NCBI RefSeq assembly: GCF_009932335.1
Contig: NZ_BLJF01000001.1
Location: 3,410,001-3,474,000, forward strand
Source of the DNA: Pseudomonas asiatica
GTDB taxonomy: Bacteria > Pseudomonadota > Gammaproteobacteria > Pseudomonadales > Pseudomonadaceae
DNA: 64,000 nt
Direction: 5' to 3'
Shown: in pieces, positions 1 through 64,000 of the stretch
Layout of the letters: each line of letters begins with the position of its first letter
Position numbering within the stretch: the first letter of the stretch is position 1
Program-made: the position numbers and the translations under genes
The notes under the pieces: generated by a model
Databases searched by the model: none
Seen by the model: only the letters and a program-made list of their open reading frames with translations
Told to the model about the DNA's origin: nothing

Positions 1-365
1 TGGAACCGTTTGTAACTGTACCAGAGCGACAAAAGCCATTCGACGTTGGTAGTAATTTGGTACGCCCGTTCAGACAAAGCGCTCTGGCACGCACCTTACA
101 GCCCAGGCGAGAAATTACGGGCGCGGTTTACCAGAGGATTGTTACAGATTCTGTCAAAACACTTTATCAAAAGACCCACTGTTTCGGCCTTGGCCCCAGC
201 CATAAAATTCACCTCGCCAGCAACGGCAAGGCGATTAACAACTGGTAACAGCCCCCACGAAGGCAAGCGTTAATCCCCCTCCAAACCTGATAGTTAAAAC
301 TAGCAATACTCGCGGCGCCATAAGCGCCGCGTGCCCCCTCACGACCTTAGACAGGTAAATTGAAA
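1..365. other. Intergenic leader, no supported gene
   Basis: No convincing coding frame is visible on either strand. The open frames here lack a ribosome binding site and resemble no family I know. The sequence is less GC-rich than its surroundings. It holds a hairpin with 7-bp arms CGCGGCG/CGCCGCG at 311-331 that has no T-run after it. The CTGTACCAG at 16-24 is the reverse complement of CTGGTACAG, a half-site type seen at MocR-family regulators. The region probably carries the promoter of the DUF2790 gene and possibly of a gene left of the window. Confidence 0.5.
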
Positions 366-620
366 ATGAAAGCTTTACTGGTATTGGTACTTGGCAGTCT
401 TTGCGGCGCGGCGATGGCCGGCGAAGCCAAAGATGCCGAGCAGATTCCGGTTGAACAGTACAGTTACTCGCAGCACCTGGACATTGCCCGCGTCATTTCC
501 ATGAGCGAAGTGCCCAATGTGTGCGAAGTCGTGCCAGCCCGCATGACCTACGAGGACTCCAAGGGCCAGAAGCACATTCTCGAATACCGCGTGATGGGGA
601 ACGGCTGCTCGAACGGCTGA
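366..620 (+). CDS. DUF2790 domain secreted small protein
   Basis: An 84-residue protein with a clear signal peptide: a hydrophobic stretch of about 14 residues ends in AAMAGEA, with likely cleavage near residue 19. The mature part (EQYSYSQHLDIARV, then a Cys in NVCEVVPARMTYEDS, and a C-terminal GNGCSNG) matches the DUF2790 family common in Pseudomonas, which is periplasmic and of unknown function. The two cysteines could form a disulfide. I chose ATG at 366 over the in-frame TTG at 360 because ACAGGT at 351-356 fits the ATG spacing better. A GC-rich terminator hairpin follows at 634-653. The role is not known; family assignment is fairly secure. Confidence 0.8.
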   Translation: MKALLVLVLGSLCGAAMAGEAKDAEQIPVEQYSYSQHLDIARVISMSEVPNVCEVVPARMTYEDSKGQKHILEYRVMGNGCSNG

Positions 621-633
621 TACCTTGTGAATT

Positions 634-655
634 GGGGCCCTGCGGGCCCCTTTCG
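634..655 (+). terminator. Intrinsic terminator after DUF2790 gene
   Basis: A perfect stem GGGGCCC-TGC-GGGCCCC is followed by TTT, 14 bases after the DUF2790 stop codon. The T-run is short, so efficiency is uncertain. Confidence 0.6.
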
Positions 656-738
656 CGACACAAGGCCGCTCCTACAGGTACTGCGCAGACTTCAAACATT
701 GCGCAGTACCTGTAGGAGCGGCCTTGTGTCGCGAAAGG
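650..738. repeat. REP pair (GTAGGAGCGGCC type)
   Basis: Two arms of about 38 bases (650-687 and 700-738) are near-perfect reverse complements. Each contains the core CTGTAGGAGCGGCCTTGTGT. The pair sits between the convergent 3' ends of the DUF2790 gene and phhR. Confidence 0.9.
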
Positions 739-772
739 ACTGCGCAGCAGTCCCGCCTTTTATAAAGGCGGA

Positions 773-2332
<1,560 letters not shown>

Positions 2333-2451
2333 GAGGGCTCTCGAAGCGCCAATGTTTTTCAACATCGCGCGGAAAAGTCGTAAAGATAAGCTGACAAAAA
2401 CAGCCGAAGCTTCAGCCAGATGCCTCGGATTTTCCGACACCTACGCCTTTT

Positions 2452-2469
2452 TGTAAAATTATCGTTACG
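2452..2469. promoter_or_regulatory. Candidate PhhR (TYR-type) box
   Basis: TGTAAAATTATCGTTACG matches the TyrR/PhhR half-site arrangement TGTAAA-N6-TTTACA in all 6 bases of the left half and 4 of 6 in the right. It lies about 120 bp from both the phhR start and the phhA start, so one site could serve both divergent genes. Confidence 0.65.
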
Positions 2470-2588
2470 AAAACATCGCCGAATGCCGGTCCCGCTCACT
2501 GGCCCACCCCGTGCAAAGTGGCCAGCGAAGGGATATTCATTAGGCATGTCCTGCACATAACAAGAAAAGCCCTCACCAGGAGAGCCAC

Positions 2589-3377
2589 ATGAAACAGACG
2601 CAATACGTGGCACGCGAGCCCGATGCGCATGGTTTTATCAATTACCCGCAGCAAGAGCATGCGGTATGGAACACCCTGATCACCCGTCAGCTGAAAGTGA
2701 TCGAAGGCCGCGCGTGCCAGGAATACCTGGACGGCATCGACCAGCTCAAGCTGCCCCATGACCGTATTCCGCAACTGGGCGAGATCAACAAGGTGCTGGG
2801 CGCCACCACCGGTTGGCAGGTTGCTCGGGTCCCGGCGCTGATCCCCTTCCAGACCTTCTTCGAACTGCTGGCCAGCAAGCGCTTCCCGGTAGCCACCTTC
2901 ATCCGTACCCCGGAAGAGCTGGACTACCTGCAAGAGCCCGATATCTTCCACGAGATCTTCGGCCACTGCCCGCTGCTGACCAACCCTTGGTTCGCCGAAT
3001 TCACCCATACCTACGGCAAGCTCGGCCTGGCCGCGACCAAGGAACAACGCGTGTACCTGGCGCGCCTGTACTGGATGACCATCGAGTTCGGCCTGATGGA
3101 AACCGCGCAGGGCCGCAAGATCTATGGCGGCGGCATCCTCTCGTCGCCAAAGGAGACCGTCTACAGTCTGTCTGGCGAGCCCGAGCACCAGGCCTTCGAC
3201 CCGATCGAGGCCATGCGCACACCGTACCGCATCGACATCCTGCAGCCGTTGTATTTCGTGCTACCGAACATGAAGCGTCTGTTCGACCTGGCCCACGAAG
3301 ACATCATGGGCATGGTTCACAAAGCCATGCAGCTGGGCCTGCACGCACCGAAGTTTCCACCCAAGGTCGCTGCCTGA
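2589..3377 (+). CDS. phhA: Phenylalanine-4-hydroxylase
   Basis: A 262-residue bacterial-type, single-domain aromatic amino acid hydroxylase that converts phenylalanine to tyrosine with O2 and tetrahydropterin. The non-haem iron ligands are visible as His121 and His126 in IFHEIFGHCPLL and Glu166 in WMTIEFGL. The length is that expected for Pseudomonas PhhA; there is no eukaryotic-type regulatory ACT domain. ATG follows AGGAGAGCCAC. The next gene, phhB, begins 39 bp downstream and recycles the pterin cofactor, so the two form one operon under PhhR. Confidence 0.97.
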   Translation: MKQTQYVAREPDAHGFINYPQQEHAVWNTLITRQLKVIEGRACQEYLDGIDQLKLPHDRIPQLGEINKVLGATTGWQVARVPALIPFQTFFELLASKRFPVATFIRTPEELDYLQEPDIFHEIFGHCPLLTNPWFAEFTHTYGKLGLAATKEQRVYLARLYWMTIEFGLMETAQGRKIYGGGILSSPKETVYSLSGEPEHQAFDPIEAMRTPYRIDILQPLYFVLPNMKRLFDLAHEDIMGMVHKAMQLGLHAPKFPPKVAA

Positions 3378-3416
3378 GCGACCTTGCCGATAACAACTCG
3401 AACCGGAAAACACCAC

Positions 3417-3773
3417 ATGAATGCCTTGAACCAAGCCCATTGCGAAGCCTGCCGCGCCGACGCACCAAAGGTCACCGACGAAGAGCTGGCCGAGCTGATT
3501 CGCGAAATCCCGGACTGGAACATCGAAGTACGTGACGGCCACATGGAGCTGGAACGCGTGTTCCTGTTCAAGAACTTCAAGCACGCCCTGGCGTTCACCA
3601 ATGCCGTGGGCGAGATCGCCGAGGCCGAAGGCCACCACCCGGGCCTGCTGACCGAGTGGGGCAAGGTCACCGTGACCTGGTGGAGCCACTCGATCAAAGG
3701 CCTGCACCGCAATGACTTCATCATGTGCGCACGCACCGACAAGGTGGCGGAGACGGCTGAAGGCCGCAAGTAA
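3417..3773 (+). CDS. phhB: Pterin-4a-carbinolamine dehydratase
   Basis: A 118-residue PCD/DCoH protein. It dehydrates the 4a-hydroxytetrahydrobiopterin released by PhhA, allowing cofactor regeneration. The active-site motif [16 protein letters not shown] is present, with the paired histidines and downstream WWSH. The N-terminal [17 protein letters not shown] is typical of Pseudomonas PhhB. A start at 3384 would add 11 residues but has no support. A strong terminator follows at once, closing the phhAB operon. Confidence 0.95.
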
Positions 3774-3782
3774 GCACTGAAA

Positions 3783-3812
3783 GAATGGGGCCCGATGGCC
3801 CCATTTTTTATG
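3783..3812 (+). terminator. phhAB intrinsic terminator
   Basis: The stem AATGGGGCC/GGCCCCATT has a short loop and is followed by TTTTTAT. It lies 10 bases after the phhB stop. Confidence 0.9.
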
Positions 3813-3963
3813 GAAAACATGTCCGCTGTTCGCCCGCAATACCGACAAGCGACCGCCAAAAAATCCAAACTGTCATCCAGACTTGTGTATCCTGCCCCAG
3901 CTTTGCGAAGCTTCAAACGCGCCTGGCGCAGACTTTTCACTCACACTTGCGAGGAACGACGAG

Positions 3964-4092
3964 ATGCATGAAATCCCGAATCTTCCCTTCCCAAGCCTGA
4001 ACCCAGAAGAGCCAACCGTGACCGTTCACGCCGAACCGGCAGCTGCCGTCGAGCAGGATGGTGACGATCAATCAAGCGCTGACCAGGAATAA
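3964..4092 (+). CDS. Small conserved-looking acidic protein, 42 aa
   Basis: ATG at 3964 follows a good ribosome binding site (GAGGAACGACGAG). The product begins MHEIPNLPFPSLNPEEP and ends in an acidic tail, DGDDQSSADQE. It is hydrophilic, Pro- and Asp/Glu-rich, with no signal peptide or membrane segment. It sits alone between the phhAB terminator and the MFS gene. I recognise no domain and assign no function. It could be translated independently or act as a leader for the MFS gene, which starts 91 bp further on. Confidence 0.55.
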   Translation: MHEIPNLPFPSLNPEEPTVTVHAEPAAAVEQDGDDQSSADQE

Positions 4093-4109
4093 CCGCGCAT
4101 CCCCCGACT

Positions 4110-4159
4110 GTGTGAAAACGGCTGACCTGCGGGCTACCCCCGTCATCACGTTTTCACAC
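4110..4159 (+). promoter_or_regulatory. Perfect 11-bp inverted repeat ahead of MFS gene
   Basis: GTGTGAAAACG (4110-4120) and CGTTTTCACAC (4149-4159) are exact reverse complements separated by 28 bases, ending 24 bases before the MFS start. It could be an operator dyad or an RNA hairpin in the leader. No T-run follows, so it is not a standard terminator. Confidence 0.5.
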
Positions 4160-4183
4160 CGTCCAGAACCCACGTAGGCCCTC

Positions 4184-5380
4184 ATGCCCCACTCACCGCG
4201 CCCTCTTGCGGTCACCCTGCAAGTCGTCTCCATCGTCCTCTTCACCTTCATCGGCTACCTGAACATCGGCATCCCGCTGGCCGTATTGCCCGGCTATGTG
4301 CACAACGACCTGGGCTTCAGTGCCGTGGTCGCGGGCCTGGTGATCAGCGTGCAGTACCTGGCCACCCTGCTCAGCCGCCCCACCGCCAGCCGCATCATCG
4401 ACAACCACGGCAGCAAGAAGGCGGTCATGTATGGCCTGGCCGGCTGCGGCCTCAGCGGGGTTTTCATGCTGGCCTGCGCCTTCCTCACCCACCTCCCCTG
4501 GCTGAGCCTGGCCTGCCTGCTGGTCGGCCGCCTGGTACTCGGCAGTGCGGAAAGCCTGGTGGGCTCCGGTTCCATTGGCTGGGGCATTGGCCGCGTAGGT
4601 GCTGAAAACACGGCCAAGGTCATTTCCTGGAACGGCATCGCCAGCTATGGCGCGCTGGCCATCGGCGCTCCGTTGGGCGTGCTGATGGTCAAGAGCCTGG
4701 GCCTGTGGAGCATGGGCGTGAGCATCATCCTGCTGTGTGCGCTCGGGTTGCTGCTGGCCTGGCCCAAACAGGCCGCACCGATCGTCAGTGGCGTGCGCCT
4801 GCCGTTCCTGCGGGTGCTGGGCAAGGTGTTCCCGCACGGCTCGGGACTTGCCCTGGGCTCGATCGGCTTTGGCACCATCGCCACCTTCATCACCTTGTAT
4901 TACGCCAGCCGTGGCTGGGCCAATGCGGCACTGACGCTGAGCCTGTTCGGCGCCAGCTTCATCAGTGCGCGACTACTGTTCGGCAACCTGATCAACCGGC
5001 TTGGCGGGTTCCGGGTGGCGATCGCCTGCCTGTCGGTGGAAACACTCGGGCTGCTGATGCTGTGGCTGGCGCCCAGCGCCGAACTGGCGTTGGCGGGGTC
5101 CGCACTGAGCGGGTTCGGCTTCTCGCTGGTGTTCCCGGCACTGGGGGTGGAGGCGGTGAACCAGGTGTCGGCGGCCAACCGCGGGGCGGCGGTGGGGGCT
5201 TATTCGCTGTTCATCGATTTGTCGCTGGGGGTGACCGGGCCGCTGGTGGGCGCGGTGGCGGCGGGGTTCGGGTTTGCTTCGATGTTCCTGTTTGCGGCGG
5301 CAGCGGCGGCTTGCGGGCTGGTATTGAGCCTGTATCTGTATCGGCAGGCATCATCTTCAAGGCATGCACGGGACTTGTAG
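4184..5380 (+). CDS. MFS transporter, YhhS/YfcJ-like
   Basis: A 398-residue major facilitator with about 12 hydrophobic helices. The N-terminal part ([19 protein letters not shown], then [17 protein letters not shown] between helices 2 and 3) resembles the YhhS/YfcJ group of putative exporters. The substrate is unknown. Position next to phhAB suggests, but does not show, a link to aromatic compounds. ATG 4184 is preceded by a weak ribosome binding site and by a long inverted repeat at 4110-4159. GC rises strongly at the 3' end. The gene is convergent with the ydiJ-like gene, with a REP pair between. Confidence 0.85.
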
Positions 5381-5472
5381 GAGCAGCCTTGTGCTGCGAA
5401 GAGGCCATTACTGCCGAAGAAAACCTATTGGCTCTACCAGCCTCTTCGCAGCGCAAGGCTGCTCCTACAGGG
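5375..5472. repeat. REP pair (GTAGGAGCAGCC type)
   Basis: Inverted arms TGTAGGAGCAGCCTTGTGCT and the complement of its partner end at 5472, with a spacer of about 35 bases. The pair lies between convergent genes. Confidence 0.88.
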
Positions 5473-5518
5473 ACGGCGTAAACCAGGGGGCTGCAAGGCA
5501 GCCCCGAGGCCCTGATGG

Positions 5519-8500
5519 TCAGCGCTTGGCGTACTGCAGCACCACTTCCAGCGGGTGGCGCATCTGCCGCTCGGTCATGCGCTTGACCTGGCTGCGGCAC
5601 GAGTAGCCTGTCGCCAGCGGCTCGCCTTCCTTGTCCAGCTTGGTCGCCCACGACTGCTCGAAGATGGTCCGCGAGGTATCCTGATTGCGCGCCTCGTGCC
5701 CATAGGTACCAGACATACCGCAGCAACCAGTCGCCTCGGTCACCAGCTTCAGGCCCAGACGGGCGAACACCTGCTCCCACTGCTTGGTGCTGGCCGGCAC
5801 GTTGGTCTTCTCGGTGCAGTGCGCCATCAGGCGGAAATTGCCCGGCGCAGTCGGTGCCTGCTCCGGCAGCACGTCCATCAACCACTCCTGCGGCAACAGC
5901 ACCTGCGGGCAGCCATCCAGGCCCGGCACTTTCTGGTACTCCTGGCGATACACCAGGGTCATCGCCGGGTCCAGGCCCACCAGCGGCACGCCGCAGTCAG
6001 CCAGGGCCTTGAGCTGGGTCGCATTACGGACAGCCGCCTTGGCAAACGCACCGAGGAAGCCCTGAACGTGGAGTGGCTTGCCGTTTGCACTGTACGGCGC
6101 CAGGAACACCCGGTGGCCCAGGCGGTGCGCCAGGTCGATGAAGGCCGACAGCAGCGGTGTCTCGAAGTAACGGGTAAATGCATCCTGCACCAGCACGATG
6201 CTGCGCTCGCGCTGGGCCGGGGTCAGCTCACGCAGTGCCGGCACGCTGGCCACGCCGACGCGACAGCGGGTCAGGGTAGCCTGGAAGTTGAAGCGACTGA
6301 TCAGCGGGCTGTCGACCATGCCGACCTTGTCGGCCAGCAGCTTGCTCACCCACTTCGAGCCCATCACCGCGTTGTACAGCCCTGGCGCGTGGGCCAGGTA
6401 CGGGATGGTGAACTCCAGCGAACCGATCAGGTAGTCACGCAGCGGGCGCTGGTAGCGGCCGTGGTACAGCTCGAGGAAGCGCGAGCGAAAGTCCGGCACG
6501 TTGACCTTGATCGGGCACTGACCGGCGCACGACTTGCACGCCAGGCAGCCGGCCATGGCGTCGTACACCTCATGAGAGAAGTCTTCCTGGCCCTGGCTGC
6601 GCGCGCGGTTGTTGCGCAGGCGTGCCGGCAGGCCCTTGAGCCACGACACCTTGTTGCGTGCCGCCGCCAGCACGTCGATGTTGGCCTCGCCCTGCAGGCG
6701 CAGCCATTCGCGCATCAGCGAGGCACGGCCCTTGGGTGAGTGCTGGCGGTCGCGGGTGGCCTTCCACGACGGGCACATGGCGTCGTTGGGGTCGTAGTTG
6801 TAGCAGGCGCCGTTGCCGTTGCAGTGCACGGCGCTAGGGAAGTCCTGCCACACGCGTTCGTCGATGGTGCGGTCGAGATCGCCGCGCAGGGTTACGCCAT
6901 CGACCGGGGTCAGGCCTTCGGCACTGCCCAACGGGGTGCAGATCTTGCCCGGGTTGAGCTGGTTGTGCGGGTCGAAGGCGCCTTTCAGGCGCTGCAGCGC
7001 CGGGTACAGCTCGCCGAAGTACTCCGGCACGTATTCAGAACGCAGGCCCTTGCCGTGCTCGCCCCACAGCAAGCCGCCATAGCTTTTGGTCAGCGCCGCC
7101 ACGGCGTCGGAAATCGGCTTGACCAATGCGGCCTGGGCCGGGTCCTTCATGTCCAGCGCCGGGCGCACGTGCAGCACGCCGGCATCGACGTGGCCGAACA
7201 TGCCATAGGCCAGGCCGTAGCCATCGAGCAGTGCACGGAAGTCGGCGATGTAGTCGGCCAGTTGCTCCGGCGGTACCGCGGTGTCTTCCACGAACGGTTG
7301 CGGGCGTACTTCGCCCTCGACGTTGCCCAGCAGGCCCACCGAACGTTTACGCATGGTGTAGACGCGGGTCACCGCCTCGGCACCCTCGGCCAGGGTATGG
7401 CCCAGGCGCTCGACGCTGGTGTCGCTCTGCAGGTGCTGGATGAACGCTTGCACCTTGGCATTGACCTCGGCCGGCTCGTCGCCGCAGAACTCCACCAGGT
7501 TGATGCCCAGGGTCGGGCGCTCGGGGTCTGCCGGAAAGTATTCGGCGACGCTGTGCCAGACGATATCCTTCATCGCCAGCATCAGCACCTTGGAGTCGAC
7601 GGTCTCGATCGACAGCGGCTTGTGCGCCATCAGCGCGTTGGCATCACGCAGTGCATCCATGAAGCTGGTGTAGCGCACGTTGACCAGCACGGCGTACTTG
7701 GGGATCGGCAGCACATTGAGCTTGGCTTCGACCACATAGCCCAGCGAGCCCTCGGCACCGCACAGCACGCTGTTGAGGTTGAAGCGGCCCTGCTCGTCGC
7801 GCAGGTGGGCCAGGTCATAACCGGTCAGGCAACGGTTGAGCTTGGGGAAAGTGGCTTCGATGAGATCGGCCTGGGTTTCCTGGATCTCCCGCGCCATGCG
7901 GTACACCTCGCCGACCCGGCCGGGCGCGGCACAGGCCTGTTCCAGCGCAGCATCGTCGATCGGCAGGCTGTGCAGGCGCTCGCCACCGAGCAGCACGCTG
8001 TGCAGCTCCAGTACGTGGTCGCGGGTCTTGCCATAGGTGCAACTGCCCTGGCCACTGGCATCGGTGTTGATCATGCCGCCGACAGTGGCACGGTTGGAGG
8101 TGGACAGCTCGGGGGCGAAGAACAGCCCGTGCGGCTTGAGCGCAGCGTTGAGCTGGTCCTTGACAGTACCGGCCTGCACCCGCACCCAGCGTTCCTCGAC
8201 GTTGATTTCGAGGATCTTGTTCATGTGCCGCGACAGGTCGACGACGATACCGTCGGTCAGCGACTGCCCGTTGGTGCCGGTACCACCACCGCGTGGGGTC
8301 AGCTTGACCTGCTGGAAGCGCCCCTCGGCCATCAGCGTGGCGACCCGCGCCACATCGTCGGCGTCCAGCGGGAACACCGCCGCCTGTGGCAAGCGCTGGT
8401 AGATCGAGTTGTCGGTGGCCAGCACCGTGCGGGTGCCGTAGTCGGCACTGATCTGGCCACGGAAGCCGCTGTTGCGCAGGGCTTCGAGGAATTCGGGGTA

Positions 8501-8539
8501 GTTGGCGCTCGGGGCAACGGTCGGCAGCTGGGCGATCAT
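5519..8539 (-). CDS. ydiJ: FAD-linked and Fe-S-binding dehydrogenase, YdiJ-like
   Basis: A 1006-residue fusion. The N-terminal half is a PCMH-type FAD domain (PRGGGTGTNGQSLTDGIVVD near residue 85) with a C-terminal FAD-oxidase cap. The second half has two Fe-S cluster regions, the clearest being CLACKSCAGQCPIKVNVPDF at about 661-680, and a cysteine-rich CCG-type domain with ATGCCGMSGTYG near the C-terminus. The layout and length match E. coli YdiJ (about 1018 aa), a D-2-hydroxyacid dehydrogenase family member for which D-2-hydroxyglutarate has been proposed as substrate. It likely passes electrons to the respiratory chain. A LysR gene is divergent and may regulate it. Confidence 0.88.
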   Translation of the reverse strand: MIAQLPTVAPSANYPEFLEALRNSGFRGQISADYGTRTVLATDNSIYQRLPQAAVFPLDADDVARVATLMAEGRFQQVKLTPRGGGTGTNGQSLTDGIVVDLSRHMNKILEINVEERWVRVQAGTVKDQLNAALKPHGLFFAPELSTSNRATVGGMINTDASGQGSCTYGKTRDHVLELHSVLLGGERLHSLPIDDAALEQACAAPGRVGEVYRMAREIQETQADLIEATFPKLNRCLTGYDLAHLRDEQGRFNLNSVLCGAEGSLGYVVEAKLNVLPIPKYAVLVNVRYTSFMDALRDANALMAHKPLSIETVDSKVLMLAMKDIVWHSVAEYFPADPERPTLGINLVEFCGDEPAEVNAKVQAFIQHLQSDTSVERLGHTLAEGAEAVTRVYTMRKRSVGLLGNVEGEVRPQPFVEDTAVPPEQLADYIADFRALLDGYGLAYGMFGHVDAGVLHVRPALDMKDPAQAALVKPISDAVAALTKSYGGLLWGEHGKGLRSEYVPEYFGELYPALQRLKGAFDPHNQLNPGKICTPLGSAEGLTPVDGVTLRGDLDRTIDERVWQDFPSAVHCNGNGACYNYDPNDAMCPSWKATRDRQHSPKGRASLMREWLRLQGEANIDVLAAARNKVSWLKGLPARLRNNRARSQGQEDFSHEVYDAMAGCLACKSCAGQCPIKVNVPDFRSRFLELYHGRYQRPLRDYLIGSLEFTIPYLAHAPGLYNAVMGSKWVSKLLADKVGMVDSPLISRFNFQATLTRCRVGVASVPALRELTPAQRERSIVLVQDAFTRYFETPLLSAFIDLAHRLGHRVFLAPYSANGKPLHVQGFLGAFAKAAVRNATQLKALADCGVPLVGLDPAMTLVYRQEYQKVPGLDGCPQVLLPQEWLMDVLPEQAPTAPGNFRLMAHCTEKTNVPASTKQWEQVFARLGLKLVTEATGCCGMSGTYGHEARNQDTSRTIFEQSWATKLDKEGEPLATGYSCRSQVKRMTERQMRHPLEVVLQYAKR

Positions 8540-8691
8540 CGAAGGATGGCCTCTTGATATTGGCTAATTCACGGGATTCCTGTCGTTCCGGCATGGGTGA
8601 TGACATGCGGAGGTGACGTGCAGGCCAATGTTCCTGTAGTTTCGCTTCAGGGGCAAACGGATAATCCTGCCGCTATTAATGACTTTCATGA

Positions 8692-9576
8692 ATGAATTAC
8701 CGCCATCTCACCCCGTCCATGTCGCTGCTACTGGCTTTTGAGGCTGCCGCCCGGCATGAAAGCTACACCCGAGCCGCCGCCGAGCTGTCGCTCACCCAGA
8801 GCGCGGTCAGCCGCCAGGTGCAGGCGCTGGAGCAGCAACTGGGCCTGACCCTGTTCCGCCGCGAGGGGCGCCAGGTGCAGCTGACCGATGTCGGCCGCCT
8901 GTACCAGCGCGAGCTCAGCGAAGCACTGGGGCGCATCCGCAGCGCCACCTTGCAGGCGTTGGCCTACCAGTCGGGGGTAGGCACCTTGCGCCTGGCCACC
9001 CTGCCCACCTTCGGTTCGAAATGGCTGCTGCCGCGGTTGCATGCCTTCTACAGCGCACACCCGGGCATGCTGGTGCACATACATTCACGCATCGAAGCCA
9101 TCAACTTCGACACCAGCGAGATCGATGCCGCCATCGGCGTGGCCAGCCACGACCTGCCGGGGTTGATCTGCCATCGCCTGCATGCCGAGGAACTGGTGGT
9201 GATATTGCCGCCTGAGGCTGGTGCGGACAGCCAAGGCTGGAGCCCTGCACGCATCACTGAAGAGGTGCTGCTGAATGTGGCCAACAACCCGCATGCCTGG
9301 GGCGAGTGGTTCTCGCACCATGGCCTGGCGCACCGGGCGATGCGCCTGGGGCCGAGCTTCGAGCTGACCTCGCACCTGATCCAGGCGGTACGGGCCGGGA
9401 TCGGCATCGGCCTGGTGCCGCGCATACTGGTGGAGGAAGAACTGGCCAAGGGTGAGCTCTACAGCCCAGGGGTGGCATTTGCCAGCCAGCGCAGTTATTA
9501 CCTGATCTACCCGCCGCGCAATGAGGCGTTGCCGTCGCTGCGGGCGTTTCGCAGTTGGTTGCTGGAGCAGATCTGA
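8692..9576 (+). CDS. LysR-family regulator (GcvA-like)
   Basis: A 294-residue LTTR. The N-terminal winged helix covers about residues 5-65 (FEAAARHESYTRAAAELSLT, then QSAVSRQVQALEQQLG). The rest is the substrate-binding-type effector domain (LRLATLPTFGSKWLLPRL). The sequence style is that of the GcvA/AmpR subgroup. It is divergent from the ydiJ-like dehydrogenase with 152 bp between starts, the usual arrangement for an LTTR and its target. The effector is unknown. Confidence 0.88.
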   Translation: MNYRHLTPSMSLLLAFEAAARHESYTRAAAELSLTQSAVSRQVQALEQQLGLTLFRREGRQVQLTDVGRLYQRELSEALGRIRSATLQALAYQSGVGTLRLATLPTFGSKWLLPRLHAFYSAHPGMLVHIHSRIEAINFDTSEIDAAIGVASHDLPGLICHRLHAEELVVILPPEAGADSQGWSPARITEEVLLNVANNPHAWGEWFSHHGLAHRAMRLGPSFELTSHLIQAVRAGIGIGLVPRILVEEELAKGELYSPGVAFASQRSYYLIYPPRNEALPSLRAFRSWLLEQI

Positions 9577-9579
9577 TTC

Positions 9580-9695
9580 TTGCCTGTGCCGGCCTCTTCG
9601 CGGGTAAACCCGCTCCCACAGGTATAGCGCTGCTTTCAGGTCAGGTGATGTCCCTGCGGGAGCGGGTTTACCCGCGAAGAGGCCGTTACAGGCAA
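9580..9695. repeat. REP pair (GCGGGTTTACCCGCGAAGAGGCC type)
   Basis: Arms begin TTGCCTGTGCCGGCCTCTTC and end with its complement at 9695. Each arm also contains the internal palindrome CGCGGGTAAACCCGC. It lies between convergent lysR and aroP. Confidence 0.9.
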
Positions 9696-9733
9696 TAAAA
9701 AACCCGAAGCCAGTTCCTGACTTCGGGTCTTTT
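9696..9733. terminator. Bidirectional terminator, lysR / aroP
   Basis: The stem ACCCGAAG (9702-9709) / CTTCGGGT (9721-9728) is flanked by AAAAAA on the left and CTTTTGT on the right. It can terminate both convergent transcripts and has the stronger T-run for the aroP direction. Confidence 0.88.
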
Positions 9734-9752
9734 GTACGCTACCTGCAGCGCC

Positions 9753-11171
9753 TTACTTGGCCACGCTACCAGCAGCCCCAAGGGCCTGCGCCTTGCGACG
9801 CGGCTTGACCATGTAGACCACGAACATGGCGAACAGCCACACCGGGATCGCATACACGGAAACCTGGATACCCGGGATCATCGCCATGATGCCCAGAATC
9901 AGCACCACGAACGCCAGGCAGATGTAGTTGCCATAGGGGTACCACAGCGCCTTGAACAGCGGCTTCTGGCCAGTGCGGTCCAGGTGCTGGCGGAACTTCA
10001 GGTGCGAGTAACTGATCATCGCCCAGTTGATCACCAGGGTAGCCACCACCAGCGACATCAGCAGCTCCAGCGCGTTTTGCGGCATCAGGTAGTTGAGCAG
10101 CACCGCGATCAGCGTCACGCCTGCCGACGCCAGGATCGAGCGCACCGGCACACCGCGGCTGTCGACCTTGGCCAGCGACGCCGGAGCGTCACCTTGTTCG
10201 GCCATGCCCAGCAGCATGCGGGCGTTGCAGTAGGTGCCGCTGTTGTACACCGACAGCGCTGCAGTCAGGACCACGAAGTTCAGCAGGTGCGCGGCCACGT
10301 CACTGCCCAGCAGCGAGAACACCTGCACGAACGGGCTGCTGCCATAGCTGCCACCGGAGGCATCGATGCTGGCGACCAGGTTGTCCCATGGGGTCAGCGA
10401 CAGCAGCACCACCAGGGCACCGACATAGAAGATCAGGATACGGTAGATGACCTGGTTGATCGCCTTGGGGATCACGGTCTTCGGCTTGTCGGCCTCGGCT
10501 GCGGTGAAGCCGAGCATTTCCAGGCCACCGAAGGAGAACATGATGAAGGCCAGGGCCATCACCAGCCCGCTGACACCGTTCGGGAAGAAGCCGCCGTGCG
10601 ACCACAGGTTGGCCACGGTTGCTTCCGGGCCGCCGCTGCCGCTGGTCAGCAGGTAGGCACCCAGGCCGATCATGCTGACGATGGCCACCACCTTGATGAT
10701 GGCAAACCAGAATTCGGCCTCACCGAAGAACTTCACGTTCATCAGGTTGATGGCGTTGATCAGCACGAAGAACGCTGCCGCTGTGACCCAGGTGGGGATC
10801 TCCGGCCACCAGTAGTGGACATACTTGCCGACCGCCGAAAGCTCCGACATGCCCACCAGGATGTACAGCACCCAGCAGTTCCAGCCCGACAGGAAGCCGG
10901 CGAAACCACCCCAGTAGGTGTGGGCGAAATGGCTGAACGAGCCGGCCACCGGCTCTTCGACGATCATTTCGCCGAGCTGGCGCATGATCATGAAGGCGAT
11001 GAAGCCGCAGATGGCGTAGCCAAGGATCATCGACGGGCCAGCGGATTTCATCACGCCTGCCGAGCCGAGGAACAGGCCGGTACCAATCGCACCGCCGAGG
11101 GCGATCAACTGGATATGGCGGTTCTTCAGGCCCCGCTTGAGCTCGCCTGAATGCATGTTTTGTCCACTCAT
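9753..11171 (-). CDS. aroP: Aromatic amino acid permease AroP
   Basis: A 472-residue APC-superfamily permease with 12 predicted membrane helices. The first helix carries the family signature GGAIGTGLFLGSAGVM, and helix 3 and the following loop (ELSAVGKYVHYWWPEIPTW) are AroP/PheP/CycA-like. It should import Phe, Tyr or Trp across the inner membrane. The start at 11171 is supported by AGGTGA eight bases upstream; 16 in-frame codons before it look spurious. In P. putida a second AroP lies near phhRAB as here. A 490-bp upstream region with a PhhR-like site and a small upstream frame suggests control by PhhR and possibly by its leader. Confidence 0.9.
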   Translation of the reverse strand: MSGQNMHSGELKRGLKNRHIQLIALGGAIGTGLFLGSAGVMKSAGPSMILGYAICGFIAFMIMRQLGEMIVEEPVAGSFSHFAHTYWGGFAGFLSGWNCWVLYILVGMSELSAVGKYVHYWWPEIPTWVTAAAFFVLINAINLMNVKFFGEAEFWFAIIKVVAIVSMIGLGAYLLTSGSGGPEATVANLWSHGGFFPNGVSGLVMALAFIMFSFGGLEMLGFTAAEADKPKTVIPKAINQVIYRILIFYVGALVVLLSLTPWDNLVASIDASGGSYGSSPFVQVFSLLGSDVAAHLLNFVVLTAALSVYNSGTYCNARMLLGMAEQGDAPASLAKVDSRGVPVRSILASAGVTLIAVLLNYLMPQNALELLMSLVVATLVINWAMISYSHLKFRQHLDRTGQKPLFKALWYPYGNYICLAFVVLILGIMAMIPGIQVSVYAIPVWLFAMFVVYMVKPRRKAQALGAAGSVAK

Positions 11172-11292
11172 GAACGAAGTCACCTGCATTGTTTTTATCT
11201 GTGACGGAATCGGACCCACCGCGCTCGTGGCGCAGCGGAATGGGCAAGGTGGTTACCTTGGGTTTCCTGACCTCAGGGGCCGCCGGAGCGGG

Positions 11293-11463
11293 TCAACCAG
11301 GCGTGATCAAGAGTGCGCGGTACGCAAAGGAGTCACAGGTAAAACGCGGCGCACTGTATACCCCTGCAAACGCGCAGGCGTCAACGCGTTGCATCGTTTC
11401 CTCGGGAAAAAACGCAGCGATCCTGTGGTGTGGGCCTTGAAAGGCGAAGTGATCGGCGTACAT
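11293..11463 (-). CDS. Possible upstream small ORF in the aroP leader, 56 aa
   Basis: ATG at 11463 follows GGAGG with 4-base spacing, and the frame runs 56 codons to TGA, ending 121 bases before the aroP start. The peptide is rich in aromatic and histidine residues (MYADHFAFQGPHH, IAAFFPEE, GVYSAPRF, DSFAYRALL). It matches no family I recognise. It may be a regulatory leader frame for aroP, a stand-alone small protein, or chance. Evidence is the ribosome binding site and position only. Confidence 0.35.
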   Translation of the reverse strand: MYADHFAFQGPHHRIAAFFPEETMQRVDACAFAGVYSAPRFTCDSFAYRALLITPG

Positions 11464-11662
11464 GGCGCCTCCATTTGTTGTTTTGTCAGCCTGGCTCTGT
11501 GGACAGGCTTTTGCACACGGCAATGGCGGCTATAACACCGTGGGGCGGGGCTTTGGGCAAGGGTGGGCGGGGCTTGGCTGGCTGTTTTGATGGGGAGTCG
11601 GCGGCAAGGTTTGTTTACACGATTCGACCTAATCTGAAATCCGGGCTGAAACCGACTACATT

Positions 11663-11680
11663 CGTACAATTTTCTTTACA
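11663..11680 (-). promoter_or_regulatory. Second PhhR-like box, upstream of aroP
   Basis: On the minus strand the site reads TGTAAAGAAAATTGTACG. It matches TGTAAA-N6-TTTACA in 6 of 6 and 4 of 6 positions, the same quality as the box at phhA. It lies about 490 bp upstream of aroP and 200 bp upstream of the small leader frame. Confidence 0.45.
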
Positions 11681-11730
11681 GGGTGGTTCGGGAACTTGCC
11701 AGTCGTCCGAAAATTCTTTTTGTTCAATAT

Positions 11731-11851
11731 CTTGGGGCCGCTTTGCGGCCCATCGCGACACAAGGCCGCTCCTACATGGACCGCGTCAATTTCAAATATT
11801 GCGCGGCCCTGTAGGAGCGGCCTTGTGTCGCGATGGGCTGCGCAGCAGCCG
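11731..11851. repeat. REP pair (GTAGGAGCGGCC type)
   Basis: Inverted arms contain GCGACACAAGGCCGCTCCTA and its complement, flanked by GGGGCCGC/GCTGCGCAGCAGCC. It lies between the aroP promoter side and the 3' end of rluB. Confidence 0.88.
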
Positions 11852-11867
11852 CAAATTCTCACAGCCA

Positions 11868-11895
11868 TAAAAAAACCAGCCCGAAGGCTGGTTCT
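11868..11895 (-). terminator. rluB intrinsic terminator
   Basis: On the minus strand the hairpin AACCAGCC-TTC-GGGCTGGTT is followed by TTTTTT. It starts about 20 bases after the rluB stop. Confidence 0.9.
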
Positions 11896-11914
11896 ATTTC
11901 AACGCAAAGGCCAA

Positions 11915-12982
11915 TCAGCCACGCGGTTTGCCGCGGCCACGCCCTGCCGGCTTGTCACCTTCAGGCTTGGCCGGACGCTTGCGCATCTCGCTCGGGCGTT
12001 CGGCCACGGTGCTGCCACGGCCGGTCTTGCGCGGGGCCTCTTCACGCGCCTGGCGCGCCGGGCGTTCGCCGGCAGCAGCACCTTCGTGGGCCGGGCGCAG
12101 GCTGCGCACGCGCTCGCCACGGCCCAGCGGGCGGGTCGATTTGCGCTGCAGGCGCTCCATCTTGTCCTTGGCCTTGAGCTTCATGGCTGGCAGCGCCACC
12201 GGCTGCAGGCCCACTTCAGCAGCGAGGATGTCGATTTCGCCCTGGGTCATTTCACGCCAGCGGCCCATCGGCAGGTCGGAGTTGAGGAACACCGGGCCGA
12301 AACGCACGCGCTTCAGGCGGCTGACCACCATGCCCTGGGACTCCCACAGGCGACGCACTTCACGGTTACGGCCTTCCATCACCACGCAGTGGTACCAGTG
12401 GTTGAAGCCTTCGCCACCGGGTGCCTTCTGGATGTCGGTGAACTTGGCCGGGCCATCTTCCAGCATCACGCCGGCCTTCAGGCGCTCGATCATCTCGTCG
12501 TCGACCTCACCACGCACACGTACCGCGTACTCACGGTCCATCTCGTAGGACGGGTGCATCAGGCGGTTGGCCAGTTCACCGTCGGTGGTGAACAGCAGCA
12601 GGCCGGTGGTGTTGATATCGAGGCGGCCGATGTTGATCCAGCGGCCTTCTTTCGGACGTGGCAGGCGGTCGAACACAGTCGGGCGGCCCTCCGGGTCGTC
12701 ACGGGTGCAGATTTCGCCATCGGGCTTGTTGTACATGATCACCCGGCGGGTGGCCTCGGCGGCCTCTTCGCGCTTGATCAGCTTGCCATCCACGGCAATG
12801 GCGTCGTGCAGGTCGACGCGCTGGCCGAGGGTGGCCTCGACGCCGTTGACCTTGATGCGGCCCTGGCTGATCCAGGCCTCGACGTCACGGCGCGAGCCAA
12901 CGCCAATGCGCGCCAGCACTTTCTGCAGCTTTTCGCCGGATGGAGGGGTGATCTCGGTATCTTGCAGGTCTTGCTCACTCAT
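11915..12982 (-). CDS. rluB: 23S rRNA pseudouridine synthase RluB
   Basis: A 355-residue RsuA/RluB/E/F-family enzyme. An N-terminal S4 RNA-binding domain (EKLQKVLARIGVGSRRDVEA, about 17-75) is followed by the catalytic domain. The catalytic aspartate is in GRLDINTTGLLLFT (near residue 118). E. coli RluB modifies U2605 of 23S rRNA. The C-terminal 100 residues are a basic Arg/Lys/Pro/Gly tail of low complexity, common in pseudomonad RluB. ATG 12982 is preceded by GGGAGGTGCCCAG. It follows scpB with 212 bp and one REP palindrome between, so it may be part of the same operon, with its own terminator at 11868-11895. Confidence 0.93.
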   Translation of the reverse strand: MSEQDLQDTEITPPSGEKLQKVLARIGVGSRRDVEAWISQGRIKVNGVEATLGQRVDLHDAIAVDGKLIKREEAAEATRRVIMYNKPDGEICTRDDPEGRPTVFDRLPRPKEGRWINIGRLDINTTGLLLFTTDGELANRLMHPSYEMDREYAVRVRGEVDDEMIERLKAGVMLEDGPAKFTDIQKAPGGEGFNHWYHCVVMEGRNREVRRLWESQGMVVSRLKRVRFGPVFLNSDLPMGRWREMTQGEIDILAAEVGLQPVALPAMKLKAKDKMERLQRKSTRPLGRGERVRSLRPAHEGAAAGERPARQAREEAPRKTGRGSTVAERPSEMRKRPAKPEGDKPAGRGRGKPRG

Positions 12983-13140
12983 CTGGGCACCTCCCGGTGT
13001 AGGAATGAAATAAGGGTTCTGGCGACGAACGCGCCAAAAGGCCGCGCATCATACGCGGTTCGGCGTGGGAACGCACTGGAGGGTAGAGGGTTTTGTGGGC
13101 TTTGCGAGGGGTTTCTGCCTAATGGTTATGTATTGGCATG

Positions 13141-13178
13141 GCCGGCCCTTTCGCGGGCACGCCCGCGAAAGGGCCGGT
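13141..13178. repeat. Single REP palindrome
   Basis: One palindrome with arms CCGGCCCTTTCGCGGGC and GCCCGCGAAAGGGCCGG lies between scpB and rluB. Unlike the others it is not paired with a second copy. Confidence 0.85.
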
Positions 13179-13194
13179 ACAGGCAACAAAGGAA

Positions 13195-13965
13195 TCAGGG
13201 CAGTGACTTGCCCTCTTCTTCCACCGAGGCCTCAGGCTCTTCCTCGCGCAAATCATCGAAATCGGTCTTCAGCCCCTCTTCCATGGCATCCAGCTCCACC
13301 AGCAGGCTACGGAAGCTGGTCTCCTCCTTCGGCTCGACAACCTCTTGCTCTTCCCCAAGGCTGGCATCCGCCAATGCCTGCAGGTGCGCCGGCACTGGCG
13401 CATCATCCGGGTCGAGCAGCGGCTCGGGCTCCATCTCCCGCAGCTCGGCCAGGGCCGGCAGCTCGTCCAAGCTCTTGAGGTTGAAATGGTCGAGAAACGC
13501 CTTGGTGGTGGCGAACATCGCCGGCCGCCCGGGCACTTCGCGGTAGCCGACCACGCGGATCCACTCGCGCTCCATCAGGGTCTTGATGATGTTGCTGTTC
13601 ACCGCCACGCCGCGCACATCCTCGATTTCGCCACGGGTGATGGGCTGGCGGTAGGCGATCAGGGCCAGGGTTTCCAGCAGCGCGCGCGAGTAGCGCTGCG
13701 GGCGTTCTTCCCACAGGCGCCCGACCCACGGCGCAAAGTCCTCGCGAATCTGCAGGCGGTAACCGCTGGCCACCTCCTTGAGCTCAAAGGCGCGGCCGTT
13801 GCACGATTTGCCCAGCAGCTCCAGCGCCTGCCTGAAGACCTTGGGCTCCGGTCGCTCGGCTTCCTCGAACAGTTCGTACAGGCGCTCCAGGGATTGCGGC
13901 TTGCCCGAAGCCAGCAGGAAAGCCTCGATCAGCGACGCCAGGTCGCGGGGTTCATTCAGGTTCAT
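13195..13965 (-). CDS. scpB: Segregation and condensation protein B
   Basis: A 256-residue ScpB, partner of ScpA in the SMC/MksB-type or SMC condensin accessory complex. Two winged-helix domains cover roughly 1-165; the signature RQPITRGEIEDVRGVAVNS is present. The last 90 residues are an acidic, low-complexity tail (EEEPEASVEEEGKSLP). ATG 13965 is chosen: it overlaps the 3' end of scpA by 14 bases, which implies coupled translation. Confidence 0.92.
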   Translation of the reverse strand: MNLNEPRDLASLIEAFLLASGKPQSLERLYELFEEAERPEPKVFRQALELLGKSCNGRAFELKEVASGYRLQIREDFAPWVGRLWEERPQRYSRALLETLALIAYRQPITRGEIEDVRGVAVNSNIIKTLMEREWIRVVGYREVPGRPAMFATTKAFLDHFNLKSLDELPALAELREMEPEPLLDPDDAPVPAHLQALADASLGEEQEVVEPKEETSFRSLLVELDAMEEGLKTDFDDLREEEPEASVEEEGKSLP

Positions 13966-14806
13966 CAGGGTCTTCAACAAGCGCCGGGCGAAGCCGCACG
14001 TGGATGGCGGCGAAGGGTTCATTCTGCACCAGTTCGATCAGCGATTCCTTCACCAGCTCGAGAATCGCCATGAACGTCACCACTACGCCCAGCTTGCCCT
14101 CCTCGGCGGCGAACAGCTCGACGAACGGCACGAAACCGCCACCCTTCAGGCGTTCCAGCACCTGGCTCATGCGTTCGCGGGTGGACAAGGTCTCGCGGGT
14201 GATCTGATGGCTTTCGAACAGGTCGTTGCGGCGCATCACCTCGGCCATCGACACCAGCAGCTCTTCCAGACTGACCTGGGGCAGCAGCTTGCGCACCTTG
14301 GCCTGCGGCGCCTCCAGGCGCGGCACCACCACCTCGCGGCCGACCCGTGGCAATTCATCGATACCTTCGGCGGCAGCCTTGAAGCGCTCGTACTCCTGCA
14401 GCCGGCGAATCAGTTCGGCGCGCGGGTCACCCTCCTCCTCCTCGACCTCGGCCGAGCGCGGCAGCAACATGCGCGACTTGATCTCGGCGAGCATGGCAGC
14501 CATCACCAGGTATTCGGCGGCCAGCTCCAGGCGCACGCTCTTCATCAGCTCCACGTAGCCCATGTACTGGCGGGTGATTTCCGCCACCGGAATGTCGAGG
14601 ATGTCGATGTTCTGCTTGCGGATCAGGTACAGCAACAGGTCCAGCGGGCCTTCGAAGGCTTCGAGGATGACTTCCAGAGCGTCCGGCGGGATGTACAGGT
14701 CCAGTGGCAGTTCGGTCAGGGCTTCGCCATAGACCAGTGCCAACTGCAGCTGCCGAGGCGTTTCGGCCTGTTCGGCCGGTGCCTCGGGCGTTTCCACCTG
14801 GCTCAC
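13952..14806 (-). CDS. scpA: Segregation and condensation protein A (kleisin)
   Basis: A 284-residue ScpA kleisin. After a variable 45-residue N-terminus comes the family core FEGPLDLLLYLIRKQNIDI, then AAEYLVMAAMLAEIKSRMLLP. The C-terminal winged helix that binds the SMC head is at about 210-280. The start is GTG at 14806, overlapping the yciO stop in the four bases GTGA, and the stop lies inside scpB, so yciO-scpA-scpB are translationally coupled. It acts in chromosome organisation and segregation. Confidence 0.93.
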   Translation of the reverse strand: MSQVETPEAPAEQAETPRQLQLALVYGEALTELPLDLYIPPDALEVILEAFEGPLDLLLYLIRKQNIDILDIPVAEITRQYMGYVELMKSVRLELAAEYLVMAAMLAEIKSRMLLPRSAEVEEEEGDPRAELIRRLQEYERFKAAAEGIDELPRVGREVVVPRLEAPQAKVRKLLPQVSLEELLVSMAEVMRRNDLFESHQITRETLSTRERMSQVLERLKGGGFVPFVELFAAEEGKLGVVVTFMAILELVKESLIELVQNEPFAAIHVRLRPALVEDPDEPE

Positions 14807-15432
14807 GCGTTGACCAGGAACGGCGTGGGGTCGCCGCAGCCTTCACGGACCAGTTCCGGTTCATCACCGGACAGGTCGATGATGGTCGATGCCTTGAGGT
14901 CACCGAAACCGCCGTCGATCACAAGGTCGACATGGTGCTCCAGGCGCTCGCGGATCTCGTAAGGGTCGGTCATCGGCTCGAAGTCGCCTGGCAGGATCAG
15001 GCTCACACTCATCAACGGCTCGCCCAGTTCGGCCAGCAGGGCCAGGGTAATGGCATGGGCCGGCACCCGTAGCCCGATGGTGCGCCGCTTATCGTGCAAC
15101 AGCAGGCGCGGCACTTCGCGCGTGCCGTTGAGGATGAACGTGTAAGGCCCCGGCACATGTGCCTTGAGCAGCCGGAAGGTGCCGGTATCGACCTTGGCGT
15201 ACAACCCCAACTGCGACATGTCGCAGCACATCAGGGTGAAGTTGTGCGTCTTGTCCAGCCCGCGCAGGCGCCGCACCCGTTCGATGGCCGCCTTGTCACC
15301 CATCTGGCAACCCAGTGCATAGGCCGAATCCGTCGGGTACACCACCACACCGCCCTTGCGGATAATCTCGACGGCCTGCTTGATCAGGCGCTGCTGCGGG
15401 TTCTCCGGATGAATCTGGAAAAATTGGCTCAC
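14803..15432 (-). CDS. yciO: YciO, Sua5/TsaC-like protein
   Basis: A 209-residue Sua5/YciO/YrdC-family protein. Motifs: KGGVVVYPTDSAYALGCQ at the N-terminus, KTHNFTLMC, and RTIGLRVPAH. It is the YciO subgroup: TsaC itself makes threonylcarbamoyl-AMP for tRNA t6A, while YciO has a weaker or unclear related activity. The start is GTG at 15432, supported by AGGACGAC upstream and 13 bp after the rnm stop; the ATG at 15468 would overlap rnm. Its place between rnm and scpA is a conserved cluster. Confidence 0.88.
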   Translation of the reverse strand: MSQFFQIHPENPQQRLIKQAVEIIRKGGVVVYPTDSAYALGCQMGDKAAIERVRRLRGLDKTHNFTLMCCDMSQLGLYAKVDTGTFRLLKAHVPGPYTFILNGTREVPRLLLHDKRRTIGLRVPAHAITLALLAELGEPLMSVSLILPGDFEPMTDPYEIRERLEHHVDLVIDGGFGDLKASTIIDLSGDEPELVREGCGDPTPFLVNA

Positions 15433-15445
15433 GTAGTCGTCCTGT

Positions 15446-16306
15446 TCATACCGCCAAAGGCTGTTCATGGCTGAATCGGCGCCACAGAGGTGGCAGGTCC
15501 TCGGGCAAAGGCCGGTAGGCACCGATCTCGCCCCAGGTGCCGGGGCCGTGGAAGTCACTGCCAGCGCTTGCCAGCAGGCCGAACTCACGGGTGAGGATGG
15601 ACATGGTGCCCACCTGCTCGGCAGGCATCATCCCGTTGACCACTTCAAGCGCCTGCCCGCCTGCCTGAATATAGTCGGCAATCAGCCTTCTGCGCTTGCT
15701 GCGGGTCAGATCGTAGTGCATGGGATGCGCCAGGCTCACCCAAGCGTTGGACTGGCGCAGGGTCGCGACGGTTTCATCAAGGGTCGGCCAGTGCTGCTTG
15801 ACGTCCCCCAGCTTGCCGGCGCCCAGCCATTTGCGAAACGCCTCGCCGCGATCCTTGACGTGCCCGGCACGCACCAGGTACTCGGCAAAATGCGGGCGCG
15901 CCGGGGCGTTGCCGCTATCGCCCAGTTCGTGCTGCACGGCGCGAGCACCGTCGAGGGTATCGGGCATGCCCTTGGCCGCCAGCCGTTTGTCGATTTCTTC
16001 GGCGCGCAGCCAGCGGCCACGGTGCAGCGCTTCGATCGCCGCCAGCAGGGGCGGTGCGTCGAGCGGGAAGTCATAGCCCAGCACATGGATGGTCGCGCCA
16101 CCCCAGGTGCACGACAGCTCCACCCCGCTGACCCAGTGCATGCCCTTGTCGCGGCACGCCTGGCGCGCCTCGGGCAGGCCTTCGATGGTGTCATGGTCGG
16201 TCAGTGCCAGCGTTTGCACCCCATGCTCATGGGCCCGGGCGACCAGTGTCGAAGGCGACAGGGCGCCGTCGGAGGCCGTGCTGTGACAGTGCAGATCAAC
16301 ATTCAT
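15446..16306 (-). CDS. rnm: RNase AM, PHP-domain 5'-3' exoribonuclease (YciV/TrpH)
   Basis: A 286-residue PHP-family metal-dependent phosphoesterase. Metal-binding motifs are visible: [11 protein letters not shown] at 4-14, [17 protein letters not shown], and SDFHGPG toward the C-terminus. In E. coli the homologue YciV (RNase AM) trims the 5' ends of rRNAs and degrades short RNA oligonucleotides and 3',5'-bisphosphonucleotides. ATG 16306 is divergent from yciB with 67 bp between. It heads the operon rnm-yciO-scpA-scpB. Confidence 0.9.
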
Positions 16307-16373
16307 GGAGGAGCGCTTTCGCTGGAATCGATGTTTGTTATTATGCCGTCACATCCCGATTCTGGCTGCCATT

Positions 16374-16967
16374 GTGAAACAATTCATCGATTTCATCCCG
16401 CTGCTGCTGTTCTTCATCGTCTACAAGCTCGACCCGCGCCCCATGGAAGTCGCCGGCCACAGCTTCGAATTCGGCGGCATCTACAGCGCCACGGCCATGC
16501 TGATCATCAGCTCGCTGGTGGTCTACGGCGCGCTGTTCCTGCGCCAGCGCAAGCTGGAAAAGGGCCAGTGGCTCACCCTGGTGGCCTGCCTGGTGTTCGG
16601 CGGCCTGACCCTGACCTTCCACAGCGAAACCTTCCTCAAGTGGAAGGCACCGGTGGTGAACTGGCTGTTCGCCCTGGGCTTCGCCGGCAGCCACTTCATC
16701 GGCGACCGGGTGCTGATCAAGCGCATCATGGGCCACGCCCTGAGCCTGCCCGATGCCATCTGGACCCGCCTGAACCTGGCCTGGATCGGCTTCTTCCTGT
16801 TCTGTGGCGCGGCCAACCTGTTCGTCGCCTTCACCTTCCAGGACTTCTGGGTCGACTTCAAGGTGTTCGGCAGCCTGGGCATGACCGTGATGTTCCTGGT
16901 AGCGCAGGGCGTGTACCTGTCGCGCCACCTGCACGACGACCCTTCTACCTCCAAACCCAAGGATTGA
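16374..16967 (+). CDS. yciB: Inner membrane septation protein YciB/IspZ
   Basis: A 197-residue YciB-family protein with about five membrane helices. The N-terminal [16 protein letters not shown] is the family hallmark. It is implicated in envelope integrity, cell division and intracellular septation. The start is GTG at 16374; upstream in-frame codons from 16305 overlap the rnm start region and are unlikely to be translated. yciI begins one base after its stop, so both are one operon. Confidence 0.92.
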
Positions 16968-16968
16968 C

Positions 16969-17268
16969 ATGCTCTACGCCATCATCGCCAGCGACGTCGC
17001 AAACTCCCTGGAAAAGCGCCTGGCTGCCCGCCCGGCGCACATCGAACGCCTGCAGCAGCTGAAGGCCGAGGGCCGCGTGGTACTGGCCGGCCCGCACCCG
17101 GCCATCGACAGCAACGACCCTGGCGAAGCGGGTTTCAGCGGTAGCCTGATCGTTGCCGAGTTCGACTCCCTCGCCGCGGCGCAAGCCTGGGCCGATGCCG
17201 ACCCCTACATTGCCGCGGGCGTGTACGACAAGGTGGTGGTCAAGCCGTTCAAGCAAGTGCTGCCTTGA
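16969..17268 (+). CDS. yciI: YciI family protein
   Basis: A 99-residue YciI-family protein with a ferredoxin-like fold. It contains the conserved histidine in [11 protein letters not shown] and the conserved ADPY near the C-terminus. The biochemical function in Pseudomonas is not established; the family includes dienelactone-dehydratase-like and chlorohydrolase-like members. It is placed one base after yciB, and the pair yciB-yciI is conserved in gammaproteobacteria. Confidence 0.9.
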
Positions 17269-17274
17269 TCTGAG

Positions 17275-17384
17275 ACCGCGTGGGCTTCTTCGCGGATAAA
17301 CCCGCTCCCACAGAGACGGCGCAGGCTTCAAGCTTGCACTGCTCCTGTAGGAGCGGGTTTACCCGCGAAGAAGGCCACGCGGTA
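17275..17384. repeat. REP pair (GGTTTACCCGCGAAGAAGGCC type)
   Basis: Inverted arms ACCGCGTGGGCTTCTTCGCG and its near-complement end at 17383. It lies between the tandem genes yciI and the response regulator. Confidence 0.88.
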
Positions 17385-17472
17385 CCAGCAGTTATACTGT
17401 TGCCATCAGTCTGCGGTATCTTTGCCACTGGCGGGCCGAATAGCCGCCGTCAATGGTTGAATTGAGTGAGTC

Positions 17473-18150
17473 ATGAGCGAGCTGTTACTGATAGATGATG
17501 ACCAGGAGCTGTGCGAGCTGCTCGGCAGCTGGCTGACCCAGGAAGGGTTTACCGTGCGCGCCTGCCACGATGGCCAGAGCGCACGCCAGGCCTTGGCCAC
17601 GCATGCCCCGGCGGCCGTGGTGCTGGACGTGATGCTGCCCGACGGCAGTGGCCTGGAACTGCTCAAGCAGTTGCGCAGCGAGCATGCCGAACTGCCGGTA
17701 CTGATGCTCTCGGCCCGCGGCGAGCCGCTGGACCGCATTCTCGGCCTGGAACTGGGCGCCGACGACTACCTGGCCAAACCTTGCGACCCGCGTGAACTCA
17801 CCGCTCGCCTGCGTGCCGTGCTGCGCCGCAGCCACCCCACCGCCACCACCAGCCAGGTGGAGCTGGGCGACCTGGTCTACAGCCCTGCCCGTGGCGTGGC
17901 CAGCATCGATGGCCGTGAAATGACCCTGACCCTGTCCGAAAGCCGCATTCTGGAAGCGCTGCTGCGCCAACCCGGCGAGCCGCTGGACAAGCAGGAACTG
18001 GCGCAGATCAGCCTGGGCCGCAAGCTGACCCTGTACGACCGCAGCCTGGACATGCACGTCAGTAACCTGCGCAAGAAGATCGGCCCCCACGCCGATGGCC
18101 GGCCACGCATCGTCGCCCTGCGCAGCCGTGGCTATTACTACTGCCTCTGA
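17473..18150 (+). CDS. OmpR-family response regulator, CpxR-like
   Basis: A 225-residue response regulator. The receiver domain spans 1-118, with acidic pocket Asp8-Asp10, phosphoacceptor Asp52 in VVLDVMLPDGSG and the conserved lysine in YLAKPCDP. The C-terminal winged helix (DRSLDMHVSNLRKKIG, then RGYYY) is OmpR/PhoB type. With a Spy/CpxP-like protein and a CpxA-like kinase downstream it forms a Cpx-like envelope stress system. A GTAAA-N6-GTAAA repeat just after its stop is a likely binding site. Confidence 0.9.
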   Translation: MSELLLIDDDQELCELLGSWLTQEGFTVRACHDGQSARQALATHAPAAVVLDVMLPDGSGLELLKQLRSEHAELPVLMLSARGEPLDRILGLELGADDYLAKPCDPRELTARLRAVLRRSHPTATTSQVELGDLVYSPARGVASIDGREMTLTLSESRILEALLRQPGEPLDKQELAQISLGRKLTLYDRSLDMHVSNLRKKIGPHADGRPRIVALRSRGYYYCL

Positions 18151-18154
18151 ACAT

Positions 18155-18172
18155 CTTTACCGAGCCTTTACC
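18155..18172 (-). promoter_or_regulatory. Candidate CpxR-type box ahead of the spy-like gene
   Basis: A direct repeat CTTTACC-N4-CTTTACC reads on the minus strand as GGTAAAGGCTCGGTAAAG, fitting the E. coli CpxR pattern GTAAA-N4-8-GTAAA with 11-bp periodicity. It lies about 80 bp upstream of the spy-like start. Confidence 0.55.
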
Positions 18173-18251
18173 ATCCGCTGACCGCGCTTGACGGTGATCT
18201 CCCTAGACTGTGCTCATCCGGTAACCACCGGCCCATGAAAGGAGAGACACC

Positions 18252-18668
18252 ATGCGCAAGACCCTTATCGCCCTGATGTTCGCCGCCGCCCTGCCGACCG
18301 TGGCCATGGCCATGCCTGAAGGCGGCATGCGCCACGACGGCCCACATCATCGCGGTGATGCGCCTTTCCACCAGCTGGACCTGAGCCGTGACCAGCGCCA
18401 GCAGATCGGCAAGCTGATGGGCGAGCAGATGAAACAGCGCCGCGACATTACCGAGCGCTACCTGTCCAAACTGCCGGCCGCCGACCAGAAGGCGATGAAG
18501 GACGAACTGCAGGCCAACCGCGACAAGACCGACAGCGCGGTCCGCGCCCTGCTCAAGCCTGAGCAGCAGAAGAAGTTCGACGAACTGCAGAAGGAACGCG
18601 CCGCACAGAAAGCCGAGTGGCAGGAGTTCCAGGCCTGGAAAGCTGAAAAAGGCAACAAGGCCCAGTAA
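18252..18668 (+). CDS. Spy/CpxP-like periplasmic protein (LTXXQ family)
   Basis: A 138-residue protein with a signal peptide (cleavage after VAMA, about residue 20). A His-rich segment GGMRHDGPHHRGD precedes a long charged alpha-helical part with LSRDQRQQIGKLMGEQMKQ, the degenerate LTxxQ motif of Spy/CpxP chaperones, repeated as LKPEQQKKF. The likely role is periplasmic chaperone or sensor accessory, possibly metal-responsive through the histidines. A ribosome binding site AAGGAGAG precedes ATG. It sits between its regulator and kinase genes, with a terminator after it. Confidence 0.87.
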   Translation: MRKTLIALMFAAALPTVAMAMPEGGMRHDGPHHRGDAPFHQLDLSRDQRQQIGKLMGEQMKQRRDITERYLSKLPAADQKAMKDELQANRDKTDSAVRALLKPEQQKKFDELQKERAAQKAEWQEFQAWKAEKGNKAQ

Positions 18669-18682
18669 GCTGTCCGCCCGAT

Positions 18683-18720
18683 GCCCGGCCCGCCTCAGTG
18701 CGAGCCGGGCTTTTCTTGTT
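18683..18720 (+). terminator. Intrinsic terminator between spy-like gene and kinase
   Basis: The stem GCCCGGC (18683-18689) / GCCGGGC (18704-18710) is followed by TTTTCTTGTTT, ending just before the kinase ribosome binding site. It would lower kinase expression relative to the spy-like gene. Confidence 0.8.
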
Positions 18721-18734
18721 TGCAGGAGGTGCAC

Positions 18735-20069
18735 TTGCGTTCACTGTTCTGGCGCATCCTGGCCAGTTTCTGGCTGGCCATCACCCTGGTTGCGGGCCTG
18801 TCGATCCTGCTGGGCCACATGCTCAACCAGGACGCCTGGATCCTCAGCCGCCACCCGGGCCTGAATACCCTGGCCAGCAAGTGGGCCAAGCATTACGAAC
18901 AGGAAGGCCTGGCTTCGGCACAGCATTTCCTGGAACGGCGCAAGGACCGCTACAAGATCGACGTGCAGGTGCTCGACGACAGTGGCGAAGCCGTGGTGCC
19001 CGGCACCTTCCCGCGCCGTGCGGCGGCCTTCGAGGCACGCCAGCACAATGACCAGCGGCGCCTGCCGTGGCGCCGGTTGACCGAGGAATACACCAGCCCC
19101 GACACCGGCCAGACGTACCTGCTGATCTACCGCATCCCCCACCCGGCGCTGGATGCCTGGCACCGCGAAAGCCTGCTGTGGCCGCTCAGTGCGCTGGGCA
19201 TTGCCCTGGTGGTGCTGACCCTGTTCAGCCTGCTGGTGACCCTGTCCATCACCCGCCCGCTCAGCCGTCTGCGTAGCGCCGTGCATGACCTGGGCCAGAC
19301 CACCTACCAGCAGAACAGCCTGGCGCAGCTGGCGGCGCGGCGTGACGAATTCGGCGTACTGGCCAAGGACTTCAACAAGATGGGCGCTCGCCTGCAAAGC
19401 ACCATCGGCAGCCAGCGCCAGTTGCTGCGCGATGTGTCCCATGAATTGCGCTCACCGCTGGCCAGGCTGCGTATCGCCCTGGCCTTGGCCGAGCGCGCCG
19501 AGCCTGAGCAGCGTGAGGCGCTGTGGCCACGCCTGACCCGCGAATGCGACCGCCTGGAAGACCTGATCAGCGAAATTCTCGCCCTGGCACGGGTCGATGC
19601 CGAACAGGCCCATGCCGAGCCGGTGGACCTCAACGCCCTGCTCGGCAGCGTGCGCAAGGATGCCCAGCTCAGCGCACCAGAGCAGGACGTGCGCCTGGAT
19701 GCACAGCCAGGGTTGACCTTGCAAGGTTGGCCAACGCTGATCGAGCGTGCCGTGGACAACCTGCTGCGCAATGCCCTGCGCTTCAACCCGCAGGGCCAGC
19801 CGATCGAAGTCAGCGCCGCGCGCGAGCAGGACCGTATCCTGATCAGCGTGCGTGACCATGGGCCGGGGGCGGCGGCGGAGCACCTTGCACAGTTGGGGGA
19901 ACCGTTCTTCCGTGCGCCGGGGCAGGAAGCGCCGGGGCATGGGCTGGGGCTGGCGATTGCACGCAAGGCGGCGGAGCGACACGGTGGCAGCCTGGTACTG
20001 GAGAACCATCCACAGGGGGGCTTCGTGGCGCGGCTGGAGTTGCCTGTGACTGAAGCGACAGGCAGTTGA
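18735..20069 (+). CDS. Sensor histidine kinase, CpxA-like
   Basis: A 444-residue kinase with an N-terminal membrane helix, a periplasmic domain of about 120 residues, a second helix (LGIALVVLTLFSLLVTLSIT) and then HAMP. The H-box VSHELRSPLARLR and N-box NLLRNALRF are present, with G-rich ATP lid motifs (GLGLAIARK) and a short C-terminus. The best start is TTG at 18735, five bases after AGGAGG; a GTG at 18729 overlaps the ribosome binding site. It should phosphorylate the CpxR-like regulator encoded upstream in response to envelope stress; the signal is not known. Confidence 0.88.
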   Translation: MRSLFWRILASFWLAITLVAGLSILLGHMLNQDAWILSRHPGLNTLASKWAKHYEQEGLASAQHFLERRKDRYKIDVQVLDDSGEAVVPGTFPRRAAAFEARQHNDQRRLPWRRLTEEYTSPDTGQTYLLIYRIPHPALDAWHRESLLWPLSALGIALVVLTLFSLLVTLSITRPLSRLRSAVHDLGQTTYQQNSLAQLAARRDEFGVLAKDFNKMGARLQSTIGSQRQLLRDVSHELRSPLARLRIALALAERAEPEQREALWPRLTRECDRLEDLISEILALARVDAEQAHAEPVDLNALLGSVRKDAQLSAPEQDVRLDAQPGLTLQGWPTLIERAVDNLLRNALRFNPQGQPIEVSAAREQDRILISVRDHGPGAAAEHLAQLGEPFFRAPGQEAPGHGLGLAIARKAAERHGGSLVLENHPQGGFVARLELPVTEATGS

Positions 20070-20084
20070 TTTGATGTAAATGCT

Positions 20085-20185
20085 CCCGGCCTCTTCGCGG
20101 GTAAACCCGCTCCCACAGGTAACCGTGCAAGGCCTGAAACTTGCGCCACACCTGTGAGAGCGGGTTTACCCGCGAAAGGGCCGGA
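20085..20185. repeat. REP pair (GCGGGTTTACCCGCGAAAGGGCC type)
   Basis: Inverted arms CCCGGCCTCTTCGCGGGTAA and CCGCGAAAGGGCCGG lie between convergent kinase and nitroreductase genes. Confidence 0.88.
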
Positions 20186-20217
20186 TGCCTTGATACGGCA
20201 ATCAGCCCCAGGCCGCG

Positions 20218-20775
20218 CTATTCACCCCAGGCACTGACGAAATCAGCAGTTTCCAGAATCGGCGCGGTGCGCGGCTCGGTCAGCGGCGTACCCACATACA
20301 GGTAACCGATCAGCTCCTCGTTCGCAGCCAGCCCCAGGCCCTTGTGCACATGGGCATCGAAAGCCATGTCCCCGGTGCGCCATACCGCACCGATACCTTG
20401 CGCATGCGCCGCAATCAGGATGCCGTGCGCGGCACAGCCCGCCGCCAGCCGCTGCTCGGACTTGGGCACCTTGAAGTGGTCCTGCAGCTTGGCAATCACC
20501 ACGATCAGCAACGGCGCCCGCAGGGGCATGGCGCGGGCCTTGTCCAGGGCAGCCTGGGTGGCATCCCCCTTGTGCTGCAGCGCTTCGGCGAACAGCTCAC
20601 CCAGCTTCTCGCGGCCCTGGCCTTCGATGGTGAGAAAGCGCCACGGCCGCAGCTGGCCGTGGTCCGGGGCGCGCAGGGCGGCCTGGAACAGCGCCTCGCG
20701 CTGGGCGGCATTGGGCGCCGGGTCGGTCAGGCGTGGCACGGAAACACGGTTGAGCAATGCGTCGAGAGCCTCCAT
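20218..20775 (-). CDS. Nitroreductase family protein, YdjA-like
   Basis: A 185-residue FMN-dependent nitroreductase-like protein. Family motifs are RAPDHGQLRPWRFLTIEG at about 34-51 and AAGCAAHGILIAAHAQGIGA near 112. It is the short YdjA subgroup. It likely uses NAD(P)H to reduce nitro or quinone compounds; the natural substrate is unknown. ATG 20775 follows AGGAGGGTAGCCG. It is divergent from trkH with 102 bp between. Confidence 0.88.
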   Translation of the reverse strand: MEALDALLNRVSVPRLTDPAPNAAQREALFQAALRAPDHGQLRPWRFLTIEGQGREKLGELFAEALQHKGDATQAALDKARAMPLRAPLLIVVIAKLQDHFKVPKSEQRLAAGCAAHGILIAAHAQGIGAVWRTGDMAFDAHVHKGLGLAANEELIGYLYVGTPLTEPRTAPILETADFVSAWGE

Positions 20776-20877
20776 CGGCTACCCTCCTGGCAGGTAAATG
20801 TGCGGCCATTCTAGCGTTTACATCACCAGACCCATAGGTAGAATGGCGCCCTTCCGTTTAGAGTCAGAGCAGATCAC

Positions 20878-22332
20878 ATGGCGTTGCCGACCTTAAGGAT
20901 CATTGGTTTCATCATCGGCATCTTCCTGATTACCCTCGCCGTCAGCATGGCCGTGCCCATGGCGACCCTGGTGATCTTCGAACGCACCCGTGACATGCCG
21001 TCGTTCCTCTGGTCGAGCCTGATCACCTTCATCGCCGGCCTGGCCCTGGTGCTTCAGGGTCGCCCCGAGCATGTGCACCTGCGCCCGCGCGACATGTACC
21101 TGCTGACCGTCAGCAGCTGGCTGGTGGTGTGCGTGTTCGCCGCCCTGCCTTTCCTGCTGACCCAGCACATCAGCTACACCGACGCCTTCTTCGAGAGCAT
21201 GTCGGGCATCACCGCCACCGGTGCCACCGTACTCAGCGGGCTGGACAACATGTCACCGGGCATCCTGATGTGGCGGTCGATGCTGCACTGGCTCGGCGGC
21301 ATCGGCTTCATCGGCATGGCGGTAGCGATCCTGCCGCTGCTGCGCATCGGTGGCATGCGCCTGTTCCAGACCGAATCATCCGACCGTTCGGAGAAGGTAA
21401 TGCCGCGCTCGCACATGGTCGCCAAGTCGATCGTGGGGGTATACGTCGGCTTCTCGATCCTGGGCGCGCTGGGCTTCTGGTGGGCCGGCATGAGCCCGTT
21501 CGATGCGATCAACCACGCCATGTCGGCGATTTCCACTGGCGGGTTTTCCACCTCCGACCAGTCGCTGGCCAAGTGGGATATCCCGGCCGTGCACTGGGTC
21601 GCGGTGGTGGTGATGATCCTCGGCAGCCTGCCCTTCACCCTTTACGTGGCGACCCTGCGCGGCAACCGCAAGGCACTGATCCGCGACCAGCAGGTGCAGG
21701 GTTTGCTGGGCATGCTGGTGGTTACCTGGCTGGTGCTCGGCACCTGGTACTGGGCCACCACCAACCTGCACTGGCTCGACGCCCTGCGCCACGTGGCGCT
21801 GAACGTGACCTCGGTGGTCACCACCACCGGCTTCGCCCTGGGTGACTACAGCCTGTGGGGCAACTTCTCGCTGATGCTGTTCTTCTACCTGGGCTTCGTC
21901 GGTGGCTGCTCCGGCTCGACGGCTGGTGGTATCAAGATCTTCCGCTTCCAGGTCGCCTACATCCTGCTCAAGGCCAGCCTCAATCAGCTGATCCACCCAC
22001 GTGCGGTGATCAAGCAGAAGTACAACGGCCACCGCCTTGACGAAGAAATCGTGCGTTCGATCCTGACCTTCTCGTTCTTCTTCGCCATCACCATCTGCGT
22101 CATGGCGCTGCTGCTGTCTTTGCTTGGCGTGGACTGGATGACCGCCCTGACCGGCGCTGCGGGTACGGTTTCGGGTGTGGGGCCGGGCCTGGGTGAAGTG
22201 ATCGGCCCATCGGGCAACTACGCCACGCTGCCGGATGCTGCCAAGTGGATTCTCGCCAGCGGCATGTTGCTCGGCCGATTGGAAATCATCACCGTGCTAG
22301 TGTTGTGCATGCCGGCGTTCTGGCGCCATTGA
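20878..22332 (+). CDS. trkH: TrkH potassium uptake channel subunit
   Basis: A 484-residue TrkH/KtrB-type protein with four M1-P-M2 repeats. The four selectivity-filter loops are visible: TATGATVLSG, AISTGGFSTSD, VTTTGFALGD and GTVSGVGPGLG. It forms the membrane channel for K+ and needs a cytosolic TrkA partner, not present here. The last 44 bases overlap the convergent AraC-type gene on the other strand. Confidence 0.94.
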   Translation: MALPTLRIIGFIIGIFLITLAVSMAVPMATLVIFERTRDMPSFLWSSLITFIAGLALVLQGRPEHVHLRPRDMYLLTVSSWLVVCVFAALPFLLTQHISYTDAFFESMSGITATGATVLSGLDNMSPGILMWRSMLHWLGGIGFIGMAVAILPLLRIGGMRLFQTESSDRSEKVMPRSHMVAKSIVGVYVGFSILGALGFWWAGMSPFDAINHAMSAISTGGFSTSDQSLAKWDIPAVHWVAVVVMILGSLPFTLYVATLRGNRKALIRDQQVQGLLGMLVVTWLVLGTWYWATTNLHWLDALRHVALNVTSVVTTTGFALGDYSLWGNFSLMLFFYLGFVGGCSGSTAGGIKIFRFQVAYILLKASLNQLIHPRAVIKQKYNGHRLDEEIVRSILTFSFFFAITICVMALLLSLLGVDWMTALTGAAGTVSGVGPGLGEVIGPSGNYATLPDAAKWILASGMLLGRLEIITVLVLCMPAFWRH

Positions 22333-23350
22333 CCACCTCCGGCTCGGCGCCCAGGCGGGCGCGGTACTCACTGGGCGTGACATGGAACCAGCGGCGAAAC
22401 GCACGGTAGAAATTGCTGGGGTCGGCAAAACCCAGCAGGTAAGCGGTTTCCAGCAGGGTCATGCCCGGCTGCGCCAGGTACTGTTCGGCCAGTTCGCGGC
22501 GGGTGTCGTCAAGCAGGGTCTGGAAGCTGGTGCCCTCCTCCTGCAGCCGCCGCTGCAAGGTGCGCTGCGACAGGTGCAGGGCCTGGGCCAGGGTTTCGCG
22601 CTTGGGCTCGCCCTGCGGCAGGATGCGGCACAGTACCTGGCGCACCCGGTGGGTGACCCGGCTTTCCGAGAAACGCGCCAGGTATTCGCCGGCAAAACGG
22701 TCATGCAGTATCGCCATGGCTTCATTGGCGGTGGGCAGCGGTGCCTCCATGTCGGCGCGCTCGAACACCAACGCATCGTGCGGCGCACCGAACACCAGCG
22801 GCGAATGGAACGCCACCTTGTAGGGTTCGATATTCTTTGGCTGCGGCCCTTGCACCAGCACCCGGCGCGGTTGCACCGGGCGACCGCTCAGCCAGCTGCA
22901 CAGCGCCAGCGCACAGGCCAGCGATGCTTCGGCGCTGTGCCGGGTCGGTGGCAAGTGGTCGCCGTGTACGGTCAGGATCAGCGAATAGCCCTCGGGGCCG
23001 AGGACGAAGCTGAGGTCGGAGCTTTCGGCAATGATGCGCTGGTAACGCACCAGGCGCTCGAAGCCTTCGGCCAGGGTGCGGCTGGACATCAACGCATAAC
23101 CCACCACATGGAACGATGCCGGGCGCACCACCCGCGCCATGTTCAGGCCTATGGCCTCGTTGCCCGACAGCTCTACCGCCAGTTGCCACAGCCGGGTCAT
23201 GGAGTCCTGGGGGAAGCGCGCGTCGGGGTCGTCGAGGGCAGCGAAATCCAGCCCCAGCTGCTTGAACATGGCCCGGCAGTCCAGCCCTTCCAGTTCGAGT
23301 GCCTTCACGATCCCTGATGCCCAGCTGGCTGACGTGGTTCTTTCGCTCAT
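22289..23350 (-). CDS. AraC-family regulator with arabinose-binding-like N-domain
   Basis: A 353-residue regulator. The N-terminal ligand-binding-like domain (about 20-200) is of the OruR/ArgR-like type found in many Pseudomonas AraC proteins. The C-terminal double helix-turn-helix contains LSQRTLQRRLQEEGTSFQ and ETAYLLGFADPSNFYRAFRR. ATG 23350 is used; in-frame codons before it lack support. The final 14 codons overlap the trkH 3' end, and the tail after the HTH (EPEVVNGARTPACTTLAR) looks non-conserved. Target genes are unknown; DUF962 is divergent. Confidence 0.87.
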   Translation of the reverse strand: MSERTTSASWASGIVKALELEGLDCRAMFKQLGLDFAALDDPDARFPQDSMTRLWQLAVELSGNEAIGLNMARVVRPASFHVVGYALMSSRTLAEGFERLVRYQRIIAESSDLSFVLGPEGYSLILTVHGDHLPPTRHSAEASLACALALCSWLSGRPVQPRRVLVQGPQPKNIEPYKVAFHSPLVFGAPHDALVFERADMEAPLPTANEAMAILHDRFAGEYLARFSESRVTHRVRQVLCRILPQGEPKRETLAQALHLSQRTLQRRLQEEGTSFQTLLDDTRRELAEQYLAQPGMTLLETAYLLGFADPSNFYRAFRRWFHVTPSEYRARLGAEPEVVNGARTPACTTLAR

Positions 23351-23413
23351 GACAGGCTTCTTATGCTGACCGCTCCTGCGGTGAACCCCAAGGATATTCA
23401 ATTGGCGCCTATT

Positions 23414-23439
23414 GTCACTGATAGGCTTCGCCAGTCACT
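23414..23439. promoter_or_regulatory. Direct repeat GTCACT, possible AraC-type site
   Basis: TGTCACTGATAG and AGTCACTCTAG start 20 bp apart, two helical turns, in the divergent region between the AraC gene and the DUF962 gene. This is the usual geometry for AraC-family half-sites. Confidence 0.3.
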
Positions 23440-23503
23440 CTAGACTCGAATCAGGCTCCACGCCGTGCATCTTGTCCAGAAGTGTTAATCCCGGAGCACT
23501 GTC

Positions 23504-23815
23504 ATGAACCGCACAGCGCAGTTTCGCAGTTTTGCCGAGTTCTACCCTTACTACCTGGGGGAGCACAGCAACCCCACCTGCCGCCGCCTGCACTTCGTCG
23601 GCACCAGCCTGGTGATAGCCCTGCTGGCCTACACCATCGGCAGTGGCAAATGGTTGTTGCTGCTGGCCTTGCCCGTGTTCGGCTACGGCTTTGCCTGGGT
23701 CGGGCATTTCTTTTTCGAAAAGAACCGGCCTGCAACCTTTACCCATCCGCTGTATAGCCTGATCGGGGATTTCGTGATGTTCAGGGATATCCTGCTGGGC
23801 AAGATCAGCCTGTAG
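23504..23815 (+). CDS. DUF962 / Mpo1-like membrane protein
   Basis: A 103-residue protein with two or three membrane helices. Family motifs FAEFYPYYLGEHSNPTCRRLHFVGT and WVGHFFFEKNRPATFTHPLYSL are split here by a helix (LVIALLAYTIG). DUF962 includes yeast Mpo1, an iron-dependent dioxygenase of 2-hydroxy fatty acids; the conserved histidines that would bind iron are present. The bacterial role is not known. ATG follows CCGGAGCACTGTC. Confidence 0.88.
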   Translation: MNRTAQFRSFAEFYPYYLGEHSNPTCRRLHFVGTSLVIALLAYTIGSGKWLLLLALPVFGYGFAWVGHFFFEKNRPATFTHPLYSLIGDFVMFRDILLGKISL

Positions 23816-23856
23816 ATCTTTTGGGGCTGCTTTGCGGCCCCCAGGGCCCTCAAGCC

Positions 23857-24669
23857 CTACGCCGGTTCGCGCACCGCCGCCGCTGCTTGCGCCTCCCGCG
23901 CCTGTGCCTCGGCCAACCGGTACAGCTCGATCGTGCCATCCCAATGCTCGATCAGCGCCGTGCACGACTCCACCCAATCCCCGCAATTGAGGTACTCCAC
24001 TTCCCCCACCTGGCGAATCTCGGCATGGTGGATATGCCCGCACACCACCCCATGAAAACCGCGACGGGTGCACTCGTGGGCAATGGCATCCTCGAAGTCG
24101 CTGATGAAGTTCACCGCGCCTTTGACCTTGTGCTTCAGGTACGCCGACAGCGACCAATAGCCGTATCCATAGCGGGCACGCCAGCGGTTGAGCCAGCGGT
24201 TGAGCACCAGGGTGAATTCGTAGGCACGGTCACCGAGGAACGCCAGCCAGCGGTGGTAACGGGTAATCACGTCGAACTGGTCGCCATGGATCACCAGCAG
24301 GCGGCGGCCATCGGCGGTAAGGTGCTCGGCCTCGTCCACCAGTTGGATGTTGCCGAGTATCAGCCTGGAGTAACGGCGCAGGAATTCGTCATGGTTGCCG
24401 GTGACGTAGATCACCTCGGTGCCCCGCTTGCTCATGGTCAACAGGCGGCGAATCACGTTGGTGTGGGCTTGAGGCCAGTAGATACCACCGCGCAGCTTCC
24501 AGCCATCGATGATATCGCCCACCAGGTAGATACGGTTGGCCTGGTAGCCCTTGAGGAACTGCGACAGGTGTTCGGCCTGGCAGTCGCGGGTGCCCAGGTG
24601 CACATCGGAAATCCACAGGGTACGCACGCGTTGCTTGCGCGAGGGACGTGACAGTTCGGCATGGGTCAT
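23857..24669 (-). CDS. UDP-2,3-diacylglucosamine diphosphatase-like phosphoesterase
   Basis: A 270-residue calcineurin-like metallophosphoesterase. Metal motifs in order: WISDVHLG (near 18), VGDIIDGW, VTGNHDEF, VIHGDQFD and CGHIHHAE. It resembles the LpxH2-type group, longer than classical LpxH and found beside it in Pseudomonas. A role in envelope lipid or UDP-sugar hydrolysis is likely but unproven. The C-terminal tail is Ala/Glu-rich. ATG 24669 is divergent from the next AraC gene. Confidence 0.85.
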   Translation of the reverse strand: MTHAELSRPSRKQRVRTLWISDVHLGTRDCQAEHLSQFLKGYQANRIYLVGDIIDGWKLRGGIYWPQAHTNVIRRLLTMSKRGTEVIYVTGNHDEFLRRYSRLILGNIQLVDEAEHLTADGRRLLVIHGDQFDVITRYHRWLAFLGDRAYEFTLVLNRWLNRWRARYGYGYWSLSAYLKHKVKGAVNFISDFEDAIAHECTRRGFHGVVCGHIHHAEIRQVGEVEYLNCGDWVESCTALIEHWDGTIELYRLAEAQAREAQAAAAVREPA

Positions 24670-24800
24670 GGGCAGGCTCCGACGCAGTTTGCTGGAGACT
24701 GGCAGGCGCGAATGACAGATCGGTGGCAAAACCGTTACGAGTGATGGACCGCGAGGAATGAGGCACAATGCGCCTCTGCCCTGCGAGGACGCCTCTCCCC

Positions 24801-25574
24801 ATGACCGCCGGCCCGATCCTCTCGCTGCGCCATTACCGCGACAGCCTGATCGCCCACAGCCACGAACACCCGCAACTGGTGTTCGGCCTGCGCGGTCGTC
24901 TGGACTTCGAGGTGCAGGGACATGGCGCCGGGATCGATCGACAGGGGTTGATCGTGGTACCGGCGGGCGCCCATCACACCTGCGCCAGCGATGGCGGCAG
25001 CGATTGCCTGGTGCTGGATGTACCAGGGGACCATTGGTTGCGCGAGCAACTGGGCGAACATGCAGATGCCAGCCGCCGCCTGCTCGACCGCCCCGCCGCC
25101 CTGGGCCTGGATGAGCGCCAGCAACAGTTGGTGGACTGGCTGGCGACCAGCCCCATGCACGACCCGCTGATTGCCCGACAAGGGGCAGCGCTGCTGCTGG
25201 CCAGCCTCAACCCCACGGCGGCCGCCAGCGTCACAGCCAGCCAGCGTCTGCCCTATGCCGCCTTCGACGCACATATCGAGCGGCATGCCGCCTACCCGCT
25301 GCAAGTGGCTGACCTGGCGCGCATCGCCGGGTTGTCCAGCGCCCGCCTGCATGCGCGCTTTACTGCGGAATGCGGGATGACGCCGATGGACTACATTCGC
25401 CAGCGGCGCTTGCTCAAGGCGCGACGGCTGGTGATGCAGACCTTGCTACCGATGGGGGAGATTGCGGCGCAGGTGGGGTACAGCTCGCAAAGTGCGTTTT
25501 CGGCGGCGATGTTGCGGGCGTTCGGGTGTACGCCGCTGGCTTTGCGGCGAGAGTCTGGCGACAAACCACACTAG
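24801..25574 (+). CDS. AraC-family regulator with cupin domain
   Basis: A 257-residue regulator with an N-terminal cupin sensor (SHEHPQLVFGLRGRLDFEVQ, about 20-90) and a C-terminal double HTH (DLARIAGLSSARLHARF, then GEIAAQVGYSSQSAFSAAML). ATG 24801 follows GAGGA at suitable distance; an upstream ATG at 24768 is less likely. The cupin suggests a small-molecule effector. The target could be the EamA transporter downstream, 174 bp after its stop with a REP pair between. Confidence 0.86.
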   Translation: MTAGPILSLRHYRDSLIAHSHEHPQLVFGLRGRLDFEVQGHGAGIDRQGLIVVPAGAHHTCASDGGSDCLVLDVPGDHWLREQLGEHADASRRLLDRPAALGLDERQQQLVDWLATSPMHDPLIARQGAALLLASLNPTAAASVTASQRLPYAAFDAHIERHAAYPLQVADLARIAGLSSARLHARFTAECGMTPMDYIRQRRLLKARRLVMQTLLPMGEIAAQVGYSSQSAFSAAMLRAFGCTPLALRRESGDKPH

Positions 25575-25614
25575 CCTTGCGACAGAATGCATTCTCCTGA
25601 GCCTATACACTTGG

Positions 25615-25720
25615 CCTGTGCCGGCCCTTTCGCGGGTAAACCCGCTCCCACAGGTACTGCAAAGGCTTCGAAAGCGGTGCAGTAGCTGTGCGGGTTTACC
25701 CGCGAAGAGGCCGGCACAGC
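25615..25720. repeat. REP pair (GCGGGTTTACCCGCGAAGAGGCC type)
   Basis: Inverted arms CCTGTGCCGGCCCTTTCGCG and CCGCGAAGAGGCCGGCACAG lie between the tandem AraC and EamA genes. One arm has lost the GGGAGC segment. Confidence 0.86.
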
Positions 25721-25748
25721 CAGTAGAGATCTTGAGCAAGGACCACCC

Positions 25749-26639
25749 ATGAACCACCGCACCGCCCTCGGCGCCCTGCACATCGGCGCGCTGTTCTTCG
25801 GCCTCACCGGCGTCTTCGGCAAACTGGCCGCCAGCGCCAGCCCGGCGATCATCGTCTTCGGCCGCGCCGCCTTCGCCGTGCTCGCCCTGGCCCTGTTCGC
25901 CAGCCTGGCCGGCCCGGGCTGGCAACGCCTGAGCGGCCAGGACACTCGCCGCCTGCTGCTCGGTGGCGTGCTGCTGGCCGGCCACTGGGTCAGCTTCTTC
26001 ATCGCGGTAAAGGTTGCCGGCGTGGCCATCGCCACCCTCGGTTTCGCCAGCTTCCCGGCCTTTACCGTGATCCTCGAGGGCCTGCTGTTCCGCGAACGCA
26101 TCCGCCGCAATGAGGCTTTGCTGGTACTGCTGGTCAGCATCGGCCTGGTACTGGTCACGCCGGCATTCGACCTGGCGAGTGAAGCCACCGGTGGCCTGCT
26201 CTGGTCATTGCTGTCGGGGCTGCTGTTCTCCCTGCTGTCACTCACCAACCGCGCAGGCTCCGGCCGCCTGCCTGCAGTGCAGGCGGCGCTGTGGCAGAAC
26301 CTGGTAGTGGGCCTGTGCCTGCTGCCGTTCGCGGCGCCGGACCTGGCCGGCGTAACTACCATGGACTGGCTGTGGATCGCCCTGCTCGGCATCTTCTGCA
26401 CCGGCGTGGCGCACAGCCTGTTCGTCGCCAGCCTGTCGGTGATCAAGGCGCGCACCGCCGCCGTGGTATTCGGCATGGAGCCGGTCTACGGCATCGCCGT
26501 GGCCTGGGTGGTGTTCGCCGAAACCCCCACCCTGCGCATGCTGCTGGGCGGTGCACTGATCATCTTCGCCATCGTGCTTTCCAGCCGCCTGGCCGCCGAA
26601 CAACCGCCCAGGCAGCGGCCACTGGCCGAAAGCGCCTGA
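25749..26639 (+). CDS. EamA/DMT-family transporter
   Basis: A 296-residue drug/metabolite transporter with ten predicted helices in two EamA repeats. The first repeat begins LHIGALFFGLTGVFGKLAAS; the second ends with MEPVYGIAVAWVVFAETPTLRML, the classical C-terminal EamA signature. It is an inner membrane exporter of unknown substrate. The ribosome binding site AAGGA precedes ATG. It may be controlled by the upstream AraC regulator. Confidence 0.87.
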   Translation: MNHRTALGALHIGALFFGLTGVFGKLAASASPAIIVFGRAAFAVLALALFASLAGPGWQRLSGQDTRRLLLGGVLLAGHWVSFFIAVKVAGVAIATLGFASFPAFTVILEGLLFRERIRRNEALLVLLVSIGLVLVTPAFDLASEATGGLLWSLLSGLLFSLLSLTNRAGSGRLPAVQAALWQNLVVGLCLLPFAAPDLAGVTTMDWLWIALLGIFCTGVAHSLFVASLSVIKARTAAVVFGMEPVYGIAVAWVVFAETPTLRMLLGGALIIFAIVLSSRLAAEQPPRQRPLAESA

Positions 26640-26640
26640 T

Positions 26641-26922
26641 TCAGCGGTCGTTGTGACCCAGGTCACGCTGCGGGTCGATCTGGTCGCGCACCCGCTGCTT
26701 CAGCACCTTGGCTTCGGGGAAGCCACCGTCGGCTTTGCGCTCCCAGATCTGCACGCCATTGCAGGTAATGCGGAAGATACCGCCGGTGCCAGGCTCCAGG
26801 GCCACTCGGCCGAGGTCGTCGGCAAAGGTGCTGAGCAGTTCCTGGGCCAGCCAGGCGGCCCTCAGCAGCCATTGGCACTGGGTGCAATACGTGATGACAA
26901 TTTCCGGTTTGCTGTCGGCCAT
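26641..26922 (-). CDS. SelT/SelW/SelH (Rdx) family protein
   Basis: A 93-residue thioredoxin-fold protein with the redox motif Cys13-Thr-Gln-Cys16 in ITYCTQCQWLLRAAWLAQ. It is the cysteine form of the selenoprotein W family. It likely works as a thiol oxidoreductase in the cytoplasm. ATG 26922 is preceded by GGAGATGCC. It is convergent with the EamA gene, with one base between stops, and divergent from plpD. Confidence 0.9.
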   Translation of the reverse strand: MADSKPEIVITYCTQCQWLLRAAWLAQELLSTFADDLGRVALEPGTGGIFRITCNGVQIWERKADGGFPEAKVLKQRVRDQIDPQRDLGHNDR

Positions 26923-26989
26923 GGTGAGGCATCTCCAGATGAGTGGCCGCTTATACTAGCGGTCTTTAGCCCACGGTTTGAGACTCACG

Positions 26990-29176
26990 ATGCGCCGTTT
27001 GCTGTTCTGTTTCCTGCTCACCCTCTCCTCCTTCACAGCATTCGCCGCCGAACCGGCCAGGCCCAAGGTTGGCCTGGTGCTGTCGGGGGGCGCGGCCCGC
27101 GGCCTGGCCCATATCGGTGTGCTCAAGGCCCTGGAGGAACAGGGGGTACGCATCGACGCTATCGCAGGCACCAGCATGGGGGCGGTGATAGGCGGCCTGT
27201 ATGCCTCTGGCTACAGCGTCGAAGAGCTGGAAAAGCTTGCCACCACCCTCGACTGGCAACAGGCGCTGTCCGATGCCCCGCCGCGCAAGGACGTGCCGTT
27301 CCGGCGCAAGCAGGATGACCGCGACTTTCTGGTCAAACAGAAGCTCAGCTTTCGCGACGACGGCAGCCTGGGCCTGCCGCTGGGGGTGATTCAGGGCCAG
27401 AACCTGGCGCTGCTGCTGGAAAGCAAGCTGGCGCACACCGCCGACACCCGTGACTTCGACAAGCTGCCAATCCCCTTCCGCGCCGTGGCCACCGACATTG
27501 CCAGTGGCGAAAAGGTGGTGTTCCGCCGTGGTCACCTGCCCCAGGTGATCCGCGCCAGCATGTCGATCCCGGCGGTGTTCGCCCCGGTCGAGCTGGACGG
27601 CCGGCTGCTGGTGGACGGCGGCATGGTCGACAACATCCCGGTGGACGTCGCCCGCGAAATGGGTGTGGACCTGGCCATCGTGGTCGACATCGGCACGCCG
27701 CTGCGTGACCGCAAGCAGCTGGCCACGGTGGTCGACGTGCTCAATCAGTCGATCACCCTGATGACCCGGCGCAACTCGGAAGAACAACTGGCCAGCCTGC
27801 ACCGCGACGACATTCTCATCCAGCCACCGCTGACCGCCTTTGGCGTCACCGACTTTGGCCGCGCCAGGGAAATGATCGAGGCCGGCTACCGCGCCACCCG
27901 CCTGCTCGACCCGCGCCTTGTCGCCCTGCGCCAGCCCGAAGGTGACAGCAGCCTGGCCGTGGCCCGCTCGCCACGCCAGCGCACGCCAACGATAACCGCG
28001 ATCAGGATCGAGAACGACTCCAAGGTCAGCGACGAGGTCATCCGCTCGTACATCCGCCAGCCGATCGGTGCGCCGCTGGAGCTAGGCCGCCTGCAGACCG
28101 ACATGGGCACGCTGTACGGACTGGACTACTTCGACCGGGTGCAGTACCGCGTGGTGCACAAGGGCGACGACAACACCCTGGTGATCAACGCCCGGGGCCG
28201 ACGCGGTGGCACCGACTACCTGCGCCTGGGCCTGAACCTGTCGGACGACCTGCGCGGCGACAGCGCCTTCAATCTGGGCGCCAGCTACCGGGTAAACGGC
28301 ATCAACAGCCTCGGCGCCGAATGGCTGACCCGTGGCCAGATCGGCGACCAGCAGGAGTTGTACAGCGAGTTCTACCAGCCGCTGGACGTGGGCTCGCGCT
28401 ATTTCATCGCACCGTACCTGGACTTCAGCTCGCAGAACATCGAAGCCACCCTGGACAACGACCCGGTAGCCGAGTACCGCCTGGAGCGTTACGGTTTTGG
28501 CCTTAACGTGGGGCGGCAGATCGGTACCAACGGTGAAGTGCGCCTGGGCGTGGGCAAGGCCTGGGGCGAGGCCGAGGTGCGCATCGGCGACCAGGACCTG
28601 CCCAAGGTCAGTTTCAACGAAGGTTTCTACGAGCTGAAGTACTCGTTCGACACCCTGGACAATGTGTACTTCCCGCACAGCGGCGAGGATATCGGCCTGA
28701 CCTTGCGCAAGTATGACCAGTCTCTGGATTCTGACCAGGATTACCGGCAGTGGATGTTCAACCTGGACAAGGCCATCAGCAGCGGGCCGAACACCTTCGT
28801 TCTGGGCGGGCGCTACGGGCGCACGCTGGATGATACCGAGGTGGTGACGTCGAGCTTCGTGCTGGGTGGCGCGCGGGAGCTGTCAGGCTTTCGCCAGGAC
28901 TCGGTGTCGGGGCAGAACGTGAGCCTGATGCGCATGGTCTACTACCGCCGCCTGACGCCACGGGCCTACGTACCGCTGGACTTCCCGCTGTACATCGGCG
29001 GGTCGCTGGAGCGAGGGCGGGCGTGGAACAACGACAACGAGTTCGACAGTGGGTACATCAATGCGGCGAGCATCTTCCTGGGGCTGGAGACGCCGCTGGG
29101 GCCCTTGAACTTCACTTATGGTGCCAACAGTGCGCATGAGCAGGCGGTGTACCTGAACCTTGGGCATACCTTCTAG
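26990..29176 (+). CDS. plpD: PlpD-type patatin phospholipase autotransporter (T5d)
   Basis: A 728-residue protein, the length of P. aeruginosa PlpD. A signal peptide ends near residue 20 (TAFAAEP). The patatin lipase domain follows, with oxyanion loop SGGAARGLAHIG, nucleophile in GTSMG and catalytic DGGMVDN near residue 207. A POTRA domain and a 16-strand-type beta-barrel make up the C-terminal half, ending in ...LNLGHTF with terminal Phe. The passenger should be translocated to the cell surface and has phospholipase A1 activity in PlpD. A TTG at 26978 is a less likely start than ATG 26990. Confidence 0.93.
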   Translation: MRRLLFCFLLTLSSFTAFAAEPARPKVGLVLSGGAARGLAHIGVLKALEEQGVRIDAIAGTSMGAVIGGLYASGYSVEELEKLATTLDWQQALSDAPPRKDVPFRRKQDDRDFLVKQKLSFRDDGSLGLPLGVIQGQNLALLLESKLAHTADTRDFDKLPIPFRAVATDIASGEKVVFRRGHLPQVIRASMSIPAVFAPVELDGRLLVDGGMVDNIPVDVAREMGVDLAIVVDIGTPLRDRKQLATVVDVLNQSITLMTRRNSEEQLASLHRDDILIQPPLTAFGVTDFGRAREMIEAGYRATRLLDPRLVALRQPEGDSSLAVARSPRQRTPTITAIRIENDSKVSDEVIRSYIRQPIGAPLELGRLQTDMGTLYGLDYFDRVQYRVVHKGDDNTLVINARGRRGGTDYLRLGLNLSDDLRGDSAFNLGASYRVNGINSLGAEWLTRGQIGDQQELYSEFYQPLDVGSRYFIAPYLDFSSQNIEATLDNDPVAEYRLERYGFGLNVGRQIGTNGEVRLGVGKAWGEAEVRIGDQDLPKVSFNEGFYELKYSFDTLDNVYFPHSGEDIGLTLRKYDQSLDSDQDYRQWMFNLDKAISSGPNTFVLGGRYGRTLDDTEVVTSSFVLGGARELSGFRQDSVSGQNVSLMRMVYYRRLTPRAYVPLDFPLYIGGSLERGRAWNNDNEFDSGYINAASIFLGLETPLGPLNFTYGANSAHEQAVYLNLGHTF

Positions 29177-29190
29177 GGCCTGCACTGAAC

Positions 29191-29284
29191 CTGTAGGAGC
29201 AGCCTTGTGCTGCGAAGAGGCAGGTTTGACAGAAGATGTTCTGTGCCTGGAATGACCTCTTCGCAGCACAAGGCTGCTCCTACA
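29191..29284. repeat. REP pair (GTAGGAGCAGCC type)
   Basis: Inverted arms CTGTAGGAGCAGCCTTGTGC and GCACAAGGCTGCTCCTACA lie between convergent plpD and the marR-type gene. Confidence 0.9.
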
Positions 29285-29305
29285 ACGATCGCGGGTGCAG
29301 GTTGA

Positions 29306-29743
29306 TCAGGATTTCTCCAGGTTGGCCAGGATCTTGGCATGCACCCGCATGCACACCTGCAGCTCCGCCTCATCCACCCCGGTGAACAGCTCTACCCGCA
29401 GTTGATTGGCAATGGTCTCGATCTGGTCGATCAGCGGCTTGGCCGGCGGGCACAGCACAATTTTCTTCGCCCGTCGGTCCTCCAGCACCGCCTGCCGGCG
29501 TACCAGCCCCTGCGCTTCCAGGCTATCGAGCAGGCGCGCCAGGGTCGGGCCTTCGACGCCCACGCTCTGGGCCAGCTCACGCTGGGTCGGGGCCTCTTCG
29601 AAACGGGCCAGGTGCAGCAACACCAGCCAACGTGCCTGTGACAGGTTGAGCCCGGCCAGGCGGCGGTCCAGCTCGGCACGCCAACCCCGGGACATCTGGG
29701 CCAGCTGCATGCCGAAGCGGTGTTGGTTGTCGGTCAGGGGCAT
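29306..29743 (-). CDS. MarR/SlyA-type regulator
   Basis: A 145-residue winged-helix regulator. The core LNLSQARWLVLLHLARF, TQRELAQSVGVEGPTLARLLDSLE and VRRQAVLEDRRAKKI is of SlyA type. The beta-wing DRRAKK is intact. ATG 29743 is chosen over TTG 29749. A palindromic site TTAGGCAGCTAA sits 28-39 bp upstream and differs at two positions from the SlyA consensus TTAGCAAGCTAA, suggesting autoregulation. The target beyond itself is unknown. Confidence 0.88.
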   Translation of the reverse strand: MPLTDNQHRFGMQLAQMSRGWRAELDRRLAGLNLSQARWLVLLHLARFEEAPTQRELAQSVGVEGPTLARLLDSLEAQGLVRRQAVLEDRRAKKIVLCPPAKPLIDQIETIANQLRVELFTGVDEAELQVCMRVHAKILANLEKS

Positions 29744-29763
29744 AAGCAACTCATTGAATAGAT

Positions 29764-29782
29764 CTAATTATTAGGCAGCTAA
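29764..29782. promoter_or_regulatory. Candidate SlyA-type operator
   Basis: CTAATTATTAGGCAGCTAA contains two overlapping inverted repeats, CTAA-TTA-TTAG and TTAG-GCAG-CTAA. The second differs at two positions from the SlyA consensus TTAGCAAGCTAA. It lies just upstream of the SlyA-like gene. Confidence 0.6.
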
Positions 29783-29893
29783 CCATGGCCCGCCCCACGA
29801 GGCAAGGCTCGGGCACCCTGGAATATTCGATAATCGTCAAAAAACATGACAAAGGTCAGCAGATGGCAGTTCTGCCTCCGATCCTGTCACCAC

Positions 29894-32041
29894 TTACAGC
29901 TCGAACTCGGCCGCCAGCGCAGCCCGCACGCAGTACAGCACGCCCTCCGGCACCCGCCCCCCGAACAGCGGCACGATCGCAGACACCGGTGGCAGCTCGC
30001 CCTCGCCATCGAGGAAGGCATCCTGCACTTCCATCAACAGGTCTTCCGGCAGGTCCAGGGCCTGCTCGAGGCTCAGTTCCTGGCGGCCCAGCGCCTCGGC
30101 CAGCAGGCTGTAGACGTTCTTCTCGCTGCAGTTGAGCTGGCCGGCGATCTGCGCCGGGGTCATGCCGGCGCGTGCCAGGCTGACCAGTTCGTGGCGCAGG
30201 TCGAGCACCACTTTCGGTGCTTCTTCGGTGCCACCGCTATTGTTCAGCACCTCGAGGAAGGCCTGGCCATAACGCTCCAGCTTGCGCGCACCCACGCCGC
30301 TGACCTGGGCCATGTCGCTGAGGCTGACCGGCTGGCTGCGCAGCATCTCCAGCAGCGTCGAGTCGGGGAAGATGACATAGGGCGGCACGCTGTGCTCCTC
30401 GGCCAGCTTGCGCCGCAGGGTACGCAGTGCTTCCCACAGCTCGCGCTCTTCGGCACGCACCAGCTGGCTGGCCGGGCTGCCGCCACTGGACGACGACGTC
30501 CTGGCGGTGGTCTGCGGCTTGAGGTCACGGCGCAGCTGCAAGGTCACCTCGCCCCGCAGCAGCGGCCGGCAGCTGTCGGACAGGCGCAGGCCACCGTAGC
30601 CTTCCAGGTCGATGTCGACCAGGCCGCGCGCCACCAGCTGACGGAACAGCGAACGCCACTCGACCTCGGCCAGCCCCTTGCCGACGCCAAAAACCGAGAG
30701 TTTTTCGTGGCCGAAATTGCGCACCTTTTCGGTGTCCTTGCCCAGCAGCACGTCGACCAGGTGCCCGACGCCGTAGCGCTGGCCGGTGCGGAACACCGCC
30801 GACAGCGCCTGGCGGGCAGGCTCGGTGGCATCCCAGGTCTGCACCTGGTCGACACAGTTGTCACAGTGCCCGCACGGTTGCTCGAGGGTTTCGTCGAAAT
30901 AGGCCAGCAGTGACTGGCGGCGGCAGCGGGTTTCTTCGCACAGGGCCAGCATGGCATCGAGCTTGTGCTGCTCGATGCGCTTGTGGCGCTCGTCCCCTTC
31001 GGAGTTCTGCAGCATCTGCTTGAGCATGACCATGTCCTGCAGCCCGTAGGCCATCCAGGCATCGGACGGCAGCCCGTCACGGCCGGCACGGCCGGTCTCC
31101 TGGTAGTACGCCTCGAGCGACTTGGGCAGGTCAAGGTGGGCAACAAAACGCACGTTCGGCTTGTCGATGCCCATGCCGAAGGCAATGGTGGCGACCATGA
31201 TCAGGCCTTCCTCGTTGAGGAAACGGTGCTGGTTGGCCGCGCGCGTCTCGGCTGCCAGGCCGGCATGATACGGCAGCGCCGGGAAGCCCTGGTCACAGAG
31301 GAAGGCAGCGGTTTCGTCGACCTTCTTGCGTGACAGGCAATAAACGATACCGGCGTTGCCGCGGCGTTCGCCGAGGAAGGCCATCAGCTGCTTGCGCGGC
31401 GCCTCCTTGGGCACGATGCGGTAGAAGATGTTGGGCCGGTCGAAACTCGACAGGAAGCGTTCGGCGCCTTGCAGGTGCAGGCGCTGGACGATCTCTTCAC
31501 GGGTGCGCATGTCGGCGGTGGCGGTCAGCGCTATGCGCGGCACATGCGGGAACAGCTCGGCCAACTGGCCCAGTTGCAGGTATTCGGGGCGGAAATCGTG
31601 GCCCCATTGCGACACGCAGTGGGCCTCGTCGATGGCGAACAGCGAGATATCCAGATCACGCAGGAAGTCGAGCATGCGCGGCTGCACCAGGCGTTCCGGT
31701 GCCAGGTACAGCATCTTCACTTCGCCACGGCGCAGGCGCCCGGCCAGGTCACGCTGCTGCTCGGGGGTCAGCGTGGAGTTCAGCGCGGCAGCCGGCACAC
31801 CCAGTTCGTCGAGCGTGGCGACCTGGTCGTCCATCAGCGCGATCAGTGGCGAGACCACCACTGTCAGGCCCGGACGCAGCAGCCCCGGCACCTGGAAACA
31901 CAACGACTTGCCGCCGCCGGTGGGCATCAGCACCAGGGCATCGCCGCCATTAGCCACGCAGTCGATGATCGCTGCCTGGCGCCCGCGGAAACTGTCGTAG
32001 CCAAAGACGTCCTTGAGAACGCGCTGAGCCTGTTCGAGCAT
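29894..32041 (-). CDS. recQ: ATP-dependent DNA helicase RecQ
   Basis: A 715-residue RecQ, a 3'-5' helicase of recombination and repair. Walker A is in [12 protein letters not shown] at about 45-56; DEAH box in [18 protein letters not shown]; motif VI GRAGRDG is present. The zinc-binding cysteines occur in [10 protein letters not shown] and CGHCDNC. RQC wing and an HRDC domain ([20 protein letters not shown]) follow, then a C-terminal helical region of about 110 residues. ATG 32041 gives the usual N-terminus [15 protein letters not shown]. It is divergent from the YecA-like gene. Confidence 0.95.
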
Positions 32042-32287
32042 GTGCAACTCCACAAATCGCCGTACCATCCCGGATACAGGCTGGACGAAAAACCCGCCCC
32101 GCACACGCCAAATGCGTAAGCGGTTTTTGCCAGGCGGCCGGCAAATCCTGCCCCTGGATGAAAAATCGCGGAGTATACCGCAGCACCGCCCCGCGCAGGG
32201 CACCACGGCGATAGACGTTCCCTTTACCCCGCTGCCGTCGCAAGGTGCTAGAATTCGTTATCGTTTATTCCCCAAGGTAGCCCTGTA

Positions 32288-32875
32288 ATGTCCTTCGCCG
32301 AGCAACTGACCCGCCTGCAAGCCTTCCTCGACGCCGACGAGCTGCACGAAGAAGCGCTGGACTATGTCGCCGCCCACGGCTACCTCACCGCCCTGTCGAT
32401 CAATGCCGAGGAAGTGCCCGAGCGCGAATGGATCGACGCCCTGTTCGCCGAAGAGCCGCACTACGCCAGCGACGCTCAGCGCACCGAGATCGAGGCCACC
32501 CTGGTAGCGCTCAAGGCACACATCGCCCGCCAGCTGGCCAGCGACGATGAATTCGAGCTGCCGTGCGACCTCGACCTGACCGAAGAGCCGGACGATTCCG
32601 ACCTGCGCGGCTGGTGCATCGGCTTCATGGAAGGCGTATTCCTGCGTGAAGAGGCCTGGTTCGAAAACGCCGAGGAAGAAGTCAGCGAGATGCTGCTGCC
32701 GATCATGGTCGGCTCGGGCCTGTTCGACGAGCAACCGGAGTTCGCCGACATCGCCAGCAACGCCAACCTGCAGGACGACATGATCGTACAGATCCCCGAA
32801 GCACTGACGGCGCTGTTCCTGCTGCTGCATGCCCCTGACGAAAAGCCGGCACTGCTCAAGCCACGTCACCACTAA
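32288..32875 (+). CDS. YecA/UPF0149-family protein
   Basis: A 195-residue acidic protein of the YecA/YgfB family (UPF0149). Conserved DLRGWCIGFMEGVFL and NLQDDMIVQIPEALTAL are visible. There is no C-terminal SEC-C zinc motif; the end is KPRHH. The function is not established. The start has AAGGTAG upstream. The next gene begins 7 bases after its stop, so the two are probably co-transcribed. Confidence 0.87.
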   Translation: MSFAEQLTRLQAFLDADELHEEALDYVAAHGYLTALSINAEEVPEREWIDALFAEEPHYASDAQRTEIEATLVALKAHIARQLASDDEFELPCDLDLTEEPDDSDLRGWCIGFMEGVFLREEAWFENAEEEVSEMLLPIMVGSGLFDEQPEFADIASNANLQDDMIVQIPEALTALFLLLHAPDEKPALLKPRHH

Positions 32876-32882
32876 GTCGCCT

Positions 32883-33248
32883 GTGCGCTACCTGCTGCTG
32901 GCCACCGGCTGGCTCAGCGTCGCGTTGGGGGTGTTGGGGATATTCCTGCCGGTATTGCCCACCACCCCGTTCCTGCTATTGGCGGCTGCCTGCTTTGCCC
33001 GCAGTTCGCCGCGCTTTCACCACTGGCTGGTTCATCACCCCAAGCTCGGGCCATGGATCCGTGACTACCTCAGTGGTGAAGGTATCCCCCTCAAGGGCAA
33101 GGTCTACGCCATCGGCCTGATGTGGGCCAGCATCGGCCTGTCGTGCTATCTGGTGCCCCTGTTCTGGGCACGCATCTTCATGTTGTCCAGTGCCGTCCTG
33201 GTAAGCCTGTATATCCTCAGCCAGAAAACCCTGCACAAGCCAAAGTGA
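32883..33248 (+). CDS. DUF454 / YbaN-like inner membrane protein
   Basis: A 121-residue protein with three to four helices. The N-terminal GWLSVALGVLGIFLPVLPTTPFLLLAAACFARSSPRFH is the YbaN/DUF454 hallmark, positions 8-45. The start is probably GTG at 32883, which puts the first helix at the N-terminus as in E. coli YbaN; an ATG at 32829 inside the yecA-like gene is the alternative. Function unknown. Confidence 0.85.
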   Translation: MRYLLLATGWLSVALGVLGIFLPVLPTTPFLLLAAACFARSSPRFHHWLVHHPKLGPWIRDYLSGEGIPLKGKVYAIGLMWASIGLSCYLVPLFWARIFMLSSAVLVSLYILSQKTLHKPK

Positions 33249-33559
33249 CAATATTCTGTCGCCAAATATCACTTTCGCCTAATTCGTGCTTCCCTTATCC
33301 GAAATGATTCTGGAAGTCGGTTAAAGCCCTGTATTCATTGGCCTTAATGGAGCTTTACGCCGCCATTTCCAAGGTTCAACTGCGAGCCTGTTAGATTATT
33401 TAATTAGATTATGGCAATTTGATATGAATAAATCTTCTTGTCTATCGCGTTGAATGTACTTAGCTGTGTTATTAAAAACCTGCAACACTATATGAAATAA
33501 CTTTATCGTCATTTTTTTGGCGAATAGCAGGATCAATTCCAGGATCAGGGAGATGTACC
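33249..33559. other. AT-rich leader of aggA
   Basis: A 311-bp gene-free region with A+T well above its surroundings, especially 33390-33520 (for example TAGATTATTTAATTAGATTA). No coding frame is supported. It likely contains the aggA promoter and may be a target of silencing proteins such as MvaT/TurA. No terminator hairpin is obvious after the YbaN-like gene. Confidence 0.6.
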
Positions 33560-34918
33560 ATGCGCGTTTTGAACCCCATCACCAGTGCATTACTGTTGGC
33601 CCTGGCGAGTGCCAACGTACAGGCGATGTCGATCACCGAGGCTGTCCAGAGCGCCGTGGACTACCACCCGCAGGTCAGCTCCAACCGCAACAGCAAGCTG
33701 TCTGCCGATGAAGATGTTAAGTTTGCGCGTGGTGGCTATTACCCTTCCGTGGATCTGGTCGCAGGCTATGGCCGCCAGCGTTCTGACAACACCACGACGC
33801 GTGCCGAGGGCAACCACAACAAGGAAACCCTCAACTACACCCAGTCCGAGCTGCGCCTGCGGCAGATGATCTTCGACGGCTTCAACACCTCGAATGAAGT
33901 GGGCCGCACCGAAGCGGTCTCCACCTCCCGCGCCTACTACACCCAGGCCGTTGCCCAGGATGTCGCTCTGCGTGCAGTCGAGGTGTACCTGGAAGTGCTC
34001 AAACGCCGTGAACTGGTGACCCTGGCCAGGAACAACCTGCAAGCCCACCTGCGCGTCAACGACCAGATCGGCCTGCGCAACGAGCGCGGCGTCGGCAGCA
34101 CCGCCGACCTTGACCAGTCCCGCGCACGTCGCGCCCTGGCGGAAAACAACCTGGACACCGCCGAAGTCGACCTGGCCGATGCCGAAGCCAACTTCTTCAG
34201 CGTCGTCGGCCGCATGCCGGACGAGCTGGAAAGCCCGCAGTCCATCAAGGGCGAGGTGCCTGGCACCCTCGATGAAGCCCGCGACGGCATGCGTCAGAAC
34301 AACCCGTACATCAAGTCTGCCCAGGCTGACGTCAATGCTGCCGAGCAGCAATACGAAGTGGCCAAGTCGACCTTCTACCCACGCTTCGACGCCATTCTGG
34401 CTACCGGTGCCAACAACAACACCGGTGGCGAGAAAGGCCACAACAACAACGACTGGCAAGCCGGCGTGGAGATGAACTACAACCTGTTCCGCGGCGGCAG
34501 CGACAAGGCTCGCCTGCAGTCCGACGCGCACAAGATCAACCAGGCCCTGGACATCCGCAATAACGCCCTGCGTGAGCTGACCGAAAACCTGAGCCTGGCG
34601 TGGAACGCCATGAACAACGCCAGCAAGCAGCTGCCGACTGCGCGTGAATACGCCGAGACCACCAAGCGCGTGCGTGCCGCCTACCAGGACCAGTTCGGCC
34701 TGGGCCAACGTACCCTGCTCGACGTGCTCGACAGTGAAAACGAGCTGTACAACGCCGACCGCCGCTACACCGAGGTGCGTTATACCGAGGAGTTCTCGCG
34801 CTACCGCGTGCTGGCGACCATGGGCGAGCTGTTGACCAAGCAACGTATTTCGCTGCCACCGGAAGCGCTGGCTACCACCGAAGTACGCACCGAGGCACGT
34901 TTGCCTGATATGCGTTGA
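33560..34918 (+). CDS. aggA: TolC-family outer membrane protein, AggA/LapE-like
   Basis: A 452-residue TolC/OprM-like outer membrane channel with a signal peptide ending at VQA (about residue 22). Two repeats of the OEP fold are visible, each with long helical segments (NEVGRTEAVSTSRAYYTQAV; VRAAYQDQFGLGQRTLLDVL). It matches the agglutination protein AggA of P. putida, related to LapE, the outer membrane part of the type I exporter for large adhesins. No membrane fusion or ABC partner is encoded next to it. The ribosome binding site is GGGAGATGTACC. A role in adhesion or biofilm is expected. Confidence 0.86.
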   Translation: MRVLNPITSALLLALASANVQAMSITEAVQSAVDYHPQVSSNRNSKLSADEDVKFARGGYYPSVDLVAGYGRQRSDNTTTRAEGNHNKETLNYTQSELRLRQMIFDGFNTSNEVGRTEAVSTSRAYYTQAVAQDVALRAVEVYLEVLKRRELVTLARNNLQAHLRVNDQIGLRNERGVGSTADLDQSRARRALAENNLDTAEVDLADAEANFFSVVGRMPDELESPQSIKGEVPGTLDEARDGMRQNNPYIKSAQADVNAAEQQYEVAKSTFYPRFDAILATGANNNTGGEKGHNNNDWQAGVEMNYNLFRGGSDKARLQSDAHKINQALDIRNNALRELTENLSLAWNAMNNASKQLPTAREYAETTKRVRAAYQDQFGLGQRTLLDVLDSENELYNADRRYTEVRYTEEFSRYRVLATMGELLTKQRISLPPEALATTEVRTEARLPDMR

Positions 34919-34934
34919 TCGGGTTCGAGATAGC

Positions 34935-35041
34935 CGGGGCCGCTTTGCGGCCCATTCGCAGCTCAAGGCTGCTCCTACAGATGTTGCGCGCTTTCCTGTA
35001 GGAGCAGCCTTGTGCTGCGAATGGGCTGCAAGGCAGCCCCC
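34935..35041. repeat. REP pair (GTAGGAGCAGCC type, extended)
   Basis: Inverted arms include GGGGCCGCTTTGCGGCCC and GCAGCTCAAGGCTGCTCCTA with complements ending at 35040. It lies between convergent aggA and the DTW gene. Confidence 0.88.
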
Positions 35042-35046
35042 AGCCC

Positions 35047-35646
35047 CTACTCGCTGCCATGGTTGCGCCGGAACGTCTCCTCGCCCATGGCCCTGATCTG
35101 CCCTTCGATCAATGCCTCGAACGGCGCCAGCAATGCATCGAAACAGGCCGGTTGCTCAAGCGCATTGAGCGCCCCCACCACCGCCTCGATAGTCGACAAC
35201 GCCCCCGCCTCCGGCGCCTTGCGCAAGCGGTAGCGTGAAGGCGCGACAGCCCCCAGCGTCACTCGCGGCAACGCCTCCAGCAATGGGTTCAGGTACAACA
35301 GCTTGCGTGCCTTGCGCCAGGTGCCGTCGGGTACGATCAACAGCAAGGGTTTGTCGTCCGTCTTGCCATAGGCCACCAACCTCTGGGCGTCGTCGCCCGG
35401 GAACAGCAGGGCCGGCCGGTAACCGGGGGTCGCCAGCAATTCGTTCAGGTCATCGAATACCTCGCCTACCCGCAACTCGGCGTTGTTCAGGCCAAGGGCG
35501 GCCAGGCGGGCGGTATTCAGGGCATGGGCGGTTTCACTGGGGTGCTGCAGCAGGATGACGCGGGTACGGCTGTCGAGCGCGGGGATCAGTGGGCAGAGGC
35601 AATGGTCGAGCGGGCGCTGGCAGCGCTCGCAGCGGGGTCTGGGCAT
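35047..35646 (-). CDS. DTW-domain tRNA-uridine aminocarboxypropyltransferase
   Basis: A 199-residue DTW-domain (YfiP/TapT-like) enzyme. The N-terminal CERCQRPLDHCLCP contains a probable zinc-binding cysteine set. The name motif appears as DGTWRKARKLLYLNP near residue 107, and the fold is SPOUT-like. The family transfers the aminocarboxypropyl group of SAM to tRNA U47, giving acp3U. ATG follows AAGGAGAACCCC. Confidence 0.87.
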   Translation of the reverse strand: MPRPRCERCQRPLDHCLCPLIPALDSRTRVILLQHPSETAHALNTARLAALGLNNAELRVGEVFDDLNELLATPGYRPALLFPGDDAQRLVAYGKTDDKPLLLIVPDGTWRKARKLLYLNPLLEALPRVTLGAVAPSRYRLRKAPEAGALSTIEAVVGALNALEQPACFDALLAPFEALIEGQIRAMGEETFRRNHGSE

Positions 35647-35682
35647 GGGGTTCTCCTTGGCGGGAACAGTTTGCCACAGAAC

Positions 35683-35806
35683 CGGGGCCCGCTTTGCGGG
35701 CCTTTCTCCGGCAGGCCAGCTCCCACAGGATCACCACAGGCCTGAGCCTTGTGCAATACCTGTGGGAGCTGGCTTGCCGGCGAAAGGGCCGCAAAGCGGC
35801 CCCGGC
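35683..35806. repeat. REP pair (GTGGGAGCTGGCTTGCCGGCGA type)
   Basis: Inverted arms GGCCAGCTCCCACAGG and CCTGTGGGAGCTGGCTTGCC are flanked by GGGGCCCGCTTTGCGGGCC and its partner. It lies between tandem DTW and aer genes, so it is at the 3' side of aer. Confidence 0.88.
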
Positions 35807-35810
35807 GATC

Positions 35811-37376
35811 TCAACGGTTGAACCGCTCTGCCAGGCTATGCAGGTATTCCGCCATGCGCTCCAGGTCCTGGCTGATTTCCGCGCCCTGCCTGGCCTGCCC
35901 GGCACTCTGGTCGCATAGGTGGGCTATGCGCACGATCTGCTGGTTGATGTCCTCGGCCACATGGCTCTGCTGCTCCGACGCCGTCGCCATCTGCTGGCTC
36001 ATGCCGGTGATGCGGCTGACCGCCTGGGCAATCCCGCTCAACGCTGCCTGCACCGCCTCGACGCTGTGCACGCTGTCCCGCGAGATCTGCTCGCCGCGGC
36101 TGGCGGTGCTGACCGCGCGCGCTGCCCCGGCGCGCAACGAGGCGATGATCTGGTGGATCTCCTCGGTCGAGGCACGGGTGCGCTGGGCCAGCGAACGCAC
36201 CTCGTCGGCCACCACGGCAAACCCGCGCCCCTGTTCGCCGGCACGCGCCGCCTCGATGGCTGCGTTGAGCGCCAGCAGGTTGGTCTGCTCGGCGATCGAG
36301 GTAATCACATCGACCACGCTGCCGATCGACTGGGTCTGCTCAGCCAGGGCATTGACCGCCTGGCCGATGTCGTTGACCGCATTGCTCATGCTGCCCATGG
36401 CTTGCAGGCTCTGCATCGCCAGCTCGCTGCCCTGTTGCGCCAGCTGGTCGGCATCGCCCGCTGCGTGCGCCGTGCTCTGCACGTTGTGGGTAACCTGCTG
36501 GATGGTCGCCGCCATCTGCGCGATGGCGGCGGCGGACTGGTCGGTCTCGTTGCGCTGGCGGTCGAGCATCTGTGCCTGGGCATCGGACAAATCGGACGAC
36601 TGCGCTGCCCGCGACTTCACCCCGACCCCGGCATCCACCAGGCGGGTCAAGGCCGTTTGCAGGCGTGCTTCTTCACTGATGATGGCAAGATCCAGCTGGC
36701 CCTGCAGGCCTGGGTTATCACTGTAGGTCAGTGCCACCAGTGGGCTGGTGAAGGCCTTGGGATGCTCGGCCAGCGTGCGCCGGACCGCCTGGTTCTGCCG
36801 GTGCTCGACCAGATACCAGGCCAGCAGCAGGCTGGCCATCAGCACCCCGAGCGCCGCGTAGGGCGGTAGCCACAGGTAGCCCGCCGCCGACAGCAGTCCC
36901 GCACCTATCAATGGCCAACCGTGGCCCAGGCCATGCAGCAGGCGGGCCGCCCACGGCACCGGTGTGCGGCCGGCCCGCAGGCGCGCATACAACGCCTCGG
37001 CGCGACGGATCTGCTCGCGAGTGGGCACCGAGCGCACCGACTCGTAGCCACTGATGCGGCCCTGCTCGTAGATGGCCGTGACGTAGGCGCTGACCCAGTA
37101 GTAATCACCGTTCTTCGCCCGGTTCTTGACGACCCCCATCCACGGTTTGCCTTGCTTGATGGTTTCCCACATGTGGCCGAACACTGCCGGCGGCATGTCC
37201 GGGTGGCGCACCAGGTTGTGGGGTTGGCCGACCAGCTCGTCGTAGGTGAACCCGCTGATCGCCACGAAAGCGTCGTTGCAGTAAGTGATGCGGCTGTTGA
37301 GGTCAGTGGTGGAAATCAGGCGTTGATCGTTGGGAAAGGTTCTTTCGTGCTCAGTGACGGGCAAATTCATGCGCAT
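35811..37376 (-). CDS. aer: Aer-like energy taxis chemoreceptor
   Basis: A 521-residue methyl-accepting-type receptor. The N-terminal PAS domain (about 10-120) has [20 protein letters not shown] and [12 protein letters not shown], as in FAD-binding Aer proteins. A paired hydrophobic anchor ([33 protein letters not shown]) is at about 155-200. The cytoplasmic signalling domain contains the conserved hairpin tip around [18 protein letters not shown]. There is no periplasmic ligand domain. It likely reports redox or energy state to CheA/CheW. ATG 37376 follows AAGGAT; TTG 37385 is possible. Confidence 0.9.
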
Positions 37377-37515
37377 CTTGGGCAATCCTTGCAGGATGAA
37401 AGGGAGGTAGACAGCAGCACACGCAAATTTGATATATAGCAGGACGCCATTATGTTGTCGGTCGACAGCACCAACAATTTAACGGGTGCCGACGAAATAC
37501 AGCATATGCCGGGCT

Positions 37516-38409
37516 TCAGCCCACGTTGAGCTGGCTTTTGAGGAGGTCGCGGAAGGTCTGGATCAATGGCTCACGGCTGCGCCCGCGGCGAATGATCAGC
37601 GAGAACGGTGCCTGGTAGCCGAAGGTCGACGGCGACAGCACGCGCAAGTCGCCCTTGTCGACCCAGGCCTGGGCATAGTGCTCGGGCAGGTAGCCGATGT
37701 AGGCCCCGGACAGGATCAGGATCAACTGCGCCTCCATGCTCTCCACCGTCGCCGCGCTGTGCTTGAAGCCATGCCGGGCCAGTTCGGCCTGGCTCCAGTA
37801 GCCACGCCCGACCATGCGCTGCTGGGTCACCACCTGCTCGGGGATGCGCCGTTCGGCATACAACGGGTGGCGGCTGCTGCAGTACAGCCAGTGCTGCTCA
37901 CGGTACAGCGGCTGGTAGAGCAGCCCGCTCATGCGCGAGGAGAACGCCCCGATCGCCAGGTCCAGACGGTTGTCCTGCACGCCCAGTTGCAGCTCGTAAG
38001 GGCTGGATACCGACAAGTGCAGGTGCACCGCCGGGTGTTCCTGGCTGTAGGCGCCAATGGCTTCGGCCAGCGGCAAGGCCCTGTCACCGACCGTGGAATC
38101 GATCACCCCCAGGTTGAGGGTGCCACGCAACTCGCCCTTGAGGGCGGCGGCGTACTGTTCGAAGCCGTCCAGCTCGGCCAGCAGGCGCAGGGTTTCCTGG
38201 TGGAACAGCTCGCCCTTGCTGGTCAGGCTGAAGCCGCCACGGCCACGGTGGCACAGCACGATCCCCAGGGCACCTTCCAGCTGGCTCATGTAGGTGCTGA
38301 TGGCCGAGGTCGACAGGTTCAGCTCGCGCTGGGCATTGGCAAAGCCCTGGTGGCGCACCACGCTGACGAAGATGCGCAGCAGTTTCAGGTCGGGCAAGGT
38401 CGAGGCCAT
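37516..38409 (-). CDS. gbuR: LysR-family regulator, probable GbuR
   Basis: A 297-residue LTTR. HTH: LLRIFVSVVRHQGFANAQRELNLS and AISTYMSQLEGALG. It is divergent from gbuA with a 24-bp perfect palindrome between them, as for gbuR-gbuA in P. aeruginosa, where the regulator activates gbuA with 4-guanidinobutyrate. The symbol rests on that synteny, so the effector is inferred. Confidence 0.8.
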   Translation of the reverse strand: MASTLPDLKLLRIFVSVVRHQGFANAQRELNLSTSAISTYMSQLEGALGIVLCHRGRGGFSLTSKGELFHQETLRLLAELDGFEQYAAALKGELRGTLNLGVIDSTVGDRALPLAEAIGAYSQEHPAVHLHLSVSSPYELQLGVQDNRLDLAIGAFSSRMSGLLYQPLYREQHWLYCSSRHPLYAERRIPEQVVTQQRMVGRGYWSQAELARHGFKHSAATVESMEAQLILILSGAYIGYLPEHYAQAWVDKGDLRVLSPSTFGYQAPFSLIIRRGRSREPLIQTFRDLLKSQLNVG

Positions 38410-38463
38410 GGTGCAACGGTTCCGCAGGGGGTATTAGCGCGCAGTCTAACCGCTCTGCCGCCT

Positions 38464-38487
38464 TTAGTTCAGAAATTCCTGAACTAA
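38464..38487. promoter_or_regulatory. 24-bp perfect palindrome, candidate GbuR operator
   Basis: Arms TTAGTTCAG (38464-38472) and CTGAACTAA (38479-38487) are separated by AAATTC. It includes a T-N11-A LTTR core. It sits 54 bp from the regulator start and about 150 bp from gbuA. Confidence 0.65.
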
Positions 38488-38634
38488 GTATTTGCCGGTA
38501 GCGATTTTTCCCCGGCACTACCTTCAGCAGACTTGGCCGAAATGTCCCTGCCCGCCGGCAAGACCACACCTGGAAGGCGCGCGGCGGCACAGGTTCGAAC
38601 AAACAGAACAATCGACCGACTGATGAGGCCCACC

Positions 38635-39585
38635 GTGGACAAGATCCTCCACCAACCACTGGGCGGCAACGAAATGCCGCGTTTCGGCGGCATCGCCACC
38701 ATGCTCCGTCTCCCCCACCTGCAAAGTGCCCAAGGCCTGGACGCCGCCTTCATCGGCGTGCCACTGGACATCGGTACTTCGCTGCGCTCCGGCACCCGTT
38801 TCGGCCCGCGTCAGATCCGCGCCGAATCGGTGATGATCCGCCCGTACAACATGGCCACGGGAGCTGCACCGTTCGACTCGCTCTCGGTGGCCGACATCGG
38901 TGACGTGGCGATCAACACCTTCAACCTGCTGGACGCCGTGCGCATCATCGAAGAAGCGTATGACGAGATCCTCGAGCACAACATCATCCCGCTGACCCTG
39001 GGTGGCGACCACACCATCACCCTGCCGATCCTGCGCGCGCTGCACAAGAAGCACGGCAAGATCGGCCTGGTGCACATCGATGCCCACGCCGACGTCAACG
39101 ACCACATGTTCGGCGAGAAGATTGCCCACGGCACCACCTTCCGCCGTGCCGTGGAAGAAGGCCTGCTCGATTGCGAGCGCGTGGTGCAGATCGGCCTGCG
39201 CGCCCAGGGCTACACCGCCGATGACTTCAACTGGAGCCGCCGCCAGGGCTTCCGTGTAGTCCAGGCCGAAGAGTGCTGGCACAAGTCGCTGGAACCGCTG
39301 ATGGCCGAAGTGCGCGAAAAGGTCGGCGGTGGCCCGGTGTACCTGTCGTTCGACATCGATGGCATCGACCCGGCCTGGGCTCCCGGCACCGGTACCCCGG
39401 AAATCGGCGGCTTGACCACCATCCAGGCGATGGAGATCATTCGCGGCTGCCACGGCCTGGACCTGATCGGCTGTGACCTCGTCGAAGTCTCCCCGCCTTA
39501 CGACACCACCGGCAACACCTCGCTGCTCGGTGCCAACCTGCTGTTCGAGATGCTCTGCGTGCTACCGGGCGTAGTGCGTCGTTAA
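38635..39585 (+). CDS. gbuA: Guanidinobutyrase (agmatinase-family ureohydrolase)
   Basis: A 316-residue Mn-dependent ureohydrolase. Motifs: GGDHTITLP, VHIDAHADVND and SFDIDGIDPAWAPGTGTPE. These supply the two histidines and four aspartates that bind two Mn ions. The sequence from DKILHQPLGGNEMPRFGGIA onward is very close to P. aeruginosa GbuA, which hydrolyses 4-guanidinobutyrate to GABA and urea. GTG 38635 with GAGG upstream is preferred; ATG 38623 is an alternative. The neighbours, a LysR gene and a symporter, fit the gbu cluster. Agmatinase activity cannot be excluded from sequence alone. Confidence 0.9.
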   Translation: MDKILHQPLGGNEMPRFGGIATMLRLPHLQSAQGLDAAFIGVPLDIGTSLRSGTRFGPRQIRAESVMIRPYNMATGAAPFDSLSVADIGDVAINTFNLLDAVRIIEEAYDEILEHNIIPLTLGGDHTITLPILRALHKKHGKIGLVHIDAHADVNDHMFGEKIAHGTTFRRAVEEGLLDCERVVQIGLRAQGYTADDFNWSRRQGFRVVQAEECWHKSLEPLMAEVREKVGGGPVYLSFDIDGIDPAWAPGTGTPEIGGLTTIQAMEIIRGCHGLDLIGCDLVEVSPPYDTTGNTSLLGANLLFEMLCVLPGVVRR

Positions 39586-39718
39586 TACCGCTATACCCCG
39601 GCAGGAGCCATGAGGGAGGGCCACAGAGGCCCGCCAACAACACGACAAGACCGCCGGGCGCCGTGAACCCGCCCGCGTGGTCGATCTCGCCATAATAAAG
39701 ATAATCGGGAGACCCCCA

Positions 39719-41098
39719 ATGGCCTTGGACATCATTGTTGTAATGATCTATACCGCCGGCATGCTCGGGCTTGGCTGGTACGGCATGCGGCGCGCGAAAA
39801 CCCATGAGGACTACCTGGTGGCCGGGCGCAACCTCGGCCCGGTCCTGTACATGGGCACCATGGCCACCACCGTACTCGGTGGCGCTTCCACCGTCGGCAC
39901 CGTACGCCTGGGCTACGTCCACGGCATCTCCGGCTTCTGGCTGTGCGCAGCCCTGGGCCTGGGCATCATCGCCCTCAACCTGTTGCTGGCCAAACCCTTG
40001 CTGCGCCTGCGCATCTTCACCGTGACCCAGGTGCTGGAACAGCGCTACAACCCGGCCGCACGCCAGGCCAGCGCCGTGATCATGCTGGCCTACGCACTGA
40101 TGATCGGCGTTACCTCGACCCTGGCCATGGCCACCGTATTGCAGGTGCTGCTCGACCTGCCGTTCTGGGCCTCGCTGCTGCTGGGCGGTGGTGTGGTGGT
40201 GCTGTACTCGACCATTGGCGGCATGTGGTCGCTGACGCTGACCGACATCGTCCAGTTCGTGATCAAGACCGTCGGCCTGATGTTCATCCTGCTGCCTGTG
40301 TGCCTGTACAAGGCCGGTGGCTGGGACACCCTGGTGGCCAAGCTGCCGGCGGCCAGCTTCCAGCTGACCACCATTGGCTGGGACACCATCATCACCTACT
40401 TCCTGATCTACTTCTTCGGCATCCTCATCGGCCAGGACATCTGGCAGCGGGTGTTCACTGCCCGTGACGAGAAGGTCTGCCAGCGTGCCGGCACCACCGC
40501 CGGTGTGTACTGCATACTGTACGGCCTGGCCTGCGCCGCGATCGGCATGGCTGCGCATGTGCTGATGCCCGACCTGGCCAACCCGAACAATGCCTTTGCC
40601 GAGATGATCAAGACCACGCTGCCCGATGGCATCCGTGGCCTGCTGATGGCAGCGGCGCTAGCCGCCATGATGTCCACCGCCAGCGCCGGCCTGCTGGCTG
40701 CGTCCACCACCCTGACCGAAGACCTGCTGCCCAAACTGCGTGGCGGCAAGGCGTCGAGCCTGGGCGTCAGCCGCCTGTTCACCCTGCTCACCGGCCTGGT
40801 GGTGCTGGGCATTGCCCTGGTGGTGAACGATGTGATCAACGCCCTGACCCTGGCCTACAACCTGCTGGTCGGCGGTATGCTGATCCCGCTGATCGGGGCG
40901 ATTTTCTGGAAGCGCGCTACCACCGCCGGGGCTATCGCCAGCATGTCGCTGGGCTTTGCCACCGCGCTGCTGTTCATGTTCAAGGATGGGCTGGAGGCCA
41001 ATACGCCGATCTACTACAGCCTGGCGGTTGGTCTGGTGAGCTTTGTGGTGGTCAGCCTGATATCGCGTAAATCGGTGGCGGCGGTTAAGCTGGCCTGA
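39719..41098 (+). CDS. Sodium:solute symporter (SSS family)
   Basis: A 459-residue SSS-family transporter with about 13 helices. N-terminal LGWYGMRRAKTHEDYLVAGRNLG and the family stretch VLYSTIGGMWSLTLTDIVQF are present. It follows gbuA by 133 bp on the same strand and matches the place of PA1418 beside gbuA. Uptake of 4-guanidinobutyrate or a related compound is likely. ATG 39719 follows GGGAGACCCCCA. Confidence 0.88.
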   Translation: MALDIIVVMIYTAGMLGLGWYGMRRAKTHEDYLVAGRNLGPVLYMGTMATTVLGGASTVGTVRLGYVHGISGFWLCAALGLGIIALNLLLAKPLLRLRIFTVTQVLEQRYNPAARQASAVIMLAYALMIGVTSTLAMATVLQVLLDLPFWASLLLGGGVVVLYSTIGGMWSLTLTDIVQFVIKTVGLMFILLPVCLYKAGGWDTLVAKLPAASFQLTTIGWDTIITYFLIYFFGILIGQDIWQRVFTARDEKVCQRAGTTAGVYCILYGLACAAIGMAAHVLMPDLANPNNAFAEMIKTTLPDGIRGLLMAAALAAMMSTASAGLLAASTTLTEDLLPKLRGGKASSLGVSRLFTLLTGLVVLGIALVVNDVINALTLAYNLLVGGMLIPLIGAIFWKRATTAGAIASMSLGFATALLFMFKDGLEANTPIYYSLAVGLVSFVVVSLISRKSVAAVKLA

Positions 41099-41110
41099 TA
41101 GGTCCCGGCT

Positions 41111-41224
41111 GCCTTTACTGGCCCTTTCGCGGGTAAACCCGCTCCTACAGGAATATCACAGGCCTCGAGTGCTGTGGGGTACCTGTGGGAGCGGGCAAGC
41201 CGGCGAAGAGGCCGGTACAGGCAA
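41111..41224. repeat. REP pair (GCGGGTAAACCCGC / GCCGGCGAAGAGGCC type)
   Basis: Inverted arms TGGCCCTTTCGCGGGTAAAC and GAAGAGGCCGGTACAGGC have a mismatched centre. The pair lies between the convergent symporter gene and the 42-aa gene. Confidence 0.85.
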
Positions 41225-41242
41225 CACACAACTGGCAGACAC

Positions 41243-41284
41243 TAAAAGGCCACTGCACCCACCCAGGTGCAGCGGCCTTTGTCT
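41243..41284 (-). terminator. Intrinsic terminator of the 42-aa gene
   Basis: On the minus strand the hairpin AAAGGCC-GCTGCACC/GGTGCAG-TGGCC is followed by TTTTAG. It lies directly after the 42-aa stop. The complement strand also has a T-run, so it may serve the symporter transcript too. Confidence 0.88.
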
Positions 41285-41287
41285 GTA

Positions 41288-41416
41288 TCAGCGACGACGC
41301 GGTTGGCGTTTGCGCTGCTCTTCATCAGTCGGGATCGGCACCGGCTGCAAGGGTGGTGGAATCAGCCCCAAGGCGACAGCCAGGTCATGGAGCCAGTTGG
41401 ACAGTGGTTTATTCAT
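41288..41416 (-). CDS. Small protein, 42 aa, PA1414-like (SicX locus homologue)
   Basis: The ATG at 41416 follows the strong site AAGGGGG, and the frame runs 42 codons to TGA at 41290-41288. The product starts MNKPLSNWLHDLAVALGLIP, contains PPLQPVPIPTDEEQ and ends in a basic RKRQPRRR. As I recall, this matches the PA1414 protein family of Pseudomonas. In P. aeruginosa the PA1414 transcript is Anr-dependent and gives rise to the small RNA SicX, which acts on anaerobic ubiquinone genes. Here a perfect Anr/FNR box lies upstream at 41531-41544 and an intrinsic terminator follows, so the whole locus is preserved. The proximity to gbuA fits PA1414-PA1421 synteny. Whether the peptide, the RNA or both are functional is open. 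Confidence 0.8.
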   Translation of the reverse strand: MNKPLSNWLHDLAVALGLIPPPLQPVPIPTDEEQRKRQPRRR

Positions 41417-41505
41417 AATGCCCCCTTGACGGGTCAGCCTCACGGCAATTCAATCCTGCGATGTTTCATACAGATCATAGCCCTATGTCCTGTATTACGC
41501 ATGCC
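41417..41505 (-). ncRNA. Leader / possible SicX-like sRNA region
   Basis: The segment between the probable start site (about 41496-41505, estimated from the Anr box) and the 42-aa ATG is about 85 nt. In P. aeruginosa the sRNA SicX derives from the corresponding transcript. I cannot define its ends or confirm conserved RNA structure. Confidence 0.35.
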
Positions 41506-41530
41506 TCTAAAGCTACAGATACGGGCCATT

Positions 41531-41544
41531 TTGATACGGATCAA
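41531..41544 (-). promoter_or_regulatory. Perfect Anr/FNR box
   Basis: TTGATACGGATCAA is an exact TTGAT-N4-ATCAA match. It lies about 115-128 bp upstream of the 42-aa start, overlapping the 3' end of the neighbouring lysR gene. A possible -10 (TTTAGA on the minus strand, 41511-41506) would put the start site about 38 bp from the box centre, close to the class II distance of 41.5. Confidence 0.8.
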
Positions 41545-42434
41545 GCCGTAACGGCGCATTCCGACGACTGGTTAATCGTTTCGCTTTGTTGCAGGTCGAT
41601 CCAGGCCTGCAAATTTGCCCCGCGCATGCCCTGGCGCCACATCAACCAAGTGACCGCCTGATCGAACGGTGCCTGCAGCTGGTGCACCCGCACCCGGTCG
41701 CGCCCGGGCAGGCTGTCGAGCATCGACCTGGCCATCATCGCCACACCCGCGCCAGCGATCACGCAGGCCAGCATACTCTGGTACGACTCGATCTCCATCA
41801 CCCTGCCCATGGGCGTATGGGCATGGGCATACCAGGCCTCCAGGCGCATACGGTACGAGCAGCCCTGGCGGAAGGTGAACACCGCCTTGCCGGCCACATC
41901 CTTGGCAGTGTGTACCGCAGGGTGCTCGGGGCTGGTGATCAGCACCAACTGCTCATCGCAAAGCGGCACGCCATCCAGCCCGGCCAGGCTCGGTGGCCCG
42001 TCCACCAGGGCCGCGTCCAAGGTGTGGTTGAGCAGGCCTTCCAGCAACTCGCCACTGGGCGCCGCACGCACCTGCAAGTTAACCGCCGGGTAGGCCTGGT
42101 GATAACGCGCCAGCAACCCCGGCAAATGGGTCGCCGCCGTGCTGTACATGGTCCCCAGCACGAAGTCCCCGGCCGGTTGGCCGCCCCGCACGGCGGCCAG
42201 CGCCTCGTCGCGCAAGGCTGACATGCGGTTGGCGTAATCCAGCAGCACCTTGCCCGCGGGCGACAGCTGCAGGCGCTGGCGCTCGCGCAGGAACAGCTCG
42301 ACACCCAGTTGCTCTTCAAGCTGGCGCAAGCGCGTCGACAGGTTCGACGGCACCCGATGCAGGCGCTCTGCGGCGCGGGTGACCGAACCTTCCTCGGCCA
42401 CGGCCTGGAAGATACGCAGTTGGCTGAATTCCAC
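41541..42434 (-). CDS. LysR-family regulator
   Basis: A 297-residue LTTR. HTH: LRIFQAVAEEGSVTRAAERLHRVP and NLSTRLRQLEEQLGVELF. The start is GTG at 42434 with GGAGA upstream; TTG 42446 is an alternative. It is divergent from an MFS transporter with an LTTR-like box between them, so regulation of that exporter is likely. Its last bases overlap the Anr box of the next locus. Confidence 0.87.
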   Translation of the reverse strand: MEFSQLRIFQAVAEEGSVTRAAERLHRVPSNLSTRLRQLEEQLGVELFLRERQRLQLSPAGKVLLDYANRMSALRDEALAAVRGGQPAGDFVLGTMYSTAATHLPGLLARYHQAYPAVNLQVRAAPSGELLEGLLNHTLDAALVDGPPSLAGLDGVPLCDEQLVLITSPEHPAVHTAKDVAGKAVFTFRQGCSYRMRLEAWYAHAHTPMGRVMEIESYQSMLACVIAGAGVAMMARSMLDSLPGRDRVRVHQLQAPFDQAVTWLMWRQGMRGANLQAWIDLQQSETINQSSECAVTA

Positions 42435-42470
42435 GGTATTCTCCAAAACAGAACAACTTGATCATCATTA

Positions 42471-42485
42471 TTCAATTTTATTGAA
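42471..42485. promoter_or_regulatory. Candidate LTTR box
   Basis: TTCAATTTTATTGAA is a perfect 6+3+6 palindrome with the T-N11-A pattern, between the divergent lysR and MFS starts. Confidence 0.55.
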
Positions 42486-42540
42486 AAAGAAACCGCCCTA
42501 ACCTGCCAGCCATCGCTTACATCCGTGCAGGAGACTTGTC

Positions 42541-43713
42541 ATGTCGCCACTCATTCAACTGCTGGCCAGCGCCGTGGCGCTGATGATGGCCATGGGCATC
42601 GGCCGTTTCGCCCTGACCCCGCAGCTGCCGCAACTGATCGCCGAAGGCCAGTTCGACCTGACGGTCGCCGGGCTGGTGGCCGCAGCCAACTACCTGGGTT
42701 ACTTCATCGGCGCGGTAGATGCCATGTTCGCCCGCTCGCCGGGCCAGGTGCGCCTGCGCCTGCACGGCGGGCTGTGGCTTTGCGTACTGCTGACTCTGGC
42801 CTCATGGGCCGCAGACGGGTTCTGGAGCCACCTGCTGCTGCGCTTCGGCACCGGCGTGGCCAGCGCCTGGGGGCTGGTGATGATCACCAGCCTGAGCCAA
42901 CAGGTGGCCAATGCCGACAACCGCCAGCGCCTGGGTGCCCTGGTGTTCGCGGGGCCCGGCCTGGGCATTGCGCTGACTGGTTTGCTGGCGCTGGTGGCGC
43001 ATTTGTGGGGGCTCGGCTCGGCAGCACTGTGGCTGATCTATGCCGTGGCCGCGCTGGTGATGCTGCTGGCGGTGCGGCCTTGGCTGCCCAGGGCGCTGCA
43101 AGCCGCGCCGGTATCGCCCGCTGCACACCTAGGCCCGACCCGAAGTGTCGGCATCGGTCGCCTGGGGCTGGTATATGCGCTGTATGGCGTAGGTTACATC
43201 CTGCCGGCCACCTTCCTGTCGCAGATGGCCAACCAGCAGTTCCACGGGCAGTGGCTCGCAGACCTGTTCTGGCCGGCATTCGGCCTGGCGGCGGCGCTGG
43301 GGGTTCTGCTCGTGAGCCTGCGGCGTGGCGCCCGAACTGCGACCTGGCTCACCGCCACCCTGTGGCTGCAGGGGCTGGGTGTGCTGGCCTGCCTGATGGG
43401 CGGAGGTGTCGGGCTGGCGTTGGGCGTGGTGCTTTGTGGCGGGCCATTCCTGGCCTGCATGCAACTGGTGATGCAACGTTCGCGGGAGCTGGCGCCGCAT
43501 GCCACGCAGCGCAATGCCGGGCTGCTGACAGCCTGCTTTGCCCTGGGGCAGTTGAGCGGGCCGCTGCTGGCAGCGGTCAGCAGCCATTACAGCGGCGGGT
43601 TGCAGCCCGCGCTGATGGTGGCCGCGGGTGGGTTGGTGGTGGCTGGGGGGCTGGTGCTGTTTGGCAGCTCTGCACAGCAGGGCAACGCCTGTCAGGCCAA
43701 GGCTGCATCCTGA
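42541..43713 (+). CDS. YbfB/YjiJ-family MFS transporter
   Basis: A 390-residue transporter with about 12 helices. The N-terminal AMGIGRFALTPQLPQLIAEG and NYLGYFIGAVDA are characteristic of the YbfB/YjiJ family. Substrate unknown. ATG follows CAGGAGACTTGTC. It is probably controlled by the divergent LysR. A REP pair follows its stop. Confidence 0.88.
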   Translation: MSPLIQLLASAVALMMAMGIGRFALTPQLPQLIAEGQFDLTVAGLVAAANYLGYFIGAVDAMFARSPGQVRLRLHGGLWLCVLLTLASWAADGFWSHLLLRFGTGVASAWGLVMITSLSQQVANADNRQRLGALVFAGPGLGIALTGLLALVAHLWGLGSAALWLIYAVAALVMLLAVRPWLPRALQAAPVSPAAHLGPTRSVGIGRLGLVYALYGVGYILPATFLSQMANQQFHGQWLADLFWPAFGLAAALGVLLVSLRRGARTATWLTATLWLQGLGVLACLMGGGVGLALGVVLCGGPFLACMQLVMQRSRELAPHATQRNAGLLTACFALGQLSGPLLAAVSSHYSGGLQPALMVAAGGLVVAGGLVLFGSSAQQGNACQAKAAS

Positions 43714-43723
43714 ATCGTGACTG

Positions 43724-43833
43724 TCTGTGCCGGCCTCTTCGCGGGCTCGCCCGCTCCCACAGGGGCCGCAAAATCTTCAAGACCTGTGCAGTACCTGTGG
43801 GAGCGGGCAAGCCCGCGAAGAGGCCGGTACAGG
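43724..43833. repeat. REP pair (GAGCGGGCAAGCCCGCGAAGAGGCC type)
   Basis: Inverted arms CTGTGCCGGCCTCTTCGCGG and CCGCGAAGAGGCCGGTACAG lie between convergent MFS and EamA genes. Confidence 0.9.
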
Positions 43834-43840
43834 TTATCGA

Positions 43841-44767
43841 TCATCCCACAATCCGCCGCAATTGCTGCTTGACCCAAGGCTCGGCACTCACCAGCACCAC
43901 CCCCAGCAGCACCATCAACGCACCAACCACAAAGTTCAGGCTAAGCGGCTCATCCAGCAACAAAACGCCAAAGGTCACCCCGAACAGCGGGGTGATGAAC
44001 GAGAACACTGCCAGGTTCGACGCCAGGTATTTGCGCAGCAACCAGAACCAGGTCAGGTAGCTGATGAACGACACCACAATCCCCTGGAACAGCACGCTGC
44101 CCATCGCCAGCGGCGTCAGCGTCACCGCGCCGATCTGGCCGCTGAGCAAGGCAATCAGCAGCAACCCGGCAAAGCCCACCGCCAGCTGATAGAACAGGGT
44201 CAGGGTCGCTGGTGCTTCCGACAGCCGCGAGCAGCGCACCACCACCGTGGTCGCCCCCCAGGCCAGCCCGGCGATCACGCCAAAGGCATCCCCCAGCAGG
44301 GTGCGGCCATCCATGTGCTCGAACGACATGCCGCCGGCAAACGCCATGGCAATACCGCCGAAGGCCAACAGGATCCCAAGCCATTGCAGCAGCCGCAGGC
44401 GTTCGCTGGGCAGCCTGAAATGCAGGCCCAACGCGGTGAACACCGGCGCGGTATAGAGGAACACCGACATGTGCGCCGCCGAGGTCAGCTTCAGCCCCTC
44501 GGCAATGAACAGGAACTCCAGGCCGAACAACCCGCCCGCCACCACCCCGGCACGCCAGGTGCTGCCGACCTGCTCCCAGCCCCCGCGCCAGCACAGCATC
44601 AGGCCCACCAGGACGGCGGCGATGCCGTTGCGCAGGGCCGCCTGCATCACCGGCGCGATATCGATGGCAGCAGTCTTGATCAGGACCTGCTGGCAGCCCC
44701 AGATCAGGCACAGCCCCAGCATCACCTGAAAGGCAAAGGCATCAGGGTTCTTGCGGGCCGCGCTCAT
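43841..44767 (-). CDS. EamA/DMT-family transporter
   Basis: A 308-residue exporter with ten helices in two EamA repeats (MLGLCLIWGCQQVLIK; FSFITPLFGVTFGVLLLDEPL). ATG 44767 has GAGG 11 bases upstream. Substrate unknown. It is transcribed away from the DUF2513-like gene with 107 bp between and has no clear terminator before the REP pair. Confidence 0.87.
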   Translation of the reverse strand: MSAARKNPDAFAFQVMLGLCLIWGCQQVLIKTAAIDIAPVMQAALRNGIAAVLVGLMLCWRGGWEQVGSTWRAGVVAGGLFGLEFLFIAEGLKLTSAAHMSVFLYTAPVFTALGLHFRLPSERLRLLQWLGILLAFGGIAMAFAGGMSFEHMDGRTLLGDAFGVIAGLAWGATTVVVRCSRLSEAPATLTLFYQLAVGFAGLLLIALLSGQIGAVTLTPLAMGSVLFQGIVVSFISYLTWFWLLRKYLASNLAVFSFITPLFGVTFGVLLLDEPLSLNFVVGALMVLLGVVLVSAEPWVKQQLRRIVG

Positions 44768-44874
44768 GAGCGGGCCTCTGCGGTGGTCATTGGCATGGGC
44801 GAGGGCTCGGCAGTTATTCAGGAACTACCGATTATCGGGTTTCCATGGCCGCCCTTGCCAGCCTCAAAACGACC

Positions 44875-45270
44875 TCAGGCGATCTGTGCCTTCGCCGACA
44901 CCTGCTCGAAGGTGGTTTCATCCAGCGCATCCTCCTGCTCGTCCAGCACCTGGCGCGGGTGCTCGAAGCCGGGGATGCTGCTGTCGATCAGGCTCATCAA
45001 CCGCGAGCCTCGTTCGGTCAGCACGAAATTCTCGCCATTGCCGCCATCTTCTTCGGGTCGGGTTTCGATGAAACCACGCTCGAACAACAGCCTCTCGTAC
45101 TCGCAGGCACGGGTTTTCAGGTGGTCCAGGTCGCCCACCGGCTCCCCCTTGGCAGCCAGTGCCGCAGCGTGCTGCTCGGCATAGGGGCGTGGCGTGAAGC
45201 TGTGACCGGCGCCGTTCTGCACCTCGTGCAGCAAACGCTCGATCAGGTCCCAGTCGTAGGCGATGCTCAT
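44875..45270 (-). CDS. Unrecognised 131-aa protein, DUF2513-like
   Basis: A 131-residue soluble protein. The N-terminal YDWDLIERLLHEVQNGAG is reminiscent of DUF2513, whose members look like winged-helix proteins. The middle (HLKTRACEYERLLFERGFIE) would be a recognition-type helix followed by a beta hairpin. The tail (VLDEQEDALDETTFEQVSAKAQIA) is acidic. There is no membrane segment. ATG 45270 is the first with a sensible N-terminus; upstream codons are out of context. I cannot name its role. Confidence 0.65.
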   Translation of the reverse strand: MSIAYDWDLIERLLHEVQNGAGHSFTPRPYAEQHAAALAAKGEPVGDLDHLKTRACEYERLLFERGFIETRPEEDGGNGENFVLTERGSRLMSLIDSSIPGFEHPRQVLDEQEDALDETTFEQVSAKAQIA

Positions 45271-45519
45271 GGCTACGGGCTCCTGCTGTGGACGGAAGGT
45301 GTACACAGGTTGGGACCTGCCGAGGTTGCCCGGCGTTCCGAAATATCTCAGCGCTGGCGTTGATGTGCTTGCATGTACTGGCGCAGCAACTGGCTCACAA
45401 GGCCAGGTCAGTTGCCCAACTGGGGACAGGCTGACCATGAAGTGCCACCGGTCGAAGGCGCTGAACTAACGGCCAGGCACATGCCTCCACCGGGCATCAC
45501 CACCGCCGGAGGTAGAAGA

Positions 45520-45792
45520 ATGAAACTGCTGCTGCCCATTGCCTGTGCCACTGCCCTGTCCTGCGCCCTGCCCGCCTGGGCCTGCACACCGGAAGAAGCA
45601 ACGCAGAAACGCGAAGAGCTGGCCGGGTTGGTCACCCAGTTGACCGAGCAGAACCCGCAGAAGGCCAAGGAGATCAATGACGAGCTTCAAGGGATGGAGC
45701 TGGGCACGGCTAGCAAGGATTTGCCCGACAAGTGTCAGCTGATCGACAAGCGGATCAAGGAGTTGAAAGAGGCGGAGAAAAAGGCTGAATAG
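45520..45792 (+). CDS. Small secreted helical protein, 90 aa
   Basis: A signal peptide (CATALSCALPAWAC, cleavage near residue 21) precedes a charged alpha-helical mature part (EEATQKREELAGLVTQLTEQ ... KRIKELKEAEKKAE). Two cysteines, one right after cleavage and one in DKCQLI, could form a disulfide. ATG 45520 follows CGGAGGTAGAAG. It is probably periplasmic. Function unknown. Confidence 0.78.
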   Translation: MKLLLPIACATALSCALPAWACTPEEATQKREELAGLVTQLTEQNPQKAKEINDELQGMELGTASKDLPDKCQLIDKRIKELKEAEKKAE

Positions 45793-45798
45793 AGGTCG

Positions 45799-45900
45799 CC
45801 TGTGCTGGCCCCTTCGCGGGCACGCCCGCTCCCACAGGGATAACACAGCCTTCGATATCTGTGATTATCCTGTGGGAGCAGGCGTGCCCGCGAAGAAACC
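45799..45900. repeat. REP pair (GTGGGAGCAGGCGTGCCCGCGAAG type)
   Basis: Inverted arms CTTCGCGGGCACGCCCGCTC and CAGGCGTGCCCGCGAAG lie between convergent genes. Confidence 0.86.
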
Positions 45901-45917
45901 AACAGCGCTACTGAAGG

Positions 45918-47240
45918 TTACTCAGCCGCAGGCTTGCGCTTTTTCAGCGGCGCCAGGCCGTCGGCGCTGGCCAGCGGTGCATTGGCCTTCGGCTTTGCGG
46001 TTGGCTTGCGCTTGGCGGCCGCCTTCTTGTCACCGGTCTTCTTCTCGACCTTTTTCTTCTTGCTGCCAGCCGCCTTGCCCGAGGCCTTGACCTTCTTAGG
46101 CCCGTTGTAGGTGCCCTTCACTTCCTTGATCACCCGGCGCTCGAACTGCTGCTTGAGGTAGCGCTCGATGCTCGACATCAGGTTCCAGTCGTTGTGGGTG
46201 ATCAGCGAGATCGCCAGGCCTTCGCCACCGGCACGGCCGGTACGGCCCACGCGGTGCACGTACTCGTCACCGCTGCGCGGCATGTCGAAGTTGATCACCA
46301 GGTCCAGGCCGTCGATGTCCAGGCCACGGGCCGCAACGTCGGTAGCCACCAGCACCTTGGAGCTGCCCTGCTTGAAGCGGTCCAGGGCCAGCTTGCGGTC
46401 CTTCTGGTCCTTCTCGCCGTGCAGCACGAAGGCCTTCACGTCCTTGGCCACCAGGTGGCCGTAGATGCGGTCGGCCAAGGCGCGGGTGTTGGTGAAGATG
46501 ATCGCCTTGTCGAAGGTTTCGTTGGCCAGCAGCCACTGCACGATCTGCTCTTTGTGCTGGTCGTGGTCGGCGGTGATGATCTGCTGGCGGGTGCCTTCGG
46601 CCAGCTGCGAGACGCTGTTGAGCATCAGGTGCTCTGGGTCTTTCAGCACCTTGCCGATGATGTCGCGCAGGGCCGCACCACCGGTGGTGGCGGAGAACAG
46701 CAGGGTCTGCTGGCGGTTCTCGCACTCCTTGCACAGGCGCTCCATGTCCTCGGCGAAGCCCATGTCGAGCATGCGGTCGGCTTCGTCGAGGATCAGCACC
46801 TGTACGTGGGACAGGTCGAGGTTGCCGGCATTGAGCTGCTCGAGCAGGCGGCCCGGGGTGCCGATCAGCACGTCCGGCACCTTGCGCAGCATGGCGGCCT
46901 GTTCCTTGAAGTCTTCACCGCCGGTAACCAGGCCCGACTTGATGTAGGTGAACTGCGAGAACAGCTGTACCTGCTTGAGGGTCTGCTGGGCCAGCTCACG
47001 GGTCGGCAGCAGGATCAGCGCGCGGATCTCGACGCGGCGTTCGCGCAGGTCGACCAGGCGGTTGAGCAACGGCAGCACGAAGGCCGCGGTCTTGCCGCTG
47101 CCGGTCTGCGCGGTCACGCGCAGGTCACGCCCTTGCAGGGCCAGGGGGATGGCCGCGGCCTGCACCGGGGTTGGCTCGACAAAGTTAAGCTCGGCCACGG
47201 CTTTAAGCAGGCGTTCGTGCAGGGCGAATTGGGAGAACAC
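45918..47240 (-). CDS. DEAD-box ATP-dependent RNA helicase
   Basis: A 440-residue DEAD-box helicase. Q-motif FVEPTPVQAAAIP, Walker A AQTGSGKT, LDEADRMLDMGF, LFSATT and HRVGRTGRAG are all present. The C-terminal 70 residues are Lys/Ala-rich and basic (SKKKKVEKK, AKRKPTAKP), likely RNA-binding. GTG 47240 is preferred because GAGG precedes it and the product begins with the usual FSQFALHERLLKAV; ATG 47279 lacks a ribosome binding site. It may act in ribosome biogenesis or RNA decay. It is divergent from the MscS-family gene. Confidence 0.9.
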   Translation of the reverse strand: MFSQFALHERLLKAVAELNFVEPTPVQAAAIPLALQGRDLRVTAQTGSGKTAAFVLPLLNRLVDLRERRVEIRALILLPTRELAQQTLKQVQLFSQFTYIKSGLVTGGEDFKEQAAMLRKVPDVLIGTPGRLLEQLNAGNLDLSHVQVLILDEADRMLDMGFAEDMERLCKECENRQQTLLFSATTGGAALRDIIGKVLKDPEHLMLNSVSQLAEGTRQQIITADHDQHKEQIVQWLLANETFDKAIIFTNTRALADRIYGHLVAKDVKAFVLHGEKDQKDRKLALDRFKQGSSKVLVATDVAARGLDIDGLDLVINFDMPRSGDEYVHRVGRTGRAGGEGLAISLITHNDWNLMSSIERYLKQQFERRVIKEVKGTYNGPKKVKASGKAAGSKKKKVEKKTGDKKAAAKRKPTAKPKANAPLASADGLAPLKKRKPAAE

Positions 47241-47383
47241 GGAGGTAACCTCAGGCAAGTGCGGAAAATTCAGTTGCATAGGGTAACGTTTTCTGCCGCC
47301 TTAGCCGAATTTCTTTTGGCAACTTTGTCGCCATCCGCGCTCTAATGGCGCTTCGTTTGGCAACAAAGACTGTACGCAAGCCC

Positions 47384-48685
47384 ATGGATATCCAACGAAT
47401 CTGGCGCGACTCCCTCGACCTGTGGGGCACCCTTGACCAACATCCGATGCTGCACGCGGCCATCGGCCTGGCGGTGCTGCTGCTCATTTCCCTGGTCATC
47501 GGCCGCCTGGCACGCTTCCTGGTGTTGCACGGCGCCCGCCTGCTGGCCCGCCAGCCAGCGCTGAAGTGGCTGGACGACCTGCGCAACAACAAGGTTTTCC
47601 ACCGCCTGGCACAGACCACGCCGTCACTGGTGCTGCAGTTCGGCCTGAAACTGGTGCCCGAGCTGTCCGACACTGCCCAGCACTTCCTCGGCAATGTCGC
47701 CCTGGCCTTTACCCTGCTGTTCATGACCATGGCGCTGTCGTGCCTGCTGGATGCCCTGCTCGACATCTACGCCCGCACCGAACACGCCCGCACCCGCTCG
47801 ATCAAGGGTTACGTGCAACTGGCCAAGATGATGCTGTGGATCTTCGCCTCCATCGTCATCGTCGCCACCCTGATCGACCGCTCGCCGCTGTTGCTGCTGT
47901 CGGGCCTGGGCGCCATGTCGGCGGTGCTGCTGTTGGTGTACAAGGACACCCTGCTGTCGTTCGTCGCCAGTGTGCAGCTGACCAGCAACGACATGCTGCA
48001 CGTGGGCGACTGGATCGAAATGCCCCAGGTGGGTGCCGATGGCGATGTGGTGGACATCACCCTGCACACGGTGAAGGTGCAGAACTTCGACAAGACCATT
48101 GTCTCCATCCCCACCTGGCGCCTGATGAGCGAGTCGTTCCGCAACTACCGCGGCATGCAGCAGTCCGGTGGCCGACGCATCAAGCGCAGCCTGTTCATCG
48201 ACGCGGCTGGCGTGCGGTTCCTGACTCGCGAGGAAGAACAGCGCCTGAGCCAGGTCAGCCTTCTGCGCGACTATCTGGCGGGCAAGCGCCAGGAACTGCA
48301 AAGCTGGAACGAAGCCCTGGGGCCAGTGGCCGAGCTGTCGGCCAACCGCCGCAAGCTGACCAACATCGGCACCTTCCGGGCGTTCGCCCTGGCCTACCTG
48401 AAGAACCACCCCAACGTGCACCCGAACATGACCTGCATGGTGCGGCAGATGCAGACCACCGCCGAGGGCGTGCCGCTGGAGATCTACTGCTTTACCACCA
48501 CCACCGTGTGGGCCGATTACGAGCGGATTCAGGGGGATATCTTCGATTATCTGCTGGCGGTGTTGCCGGAGTTTGGCTTGAGCCTGTATCAGCAGCCAAG
48601 TGGCAACGACATGCGGGTGGGGTTGAGCGGGCGTGTATCGCAAGAGCCTGTGCCGCGTCGGCTGGAAGACATGAGCGAGGCTTGA
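47384..48685 (+). CDS. Mechanosensitive channel, YbdG/MscM-like
   Basis: A 433-residue MscS-superfamily protein. Several helices at 20-150 are followed by the pore and beta domain (SGLGAMSAVLLLVYKDTLLSF; NDMLHVGDWIEMP; GADGDVVDITLHTVKV). The pattern, including SGGRRIKRSLFIDAAGVRFL and the C-terminal LEIYCFTTTTVWADYE, fits E. coli YbdG (MscM). It should open under hypo-osmotic stress. ATG 47384 matches the family N-terminus; ATG 47345 would add 13 residues. Confidence 0.9.
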   Translation: MDIQRIWRDSLDLWGTLDQHPMLHAAIGLAVLLLISLVIGRLARFLVLHGARLLARQPALKWLDDLRNNKVFHRLAQTTPSLVLQFGLKLVPELSDTAQHFLGNVALAFTLLFMTMALSCLLDALLDIYARTEHARTRSIKGYVQLAKMMLWIFASIVIVATLIDRSPLLLLSGLGAMSAVLLLVYKDTLLSFVASVQLTSNDMLHVGDWIEMPQVGADGDVVDITLHTVKVQNFDKTIVSIPTWRLMSESFRNYRGMQQSGGRRIKRSLFIDAAGVRFLTREEEQRLSQVSLLRDYLAGKRQELQSWNEALGPVAELSANRRKLTNIGTFRAFALAYLKNHPNVHPNMTCMVRQMQTTAEGVPLEIYCFTTTTVWADYERIQGDIFDYLLAVLPEFGLSLYQQPSGNDMRVGLSGRVSQEPVPRRLEDMSEA

Positions 48686-48691
48686 GATTGC

Positions 48692-48810
48692 CTGGGCTGC
48701 TTCGCAGCCCATCGCCGGCAAGCCAGCTCCCACAGGTACTGCACACGTCTCGAATTTTGCGCGGTGCCTGTGGGAGCTGGCTTGCCGGCGATGGGCCGCA
48801 AAGCGGCCCC
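48692..48810. repeat. REP pair (GTGGGAGCTGGCTTGCCGGCGA type)
   Basis: Inverted arms TCGCCGGCAAGCCAGCTCCC and GGGAGCTGGCTTGCCGGCGA are flanked by GGGCTGC/GCGGCCCC. It lies between convergent mscS-like and NCS1 genes. Confidence 0.9.
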
Positions 48811-48829
48811 TTTCCGTGTCAGGGCCGAG

Positions 48830-50206
48830 TCAGGGGTGCGCATTCATGGTTGTCGAAAGCCGGTTGCTCTCGCGCCCATGGACCATGCAGTACAGCGCAC
48901 CGGCCAGGATCAACCCCATCGCCCAACTGATATCCGCCCCCAGCCACTCGGCCACGAAGCCCGTGTAGAACGACAGTTTCATGAACGGGATGGTACCGAT
49001 GATCGACACGGCGTACACCGCCAGGCTTCGACGATTGAAGCAGCCGTAACGCCCCTTGGAGTCATACAGCGCCCCCACATCATAGTGGCCTCGGCATACC
49101 CAGTAGTAATCCACCAGGTTGATCGCGCTCCATGGGATCAACAGGTACAGCTGGCCGATCAGGATGTCGGCAAAGAACGTATCGAAATTGTATTGGGTGG
49201 CGATGGCGATCAGCGTTGCCGCTGCGGTCAGGCCAGCCATTACCAAGGCCTTGGCCGTCGCGGTCACGCGCCGGATGGTCTTGAAGGCACCAAAGATGGT
49301 GACCGACGACATGTAGGCGCTGTACAGACACAGCACGTTGTACTGGATCACCCCCAGCGCTATCACCGCCAGCGCCAACGGCGCCCACGGGCCGAACAAC
49401 GCGGCAATGGCTGTGGCCGGGTCATGCCCCAGTGCCGACGGCAATGCCACTGCCACCAGCGCGCCCAGTGCCATCATGGCGAAGGAGCCCAGCGCACAAC
49501 CGCAATAGGTGGCCCAGAACGTGGCGCGTGGGTTGACGTTGGCCGGCAGGTAGCGCGAGTAATCGGCTACATAGGGGCCATACCCCAGCGTCCAGGAGGC
49601 CGACTGGGCCACGATCAGGTTGAAGGCGGTGAACGAGAAGCCGGTACTCACTGCCGTCGTGGTTGCCATGTCGCCGGGGTGCAGCAGGATCAGCACCAGG
49701 GCGCCGGCAAAAACCAGTGTGGACAACAGGCTCATCCACGCGCCCAGGCGGTGGATCAGCTCGTAGCCGACAAAGCCGATGACAAAGGTCAGCAAGCCGA
49801 CCACCACGATCGCCTGGTCATCGCTCATGGGCACCAGCGCCTGCAAGGCATTGCGCATCAGCACGCCGCTGGCGGCGAGGAACAGGACTGCGGCCATGAC
49901 CATCACCAGCAGAGGGAGCGCGGCACCATGGACACCGAACTGGGCCCGGCTCTGGATCATCTGTGGCACGCCCAGGTGAGGCCCCTGGGCAGAGTGCGCG
50001 GCCATGAACACGGTACCGATGAGGTTGCCGACCAGCAGGCCCAACAAGGTCCAGCCAAGGCTTAGCCCCGATGCAATGCCCAGGGTGCCGACCATCAGCG
50101 CGGTTATCTGGAAGTTGGAGCTGAACCAGATAGTGAACAATCGTTTAGGCGTGCCATAACGCTCTGCGTGTGGGACAAATTCGATACTTCGCGTTTCTAG
50201 CTTCAC
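48830..50206 (-). CDS. Purine-cytosine permease (NCS1 family)
   Basis: A 458-residue NCS1-type permease with 12 helices. N-terminal FTIWFSSNFQITALMVGTLG and GVPQMIQSRAQFG are typical of the family, as is VDYYWVCRGHYDVGALY. It should import a nucleobase or related cation; the substrate is unknown. The start is GTG with GGGAGACCGGC upstream. It lies 72 bp after the start of an EamA gene on the same strand, so it is probably independent. Confidence 0.88.
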   Translation of the reverse strand: MKLETRSIEFVPHAERYGTPKRLFTIWFSSNFQITALMVGTLGIASGLSLGWTLLGLLVGNLIGTVFMAAHSAQGPHLGVPQMIQSRAQFGVHGAALPLLVMVMAAVLFLAASGVLMRNALQALVPMSDDQAIVVVGLLTFVIGFVGYELIHRLGAWMSLLSTLVFAGALVLILLHPGDMATTTAVSTGFSFTAFNLIVAQSASWTLGYGPYVADYSRYLPANVNPRATFWATYCGCALGSFAMMALGALVAVALPSALGHDPATAIAALFGPWAPLALAVIALGVIQYNVLCLYSAYMSSVTIFGAFKTIRRVTATAKALVMAGLTAAATLIAIATQYNFDTFFADILIGQLYLLIPWSAINLVDYYWVCRGHYDVGALYDSKGRYGCFNRRSLAVYAVSIIGTIPFMKLSFYTGFVAEWLGADISWAMGLILAGALYCMVHGRESNRLSTTMNAHP

Positions 50207-50278
50207 GCCGGTCTCCCGATTTTGTTTCCCTGATTATCGGGTAGGGACCGGCGGAATTTGGGTTCAGTAACGAACGCG

Positions 50279-51160
50279 TCATAGCTGACTGCGCCATGGC
50301 TTGCTTGATAACGTCAGGGTACCCAGGCGGCTCATCCACACCGACGCCAGGATCACCGCCGCGCCGATGAACAGCCTGCCCAATGGCTCGTCCTGGTTCC
50401 AGATCAGCAGATTGAGCAGCAACCCTACCGGCACATGCAGGTTGTTCATCACCGCCAGCGTCCCGCCCGAAACCATGCATGCGCCCTTGTTCCACCAGTA
50501 CAGCCCCAGCGCCGTCGGGCACAGGCCCAGGAACAGCAGCACCAGCCACTGCACATCGGTGGTCGGCAGGTGCTGGGCGTTGCCAAACAGCAGGAAGGCC
50601 GGCAATACCACGATCAACGCGCCCAGGTAGAAGTAGCCAAAGCGCTTGTAGTGCGGCAGGTCGCTGGGGTGGCGTGCGACCAGGTGGCGATAAAGCACCT
50701 GCCCGGCGGCATAGGTGAAGTTGGCCAGTTGCAGCAGCAGGAAGCCGATGAAGAACTCGCCGCTGATGGTATCGAAGCGGATCACTGCAGCACCGGCCAC
50801 CGCCACTAGCGCTGCCACCAGGGCCCAGGGGTTGAAGCGCCGGTTCATGGCGTCTTCGATCAGCGTCACGTGCAACGGCGTGAGAATGGTGAACAGCAGC
50901 ACCTCCGGCACGGTGAGCACGCGAAAGCTCAGGTACAGGCAGACGTAGGTGATGCCGTACTGCAGCGCGCCGATCAGCAGCATCGAGCGCATGAAGCGCG
51001 GCTCGACCTGGCGCCAGCGGGTCAGCGGCAGGAACACCAGGCCAGCCAGCACCACGCGCGCGAGCACGGCAAAGTAGCTGTCGACGTGCCCGGCCAGGTA
51101 CTCGCCGATCAGGCTGAAGGAAAACGCCTGGATCAGCGCGACGATTATCAGGTAGCCCAT
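50279..51160 (-). CDS. EamA family transporter (carboxylate/amino acid/amine type)
   Basis: A 293-residue inner membrane protein with ten helices. N-terminal LIQAFSFSLIGEYLAGHVDSYF and LFTILTPLHVTLIEDAM resemble a group annotated as carboxylate/amino acid/amine transporters. Substrate unknown. ATG 51160 follows GAGAGGCAACC. It is followed by the NCS1 gene on the same strand. Confidence 0.85.
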   Translation of the reverse strand: MGYLIIVALIQAFSFSLIGEYLAGHVDSYFAVLARVVLAGLVFLPLTRWRQVEPRFMRSMLLIGALQYGITYVCLYLSFRVLTVPEVLLFTILTPLHVTLIEDAMNRRFNPWALVAALVAVAGAAVIRFDTISGEFFIGFLLLQLANFTYAAGQVLYRHLVARHPSDLPHYKRFGYFYLGALIVVLPAFLLFGNAQHLPTTDVQWLVLLFLGLCPTALGLYWWNKGACMVSGGTLAVMNNLHVPVGLLLNLLIWNQDEPLGRLFIGAAVILASVWMSRLGTLTLSSKPWRSQL

Positions 51161-51234
51161 GGTTGCCTCTCGTGGATCAAGGCCGCGACCTTAGCGGGTT
51201 GCGGCAAATGAGTTCAACCATGAGGAATGTAAGG

Positions 51235-51346
51235 GCTGTGCCGGCCTCTTCGCAGGCTTGCCCGCTCCCACAGGGATATCACAGTACCTGAGACCTGCGG
51301 TGTACATGTGGGAGCGGGCAAGCCCGCGAAGAGGCCGGCACAGGCA
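51235..51346. repeat. REP pair (GAGCGGGCAAGCCCGCGAAGAGGCC type)
   Basis: Inverted arms CTGTGCCGGCCTCTTCGCAG and CCGCGAAGAGGCCGGCACAG lie between the EamA start side and the azoR terminator. Confidence 0.9.
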
Positions 51347-51363
51347 CCTACAAAATTTCTGGC

Positions 51364-51400
51364 ATAAAAAAGCCCGGCCATGCAGGCCGGGCAGGTACAC
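51364..51400 (-). terminator. azoR intrinsic terminator
   Basis: On the minus strand the stem GCCCGGCC-TGCAT-GGCCGGGC is followed by TTTTTT. It lies about 45 bases after the azoR stop. Confidence 0.92.
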
Positions 51401-51445
51401 CCAAAGGAGCAACAACAGGTGTCAGGGTTGGGAATTCGCTAAGCC

Positions 51446-52045
51446 TCAGGCCACCGCCGCCAGCTTGGCCTTGGCCTGGTTGACGCCCTTCTCGTGGAAG
51501 TCAGCGCTCATGTTCAGGCCTTCGGCATGGATGAAGTCGACATCGTGGATGCCGATGAAGGCCATTACCTGGCGCAGGTACGGTTCCTGGTGGTCGCTGG
51601 TGGCACCGGCGTGGATGCCGCCACGGGCAGTCAGGACGATGGCGCGCTTGCCGGTCAGCAAGCCCTGCGGGCCGGTGGGAGTGTACTTGAAGGTGATGCC
51701 GGCACGCAGCACATGGTCCAGCCAGGCCTTCAGGGTGCTGGGGATGGTGAAGTTGTACATCGGCGCGGCCATCACCAGCACGTCGGCGGCGAGCAGTTCA
51801 TCGGTCAGTTCGTTGGAGCGGGCCAAGGCGTCCAGTTCCGCCGCACTGCGCTGTTCTTCGGGCTTCATCCAGCCACCCAGAAGGTTGGCGTCCAGGTGCG
51901 GCACCGGGTTCACGGCCAGGTCGCGCACACTGATCTGATCGGCCGGGTGGGCGGCCTGCCACTGCTGGATGAAATCACGGGTCAGCTGACGGGAAACGGA
52001 ATCCTGCTGGCGGGCGCTGCTTTCGATGATCAGTACGCGGGACAT
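51446..52045 (-). CDS. azoR: FMN-dependent NADH-azoreductase
   Basis: A 199-residue flavodoxin-like AzoR. N-terminal VLIIESSARQQDSVSRQLT and MAAPMYNFTIPSTLKAWLDHVLRAG bind FMN; TARGGIH is also typical. It reduces azo dyes and quinones with NADH, two electrons at a time, and may protect against quinone stress. ATG follows GGAGGCACCCCA. A LysR gene lies beyond a small secreted protein gene and may regulate it. Confidence 0.93.
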   Translation of the reverse strand: MSRVLIIESSARQQDSVSRQLTRDFIQQWQAAHPADQISVRDLAVNPVPHLDANLLGGWMKPEEQRSAAELDALARSNELTDELLAADVLVMAAPMYNFTIPSTLKAWLDHVLRAGITFKYTPTGPQGLLTGKRAIVLTARGGIHAGATSDHQEPYLRQVMAFIGIHDVDFIHAEGLNMSADFHEKGVNQAKAKLAAVA

Positions 52046-52106
52046 TGGGGTGCCTCCATCGGCAAAAAGGGTTGCGATTCGATGGAGGTGAGATTACGGG
52101 TTGACC

Positions 52107-52150
52107 TATCGATAAAAAAGCGTAAAAAATGGGTTCAATCTATCGATTTA
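52107..52150. promoter_or_regulatory. Repeated CTATCGAT sites upstream of azoR
   Basis: CCTATCGATAAA (52105-) and TCTATCGATTTA (52139-) are about 34 bp apart in the azoR promoter region. They may be half-sites for an LTTR. Confidence 0.4.
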
Positions 52151-52155
52151 TCAGT

Positions 52156-52470
52156 TTATTCTGCACTGCAGTTCAAGGCGATCCGAAGTTTGATGATCTG
52201 TCGGTTGAACTTGGCAGTGACATCGACGCTTTTACCGGCCGGTACGTTCACCCGGCGCACCCTTGGTGCCTCGGGGCCATTGCGGAAGGTCACCTTGCAC
52301 GCGGCCGGTACCTGCCCATAGTTGTTGAGGGTGATGGCGCCAATGTCATAAGCCGTGTCATAGGCGGTGTAGTCGAGCTTTACCCCGGTCAGTTCCTTCT
52401 CAACGTCGATGGGATAAGCCATGGCCCCGAGGGGCAGGCACATCAGTATTGCCGCACAACATTTCTTCAT
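52156..52470 (-). CDS. Small secreted protein, 104 aa, unrecognised
   Basis: A signal peptide (ILMCLPLGAMAYP, cleavage near residue 18) is followed by an 86-residue beta-rich mature part. It contains ITLNNYGQVPAACKVTFRNG and ends in LNCSAE, with two Cys that could pair. It looks like an immunoglobulin-like or pilus-chaperone-like domain, but I recognise no named family. ATG follows CAAGGAGAGCGGCCC. It is divergent from the LysR gene, with 48 bp between. Confidence 0.72.
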   Translation of the reverse strand: MKKCCAAILMCLPLGAMAYPIDVEKELTGVKLDYTAYDTAYDIGAITLNNYGQVPAACKVTFRNGPEAPRVRRVNVPAGKSVDVTAKFNRQIIKLRIALNCSAE

Positions 52471-52518
52471 GGGCCGCTCTCCTTGAAAGAGCGCAGCTTA
52501 GGACAACAGGAGCGAAAG

Positions 52519-53442
52519 ATGAAAGCGCCGCGCGTAACCCTTGACCAGTGGCGAACCCTGCAGGCAGTGGTCGATCACGGCGGGTTTGCCCAGGCCGCCG
52601 AGGCACTGCACCGCTCGCAGTCATCGGTCAGTTACACCGTGGCCCGCATGCAGGAGCAACTGGGCGTGCCGCTGCTGCGTATCGACGGCCGCAAGGCGGT
52701 GCTCACCGAGGCCGGCAGTGTGCTGCTGCGCCGTTCGCGCCACCTGGTCAAACAGGCCAGCCAGCTCGAAGACCTTGCCCACCACATGGAGCAGGGCTGG
52801 GAAGCCGAGGTACGCCTGGTGGTCGATGCCGCCTACCCCAGTGCCCGCCTGGTCCGCGCCCTGGCCGCGTTCATGCCGCAGAGCCGTGGCTGCCGGGTGC
52901 GCCTGCGTGAAGAAGTGCTGTCTGGCGTCGAGGAAGTGATGCACGAAGGCATCGCCGACCTGGCCATCAGCAGCTACAGCATCGGCGGCTACCTGGGCGC
53001 CGAACTGAGCGCGGTAGAGTTCGTCGCTGTCGCCCACCCCGAACACAGCCTGCACCGCCTGGGCCGCGAACTTACCTTCCAGGACCTGGAAAGCCAGTTG
53101 CAGGTGGTAATCCGCGACTCCGGCCGCGCCCAGCCGCGCGATGTCGGCTGGCTGGGTGCCGAGCAACGCTGGACCGTCGGTAGCCTGGGCACTGCTGCTA
53201 CCTTCGTCAGCAGCGGCCTGGGCTTTGCCTGGCTGCCCCGCCACATGATCGAGCGTGAGCTACGCGAAGGCGTGCTCAAGCCGTTGCCGCTGGATCAGGG
53301 TGGCAGCCGCCACCCACTGTTCTACCTTTATTCGAGCAAAGAGAAGACCTTGGGCCCGGCTACGCAGATTCTCATCGACCTGCTGCGCAATTTCGACACC
53401 GCGCCACTGGACGTGCCCTTCGCTGCCCCCCCGCAAGCCTGA
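52519..53442 (+). CDS. LysR-family regulator
   Basis: A 307-residue LTTR. HTH: TLQAVVDHGGFAQAAEALHRSQ and SSVSYTVARMQEQLGVPLL. A hydrolase gene begins 13 bases after its stop, so they may be co-transcribed, and the azoR and small secreted genes lie on the other strand. Effector unknown. ATG follows AGGAGCGAAAG. Confidence 0.88.
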   Translation: MKAPRVTLDQWRTLQAVVDHGGFAQAAEALHRSQSSVSYTVARMQEQLGVPLLRIDGRKAVLTEAGSVLLRRSRHLVKQASQLEDLAHHMEQGWEAEVRLVVDAAYPSARLVRALAAFMPQSRGCRVRLREEVLSGVEEVMHEGIADLAISSYSIGGYLGAELSAVEFVAVAHPEHSLHRLGRELTFQDLESQLQVVIRDSGRAQPRDVGWLGAEQRWTVGSLGTAATFVSSGLGFAWLPRHMIERELREGVLKPLPLDQGGSRHPLFYLYSSKEKTLGPATQILIDLLRNFDTAPLDVPFAAPPQA

Positions 53443-53455
53443 GAGGACCGCGCCC

Positions 53456-54268
53456 ATGGCCTATTTCGAACACGAAGGATGCACACTGCATTACGAGGAA
53501 TACGGCCAGGGCGAACCCCTGGTATTGCTCCATGGCCTGGGCTCCAGCTGCCAGGACTGGGAGCTGCAGGTGCCGGTGCTCAGCCGCCACTACCGGGTAA
53601 TCCTCATGGACATCCGCGGCCACGGCCGCTCCGACAAGCCACGCGACGGCTACCAGATCGCCACCTTCAGTGCCGACCTGCTGGCCCTGCTCGAACACCT
53701 GCACACCGGCCCCGTGCACATCGTCGGCCTGTCCATGGGTGGCATGGTCGCCTTCCAGTTCGCTGTCGACCACCCGCAGTGGCTGCGCAGCCTGTGCATC
53801 GTCAACAGCGCCCCCGAGGTCAAGCGCCGCACTCGCAGTGACTGGGTATGGTGGCTCAAGCGCTGGGGCCTGGCGCGCCTGCTCAGTGTCGAAACGGTCG
53901 GCAAGGGCCTGGCCGAGCGGCTGTTTCCCAAACCGCAGCAGGCCGAACTGCGGCACAAGATGGCCCAGCGCTGGGCACGCAACGACAAGCGTGCGTACCT
54001 CAAGAGTTTCGACGCCATCGTCGACTGGGGCGTGCAGGAACGCATCGGCCAGGTTCACTGTCCTACCCTGGTGATCGCCGCCGACCAGGATTACACCCCG
54101 ATACAACTGAAAGAACGCTACGTCGCCCTGATGCCTCACGCCAGGCTGGTGGTCATCGACGATTCCCGGCACGCTACACCCCTCGACCAACCCGAGGTCT
54201 TCAACCAGACCCTGCTGCAGTTCCTTGCAGCCGCTTCCACCTCTCAAGGATCTTTGAGCCCATGCTGA
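53456..54268 (+). CDS. Alpha/beta hydrolase
   Basis: A 270-residue alpha/beta-hydrolase. Oxyanion region LLHGLGSS, nucleophile Ser93 in GLSMGG, and a catalytic His in SRHATPL near residue 243. The acid is probably the Asp in AADQDYT. It is similar to 3-oxoadipate enol-lactonase-type hydrolases but the substrate is unknown. It overlaps ppiA by 7 bases and follows a LysR gene by 13, so a small operon is likely. ATG follows AGAGGACCGCGCCC. Confidence 0.88.
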
Positions 54269-54819
54269 AAAAACTCCTGCTCACCGCCTGCTCGGTCGCC
54301 TTCGCCACCAGCGTCATGGCCTCCGACAAGACCCCGCACGTACTGCTGGACACCAGCTTCGGCCAGGTCGAAATCGAGCTGAATGCCGAGAAGGCACCGA
54401 TCAGTACCAAGAACTTCCTCGAATACGTCGACAGCGGCTTCTACAACAACACCATCTTCCACCGTGTAATCCCGGGCTTCATGGTCCAGGGCGGCGGCTT
54501 CACCGACCAGATGGTGCAGAAGAACACCCGAGCCCCGATCACCAACGAAGCCGGCAACGGCCTGCAGAACACCCGTGGCACGCTGTCCATGGCCCGTACC
54601 CAGGACCCGGACTCGGCCACCAGCCAGTTCTTCATCAACGTGGCCGACAACGACTTCCTCAACCCTGGGCGTGACCGTGGCTATGCCGTATTCGGCAAGG
54701 TGACCAAGGGCATGGAAGTGGTCGACCAGATCGTCAATTCGCCGACCACCATCAAGAAAGGCATGCGCGATGTACCGGCCGATCCGGTCTACATCAAGTC
54801 GGCCAAACGCATCGACTGA
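54262..54819 (+). CDS. ppiA: Periplasmic peptidyl-prolyl cis-trans isomerase PpiA
   Basis: A 185-residue cyclophilin-type isomerase with a signal peptide ([13 protein letters not shown], cleavage near 20). Motifs [15 protein letters not shown] and [11 protein letters not shown] match PpiA. It folds proline-containing peptide bonds in the periplasm. The start overlaps the hydrolase stop (ATGCTGA), so translation is coupled. The ABC exporter starts 63 bp after its stop. Confidence 0.93.
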
Positions 54820-54882
54820 CCGCAGGCTTCACAGGGACGTGAAACCGCCTGAGGGTCGGATGAAACAGGAGTGTCGTCACCC

Positions 54883-56715
54883 ATGCTGTACCGCCGTTTC
54901 GAGCAGTTGATCGATATCTTCCGCGACGCGCCCAGCGAGTCGCCACCCGGCCAGGTCTGGCCGTTCTACCTGTACTACCTGCGCCAGGTGTGGCCAAGTT
55001 TTGTCGCCCTGCTGGTGGTGGGCCTGGTCGCCTCGCTGATCGAGGTGGCGATGTTCAGCTACCTCAGCCGCATCATCGACCTGGCACAGGGCACGCCCAA
55101 TGCCAGTTTCTTCAGCGAACACAGCGGCGAACTGATCTGGATGCTGGTGGTGATCCTGCTGCTGCGCCCGGTGTTCTTCGGCCTGCACGACCTGCTGGTG
55201 CACCAGACCATCAACCCCGGCATGACCAGCCTGATCCGCTGGCAGAACCACACCTATGTACTCAAGCAGAGCCTGAACTTCTTCCAGAGCGACTTCGCCG
55301 GGCGCATCGCCCAGCGCATCATGCAGACCGGCAACTCACTGCGAGACTCTGCGGTGCAGGCGGTGGATGCGCTATGGCACGTGCTGATCTACGCCATCAC
55401 CTCGCTGGTGCTGTTCGCCGAGGCCGACTGGCGCCTGATGCTGCCGCTGCTGCTATGGATCGCCGGCTACATCGCCGCGCTGTTCTACTTCGTCCCCCGG
55501 GTGAAGGAGCGTTCGGTGATTTCCTCCGATGCCCGCTCCAAGCTGATGGGCCGCATCGTCGACGGCTACACCAACATCGCCACCCTCAAGCTGTTCGCCC
55601 ACACCGACTTCGAGCAGCAGTACGCGCGCGAAGCGATCCGCGAACAGACAGAGAAAACCCAGCTGGCCGCGCGCGTGGTCACCAGCATGGACGTGGTCAT
55701 CACCACCCTAAATGGCCTGCTGGTGGTCGCCACCACAGGCCTGGCGCTGTGGCTGTGGAGCCAGTCGCTGATCACCGTCGGCGCCATCGCCCTGGCCACC
55801 GGCCTGGTGATCCGCATCGTCAACATGTCGGGCTGGATCATGTGGGTGGTCAACGGCATCTTCGAGAACATCGGCATGGTCCAGGACGGCCTGCAGACCA
55901 TCGCCCAGCCGGTCACCGTCACCGACCGGCCCAACGCACCGGCGCTCAAGGTCAGCCGCGGTGCGGTGCGTTTCGATGATGTGGACTTCCATTACGGCAA
56001 GGCCGCCAACGTGATCGAAGGGCTCAGCCTGGACATACGCCCGGGCGAGAAGATCGGCCTGATCGGCCCGTCGGGGGCAGGCAAGTCGACCCTGGTCAAC
56101 CTGCTGCTGCGGCTGTATGACGTGCAGGGTGGGCGCATTCTCATCGACGGCCAGGACATTGCCGAGGTAAGCCAGGCCAGCCTGCGCGCGCAGATCGGCA
56201 TGATCACCCAGGACACCTCGCTGCTGCACCGCTCGATCCGTGACAACCTGCTGTATGGCCGCCCCGATGCCAGCGAGGCCGCGCTTCATGAAGCGGTGCG
56301 CCGGGCCCGCGCCGACGAGTTCATCCCGCAGCTGTCGGACGCTCAGGGGCGCACCGGTTTCGATGCCCATGTGGGCGAGCGCGGGGTCAAGCTGTCGGGC
56401 GGCCAGCGCCAGCGCATCGCCATTGCCCGGGTGCTGCTGAAGAATGCACCGATCCTGATCATGGACGAGGCCACTTCGGCGCTGGACTCGGAGGTAGAGG
56501 CAGCAATCCAGGAAAGCCTGGAGACGCTGATGCAGGGCAAGACGGTGATCGCGATTGCCCACCGGCTTTCCACCATCGCCCGGATGGACCGGCTGGTGGT
56601 GCTGGACAAGGGGCGGATTGTCGAGAGTGGCAGCCACAGTGAACTGCTGGAGCAGCAAGGCTTGTATGCCCGGTTGTGGCATCACCAGACCGGGGGGTTT
56701 GTCGGGGTCGACTGA
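54883..56715 (+). CDS. ABC transporter, fused permease and ATPase (MsbA-like)
   Basis: A 610-residue half-transporter. Six membrane helices at about 30-330 are followed by an ATPase domain with Walker A GPSGAGKST, signature LSGGQRQRI, Walker B LIMDEATSALD and H-loop AHRLST. It forms a homodimer that exports a lipid, peptide or drug; substrate unknown. ATG 54883 is 11 bases after AGGAG; a GTG at 54871 is possible. It is the last gene of a possible LysR-hydrolase-ppiA-ABC unit. Confidence 0.9.
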   Translation: MLYRRFEQLIDIFRDAPSESPPGQVWPFYLYYLRQVWPSFVALLVVGLVASLIEVAMFSYLSRIIDLAQGTPNASFFSEHSGELIWMLVVILLLRPVFFGLHDLLVHQTINPGMTSLIRWQNHTYVLKQSLNFFQSDFAGRIAQRIMQTGNSLRDSAVQAVDALWHVLIYAITSLVLFAEADWRLMLPLLLWIAGYIAALFYFVPRVKERSVISSDARSKLMGRIVDGYTNIATLKLFAHTDFEQQYAREAIREQTEKTQLAARVVTSMDVVITTLNGLLVVATTGLALWLWSQSLITVGAIALATGLVIRIVNMSGWIMWVVNGIFENIGMVQDGLQTIAQPVTVTDRPNAPALKVSRGAVRFDDVDFHYGKAANVIEGLSLDIRPGEKIGLIGPSGAGKSTLVNLLLRLYDVQGGRILIDGQDIAEVSQASLRAQIGMITQDTSLLHRSIRDNLLYGRPDASEAALHEAVRRARADEFIPQLSDAQGRTGFDAHVGERGVKLSGGQRQRIAIARVLLKNAPILIMDEATSALDSEVEAAIQESLETLMQGKTVIAIAHRLSTIARMDRLVVLDKGRIVESGSHSELLEQQGLYARLWHHQTGGFVGVD

Positions 56716-56718
56716 TTT

Positions 56719-56829
56719 CCTGTGCCGGCCTCTTCGCGGGCTCGCCCGCTCCCACAGGATCACCACATGCCTTGAAAACTGTGCCGTACCTGTGGGAGCG
56801 GGCAAGCCCGCGAAGAGGCCGGCACAGGC
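56719..56829. repeat. REP pair (GAGCGGGCAAGCCCGCGAAGAGGCC type)
   Basis: Inverted arms CCTGTGCCGGCCTCTTCGCG and CGCGAAGAGGCCGGCACAGG lie between convergent ABC and FemAB-like genes. Confidence 0.92.
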
Positions 56830-56841
56830 AATATGAATGGA

Positions 56842-57969
56842 TCAGTCCCGACGATAGGGCAACATCCCCCTGGCCTCCTCGGCATACGCCCGCACCCCTT
56901 CCCGTTCCTGCGCCAGAAAATCCTCCACCGCCCGCCGCAACCCCGGGTGCAGCAGGTAGTGCCACGACCGCGTCAGCACCGGCTCGAACCCTCGAATCAG
57001 CTTGTGCTCCCCCTGTGCCCCGGCATCGAAACGCTGCAGCCCTTCGGCAATGGCAAAGTCCATGCCCTGGTAGAAACAGGTTTCGAAGTGCAGCCGGTCG
57101 AACTCGTCCAGGCACCCCCAATAACGGCCAAACAGGCTGTCGCCCCCCACCAGGCTCAGGGCCATGGCCACATCACGGCCACCCTGCCGCGCCATCACCA
57201 CGCGCAACGCTTCGGGCATGCGCTCGGCAAGCAGGCTGAAGAACTCGCGTGTCAGGTAGGGCGCACGGCGGCGCACCGCGTAGGTATTGGCGTAGCAGCG
57301 ATAGACGAAATCCCACTGCGCCTCATCCAGTTCATCTCCACGGTACCAGCGGAACTCGATACCGTGCCCGGCCACCTGTTCACGCTCCTTGCGCATCTGC
57401 TTGCGCTTGCGCGAACTCAGGCTGTCGAGAAAATCCTGAAAGTCACGATAGCCATGGTTGCGCCAATGAAACTGGCAGCCCAGGCGCTCCATCCAGCCCG
57501 GCAGGCCGGCCAGCTGCTCGTCCAGCGCCGGCTCGGTGAAATTGATGTGCGCGCCAGACAGCCCGCCCTTGGCCAGGTACTCCGGCAAAGCCTGCAGCAC
57601 CAGCAGGCCATCGGCTGGGTCGGCGGCGAGCAGGCGCGGGCCGCTGACCGGGCTGAACGGCACGGCACCGAGCAGCTTGGGGTAGTAGGCAATGCCGGCC
57701 CGCTCACAGGCATCGGCCCAGCCATGGTCGAACACGTACTCGCCAAACGAGTGCCATTTGCGGTACGCCGGCAGCAGCGCCCGTACCCGCCCGTCACGTT
57801 CCAGCACCAGGTGCTCGGCGGCCCAGCCGGTGTTGCGCGCCACGCTGCCGCTGTCCTCCATGGCGCTGAGAAACGCATGGCGTAGAAACGGTTGGCCAGC
57901 GGGCACCAGGGCATCCCAGGTGGCCGCCGGAAGATCACGCAAATGAGCAAGGCTGTACAGGCTGGTCAC
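56842..57969 (-). CDS. FemAB-like / GNAT-fold acyltransferase (DUF482)
   Basis: A 375-residue protein of the FemAB-like DUF482 family with a double GNAT fold. Conserved stretches: GQPFLRHAFLSAMEDSGSV, LSSRKRKQMRKEREQV and FETCFYQGMDFAI. Some members are annotated as peptidoglycan-linked, but the acceptor substrate is not known. GTG 57969 is preferred; a TTG at 58026 would add 19 residues. It is divergent from the porin gene. Confidence 0.82.
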   Translation of the reverse strand: MTSLYSLAHLRDLPAATWDALVPAGQPFLRHAFLSAMEDSGSVARNTGWAAEHLVLERDGRVRALLPAYRKWHSFGEYVFDHGWADACERAGIAYYPKLLGAVPFSPVSGPRLLAADPADGLLVLQALPEYLAKGGLSGAHINFTEPALDEQLAGLPGWMERLGCQFHWRNHGYRDFQDFLDSLSSRKRKQMRKEREQVAGHGIEFRWYRGDELDEAQWDFVYRCYANTYAVRRRAPYLTREFFSLLAERMPEALRVVMARQGGRDVAMALSLVGGDSLFGRYWGCLDEFDRLHFETCFYQGMDFAIAEGLQRFDAGAQGEHKLIRGFEPVLTRSWHYLLHPGLRRAVEDFLAQEREGVRAYAEEARGMLPYRRD

Positions 57970-58231
57970 GGTTTCGGCTCGCTGTTTCAAGGTACCCAGT
58001 ATCCCCAAGGAAGGCCCGCCACTCAAATCACGATAGCCGGGACAGATCCTTTTATTCTCAATTACTTAACCGCAGTGCCACCAATTCGACATTAATCTGT
58101 CATTCGCCCCCGCAATACTTGCGCCTGTTTTCCGGAACCCCAGAACCTGTCTATTCAGGCCCTTTCCGAAGACATGCCAACACAGGGGCGGGCGCTTGAG
58201 CCTCCCCATCTTATTCAACAGGGAGAACCTT

Positions 58232-59476
58232 ATGCGTCTTGTTTCTACACTTACCGGAGTGAGCCTCACCGGCATGATGCTGGCTCTGAGTACTCCGGCC
58301 AGTGCAGCTGTCGACGCCAAGCTGCTCGAAATGCTCCGCGCCAATGGCTCGATCAACCAGGCGCAGTACAACGAACTGCAGGCGGACCTGGCTCAAGAAA
58401 CCAAGGAAAAGGCCGCTCAGAAAGCTCAGTCCGAACGGATGAGCTCCTTTGAACAGAAAGTGGCATGGGCCGCCAAGACCCAGGTCAAGGGTGATGTGCG
58501 CCTGCGTTACGAAGACGTCAACGTCGACGACCCGAACAGCAGCAGCGGCAACCAGGACCGCCAGCGCGTGCGTGCCCGTGTCGGCTTCTACAGCGAAATC
58601 AACCCGCAGGTCGACGCGGGCATCCGTATCGCCACCGGCAGCAGTGCCGACCGCCGTTCGACCAACCAGAGCTTCGACAACTACTTCGACAAGAAGTCGC
58701 TGTGGGTCGACCAGGCCTACCTCGACTGGCACCCGACTGCAGTTCCCAACCTGCACCTGATTGGCGGCAAGATGGCGCAGCCATGGGTGAGCATGGGCGA
58801 CATCATCTGGGACAGCGACATCAACCCGGAAGGCGTGGCAGCCACCTACAAGACCGACCTGGGCGGGGCCGAGGTGTTCGCCAGCGCCGGTCAGTACACC
58901 CTCAAGGACAACGTAGATGGCGACGGCGTGCAATACAAGCATGACGCACAGGTCTATCACGGCCAGTTGGGCGCCAAATTCGCCCCGGCAGACGTGCTCA
59001 AGCTGACCGTAGGTGCCAGTATCTATGGCTACGACAACGACAAGGAAGCCACCATCCTGCAGTCGTTCGGCAACACCACCAACGAGTTCAACCTCGTGGA
59101 AGGCTTCGGCCAGCTGGACTTCACCGGCTTTGCCATCCCGCTCTCTGCTTACGGTCAGTATGTGAAAAACACCGAAAGCACCGATGGCGAAGACCAGGCC
59201 TGGTTGGCGGGCCTGAAAACCAAGGTCGGCGCCTGGAGCCTGGACTACAACTACCGCGACGTGCAGCGTAACGCCGTGGTCAGCCTGTTCACCGACTCTG
59301 ACTTTGGCAACGGCTTCACCGGTTCGCGCGGGCACAAGTTCAAGGTCGGATATGAAATCGACAAGAACTTCTCCCTGGGCGCTGCCTACCTGATGGCCAA
59401 GACCGACCTGTCGCAGTTGCCCAACAGCGATGCCGATGTAGATACCCTGCAGGTAGACCTGGAAGCCAAGTTCTAA
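58232..59476 (+). CDS. Outer membrane porin (Porin_5-like family)
   Basis: A 414-residue protein with a signal peptide ending at ASA (residue 26). A coiled segment (LAQETKEKAAQKAQSERM) follows, and then alternating beta strands with turns rich in Asp, Gly and Asn; the end is VDLEAKF, with a terminal Phe as expected for outer membrane barrels. The mature part is acidic. It resembles the Porin_5 (PF16930) type of putative porin in pseudomonads. Specificity unknown. ATG follows GGGAGAACCTT. Confidence 0.87.
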   Translation: MRLVSTLTGVSLTGMMLALSTPASAAVDAKLLEMLRANGSINQAQYNELQADLAQETKEKAAQKAQSERMSSFEQKVAWAAKTQVKGDVRLRYEDVNVDDPNSSSGNQDRQRVRARVGFYSEINPQVDAGIRIATGSSADRRSTNQSFDNYFDKKSLWVDQAYLDWHPTAVPNLHLIGGKMAQPWVSMGDIIWDSDINPEGVAATYKTDLGGAEVFASAGQYTLKDNVDGDGVQYKHDAQVYHGQLGAKFAPADVLKLTVGASIYGYDNDKEATILQSFGNTTNEFNLVEGFGQLDFTGFAIPLSAYGQYVKNTESTDGEDQAWLAGLKTKVGAWSLDYNYRDVQRNAVVSLFTDSDFGNGFTGSRGHKFKVGYEIDKNFSLGAAYLMAKTDLSQLPNSDADVDTLQVDLEAKF

Positions 59477-59499
59477 GCGAAACCCTGCACTGCTTCACC

Positions 59500-59545
59500 T
59501 GAAGCGGGAAATGCCGACCCCATCCGGCATTTCCCGCTTTTTTTG
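59500..59545 (+). terminator. Porin gene terminator
   Basis: The stem AGCGGGAAATGCCG/CGGCATTTCCCGCT is followed by TTTTTTTG, about 25 bases after the porin stop. Confidence 0.93.
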
Positions 59546-59559
59546 CCTGTGAAATTGCA

Positions 59560-59684
59560 GGGGGCTGCCATGCAGCCCATTCGCAGCACAAGGCTGCTCC
59601 TACAGGGGAATGCGAACCCTGCAACCGGCGCGTTCTCCTGTAGGAGCAGCCTTGTGCTGCGAATGGGCCGCAAAGCGGCCCCGA
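59560..59684. repeat. REP pair (GTAGGAGCAGCC type, extended)
   Basis: Inverted arms GCAGCACAAGGCTGCTCCTA and GTAGGAGCAGCCTTGTGCTG are flanked by GGGGCTGC and GCGGCCCC. It lies between convergent porin and KAS III genes. Confidence 0.9.
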
Positions 59685-59697
59685 TATTTCGAAGCAA

Positions 59698-60819
59698 TCA
59701 GCGCTTGCGCAGGATCACGCTACCAATCGAATACCCCGCACCAAACGAGCTCAACACCCCCAGCGAGCCCTTGGCCAAGTCGTCCTGGTACAGGTGGAAG
59801 GCAATCACCGACCCCGCCGAACTGGTGTTGGCATAGCGATCGAGAATCACCGGTGCATCCTCTTCGGCCACTTCACGCCCCAGCAGCTTCTTGACGATCA
59901 GGTGGTTCATGCTGAGGTTGGCCTGGTGCAGCCAGAAGCGTTTCACATCGCTTGGTTGCAGCCCGTTTTCCTGCAGGTGCTCACCGATCAGCTCGGCCAC
60001 CTTCGGGCACACCTCGCGGAACACCTTGCGGCCTTCCTGGATGAACAGCTTGTCCGCCGCGCCCTCGCCCTCTTCCGCCGCGCGGTTGAGGAAGCCGAAG
60101 TTGTTACGGATGTTGTTGGAGAACTCGGTCCACAGCTTGCTGCTGACGATGTCGAACTGGTGCGCCGAGGTGGCCTTGTCGGCACGCTCGAGCAATACCG
60201 CAGTGGCAGCATCACCAAAGATGAAATGGCTGTCGCGGTCACGGAAGTTCAGGTGGCCAGTGCACACCTCCGGGTTGACCATCAGCACCGCGCGCGCCTG
60301 GCCCAGGGCCACGCTGTTGGCGGCGGTCTGGATGCCGAAAGTGGCCGACGAGCAGGCCACGTTCATGTCGAAGGCAAAGCCCTGGATGCCCAGCGCCTGC
60401 TGCACTTCGATGGCAATGGCCGGGTACGGGCGCTGCAGGTTGGAGCAGGCGACGATCACCCCGTCGACATCGGCCGCCGTGCGACCGGCGCGCTCCAGGG
60501 CCTGGCGGGCGGCGGCCACGGCCATTTCGCAGAGCACCGAAGGTTCGTCGTTGGAGCGCTCGGGCAGACGCGGTTTCATGCGCTGCGGGTCGAGAATGCC
60601 GGCCTTGTCCATGACGAAGCGGCTCTTGATGCCCGAGGCCTTTTCGATGAACGCCGCATCGGACAGCGGCGCCGCCTCGACTTCACCGCGCTCGATGGCG
60701 GCGGCGTTGTCCTGGTTGAACTGCTGCGACCAGGTGTTGAAGGACGCCACCAGTTCTTCGTTGGAAATGCTCTGGGCCGGGGTGTACAGGCCGGTGCCGC
60801 TGATCACGACGTTATGCAC
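59698..60819 (-). CDS. Beta-ketoacyl-ACP synthase III, PA3286-like
   Basis: A 373-residue KAS III enzyme. The catalytic triad is visible: Cys156 in NVACSSATF, His298 in FWLHQANLSM and Asn331 in YANTSSAG. It resembles P. aeruginosa PA3286, which condenses a medium-chain acyl-CoA from beta-oxidation with malonyl-ACP to shunt it into fatty acid synthesis. GTG 60819 with AGAGGAACGACC upstream is the start; an in-frame upstream codon at 60837 is less likely. A perfect palindrome at 60882-60897 may be its operator. Confidence 0.88.
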   Translation of the reverse strand: MHNVVISGTGLYTPAQSISNEELVASFNTWSQQFNQDNAAAIERGEVEAAPLSDAAFIEKASGIKSRFVMDKAGILDPQRMKPRLPERSNDEPSVLCEMAVAAARQALERAGRTAADVDGVIVACSNLQRPYPAIAIEVQQALGIQGFAFDMNVACSSATFGIQTAANSVALGQARAVLMVNPEVCTGHLNFRDRDSHFIFGDAATAVLLERADKATSAHQFDIVSSKLWTEFSNNIRNNFGFLNRAAEEGEGAADKLFIQEGRKVFREVCPKVAELIGEHLQENGLQPSDVKRFWLHQANLSMNHLIVKKLLGREVAEEDAPVILDRYANTSSAGSVIAFHLYQDDLAKGSLGVLSSFGAGYSIGSVILRKR

Positions 60820-60881
60820 GGTCGTTCCTCTGGTCAAAGGCCATCGCCACGGGGCGCTGGCTGGGAAACATGACAGGTTAA

Positions 60882-60897
60882 TGGCACTTTAGTGCCA
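60882..60897. promoter_or_regulatory. Perfect palindrome upstream of the KAS III gene
   Basis: TGGCACT-TT-AGTGCCA is a perfect inverted repeat with 7-base arms and a 2-base centre, 63-78 bp upstream of the GTG start. It is typical in size for a TetR- or GntR-type operator. Confidence 0.55.
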
Positions 60898-60917
60898 ATT
60901 TAAAGGCGAGGGCTGCG

Positions 60918-60947
60918 CCCGCGAAGGGCCGCAAAGCGGCCCCAAAT
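60918..60947 (-). terminator. Probable hrpA terminator or REP half
   Basis: On the minus strand, GGGGCCGC-TTT-GCGGCCC forms a strong stem about 30 bases after the hrpA stop. It is followed by TTCGCGGG, so the T-run is short. It also resembles the outer part of nearby REP elements. Confidence 0.5.
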
Positions 60948-60976
60948 TGCATCAATATTGCCACAACTGTGGAAGT

Positions 60977-63900
60977 TTAGCCTTCCACCTGGCTCCATTG
61001 CTTGCTCAATCGCTTGTCGGAAATCGGCACCTTGGTCCCCAACTGCTGGGCAAACAGCGAAACCCGATATTCCTCCAGCCACCAGCGGTACACCGTCAGT
61101 TGCTCATCACGCTTGCCTTCCTGGGCATGCTTGTCGGCACGTGCCTTGTACTGCGCCCACAGGTTGGCCAGCTCACCGCTCCACACCCGGTCCTTCTGCA
61201 CCTGCGAACCCAGCTTCTCCAGGCGCAGCTCCACCGCCTTGAGGTAACGCGGCAGCTCCTTGAACCAGGCCCCGGGGGTTTCACGCACGAAGCCTGGGTA
61301 CACCAGGTTGCCGAGCTGTTGCTTGATGTCGTTAAGCGCCACTGCCTGGCTCAGGTCGATCTTGCCCTTGAAGCGCTTCTGCAGCCCATGCCACAGCTTC
61401 AGCACTTCCAGGGTCTGCCGTGCCAGGCGCTCGGCATGCTCGGCCCAGCTGCCGCGCTTGCGCTCGGCCAGGCCAGCCAGGGCCGCACCATCGCGTGGCA
61501 GCGGCTGTTCGCCTTCAAGGATGCAGCTGTCCAGGCTGGCCAGCAGAATGTCCTCGACCAGCGCCTCGACCCGGCCCATTTCACGGTACAGCAGGCCCAG
61601 CTCGGTCAGCCCCGGCAGCTTGCCGCGCAGGTACTTGGCCGGTTCGGCCAACTGCTGCAGCAACAGGCGCTGCAAAGCGCGGCGGTGCTGGAACTCGGCC
61701 TCGGCCTGGGTCGAGAAACGCCCTTCGCGCACGGTGCCGCCCTCTTCCACCAGTGCCGGGTACACGGTCATCGACAGGCCGGCAATTTTCTGCTGCGCGG
61801 TCTGCTTAACCTCGCTGAAAGCCTTGGCCTGCACCGGCTGCTCGCTCTTGGCGTCACGCGGCACGGCCAACGCTGCCTGGCTGGCTGCAGCAAAGCGTGC
61901 GGTCAGCTCGGCCAGGTCGCGGCCTTCACCCAGAAACTTGCCCTGGCCATCGACAACCTCGATGTTCATGCGCAGGTGGCCTTCGACCAGGTTGACCGAC
62001 TCGTCCCATGCCTCGTCGGGCACACGGGCGCCGGTCATGCGCAGCAGTTCCTGGCCCAGGGCCTGCGGCAATGCGCCCTGGCCGAAGGTCATGCGCGCCA
62101 GAGAGGCCTTGACGAAGTCCGGCACCGGCACAAAGTTCTTGCGCAGCGCCCTGGGCAGGTTGCGCACCAGCGCCACGCACTTGGCTTCCAGCAGGCCGGG
62201 CACAAGCCATTCCAGGCGCTCGCCCGGCAAGCTCGGCAGCAGCGGCGCTGGTACCCGCACGGTCACGCCATCGCGGGGGTGCCCGGGCTCGAAGTGGTAA
62301 CTCAGCGGCAGGCGCAGCTCGCCCACCTGCAAGCTGTCGGGGTACTGCGCGGCGGTGACTTCGCTGGCCTCGCGGGCCAGCACGTCTTCCTCGCGCATGA
62401 TCAGCAGGTTGGCGTCCTTCTGGCTGCCCATGCGGTACCAGCTGTCGAAGGTCGCCGTCTGGTGGATTTCCGCCGGCAGACGCGCTTCGTAGAAGGCATA
62501 CAGCGTCTCTTCGTCGGCCAGGATGTCACGGCGGCGGGCCTTGGCCTCCAGCTCGTCGAGCTCCTCCAGCAGGCGCTTGTTGGCCGCCAGGCACTTGGCC
62601 CGCGACTGGATTTCGCCACCCACCAGGCCTTCGCGGATGAACAGCTCGCGCGATGTGACCGGGTCGATCGGGCCGAAATGCACCGGCCGACGGCCGACCA
62701 GGATCAGGCCGTACAGAGTGATCTGCTCGTAGGCCACCACCTGCCCGCGCTTCTTCTCCCAATGCGGTTCGAAGTGGTTCTTCTTGACCAGGTGGCCGGC
62801 CAACGGCTCGATCCAGTCCGGCTCGATCCTGGCCACCATGCGTGCGTACAGCTTGGTGGTTTCGACCAGTTCGGCCGCCATCACCCACTGCGGGCGCTTG
62901 CGCCCCAGGCCCGACGACGGGTGCACCCAGAAGCGCCGCTGACGGGCGCCCTGGTAGTCGCCCTCTTCGGTCTTCTGGCCGATCTGGCTGAGCAGGCCAC
63001 TGAGAATGGCCTTGTGCATTTTCGGGTAGTCGGACGGGTCCTTGTTTACCGTCAACTGCAGGTCACGGCAGATCAGCGCCAGCTGGCGATGGGCATCGCG
63101 CCATTCGCGCAGGCGCAGGTAGTTCAGGAAGTTTTTGCGGCACCAGTTGCGCAGCGGGTTGGCGGTCAGCGCCTGGCGCTGTTCCTCGAAGCCACGCCAC
63201 AGGTTGACCAACGCGGCGAAGTCGGAATCCACGTCCTTCCATTGTGCGTGCGCCTGATCGGCGGCCTGCTGGCGCTCTGGCGGGCGTTCGCGCGGGTCTT
63301 GCACCGACAGCGCACTGGTGACGATCAGCACTTCCTGCAGGCTGCCCAGGCGGGCGCCTTCGAGCAGCATGCGGCCCAGCCGCGGGTCGATCGGCAGGCG
63401 CGCCAGTTGGCGACCGATCGGCGTCAGCTGGTTTTCGCGGTTGACCGCCGACAGCTCCTGCAGCAGGTTGAAACCATCGCTGATGGCCTTGCCATCCGGC
63501 GGCTCGATGAACGGGAAGGCGTCGATTGCGCCCAGGCGCAGGTGCAGCATCTGCAGGATCACTGCCGCCAGGTTGGTGCGCAGGATCTCCGGGTCGGTGA
63601 ACGCCGGCCGGCTGTTGAAATCCTCTTCGCTGTACAGGCGAACGCAGATACCCGGCTCGACCCGGCCACAGCGACCCTTGCGCTGGTTGGCACTGGCCTG
63701 CGACACTGCCTCGATGGGCAGGCGCTGCACCTTGGCGCGGTAGCTGTAGCGGCTGATGCGCGCGGTACCGGTGTCGATCACGTAGCGGATGCCCGGCACG
63801 GTCAGCGAGGTTTCCGCGACGTTGGTGGCCAGCACCACACGGCGCCCGGTGTGTGGCTGGAAGATGCGCTGCTGCTCGGCCGGCGACAGGCGCGCGTACA

Positions 63901-64000
63901 ACGGCAGGATCTCGGTGTGGCGCAGTTGCGCCTTGCGCAAGATCTCGGCGGCATCACGGATCTCGCGCTCGCCCGGCAGAAAGATCAGCACATCGCCGGG
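60977..64000 (-). CDS. hrpA: ATP-dependent RNA helicase HrpA, C-terminal part
   Basis: The window holds the last 1007 residues and stop of a DEAH-box helicase that continues past the right edge. The visible part starts inside the helicase core (VLIFLPGEREIRDA) and contains motif V-like VLATNVAETSLTVPGI and motif VI QRKGRCGRVEPG. It then covers the winged-helix and OB-fold region and the long C-terminal region of about 600 residues (DUF3418-type) specific to HrpA. E. coli HrpA has about 1300 residues and helps rescue stalled ribosomes. The N-terminus with Walker A and DEAH is outside. The stop is TAA at 60979-60977. Confidence 0.93.
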   Translation of the reverse strand, partial: PGDVLIFLPGEREIRDAAEILRKAQLRHTEILPLYARLSPAEQQRIFQPHTGRRVVLATNVAETSLTVPGIRYVIDTGTARISRYSYRAKVQRLPIEAVSQASANQRKGRCGRVEPGICVRLYSEEDFNSRPAFTDPEILRTNLAAVILQMLHLRLGAIDAFPFIEPPDGKAISDGFNLLQELSAVNRENQLTPIGRQLARLPIDPRLGRMLLEGARLGSLQEVLIVTSALSVQDPRERPPERQQAADQAHAQWKDVDSDFAALVNLWRGFEEQRQALTANPLRNWCRKNFLNYLRLREWRDAHRQLALICRDLQLTVNKDPSDYPKMHKAILSGLLSQIGQKTEEGDYQGARQRRFWVHPSSGLGRKRPQWVMAAELVETTKLYARMVARIEPDWIEPLAGHLVKKNHFEPHWEKKRGQVVAYEQITLYGLILVGRRPVHFGPIDPVTSRELFIREGLVGGEIQSRAKCLAANKRLLEELDELEAKARRRDILADEETLYAFYEARLPAEIHQTATFDSWYRMGSQKDANLLIMREEDVLAREASEVTAAQYPDSLQVGELRLPLSYHFEPGHPRDGVTVRVPAPLLPSLPGERLEWLVPGLLEAKCVALVRNLPRALRKNFVPVPDFVKASLARMTFGQGALPQALGQELLRMTGARVPDEAWDESVNLVEGHLRMNIEVVDGQGKFLGEGRDLAELTARFAAASQAALAVPRDAKSEQPVQAKAFSEVKQTAQQKIAGLSMTVYPALVEEGGTVREGRFSTQAEAEFQHRRALQRLLLQQLAEPAKYLRGKLPGLTELGLLYREMGRVEALVEDILLASLDSCILEGEQPLPRDGAALAGLAERKRGSWAEHAERLARQTLEVLKLWHGLQKRFKGKIDLSQAVALNDIKQQLGNLVYPGFVRETPGAWFKELPRYLKAVELRLEKLGSQVQKDRVWSGELANLWAQYKARADKHAQEGKRDEQLTVYRWWLEEYRVSLFAQQLGTKVPISDKRLSKQWSQVEG

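Follow-up and report, generated by a model that had tools for sequence, protein, structure and literature searches.

A PA1414-family small-protein gene behind a putative class I Anr promoter at the gbu locus of Pseudomonas asiatica

Does the locus next to the gbu genes in the Pseudomonas putida group specify a counterpart of the small RNA SicX, a small protein, or another product? In P. aeruginosa, SicX is located at the homologous place, between an Anr box and the PA1414 ORF, and has been described in passages of the published account as the most highly expressed gene of that species in human chronic infection (PMC10247376); in another paper, sicX is located downstream of PA1413, a LysR gene (PMC10926688). 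A sequence-only reading of the DNA analyzed here, a stretch of 64,000 nucleotides from Pseudomonas asiatica (contig NZ_BLJF01000001.1, positions 3,410,001 to 3,474,000; hereafter the window), had proposed a locus resembling PA1414/SicX. This resemblance held for the protein family and for synteny, as judged by profile and tblastn searches, and failed for the SicX RNA, as judged by covariance search. We consider it probable that an Anr-activated class I promoter drives an mRNA for a 42-aa protein of the PA1414 family and that this protein is the selected product. The following features are relevant:

38533..39585, plus strand: agmatinase-family protein in the gbuA position (PF00491; 88% identity to the P. 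aeruginosa-type counterpart)
39677..41098, plus strand: sodium:solute symporter, convergent neighbor (PF00474)
41245..41280, minus strand: terminator-like hairpin, 16 pairs, ending in UUUU (-29.9 kcal/mol, z -6.65)
41288..41416, minus strand: small ORF, 42 aa, PA1414 family (NF041729; median dN/dS 0.06)
41417..41467, minus strand: 5' leader as predicted, about 51 nt long and conserved among putida-group loci (alignment A5; no SicX match)
41421..41427, minus strand: Shine-Dalgarno sequence AAGGGGG, read from the sequence and part of a possible weak CCC/GGG hairpin
41474..41479, minus strand: TATGAT, predicted -10 hexamer in class I geometry (51 nt past the box), with the start predicted near 41467
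41531..41544, minus strand: Anr/FNR box TTGATCCGTATCAA, exact match, with its center at -70.5 from the predicted transcription start
41541..42446, minus strand: upstream LysR-type regulator, PtrR-like (NF047711, 458 bits vs. a cut-off of 400)

With regard to the small gene, an ATG at 41416, located 114 nt past the end of the box and preceded by AAGGGGG at 41427-41421, opens a reading frame of 42 codons with its stop codon at 41290-41288, in agreement with the strong ribosome binding site, the codon number and the distance of about 115 bp that had been read from the sequence. The peptide matches the NCBIfam model NF041729 (PA1414_fam) at positions 1-43 of 43 with 76.4 bits (E 9e-22, cut-off 28) and, judged by this match, the window ORF represents the small-protein gene PA1414 as it exists in the P. 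putida group. The idea that gene finders miss such a gene was mistaken, as close relatives are annotated at NCBI as 'PA1414 family protein'. A local copy of Pfam-A returned nothing for the window peptide or two relatives, though precomputed Pfam tables list PF28105 for the family. Of 398 sampled Pseudomonadaceae genomes, 299 have a PA1414-family protein, with a score over the cut-off in 295. One genome (G400) bears two copies of the locus near both ends of contig C1, separated by about 15 kb should this contig be circular; the two differ in their match scores, and in one of them (L192) the ORF pattern found no ORF. In another genome (G135, locus L127), placed in the genus of P. aeruginosa, the PA1414 peptide and the leader are putida-like.

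Residues M1, L12, V14, L16, G17, L18, Q24, P25 and P27 are invariant in 29 aligned family members. Among 70 putida-group loci, 52 contain an ORF of exactly 42 aa (50 distinct), and for these the median dN/dS is 0.06 relative to the window ORF and 0.08 in pairwise comparison (1206 of 1225 pairs), with 14, 9 and 37 of 42 columns variable at codon positions 1, 2 and 3, respectively. The low dN/dS values and the concentration of variation at the third codon position argue for a protein under purifying selection. An AlphaFold2 model features a helix at residues 3-15 and a short helix at 31-36 and inspires little confidence overall (mean pLDDT 73.6, pTM 0.36). A search of PubMed Central, confined to papers under open licenses and hence not proof of absence, found no literature on the small PA1414 protein; PA1414 is not named in the main text of the paper on the core Anr regulon (PMC6588701), and a term search of a paper on stutzeri small proteins (PMC10433244) was without match. 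Behind the ORF, the hairpin at 41280-41245, whose stability was reached by none of 200 shuffles, bears out the strong terminator described previously, with the qualification that its U run is only UUUU, that three of its U are paired in the computed fold and that a consensus terminator scan did not list it.

The small ORF occupies the syntenic place of the PA1414 family, next to a LysR-type gene and the gbu locus. As had been recognized from the sequence, it is a homolog of PA1414 close to gbuA and is convergent with the gbuA-linked symporter (39677..41098, plus strand). Identities to a P. aeruginosa-type region (L233) amount to 81% for GbuR, 88% for GbuA, 75% for the symporter and 70% for the LysR-type protein (tblastn), while the MCP beside GbuR is not matched there (37% over a part). 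The P. aeruginosa-type gene order (GbuR, GbuA, symporter, further ORFs, PA1414, LysR) is kept in the window, but without ORFs between the symporter and PA1414. Transporter-like ORFs beyond the LysR gene look alike in both regions, by appearance rather than by alignment. In 80 named loci (at most 10 kb), the symporter was found as a neighbor in 57, a PtrR-like LysR protein in 38, GbuA in 33 and GbuR in 14, counts that are limited by flank length and by the 1e-30 threshold. Similar protein length, the order of neighboring genes and an upstream Anr box are all shared with the PA1414 family (NF041729, PF28105).

The perfect Anr/FNR site noted earlier was recovered as TTGATCCGTATCAA at 41544-41531 on the minus strand, the sole exact TTGATN4ATCAA within the window in a pattern search. 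Across the 5.97-Mb genome this pattern occurs at 17 sites, as compared with about 0.7 expected from the base composition of the window and none for a reversed control pattern, so that exact occurrences of the box are a strong signal here. Among the FNR-type proteins of the genome, one exceeds the Fnr cut-off, two others match strongly, at 222 and 197 bits, and a fourth matches weakly, at 44 bits. A similar complement, of three FNR proteins, has been described for P. putida (PMC4505428). The small gene combines an exact box upstream with an Anr-type protein in the same genome, the combination taken here to indicate the Anr regulon, and its control by Anr would be expected.

At least nine of ten positions of TTGATN4RTCAR are matched in 60 of 68 distinct putida-group leaders (the other eight lack a box at this level), in six of ten resinovorans/otitidis leaders, in three of 63 fluorescens/syringae leaders and in none of eight stutzeri leaders; these group labels were assigned in this analysis from record titles and similarity. 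The 68 leaders derive from the 70 putida-group loci, L192 having been dropped as the ORF pattern found none. Among leaders from the genus of P. aeruginosa that contain SicX, all 24 reach the same level within a 170-nt search span and 23 within a 160-nt span, which cut off one box; mononucleotide shuffles reach it in 0.5-1.6% of cases. Conservation of the box in the putida group is partly pre-selected, because all of these loci except L127 were collected by DNA similarity to a box-containing segment, and four matches that started downstream of the box (L182, L185, L186, L188) still had it. Fluorescens-type leaders such as L019, L025 and L028 are devoid of a good Anr box and contain two copies of CATTGCG upstream of a conserved CTATTAT; the CATTGCG pair is possibly the site of another regulator.

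The position of the box relative to the putative -10 hexamer differs between the groups. In the 60 box-bearing putida-group leaders, TANNNT follows the box after 51 nt in 47, after 50 nt in eight and after 52 nt in one, while in four (L196-L199) it is found at 41 nt, about one helical turn closer; none has it at the class II spot of 20-24 nt. All 24 leaders of the SicX-containing genus have TANNNT 22-23 nt past the box, and all ten of the resinovorans/otitidis group have it at 21-22 nt, lower-scoring boxes of that group included. These counts score hexamers by presence; counting only the best-scoring hexamer gave 13 of 24 for class II, as a frame-shifted GATAGT outscored TAGTCT. In 23 of the 24 SicX-containing leaders TANNNT occurs also at 74 nt, inside the SicX stem, where a second start may lie. 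From the predicted starts, the box would be centered near -41.5 in the SicX-containing genus (class II) and at about -70.5 or -60.5 in the putida group (class I). At class I FNR-type promoters the activator is located at about -61.5 or -71.5, similar to the box center at -70.5 relative to the predicted start in the window and at -60.5 in four relatives. A class II promoter for the window was rejected, as there is no -10-like hexamer at class II spacing. A consensus sigma-70 scan reported no promoter at the locus, which speaks against our main reading. Compared with the P. aeruginosa-type PA1414 locus, the window locus accordingly appears to have class I rather than class II box geometry and a short leader without SicX.

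All 25 sampled genomes of the P. aeruginosa genus encode a PA1414-family protein, and all of these but G135, 24 in number (loci L002-L008 except L005, L015, L017, L018 and L112-L126), have a leader with a near-invariant block including GCGGAGAGTGGGACGCCG and a GC-rich hairpin. We equated published SicX with this SicX-type leader by geometry, not by sequence comparison. RNAalifold predicts two stem-loops for these leaders; of 24 pairs, five have changed on both sides, and the second hairpin accounts for four of these five. A covariance model, R1, built from 18 of the 24 leaders (the near-identical L007, L008, L114, L116, L117 and L119 were left out), matches 24 of 396 Pseudomonadaceae genomes, all from this one genus and most of them by construction, in a search with stricter filters and ten candidates scored per genome. 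In the window R1 had no match at E up to 10, and its best unfiltered score near the locus was 1.8 bits; a search of the entire P. asiatica genome with the stricter filters and ten scored candidates was likewise without match, and Rfam returned nothing for 41000-41700 at E up to 1. Neither the two predicted stem-loops nor the invariant GCGGAGAGTGGGACGCCG of the SicX-type element were found at the window locus. At E up to 5, no putida, fluorescens or stutzeri locus among 55 sources scored. Weak matches were obtained in the leaders of eight of ten resinovorans/otitidis loci (16.6-23.2 bits, E 0.05-0.98), and these may represent a diverged form of SicX; however, 17.8 bits were also obtained for a true SicX locus (L049) read on its opposite strand, so that a GC hairpin alone reaches part of this range. 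SicX has been reported to be without homolog in other species on the basis of blastn with more than 90% identity and coverage, according to the relevant passage of PMC10247376. Given the R1 matches across 24 genomes, the reported absence of homologs in other Pseudomonas looks like a threshold effect.

The known target operon of SicX is ubiUVT. UbiU and UbiV were recognized as two adjacent U32 matches and thus named by adjacency rather than by comparison with known sequences; on this basis, the adjacent pair is present in 19 of the 24 genomes with a SicX-type leader and was not found in the P. asiatica genome, which has two non-adjacent PF01136 matches and no match for narG. Five genomes (G008, G158, G100, G145 and G076) have kept the SicX block and are missing the adjacent UbiU/UbiV pair, G008 also being without narG. 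SicX may therefore have other targets in these organisms, or the pair may have been lost recently.

The published PA1414 gene of P. aeruginosa measures 234 bp and contains a Rho-independent terminator; its transcripts are confined to the region of the annotated start at the 5' end (PMC10247376). In a P. aeruginosa-type genome (G126), the small ORF comprises 44 aa and is 98% identical to 'PA1414 family protein [Pseudomonas aeruginosa]'; extended upstream to an in-frame GTG at -99, it measures exactly 234 bp. An extension of this length (from -99 or -102) exists in four of 24 loci of the genus (L120, L003, L017 and L113), and the 77-aa translation differs by one residue from P. aeruginosa record P0042, the initiator aside. 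Based on this exact length and near-identity, the start annotated for the 234-bp PA1414 most likely falls within the SicX region and precedes the conserved ORF of 43-44 aa, and the family-wide ORF most likely begins about 99 nt downstream of the annotated start, after the GC-rich hairpin, where it would correspond to the last 43-44 codons of the 234-bp gene. The published start-codon mutation would then presumably miss the 44-aa ORF, and the frame-shift may do so too.

An sRNA homologous to SicX that is released from the leader and acts on anaerobic ubiquinone synthesis would fit the shared protein family, the shared synteny and the Anr box. We nevertheless regard it as highly improbable, because R1 in the above searches is confined to one genus and matches neither window nor genome, the class II hexamer is missing in each of the 60 box-bearing putida-group leaders and the genome is without an adjacent UbiU/UbiV pair; in addition, the predicted leader is too short for an sRNA of roughly 90 nt, so that the SicX-like sRNA earlier supposed at this position is unsupported. 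A different, putida-specific regulatory RNA in the leader or in a hairpin at the -10 region, with the ORF incidental or in a second role, has other evidence to draw on. Conservation past the -10 exceeds the needs of an ordinary leader, which counts against our main reading: 20 of the 57 positions between hexamer and ATG are invariant over 42 leaders, as are 28 over the whole 102-nt stretch, in an alignment (A5) of 42 of 61 distinct stretches that leaves out the most divergent putida-group loci L194-L202. An imperfect inverted repeat surrounds the predicted -10 (41501-41457, minus strand; ATACAG at 41495-41490 and CTGTAT at 41473-41468, with outer arms TGCG at 41501-41498 and CGCA at 41460-41457). 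With three further helices, 91.6% of cells are paired as compared to 32-45% in slid controls, although the structure was partly derived from the window's own fold, a bias in its favor. Changes on both sides occur in seven cells (shuffled mean 1.4), a count that none of 500 shuffles attains; by pairs, however, they affect three, which 52 of 500 shuffles attain. Most changes are transitions, A to G or C to U, which leave a wobble pair in place automatically, and those on both sides are found in few rows, several of them near relatives. Furthermore, the window leader folds no better than its shuffles (z -0.24), the 5' arm of the hairpin would be untranscribed if TATGAT is the -10, and the ORF is plainly under selection at the protein level. 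Such an RNA is therefore unlikely in our view, and the inverted repeat may be an operator, an RNA hairpin or nothing of the kind.

The gene could also be read only from the promoter of the upstream LysR gene, with the box being incidental or acting on LysR. That ORF is co-directional and ends 124 nt upstream, a consensus scan detected no terminator in between (the same scan also missed the hairpin behind the small ORF) and the box is mostly missing from fluorescens/syringae loci. The box shares nucleotides with the stop codon of the LysR-type ORF (41541-42446, minus strand), which also constrains part of the left half-site, a further point against our main reading. The right half-site, on the other hand, is outside the LysR coding sequence and yet conserved, and the spacing between box and hexamer falls into two narrow classes, which makes transcription exclusively from the LysR promoter quite unlikely.

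In the reading preferred here, an Anr-activated class I promoter in front of the small-protein gene, a fall in oxygen would cause Anr, or either of two additional proteins of the FNR type, to bind the box centered at -70.5 and to activate, from this class I position, a sigma-70 promoter with TATGAT as its -10 element. The resulting mRNA would extend from about 41467 to about 41245 and, behind a leader of 51 nt, encode the 42-aa protein. The latter would consist of an N-terminal helix, a proline-rich linker with the invariant LGL and a QPxP core, and an arginine-rich tail. Most likely its function is accessory or regulatory: under oxygen limitation, the N-terminal helix would attach this small protein to a membrane or to a partner complex, the partner being a guess.

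For the family as a whole we tentatively propose, as a possibility that falls somewhat short of an even chance, that the product of the 'SicX locus' that has been conserved widely is a small protein under the control of Anr, overlooked in the published account, which considers only the sRNA, because the annotated start of PA1414 lies inside the sRNA. SicX itself would be an RNA derived from the 5' leader, bound up with a class II promoter and limited to the P. aeruginosa lineage and perhaps, in diverged form, the resinovorans group; a class I promoter and a highly conserved leader of its own would characterize the P. putida group. Although SicX was reported to be restricted to P. aeruginosa, a SicX-type leader is common to 24 sampled species of one genus, and it was not found in other genera in which the PA1414-family protein is still conserved. 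The locus offers a clean case of a box that keeps its gene and changes its geometry, from class II with an sRNA leader to class I without one or the reverse. Its small protein is under selection and may have been left intact by the published mutations, and the most useful outcome is the separation of protein and RNA at the PA1414 locus.
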